A stretch of DNA of 7,674 bases from Chloroflexota bacterium (lineage in GTDB: Bacteria; Chloroflexota; Dehalococcoidia; Plut-88900), in NCBI GenBank assembly GCA_022572865.1, contig JACZVB010000055.1, forward strand, positions 1 to 7,674, in the 5' to 3' direction. Each line of letters starts with the position of its first letter. The first letter of the stretch is position 1. Both the position numbers and the translations under genes were made by a program. Below are positions 1 through 7,674 of this stretch, piece by piece. The notes below the pieces were generated by a model. The model was not told where the DNA came from. It was given only the letters and a program-made list of their open reading frames with translations, and did no database searches.

Positions 1-1
1 T

Positions 2-769
2 TTTCGGGAGGGCCTGTTTGCCCGGGAGGCCCGGTTCCTGAAGGCCCGCACCCGGCGCGGGACCAAGGTCGCCATGCCTTCGCCCTTTCTGCTGGGAGAG
101 CGCTTGTGGGACCCCGATCTCTCCGCGGGGGCCTATCCCACCAGGAGGGCCTTCACCGAGGCCCTGATACCCATACTGCGCCGGGAGCTGATACTTCTGA
201 GGGACGCAGGGGTCGACATCGCGCAGTTTGACGATACCCAGCTCTGCTGCATGGTGGACCCGGAAATAAGGGCCCGGTACCAGGACCCACAGGCAGAGAT
301 GGACTACGCTGTGGACGCTCTGAACCGTATCGCCCGGGGGGTAGATGGTGTCAAACTGGCCCTTCACCTCTGCCGTCGCTACAGGGGCAGGTCCGGATGG
401 TTCGGGGAGGGGGGATATGAGGCCGTATTGCCTGCGTTAAAGAAGCTTCGGTTTCACCTGGTCCTGATGGAGTTCGCCATGCCGAAAGCCGGAGAGATGG
501 ATGTGCTGGCGGAGCTTTCCGAGGGTGTCCAGATCGGGGTTGGATGCGTCGACTGCCGGGCCCCCGACATCGAGGCCCCGGAGACTATCGCAGCCCGGGT
601 CAGGAAAGCCCTGGACTTCGTGTCCCCCAGCCGGGTCTTTATGCAACCCGACTGCGGCTTCGCGCCCGGCAGCGACATGGAGATTCCCCTCGATGAAGCG
701 TATGGGAAGCTCCGAAATATGGCCTGCGCGGCGCGGATGCTCCGCAAGGAGTATCGCGACCAGAGGTAG
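2..769 (+). CDS. MetE-like cobalamin-independent methionine synthase family protein, C-terminal part (5' end outside window)
   Basis: The frame is open from base 2 to TAG at 767-769, and the ATG at 74 is internal: the codons before it read RRGTKVAMPSP, the usual strand around 'K-V-x-x-P-S-P' in the MetE/UROD barrel, so the true start lies left of the window. Counting the ATG at 74 as residue 1, four residues match the zinc/thiol site of this family: H98 and C100 (LHLCRRYRG), E133 (LMEFAMP) and C194 (QPDCGF). Family knowledge: such proteins move a methyl or alkyl group to a zinc-bound thiol such as homocysteine or coenzyme M. The visible part is far shorter than full MetE and fits the stand-alone C-terminal-domain type (COG0620-like), whose substrates are often unknown. 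It converges on the redox fusion gene with a 57-base gap. Family confidence is high; the substrate is not assignable. Confidence 0.85.
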   Translation, partial: FREGLFAREARFLKARTRRGTKVAMPSPFLLGERLWDPDLSAGAYPTRRAFTEALIPILRRELILLRDAGVDIAQFDDTQLCCMVDPEIRARYQDPQAEMDYAVDALNRIARGVDGVKLALHLCRRYRGRSGWFGEGGYEAVLPALKKLRFHLVLMEFAMPKAGEMDVLAELSEGVQIGVGCVDCRAPDIEAPETIAARVRKALDFVSPSRVFMQPDCGFAPGSDMEIPLDEAYGKLRNMACAARMLRKEYRDQR

Positions 770-776
770 CGAAATC

Positions 777-827
777 AAGGGCCTTTGGGTCCTGGCCCGC
801 ACCCTTCTATAGGCCGTCACGGCCCTT
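777..827. terminator. Possible shared terminator between convergent genes
   Basis: The short gap between two convergent stop codons holds a GGCCG-TCA-CGGCC hairpin (812-824). A wider inverted repeat, AAGGGCC at 777-783 with GGCCCTT at 821-827, encloses it and touches the stop codon of the minus-strand gene. There is no clear U-tract on either side, so terminator function is inferred mainly from position. Confidence 0.3.
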
Positions 828-2017
828 CAGCGGGATCTGTGGGTATCCAGGTAGTGTCGGACCATGAGGGCTGCCGTGGCCCCTTCCCCTACGGCCGCCG
901 CCACCTGCTTGGTGCTCCCTAGCCGGGCGTCTCCCGCGGCGTACACTCCGGGCACGCTGGTCTCCAGGGTTGCCGAGGTCTTGATATACCCCCATTTGTC
1001 CAGGTCCACTGCGTCCTTCAGGAACGCGGTGTTGGGGACCATGCCGATGAAGATGAACACTCCGGCTGGATGGACCGTCCTTGTCTTGCCACTCTGGCCA
1101 TCCTTCAGCACTACGGATTTTAGACGGTGGTTTCCCTTGAACTCCTGTACCGAGGTGCCGGTAAACACCTCTATCTTGGGGTCTGAATACGCCCGGTCCT
1201 GGAGGATGCGGCTGGCCCCCAGCTTCTCGGAGATCTCCACTATGGTCACCTTGCTAGCGAATTTGGTCAGGAAGATGCCCTCCTGAAGACCGCTGTCACC
1301 TCCTCCCACCACCAGTAGCTCCTGGTCCTGGTAGAAGGGGCCGTCGCAGGTGGCGCAGAAGTGGACACCCGACCCTATGAAGGCCTCCTCGCCCGGGACA
1401 CCGAGCCTCCTGTAGGTAGCCCCGGGGCACAGGATCAGGGCCCGAGCGCAATACTCGTCTCCCAGGGATGTAGTCACCATCTTGTAGCCGTTCTGGGTTG
1501 TGACCGATTGGACCTCCTGCGCCACCAGGGCCTCAGCCCCGAATCGCTTGGCCTGTTTGTCCAGGCGGTCGGCGAGCTCCGGCCCCCCGATGCCCTCGGG
1601 GAAGGCTGGGAAATTATCCAGCTTGTCCGTGATCCCTGCCTGTCCCCCCAGGGCTGCGCGGTCGATGACCAGGGTGGAGATATCTTCCCTGGCTGTATAG
1701 ACAGCGGCCATCAGCCCTGCGGGTCCACCCCCAACTATGATCAGATCGTAGAAAGTGCCCTCGGCCCTTATGGTGAGGTCCAGCTTCCCCGCCATCTCCT
1801 GGACGGATGGATTGACGATGAAAGTGCCGTCTGGGAAGAGGACCGTGGGGACGGTGCTTCCCCCCTTCTGAAGCTCCCGTATCTTTTTCTCACCCTCGGG
1901 ATCTTGCTCGATGTCGATGTTCTCGTAGCTGATCCGCTGCTCCCCAAGAAACTTCTTGAGCTGCTTGCAGTAGGGTCACCACACAGCGCTGAAGACTTTA
2001 ATTGCATCCTCTACCAT
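827..2017 (-). CDS. Glutaredoxin/mycoredoxin-thioredoxin reductase fusion, probable selenoprotein (in-frame TGA = Sec14)
   Basis: Read from ATG 2017-2015 to TGA 829-827 this is 396 codons with one internal TGA at 1976-1978. Residues 1-74 form a glutaredoxin/mycoredoxin domain: KVFSAVW-U14-P-Y-C17, then YENIDIEQDPEG, the cis-proline loop TVPTV (P57), and FPDGTFIVNPSVQE. Residues 75-396 are thioredoxin-reductase-like: FAD-binding GGGPAG (96-101), active site CATC (221-224), nucleotide-binding GGGDSG (238-243), and FAD-binding GVYAAGD (357-363). The TGA replaces the first cysteine of the glutaredoxin CPYC motif while the flanking sequence is intact on both sides. The ATG at 2017 has GGGAGG seven bases upstream; the next candidate, ATG 1795, has GGAG directly abutting it, so it is a poor start, and it lies mid-helix in the glutaredoxin C-terminus. 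The HRR NADPH motif is absent (VEISEKLGA instead). Expected role: cytosolic thiol-disulfide reduction with its own redoxin partner. Alternatives: a nonsense mutation or sequencing error, leaving 1795-827 as a stand-alone reductase. Confidence 0.8.
1937..1978 (-). promoter_or_regulatory. Putative bacterial SECIS element after the in-frame UGA
   Basis: On the minus strand the UGA (1978-1976) is followed after 22 bases by an AGUU apical loop (1953-1950). The loop is closed by the 7-bp stem CUCAAGA/UCUUGGG (1960-1954 with 1949-1943, one G-U pair). A lower stem, CUGC (1970-1967) with GCAG (1940-1937), extends it across an asymmetric internal loop. Known bacterial SECIS elements lie just 3' of the UGA inside the coding region, with the apical loop roughly 16-37 bases away and a G in the first loop positions; this hairpin fits. 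Folding was done by eye. Confidence 0.55.
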
Positions 2018-2024
2018 AAATAGT

Positions 2025-2030
2025 CCTCCC
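2025..2030 (-). promoter_or_regulatory. Shine-Dalgarno site that fixes the upstream start of the redox fusion
   Basis: GGGAGG on the minus strand lies seven bases before ATG 2017-2015. It is the best ribosome-binding site near this gene and sits upstream of the in-frame TGA, so translation is set up to enter the glutaredoxin domain. That would make little sense if the TGA were a plain stop after 13 codons. Confidence 0.7.
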
Positions 2031-2193
2031 TTACCTGCAGTTTGGCTCTATTCCCGCTCCTCCGCGGGGGTCTGCTCTATTTTACACGATACACGACATT
2101 GATATCGGAAGGGTTACAGGACTACCTTTCGAATCGATCTATCAGGCCTTGGCCCTGGGGAGAGGAGGGCGGCCCCGAATAGATAATCGGTCT
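2031..2193 (-). other. Leader/intergenic stretch before the redox fusion, with a weak -10 and a small hairpin
   Basis: A TAAAAT sequence on the minus strand (2084-2079) could be a -10 box, but no convincing -35 lies 16-18 bases upstream. A small hairpin, CCCGC-GGAGGA-GCGGG on the minus strand (about 2053-2068), has a purine-rich loop. There is no clear terminator after the permease stop (2194), so read-through from the permease gene 177 bases upstream is possible. Confidence 0.25.
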
Positions 2194-3957
2194 CTACGTT
2201 CCTCTGTTCAGCCTCTTTTGGAAGAACGTCAACCCCACGATGATAAAGATGGCGAAGATGAGGAGCAGGATGGAGACGGCAGCCATCATCGGCGCAAAAT
2301 CAACCGTGACCCCGTTCCACAGGTTTATGGGCAGGGTCCTGAGATACGGGTCCTTCAGGAATATGGAGACCACGACTTCATAGAAAGAGATCAGGAATGC
2401 GAAGAAGGCGGCGACCACTATCCCTGGGATTACCTGCGGAAGAACGATCTTTCGTAAGACCGTAACCCGGCCTGCCCCAAGGCTCATTGCGGCCTGCTCG
2501 TGGACCTCGTCCACACTGCGCATGGTGGCGGCCAAGATGATCACGACGAACGGCAGGGCCAGGACAGTGTGGGGCAATGCGATGCCTAGAACTGTGCCTA
2601 TGAGAACCCTCATGTTGAGGGAATAGAAGTAAAAGAGGGCGAGAGCAGTCAACGTCGAGGGAACGATGAGGGGAAGGATTAAGAAGGAGCTCAACAACCC
2701 CTTGCCCGGGAACCGTCCCCGCACAAGGCCATAGGCCACCAGCCCTCCCAGAGGCACGGCCAGGGCTACCACGATGAAGGCGATCTCCAGGCTGGTAATG
2801 GTGGACTCGATCCAGTCTACCGGGCTCAGGGGACTGGTGGTGAAGAAGTTCTTGATCCACTTCAGGCTGTATTCCTTGGGTGGGAATATTATGAAGTTCG
2901 ATTTGTTCACCGATAGAGGAATCACGATGAGGCTCGGCAGTATCATAAAAAAGGAGACCAGGCCGACGACTACGGACAGAGGGATCCTCCGGGGCGGCTG
3001 TTTCACCACCTCTATAGGTGAAGAGCGCATGAGGGCCTCGCCGGCGCTGTAGATAGCGCCGAAGCCCACCAAACGGGAGAAGACCAGATATATCACTACG
3101 ATGGCCGCCAGCAGGAGCATGGCCAGGGCCGCGGTGAAGTTACTTGTGCCCCCCGCCAGGGCAGTCGCTATCCCCCTTTCCCTAATGCCTCCTACGACGA
3201 ACGGGGCGATGAAGTGACCGGCACTCAAGATAAAGACCAGCACAGAACCGGCCCAGAGGCCCGGCATACTCAGGGGCAGGAATATGCGTCGAAAGCTCTG
3301 GAACGGGGTTGCACCCAGGCTCTCGGCCACCGCAGGCATGCTCCTGGGAATCCCTCGCATCACGGCGAAGAGAGGCAGGACCATGAAAGGGAGGAAGGTA
3401 TGAAGCATCGACACATTGACCGGGAACCGGTTGAACATCAGCTCCAGGGGCTCGTCTACAAACCATAAGAGCTGCAACGCATCATTCACTGGGCCTGTTC
3501 TACCCAGGGTGACCCTCCAGGAGAAGATGCTGGCAATCGTGCTGGTTACAAATGGGAGGATGACTAAGATCAGCACCAGCGCCCTCCAGCGGCCGGCCCG
3601 GGTCGCCAGGTAATAGGCCACCGGATAGCCCAGTAGGATGCATCCCAGGGTAGTTACCCCGGCCAGCTCGAAGGTGGTGCGGAACATCCTGCGGGTGAAT
3701 TCATTGGTCAAAGCCCTCTCGTAAAGCCGTGTGGTGAATTCATCCCCACCAAAGCTGGCATCAACCATTCGGACCATGGGAATTACGAAGAAGAGTATGA
3801 GAAGCATTACTGCGGGCGCAGCGAGGAGAATGTAAAAGCCCTCGTGCTTTGCCCGCACGTAAAAGAGCCGTCTCTGTTCTATGTTGTTAACCAGCCGGAT
3901 GCTGGCAAGGGCCCGCTGGGCCGAGTCGATCCCAATCAACAGCTCATATCCATTCAA
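2194..3957 (-). CDS. ABC transporter permease, PotB-PotC-type fusion (two membrane domains in one chain)
   Basis: The 587-residue frame is about twice a normal permease and holds two complete membrane domains. The first spans about residues 40-300, with a leading TM segment at 40-62 and an EAA loop near 207-236 (VAESLGA, then IFLPLSMPG). The second spans about 327-580, with a leading TM at 327-349 and an EAA loop near 484-512 (EQAAMSLGA, then IVLPQVIPG). The paired EAA loops are the coupling helices that contact the cytoplasmic ATPase. Layout and motifs match spermidine/putrescine and Fe3+-type permeases (PotB/PotC, FbpB). It should form the channel used by the binding lipoprotein at 5310-6725. 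Start is uncertain: the most upstream option is TTG 3957, with no Shine-Dalgarno and lying in the U-tract of a terminator-like hairpin. GTG 3858 (residue 34), just before the first TM segment and behind AGAGACGG, is a good alternative. No ATPase gene is in the window. The substrate is inferred from family only. Confidence 0.9.
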   Translation of the reverse strand: MNGYELLIGIDSAQRALASIRLVNNIEQRRLFYVRAKHEGFYILLAAPAVMLLILFFVIPMVRMVDASFGGDEFTTRLYERALTNEFTRRMFRTTFELAGVTTLGCILLGYPVAYYLATRAGRWRALVLILVILPFVTSTIASIFSWRVTLGRTGPVNDALQLLWFVDEPLELMFNRFPVNVSMLHTFLPFMVLPLFAVMRGIPRSMPAVAESLGATPFQSFRRIFLPLSMPGLWAGSVLVFILSAGHFIAPFVVGGIRERGIATALAGGTSNFTAALAMLLLAAIVVIYLVFSRLVGFGAIYSAGEALMRSSPIEVVKQPPRRIPLSVVVGLVSFFMILPSLIVIPLSVNKSNFIIFPPKEYSLKWIKNFFTTSPLSPVDWIESTITSLEIAFIVVALAVPLGGLVAYGLVRGRFPGKGLLSSFLILPLIVPSTLTALALFYFYSLNMRVLIGTVLGIALPHTVLALPFVVIILAATMRSVDEVHEQAAMSLGAGRVTVLRKIVLPQVIPGIVVAAFFAFLISFYEVVVSIFLKDPYLRTLPINLWNGVTVDFAPMMAAVSILLLIFAIFIIVGLTFFQKRLNRGT

Positions 3958-3979
3958 AAAAACGCCCGGTTACACCGGG
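3956..3979 (-). terminator. Intrinsic terminator-like hairpin in the permease leader (possible attenuator)
   Basis: On the minus strand CCCGGT-GTA-ACCGGG (3979-3965) is followed after CG by seven T's (3962-3956), a textbook intrinsic terminator shape with a short stem. It lies downstream of a candidate promoter at 4004-4032 and immediately before the permease coding region, overlapping its most upstream TTG. It either ends transcripts arriving from further upstream or acts as an attenuator for the permease. Confidence 0.55.
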
Positions 3980-4003
3980 TCCAACGCCTCTCTGTGCTAT
4001 CAT

Positions 4004-4032
4004 ACTATAAAACTCAGAGGGGCCGTTATCAG
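4004..4032 (-). promoter_or_regulatory. Candidate sigma70-type promoter for the permease gene
   Basis: The minus strand shows CTGATA (4032-4027), a 17-base spacer and TATAGT (4009-4004), matching the consensus hexamers at four and five of six positions. A short inverted repeat, CTCTG and CAGAG, flanks the -10 region and could be an operator half-site pair, though this is weak. Start of transcription would be near 3997, about 18 bases before the terminator-like hairpin. Confidence 0.4.
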
Positions 4033-4284
4033 CTACGAATCAGGCCTCTTATCTGCCCGTTCACGCCATTCCGCTAACCGTTGCTGTCACATAGGTCTTT
4101 TTCGCCGGTCCCCCTGGAGTCTTTGGGCGCCTCCTCTTTCTATATCGGGAGGAGGCCGTTCTGGCCATCTGCGCCTCGGCCCTACAAACGGCACATCGAA
4201 TTCATAAACGAATCGGGCTAACAAACGGTTGCTGTCCGCGCCTGTATAGAAGAGTCCATTATCCTGCTCAACCTGACATGACGC
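4033..4284. other. Non-coding stretch with a hairpin and a spaced direct repeat
   Basis: I find no gene here; a 72-codon minus-strand frame over 4087-4305 has no ribosome-binding site and starts inside the downstream hairpin. The stretch contains an inverted repeat, GCCTCCTC (4129-4136) with GAGGAGGC (4149-4156), without a U-tract. It also has two related copies of a 'GCTAAC...GTTGCTGTC' sequence ending at 4088 and 4236, 148 bases apart. Function unknown. Confidence 0.3.
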
Positions 4285-4322
4285 AGGAGGCCGCCCTTCC
4301 AACACTAGAAGGGCGGCCTCCT
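4285..4322. terminator. Strong 15-bp hairpin after the small exported protein gene
   Basis: A perfect 15-bp inverted repeat, AGGAGGCCGCCCTTC (4285-4299) with its complement at 4308-4322, closes an 8-base loop. It lies 37 bases beyond the TAA of the minus-strand gene. No long U-tract follows on either strand, so it may stop polymerase by stem strength alone or protect the mRNA 3' end. Confidence 0.6.
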
Positions 4323-4359
4323 TATGCCCGTGCCTGGCCTGAATTAGCGCTGGCTAGCT

Positions 4360-4833
4360 TTAAGGAACCTGGGGCTCGACCTGGGGAAGTTGTTCCTGCG
4401 TCTCCGCTTCTCCAACGGCCTCAAGGGCGAAGAGAGCGGTGCATCCGACTTCCCCAGTCGATGTGATGTACACACCCTCGCCCTCGTCACACTCGATCTT
4501 GAACCCGGGCCCGCCATCCAGGGACAGGGGCTCGGGCTCGCCTTCTACTTCGGTCCCTGGTGCGAGCGGCGTGGACCCGAGGATGGGAGCGCCTCTTAGG
4601 GCCTTGAGGTCATCTTCGTCGCATGCGTCGATGTTGTGAACCAGGTTGCACTCGTTGGGGTCGATATCCTCGTCCGAGCGTATGGGGCCCTGCCCTCCCT
4701 GAGTTTCATCCGTGATTCTCTGTGAGTCCAACTCAGGGGGGTTGTCACCACTGTCGGTTAGGGCAAATGCCGTTCCGGCGCCAATGCCGACTACCAGGGC
4801 CAGGCCAACTAAGATAATCACCCATTTAGCCAT
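4360..4833 (-). CDS. Small acidic exported or membrane-anchored protein of unknown function
   Basis: I do not recognise a family in these 157 residues. The start at ATG 4833 is well supported: AGGAGG lies eight bases upstream (4847-4842), with a near-consensus promoter further back. Residues 1-3 (MAK) precede one hydrophobic segment (about 4-24) ending AFA-L, which could be a signal peptide cut after A24 or a single N-terminal anchor. The rest is strongly acidic and Pro/Gly-rich, with four cysteines (C62, C71, C115, C131) that could form two disulfides outside the membrane. It has a segment DPNECNLVHNIDACDEDD around residues 58-75, and the last 20 residues are a low-complexity E/Q/P/V tail. 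It lies between the binding-protein and permease genes of the transporter but carries its own promoter and 3' hairpin, so a link to transport is only positional. Confidence 0.75.
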   Translation of the reverse strand: MAKWVIILVGLALVVGIGAGTAFALTDSGDNPPELDSQRITDETQGGQGPIRSDEDIDPNECNLVHNIDACDEDDLKALRGAPILGSTPLAPGTEVEGEPEPLSLDGGPGFKIECDEGEGVYITSTGEVGCTALFALEAVGEAETQEQLPQVEPQVP

Positions 4834-4876
4834 CTTGATAACCTCCTCTAAAACGTTTCCGTCAACGTGAACTGCT

Positions 4877-4906
4877 TCTATAGATATAGACGGGGTTGGG
4901 TGTCAA
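4877..4906 (-). promoter_or_regulatory. Sigma70-type promoter for the small exported protein gene
   Basis: The minus strand has a perfect TTGACA (4906-4901), an 18-base spacer and TATAGA (4882-4877). Transcription would start near 4870 and give a leader of about 37 bases carrying the AGGAGG site. Confidence 0.65.
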
Positions 4907-5224
4907 AAAGTTCCATTGCAGCACGTAATGACTAGAAGTTGAAAAAACAGTGCTTGCCTGGCAGGGCGTCGATTACGGTAGTCTTACGGTATGGCGGAGA
5001 GGAGATGGGTATGGGTGTACGACCCGTTAAGGTGATGCCCCTGAAAAGGTGCTGGAATACCTGAGGAAACGGCGCTGCCGACACGGGATATGCGAGGGTT
5101 CTTCCGGCCCCGCCGGGGCTAGACCGACCCCAGGAATCCTCCTCTGCCCCCAGCGAAAGAGGATTAAGTGATGGGTACAGACTCAGTGCACTAGGGCCGA
5201 GTCCTGGCGATCAGCGAAAAGGCC
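4907..5224. other. Non-coding spacer between small protein promoter and binding-protein terminator
   Basis: Apart from the doubtful broken frame at 4991-5171, I see no gene. One inverted repeat, AATCCTC (5135-5141) with GAGGATT (5159-5165), and a GC-rich palindromic patch near 5103-5119 are present. No tRNA, rRNA or repeat array is visible. Confidence 0.3.
4991..5171 (+). pseudogene. Possible frameshifted remnant of a small reading frame
   Basis: ATG 4991 opens MAERRWVWVYDPLR and stops at TGA 5033-5035. One base over, the next frame continues as DAPEKVLEYLRKRRCRHG and runs to TGA 5169-5171. Both pieces look protein-like at their junction, suggesting a short gene broken by a single-base change, but there is no ribosome-binding site before ATG 4991 and I cannot name a family. 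It may equally be chance coding in GC-rich spacer. Confidence 0.15.
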
Positions 5225-5261
5225 AAGGGGGCCGTCCCGATTAAACCGGGGCGGCCCCCTT
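5225..5261. terminator. Strong 15-bp terminator hairpin after the binding-protein gene
   Basis: The arms AAGGGGGCCGTCCCG (5225-5239) and CGGGGCGGCCCCCTT (5247-5261) pair over 15 bp with one G-U and a 7-base loop. On the minus strand the stem begins 48 bases after the TAA at 5310 and is followed by a short T-rich run (CCTTTTC). This is the expected place for the 3' end of the substrate-binding protein mRNA. Confidence 0.7.
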
Positions 5262-5309
5262 GTTAGCGTCTACTGACGGCTGTTCGAGGGTGCTGGTTAC
5301 ACCTTCCGC

Positions 5310-6725
5310 TTACTGGGCAGTGAGGTCTACCCACCGCTCGAACTGGACGTCGTATGTGTCTCCGCTGTAGATCTCGTCTTCCAGGATGGCGAAGCCGATG
5401 TTGGCCGCCGAGGAGGGAAGCTGGTCCCTAACTTCGTCGTACGCTGCGTCGTCCAGGAAGGGCAGAGACTCTATGTTGACGGGCCCGTAGGTTATGAACA
5501 GGCTTATCCTGGCGTTGATCTCCGGGAAGGAGGTCCAGGCTATGAAGAGCTCGGCCAGCTCATATTTATTGAGGTCGTCATCCTTCAGCCCCTTGACGAT
5601 GATCCAGGAATCGGTGGAGAGCAGGTGGCCACATGTCCAGCAGATCTTGAGGGGCGCGCCCTCCTGTTGGGCGTCGAAGATTCTCCCGTTCCAGGCGGTG
5701 CACATGTCCACCTCGCCGCTGATGAGGAACTGGGGACAGTCTGAGCCCGTTTGCCAGAGCACGCTATTCTCGTCTGTGTGCTCCGCAAGGAAGGCCCAGG
5801 ACTCTTCTACAGCCTCGTCGGTTAAGGCCGAGAGGGATGCCCTGCCCTCGCGCGTGTCCAGCAGCTCTGGATGCAATGCAAGCTGGGCGAACCTGAGCAT
5901 GTGGTTGTGGTAGTAGGGCCAGGACCGGCGGCCGGGGAACTTGTCGGTGTCGAAGAAGTCCATCATGGTGGTGGGCTGTGGGCCGCCATCGGGGTAGGTC
6001 TCGGTGCTGTAGGCGATGACCGAGGACCATGTGATGCCGCCGCCGCCCGCGTAGGGGGTCAGCTTCAGGACTTCGAAGAAGTTGCGGCGGTCTACGACGG
6101 TTAAGTCCAGCTCCTCCGGCACGTCCTGGAAACCGAAGAAGAAGTCGCCGCCCACATCGGCTACATGCCATGAGACGTTGCCGGTCTCGGCCATGACCCG
6201 TAGCTTGGCGTAGGAGTTGGGGCTGTCCTCAATTATGTCGATTCCGAACTTGTCCTGGAAGGGGATGATGTAGGCCTGCCGCTGGGCCGCCTGATAGGCG
6301 CCGCCCCAGGAAACAAACACGAAGTCTTCACCCCGGTGCTTCTCCAACTCGGCCTCGATCTCTGCCAGGGTGGCGGGGTTGTCCAGCGTCCACTCGGACC
6401 TGTCCCTCAGGCCGGTGGAGGGCGCCGCCGTGGGCGCAGGCGCTGCAGGCACCGCCGTGGGCGCAGGCGCCCCAGGCACCGCCGTAGGTGCAGGCGCTCC
6501 AGGCACCGCCGTGGGTGCAGGCGCTGCCGGTACCACCGTAGGCAGTGGACCCGACGGTATACCGGGTATGGCCGTTGGCGCAGGCACCGCCGTAGCGGGC
6601 CTGGGGGTGGCGTCCTCGCCACATGCGGCCGCTATCAACAGTACCAATACAAGTATGCTAAGCACTCCCAGGAGGGTATATCGCCTGGATATACGCTTCC
6701 GGAGTGTCTTTCTAAGATATTCCAT
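5310..6725 (-). CDS. Extracellular solute-binding lipoprotein of a PotD-like ABC transporter
   Basis: This 471-residue protein starts at ATG 6725 behind AAGGAG (6740-6735, nine-base spacing). A basic N-terminus (residues 5-15) and hydrophobic stretch (17-34) end in the lipobox LIAAAC, with C35 as the lipidated cysteine, so it is anchored outside the membrane. Residues 40-103 are a Pro/Ala/Thr linker built from an APAPTAVPG-type repeat. From about residue 130 the fold is that of family-1 binding proteins for polyamines and related cations: FVFVSWGGAYQAAQRQAYIIPF, then PNSYAKLRVMAETGNVSWHVADV, TPYAGGGGITWSSVIAYS, and a C-terminal SDSWIIVKGL-like strand (TDSWIIVKGL). It should deliver substrate to the fused permease at 2194-3957. 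Cysteines 330, 342, 362 and 365 (CWTC) are unusual for the family and may form disulfides. Spermidine/putrescine specificity is a family guess only. Confidence 0.9.
   Translation of the reverse strand: MEYLRKTLRKRISRRYTLLGVLSILVLVLLIAAACGEDATPRPATAVPAPTAIPGIPSGPLPTVVPAAPAPTAVPGAPAPTAVPGAPAPTAVPAAPAPTAAPSTGLRDRSEWTLDNPATLAEIEAELEKHRGEDFVFVSWGGAYQAAQRQAYIIPFQDKFGIDIIEDSPNSYAKLRVMAETGNVSWHVADVGGDFFFGFQDVPEELDLTVVDRRNFFEVLKLTPYAGGGGITWSSVIAYSTETYPDGGPQPTTMMDFFDTDKFPGRRSWPYYHNHMLRFAQLALHPELLDTREGRASLSALTDEAVEESWAFLAEHTDENSVLWQTGSDCPQFLISGEVDMCTAWNGRIFDAQQEGAPLKICWTCGHLLSTDSWIIVKGLKDDDLNKYELAELFIAWTSFPEINARISLFITYGPVNIESLPFLDDAAYDEVRDQLPSSAANIGFAILEDEIYSGDTYDVQFERWVDLTAQ
6423..6557 (-). repeat. 27-bp tandem repeat encoding the Pro/Ala/Thr lipoprotein linker
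   Basis: Four near-identical 27-base units occupy 6423-6449, 6450-6476, 6477-6503 and 6504-6530; a diverged fifth follows at 6531-6557. Each encodes nine residues of the APAPTAVPG/A type. Since the unit is a multiple of three, copy-number change would lengthen or shorten the linker without shifting the frame. Confidence 0.85.
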
Positions 6726-6740
6726 TCTCTTCTGCTCCTT

Positions 6741-6818
6741 TCACTGATATGGCTGGTGCCTAAGGTTTACCGGGGGCTGATTTGCCCACTGGCCTCTGCT
6801 CAGGTTGAGTCCATACAT
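6741..6818 (-). CDS. Possible 25-codon upstream reading frame in the binding-protein leader
   Basis: On the minus strand an AGGAGG (6825-6820) precedes two overlapping ATGs. The first (6818-6816) opens 25 codons, beginning MYGLNLSRGQW, and ends at TGA 6743-6741, whose final A overlaps the Shine-Dalgarno sequence of the lipoprotein gene. The second ATG (6814-6812) has better spacing but gives only MDST before a stop. Either could couple leader translation to lipoprotein translation. The 1-base spacing for the longer frame is poor, so this is tentative. Confidence 0.25.
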   Translation of the reverse strand: MYGLNLSRGQWANQPPVNLRHQPYQ

Positions 6819-6986
6819 ACCTCCTGTTCTATCCTGGCCTTTTAGATAGATGAGCGGTAATAAGGAGTAGTTCATCCCCCGGCCAACGGGCTACCTTGAT
6901 GCGGTTGCCTTTGCTGCCCAGTGAGTTGGTTTATGCTTTATTCTCTTGTCAGTAATCGCTCACATACTTATTGGTAACGAAATATG
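6819..6986 (-). other. Long 5' leader of the binding-protein mRNA
   Basis: If transcription starts near 6986, the message carries about 260 untranslated bases before ATG 6725. Apart from the small reading frame and the AGGAGG site, it holds two AGGCCAG copies about 45 bases apart and a GC-rich patch near 6873-6890. I cannot assign a known riboswitch class. Confidence 0.3.
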
Positions 6987-6992
6987 GCGCGA

Positions 6993-7021
6993 ATTATAAG
7001 AAGACCGCCGTGTCAAGTCAA
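6993..7021 (-). promoter_or_regulatory. Near-consensus sigma70 promoter for the binding lipoprotein gene
   Basis: The minus strand carries TTGACT (7021-7016), an exact 17-base spacer and a perfect TATAAT (6998-6993). It points toward the lipoprotein gene, and no other convincing promoter lies closer to that start. Confidence 0.7.
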
Positions 7022-7197
7022 TGGCCTCCTATGTCACGTTAGCCTGGTTGATGAGACACCGGTCGCGGTCATGGCGTCTGTTGCTATATAGACGGTAACG
7101 TTGAATGTGAATAAAGGTTTACAAAAACTCTGTAGTCTGACCCCGGATGCAAGCGCTCACAGAGTAGATGTTTAATGTGGCCTTGAACGGTGCGCCT

Positions 7198-7226
7198 TTG
7201 ACACTCTTTCAGCCCCTACATAGAAT
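7198..7226 (+). promoter_or_regulatory. Near-consensus sigma70 promoter for the SDR gene
   Basis: A perfect TTGACA (7198-7203), a 17-base spacer and TAGAAT (7221-7226) point toward the dehydrogenase gene. Transcription would start near 7233, leaving a leader of about 30 bases. The divergent promoter at 6993-7021 is about 180 bases away. Confidence 0.7.
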
Positions 7227-7262
7227 GGGTTCACTTTCAAATTCGCGGGGTATACCAGCACA

Positions 7263-7674
7263 ATGGCTAAAAACCTCTTCGACCTGAGGGGCAGGGTCTC
7301 CATGATAACGGGCGCTTCCGCCGGTCTGGGGGTGATATTTGCCGAGGCCCTGGCCGAGGCCGGCTCAGACCTGGCCATCTGTGCCCGCAGGCAGAACAAG
7401 CTGGAGGAGACCGCGGCCCGAGTCCGCTCCCTGGGCCGCAGGTGCCTGGCCATCCGGGCCGACGTGACCCGGCGAGATGAGGTCGAAGGTTTCCTCCGCA
7501 GGACCCTTCAGGAGTACGGCAAGGTGGATATCCTGGTGAACAATGCCGGAGTCACCCTGGCGGATGCCAAGCTGGCAGACAATGTTGACTGGGATGTCCA
7601 TCGGCGAATTATGGAGGGTAACCTTACCAGCGCTTCCCTGTGCTCCTATATCATCGGGCGGGAGATGCTGGCCC
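7263..7674 (+). CDS. Short-chain dehydrogenase/reductase (SDR), N-terminal part (3' end outside window)
   Basis: ATG 7263 opens a frame of 137 codons that runs off the window. It begins MAKNLFDLRGRVSMITGASA. The classical SDR Rossmann motif TGASAGLG is at residues 16-23, ADV at 66-68 contacts the adenine, NNAG is at 93-96, and N120 is at the position of the structural/catalytic Asn. The active-site Ser and YxxxK lie beyond the edge. CARRQNK (40-46) after the second strand suggests NADP(H), by the family rule that basic residues there bind the 2'-phosphate. No strong Shine-Dalgarno is seen: only GGGG twelve bases before the ATG. Oxidation or reduction of a small alcohol/ketone is expected; the substrate cannot be told, and FabG-like, gluconate-5-dehydrogenase-like and other classical SDRs all remain possible. 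Confidence 0.9.
   Translation, partial: MAKNLFDLRGRVSMITGASAGLGVIFAEALAEAGSDLAICARRQNKLEETAARVRSLGRRCLAIRADVTRRDEVEGFLRRTLQEYGKVDILVNNAGVTLADAKLADNVDWDVHRRIMEGNLTSASLCSYIIGREMLA

Follow-up and report, generated by a model that had tools for sequence, protein, structure and literature searches.

A putative selenocysteine-containing glutaredoxin domain fused to an AhpF-like flavoprotein reductase in Chloroflexota

The stretch of Chloroflexota DNA analysed here, referred to as the window (7,674 nucleotides, contig JACZVB010000055.1 of assembly GCA_022572865.1), carries a gene that very probably encodes a selenoprotein. The predicted product is an AhpF-like NAD(P)H:disulfide reductase with one N-terminal glutaredoxin domain, in which selenocysteine (Sec) would replace the attacking cysteine. 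This reading draws support from relatives with truncated gene calls that form a clade, from the SelA, SelB and UGA-containing SelD encoded by the nearest genome, and from the constraint on the codons that follow the TGA. The start codon and a good ribosome-binding site, both preceding the TGA, also back it, as does a confident structure model.

In the mechanism proposed for this enzyme, the UGA at codon 14 would be decoded by SelB and tRNA-Sec, aided by a hairpin located directly downstream. Electrons would pass from NADH to FAD, from FAD to the CATC disulfide (Cys221/224), and from there to a Sec14-Cys17 selenenylsulfide in the redoxin, which would in turn act on a disulfide or some oxidised partner; a peroxiredoxin or a similar protein is the probable substrate.

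Reading frame, start site and constraint

The gene is located on the minus strand, a point on which the initial annotation was silent, and its frame (2017-827) contains the TGA of codon 14 as its only internal stop, in the context AVW-U-PYCK. This TGA had been proposed to fall on the first cysteine of a glutaredoxin CPYC motif, and the translated frame indeed reads WUPYC at this position. The redoxin had also been described as intact on both sides of the TGA, with the frame open into a full reductase, a description confirmed by the single internal stop and by the domains recognized when the protein was searched with Sec written as C. The Pfam model Glutaredoxin (PF00462) matches residues 6-66 with an E value of 2.1e-12 and 47.5 bits, above its gathering cut-off of 22.9, and Pyr_redox_2 matches residues 90-379 (E 1e-47). 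Among the NCBIfam models, TRX_reduct (TIGR01292) covers residues 90-390 with 328.8 bits, just below its equivalog cut-off of 343.45, and AhpF (TIGR03140) covers residues 73-386 with 274.8 bits, far below its cut-off of 502.9. The mycoredoxin model GlrX_actino (TIGR02200; residues 6-79, 73.0 bits, cut-off 89.5) and Uxx-star (NF041212; 42.1 bits, cut-off 66) also score below their cut-offs. The predicted structure of the whole fusion protein is confident, with a mean pLDDT of 90.7.

Table 1. Features of the fusion gene in the window.
Feature	Position	Strand	Details or basis
Glutaredoxin-flavoprotein fusion gene	827..2017	-	396 codons/residues; stop TGA at 827-829
In-frame TGA, codon 14, predicted Sec of UPYC active site	1976..1978	-	Translated frame
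Resolving Cys17 of UxxC	1967..1969	-	Translated frame
Glutaredoxin/mycoredoxin-like domain, residues 6-79	1781..2002	-	Pfam, NCBIfam, structure model
Low-molecular-weight TrxR/AhpF-like flavoprotein domain, residues 90-390	848..1750	-	Pfam, NCBIfam, PDB matches, structure comparison
CATC redox disulfide, residues 221-224	1346..1357	-	Invariant in 15-row alignment A1
Shine-Dalgarno sequence AGGGAGGA	2024..2031	-	6 nt upstream of ATG 2017
bSECIS-like hairpin directly 3' of TGA	1934..1970	-	Upper stem 1943-1960; modest evidence only

The claim that the sole good ribosome-binding site lies 5' of the TGA also stands, since AGGGAGGA is found 6 nt from the ATG at 2017. The position of the start is important for a rival reading in which the N-terminus has decayed, so that translation really ends at the TGA and the sole product is a 322-residue reductase started at ATG 75. 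This codon is the only ATG, GTG or TTG between codons 15 and 80, the gene call of the relative P0002 starts exactly there, and redoxin and reductase are separate neighbouring genes in some relatives, such as locus L031. However, the AGGAG of ATG 75 abuts this start with zero spacing, to be compared with the 6 nt that separate AGGGAGGA from codon 1, and the window's TGA falls on the catalytic cysteine, whereas the stops of L031 lie at the domain border. Apart from codon 14, the gene has 395 codons in which a total of 118 single-base changes would create a stop, 28 of them within the first 75 codons, and a random nonsense change would strike the catalytic cysteine in about 1 case in 119 (all changes weighted alike).

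Decay is also opposed by the state of the redoxin itself, which is intact, free of frameshifts and extra stops in the window as well as in codons 24-75 of the nearest genome, and constrained like the reductase. Compared with the Cys orthologue of genome G095, codons 15-75 give a pN of 0.211 and a pS of 0.640, and codons 76-396 give 0.197 and 0.591, with no internal gap in either part; these values add up both branches, one of which is the Cys lineage. By this measure, the redoxin codons located 3' of the TGA appear to be under a constraint equal to that of the reductase. Between the window and the nearest genome, codons 24-75 differ at four positions in 52 codons (two silent, two not), too few for a test, and the dN/dS of this segment was set aside as proof for that reason; the value for the remainder of the gene is 0.20. 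Taken together, a decayed N-terminus is unlikely.

Relatives of the fusion and distribution of the TGA

The protein search returned 7995 matches passing the threshold, of which 120 are listed. Seven of the 120 lack the N-terminal part (P0002, P0005-P0008, P0012 and P0059), including all six listed matches with an identity of at least 75% (P0002, P0005-P0008 and P0012), and these six all begin past codon 14. The first residue of the truncated proteins aligns to residue 18 (P0059), 56 (P0005-P0007), 75 (P0002) or 79 (P0008 and P0012); P0059, which is 65-66% identical to the window protein, is thus called from a position four codons past the TGA site. The search for Cys-type homologues fused in the same way, recommended by the initial annotation, was successful: P0003 and P0004 (69-70% identical) are full length with a cysteine at the site (WCPYC), and others at 50-58% identity occur in many genomes of the class. 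The 111 listed matches with at most 61% identity are full length as well, with 385-415 aa. In an alignment of the window protein with 50 sequences chosen from the 120 listed matches (A3, 51 rows), a cysteine occupies the TGA site in 43 of 43 full-length relatives.

In a tree of these 51 rows, based on the reductase domain alone, the six truncated clusters group with the window in a single clade (support 97/92), adjoined by the truncated P0059 and by the Cys-type P0003 and P0004. If an in-frame stop at codon 14, or close to it, is conserved, standard gene calling can be expected to yield truncated proteins, and the truncated calls of the window's clade suggest, in an indirect manner, that the TGA is conserved across it. 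The same pattern can be used to weigh a sequencing or assembly error, in which a TGC or TGT cysteine codon would have been misread as TGA. The TGA is known from a single contig, but six related clusters, one of which (P0002) comprises 14 member sequences, also start past codon 14, and an error would hardly be expected to strike the one codon where Sec is chemically sensible. An artefact of this kind is very improbable. It is rather likely that this Chloroflexota lineage runs an NADH-driven AhpF-like reductase on selenium, with Sec already in place in the common ancestor of seven or more protein clusters, perhaps earlier, and with Cys regained in P0003 and P0004.

Across 270 loci, 28 frames combine W-(C or stop)-PxC with an in-frame CxxCD reductase site further on. 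The codon at the redoxin site is TGC in 23 of them, TGT in 5 and TGA in none; no locus spans this site in the window's clade. Given the absence of TGA among these 28 sites, Sec is apparently limited, as far as visible, to the window's clade. A second Sec copy was not found among genomes of the class, family, order and phylum (overlapping class draws, the large genome searches scoring only the 4-5 best candidates per genome), nor in a scan of genome contigs covering the best 80 of 214 relatives (top identity 58% among those), nor in the 7 loci of a viral-contig scan (31-38% identical). Some genome-search matches at 39-46% identity contain internal stops (TGA, TAG or TAA), and those with TGA may include another Sec case. 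Around the G095 orthologue, none of the five adjacent ORFs scanned resembles the window's neighbours. At L031:1428-2591, a glutaredoxin-like frame (CPWC) closes in TAA stops directly 5' of a TrxR-like frame; this arrangement is an unfused two-gene form of the redoxin and reductase pair.

Selenocysteine genes in the nearest genome and its class

The nearest genome, G010, is a draft assembly whose roughly 2.4 million bases are spread over 380 or more contigs. Its protein is 94% identical to that of the window, and the DNA is 94.8% identical over 1948 ungapped bases that include the next gene. The contig stops at codon 24, 10 codons short of the TGA, and the missing redoxin piece is absent from the 122 contigs or contig loci of this genome that were searched (798,479 bases). 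With 4 candidates scored, the fusion protein is the sole match at E <=1e-60 in this genome, perhaps because it is the principal enzyme of this type there, perhaps because the draft is incomplete.

The initial annotation called for selA, selB, selC and selD in the same genome, and most of this set was recovered in G010. SelB scores above cut-off, SelA and SelD are present, and SelD contains an in-frame TGA of its own at the catalytic position (U18, AG-U-ASK). The exception is selC: a tRNA-Sec gene was not found in G010 with a covariance model (150 of 353 candidates scored), with BLAST using the G095 gene or with ARAGORN on the 122 contigs. At the level of the class, SelB is above cut-off in 6 of 7 genomes (all except G246), SelA is present in 11 of 13 (not in G141 and G215) and SelD in 12 of 13 (not in G062). 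A tRNA-Sec of at least 65 bits was detected in 11 of 13 genomes, the exceptions being G010 and G215; this threshold was chosen because 5 of 14 control genomes likewise exceeded the gathering score.

The incomplete sets are found in genomes that are possibly incomplete drafts. G141 lacks a SelA match but has a tRNA-Sec and a TGA-containing SelD. A SelD with a TGA is also present in G215, where SelA is missing and no tRNA-Sec reaches 65 bits. G246 has SelA, tRNA-Sec and a TGA-containing SelD with SelB not above cut-off. In three genomes (G062, G079 and G287), a tRNA-Sec gene lies about 140 bases or less from a match limited to the reductase domain, of thioredoxin-reductase-like type (L139:7092-7189, L138:8269-8366 and L137:3180-3276).

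These genomic data are also relevant to the possibility of a changed genetic code, in which UGA would be read as Cys or Trp. Evidence favouring such a change was sought and none was found. In the 122 contigs of G010, TGA terminates 138 of the 449 ORFs of at least 200 aa and is by this count an ordinary stop. Moreover, the terminal TGA of the fusion gene yields the same C-terminus, HRSR, as in P0002, P0005, P0007 and P0008 (YRSR in P0012), and SelA, SelB and SelD are all encoded in G010. A changed code is, on these grounds, extremely improbable. A plain pseudogene, a sequencing error and a changed code were each rejected on the grounds given above.

A Sec codon in bacteria would be expected to be followed by a bSECIS element, and the window presents a candidate hairpin with a 7-bp upper stem, an AGUU loop and 22 nt from the TGA to the loop. 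By the usual bSECIS criteria, the spacing fits and the loop contains a G. The loose consensus is also matched by many controls: 30% of the 2000 synonymous versions, 330 out of 1755 background codons, and 2 of the 12 Cys orthologues that a motif search picked out of 29 loci. The hairpin has a folding energy of -15.4 kcal/mol, compared with a mean of -9.2 for the 2000 synonymous versions, only 0.85% of which fold as well; with dinucleotide shuffles, the z-score is -0.64 and 52 of 200 are at least as stable. The hairpin is compatible with Sec insertion and provides modest evidence; it was set aside as proof because the controls are weak.

Relation to known reductases and selenoproteins

The HRR motif marks NADPH use, and AhpF, which is devoid of it, uses NADH. 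This motif is absent from all 51 rows of alignment A3, and NADH is the likelier donor because the layout is AhpF-like and the motif is missing; the protein is predicted to be an NADH-driven reductase. The core had been named thioredoxin-reductase-like, which remains correct for its nearest sequences, the best PDB matches being TrxR, while the redoxin-first layout and the lack of HRR are those of AhpF. In a structure comparison, which mostly tests residues 84-396 and tells little about the redoxin domain, AhpF chains come first among the re-aligned PDB chains, tied with TrxR chains.

In AhpF, an NADH-dependent peroxiredoxin reductase, a redoxin of thioredoxin fold precedes a TrxR-like flavoprotein of low Mr, as in the fusion protein. 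The N-terminal domain of AhpF is, however, a double thioredoxin fold of about 200 residues, whereas that of the fusion protein is a single redoxin domain of about 80 residues, with the predicted Sec. The fusion protein would work like AhpF, yet judged by its score it is not a member of that family. Low-Mr thioredoxin reductase (TrxB) is the nearest by sequence for residues 90-390 and has the CATC motif in common; the fusion protein differs from it by the extra N-terminal redoxin, the absence of HRR and a score just below the TRX_reduct cut-off. The Cys-type glutaredoxin-TrxR fusions found in Chloroflexota and other organisms have an identical architecture, with WCPYC or WCPDC, and carry Cys in place of Sec. 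Since close fusions of this type (69-70% identical) exist, they offer a natural test of the contribution of selenium.

Animal TrxR and TGR, the latter with an N-terminal glutaredoxin, are high-Mr enzymes of the glutathione-reductase type with Sec near the C-terminus. They are likewise Sec-dependent flavoprotein reductases, but the fusion protein is of the low-Mr TrxR/AhpF type, with its predicted Sec in the N-terminal redoxin. If the Sec reading is true, this enzyme would represent a reductase-redoxin selenoenzyme of an origin separate from animal TrxR/TGR, and its selenium would sit at the other end of the polypeptide. The bacterium seems to put Sec in a redoxin, and the flavoprotein reductase joined to it is of a type different from that of animals.

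Sec glutaredoxins and Cys-only fusions had been said to be known separately, and this agrees with the sources available: Grx (UxxC) is one of the 119 prokaryotic selenoprotein families of a 2026 inventory (PMC13188914), and Cys fusions are found among the protein matches. The inventory family has the UPYC site in common with the fusion protein and is listed under PF00462 alone, whereas here the domain is joined to a flavoprotein. The portions available of PMC13188914 and PMC1794560 also give a UxxC protein of Carboxydothermus and Symbiobacterium (TIGR02187), in which Sec occurs in a homologue of AhpF's N-terminal domain. It is likewise a Sec redoxin tied to the AhpF system, but is given there as matching the N-terminal domain alone, under a different domain model, and a fusion is not mentioned in those portions. 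In the accessible parts of two other reports, a marine survey describes selenoprotein fusions of different kinds (PMC2398784) and Sec is annotated in Chloroflexota formate dehydrogenases (PMC4959059).

No description of a Sec glutaredoxin joined to a flavoprotein turned up in the literature searched, which comprised titles and abstract openings, with few subscription papers and no preprints, and included the available portions of PMC13188914, PMC1794560, PMC2398784, PMC9312934 and PMC4959059. The suggestion that the Sec version is perhaps undescribed holds within this literature, no such fusion being present in the family table of PMC13188914 as far as it was available. The parts are known and were not found combined in print; the combination therefore looks new. 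Genes of this type are recorded as reductases of 318-341 residues devoid of redoxin, and surveys can therefore miss them.

Several neighbouring genes can be recognized in the window. On the minus strand, positions 2194-3957 encode a 587-residue permease whose halves match PotB- and PotC-type models, and positions 5310-6725 encode a solute-binding protein with an Ala-Pro-Thr-Val repeat linker; an ATPase was not found among the window genes scanned. A 157-residue protein with a hydrophobic N-terminus (4360-4833, minus strand) has no Pfam or NCBIfam match at E 0.001. On the plus strand, a gene resembling the C-terminal domain of MetE (2-769) is convergent with the fusion gene, and this order is kept in G010.
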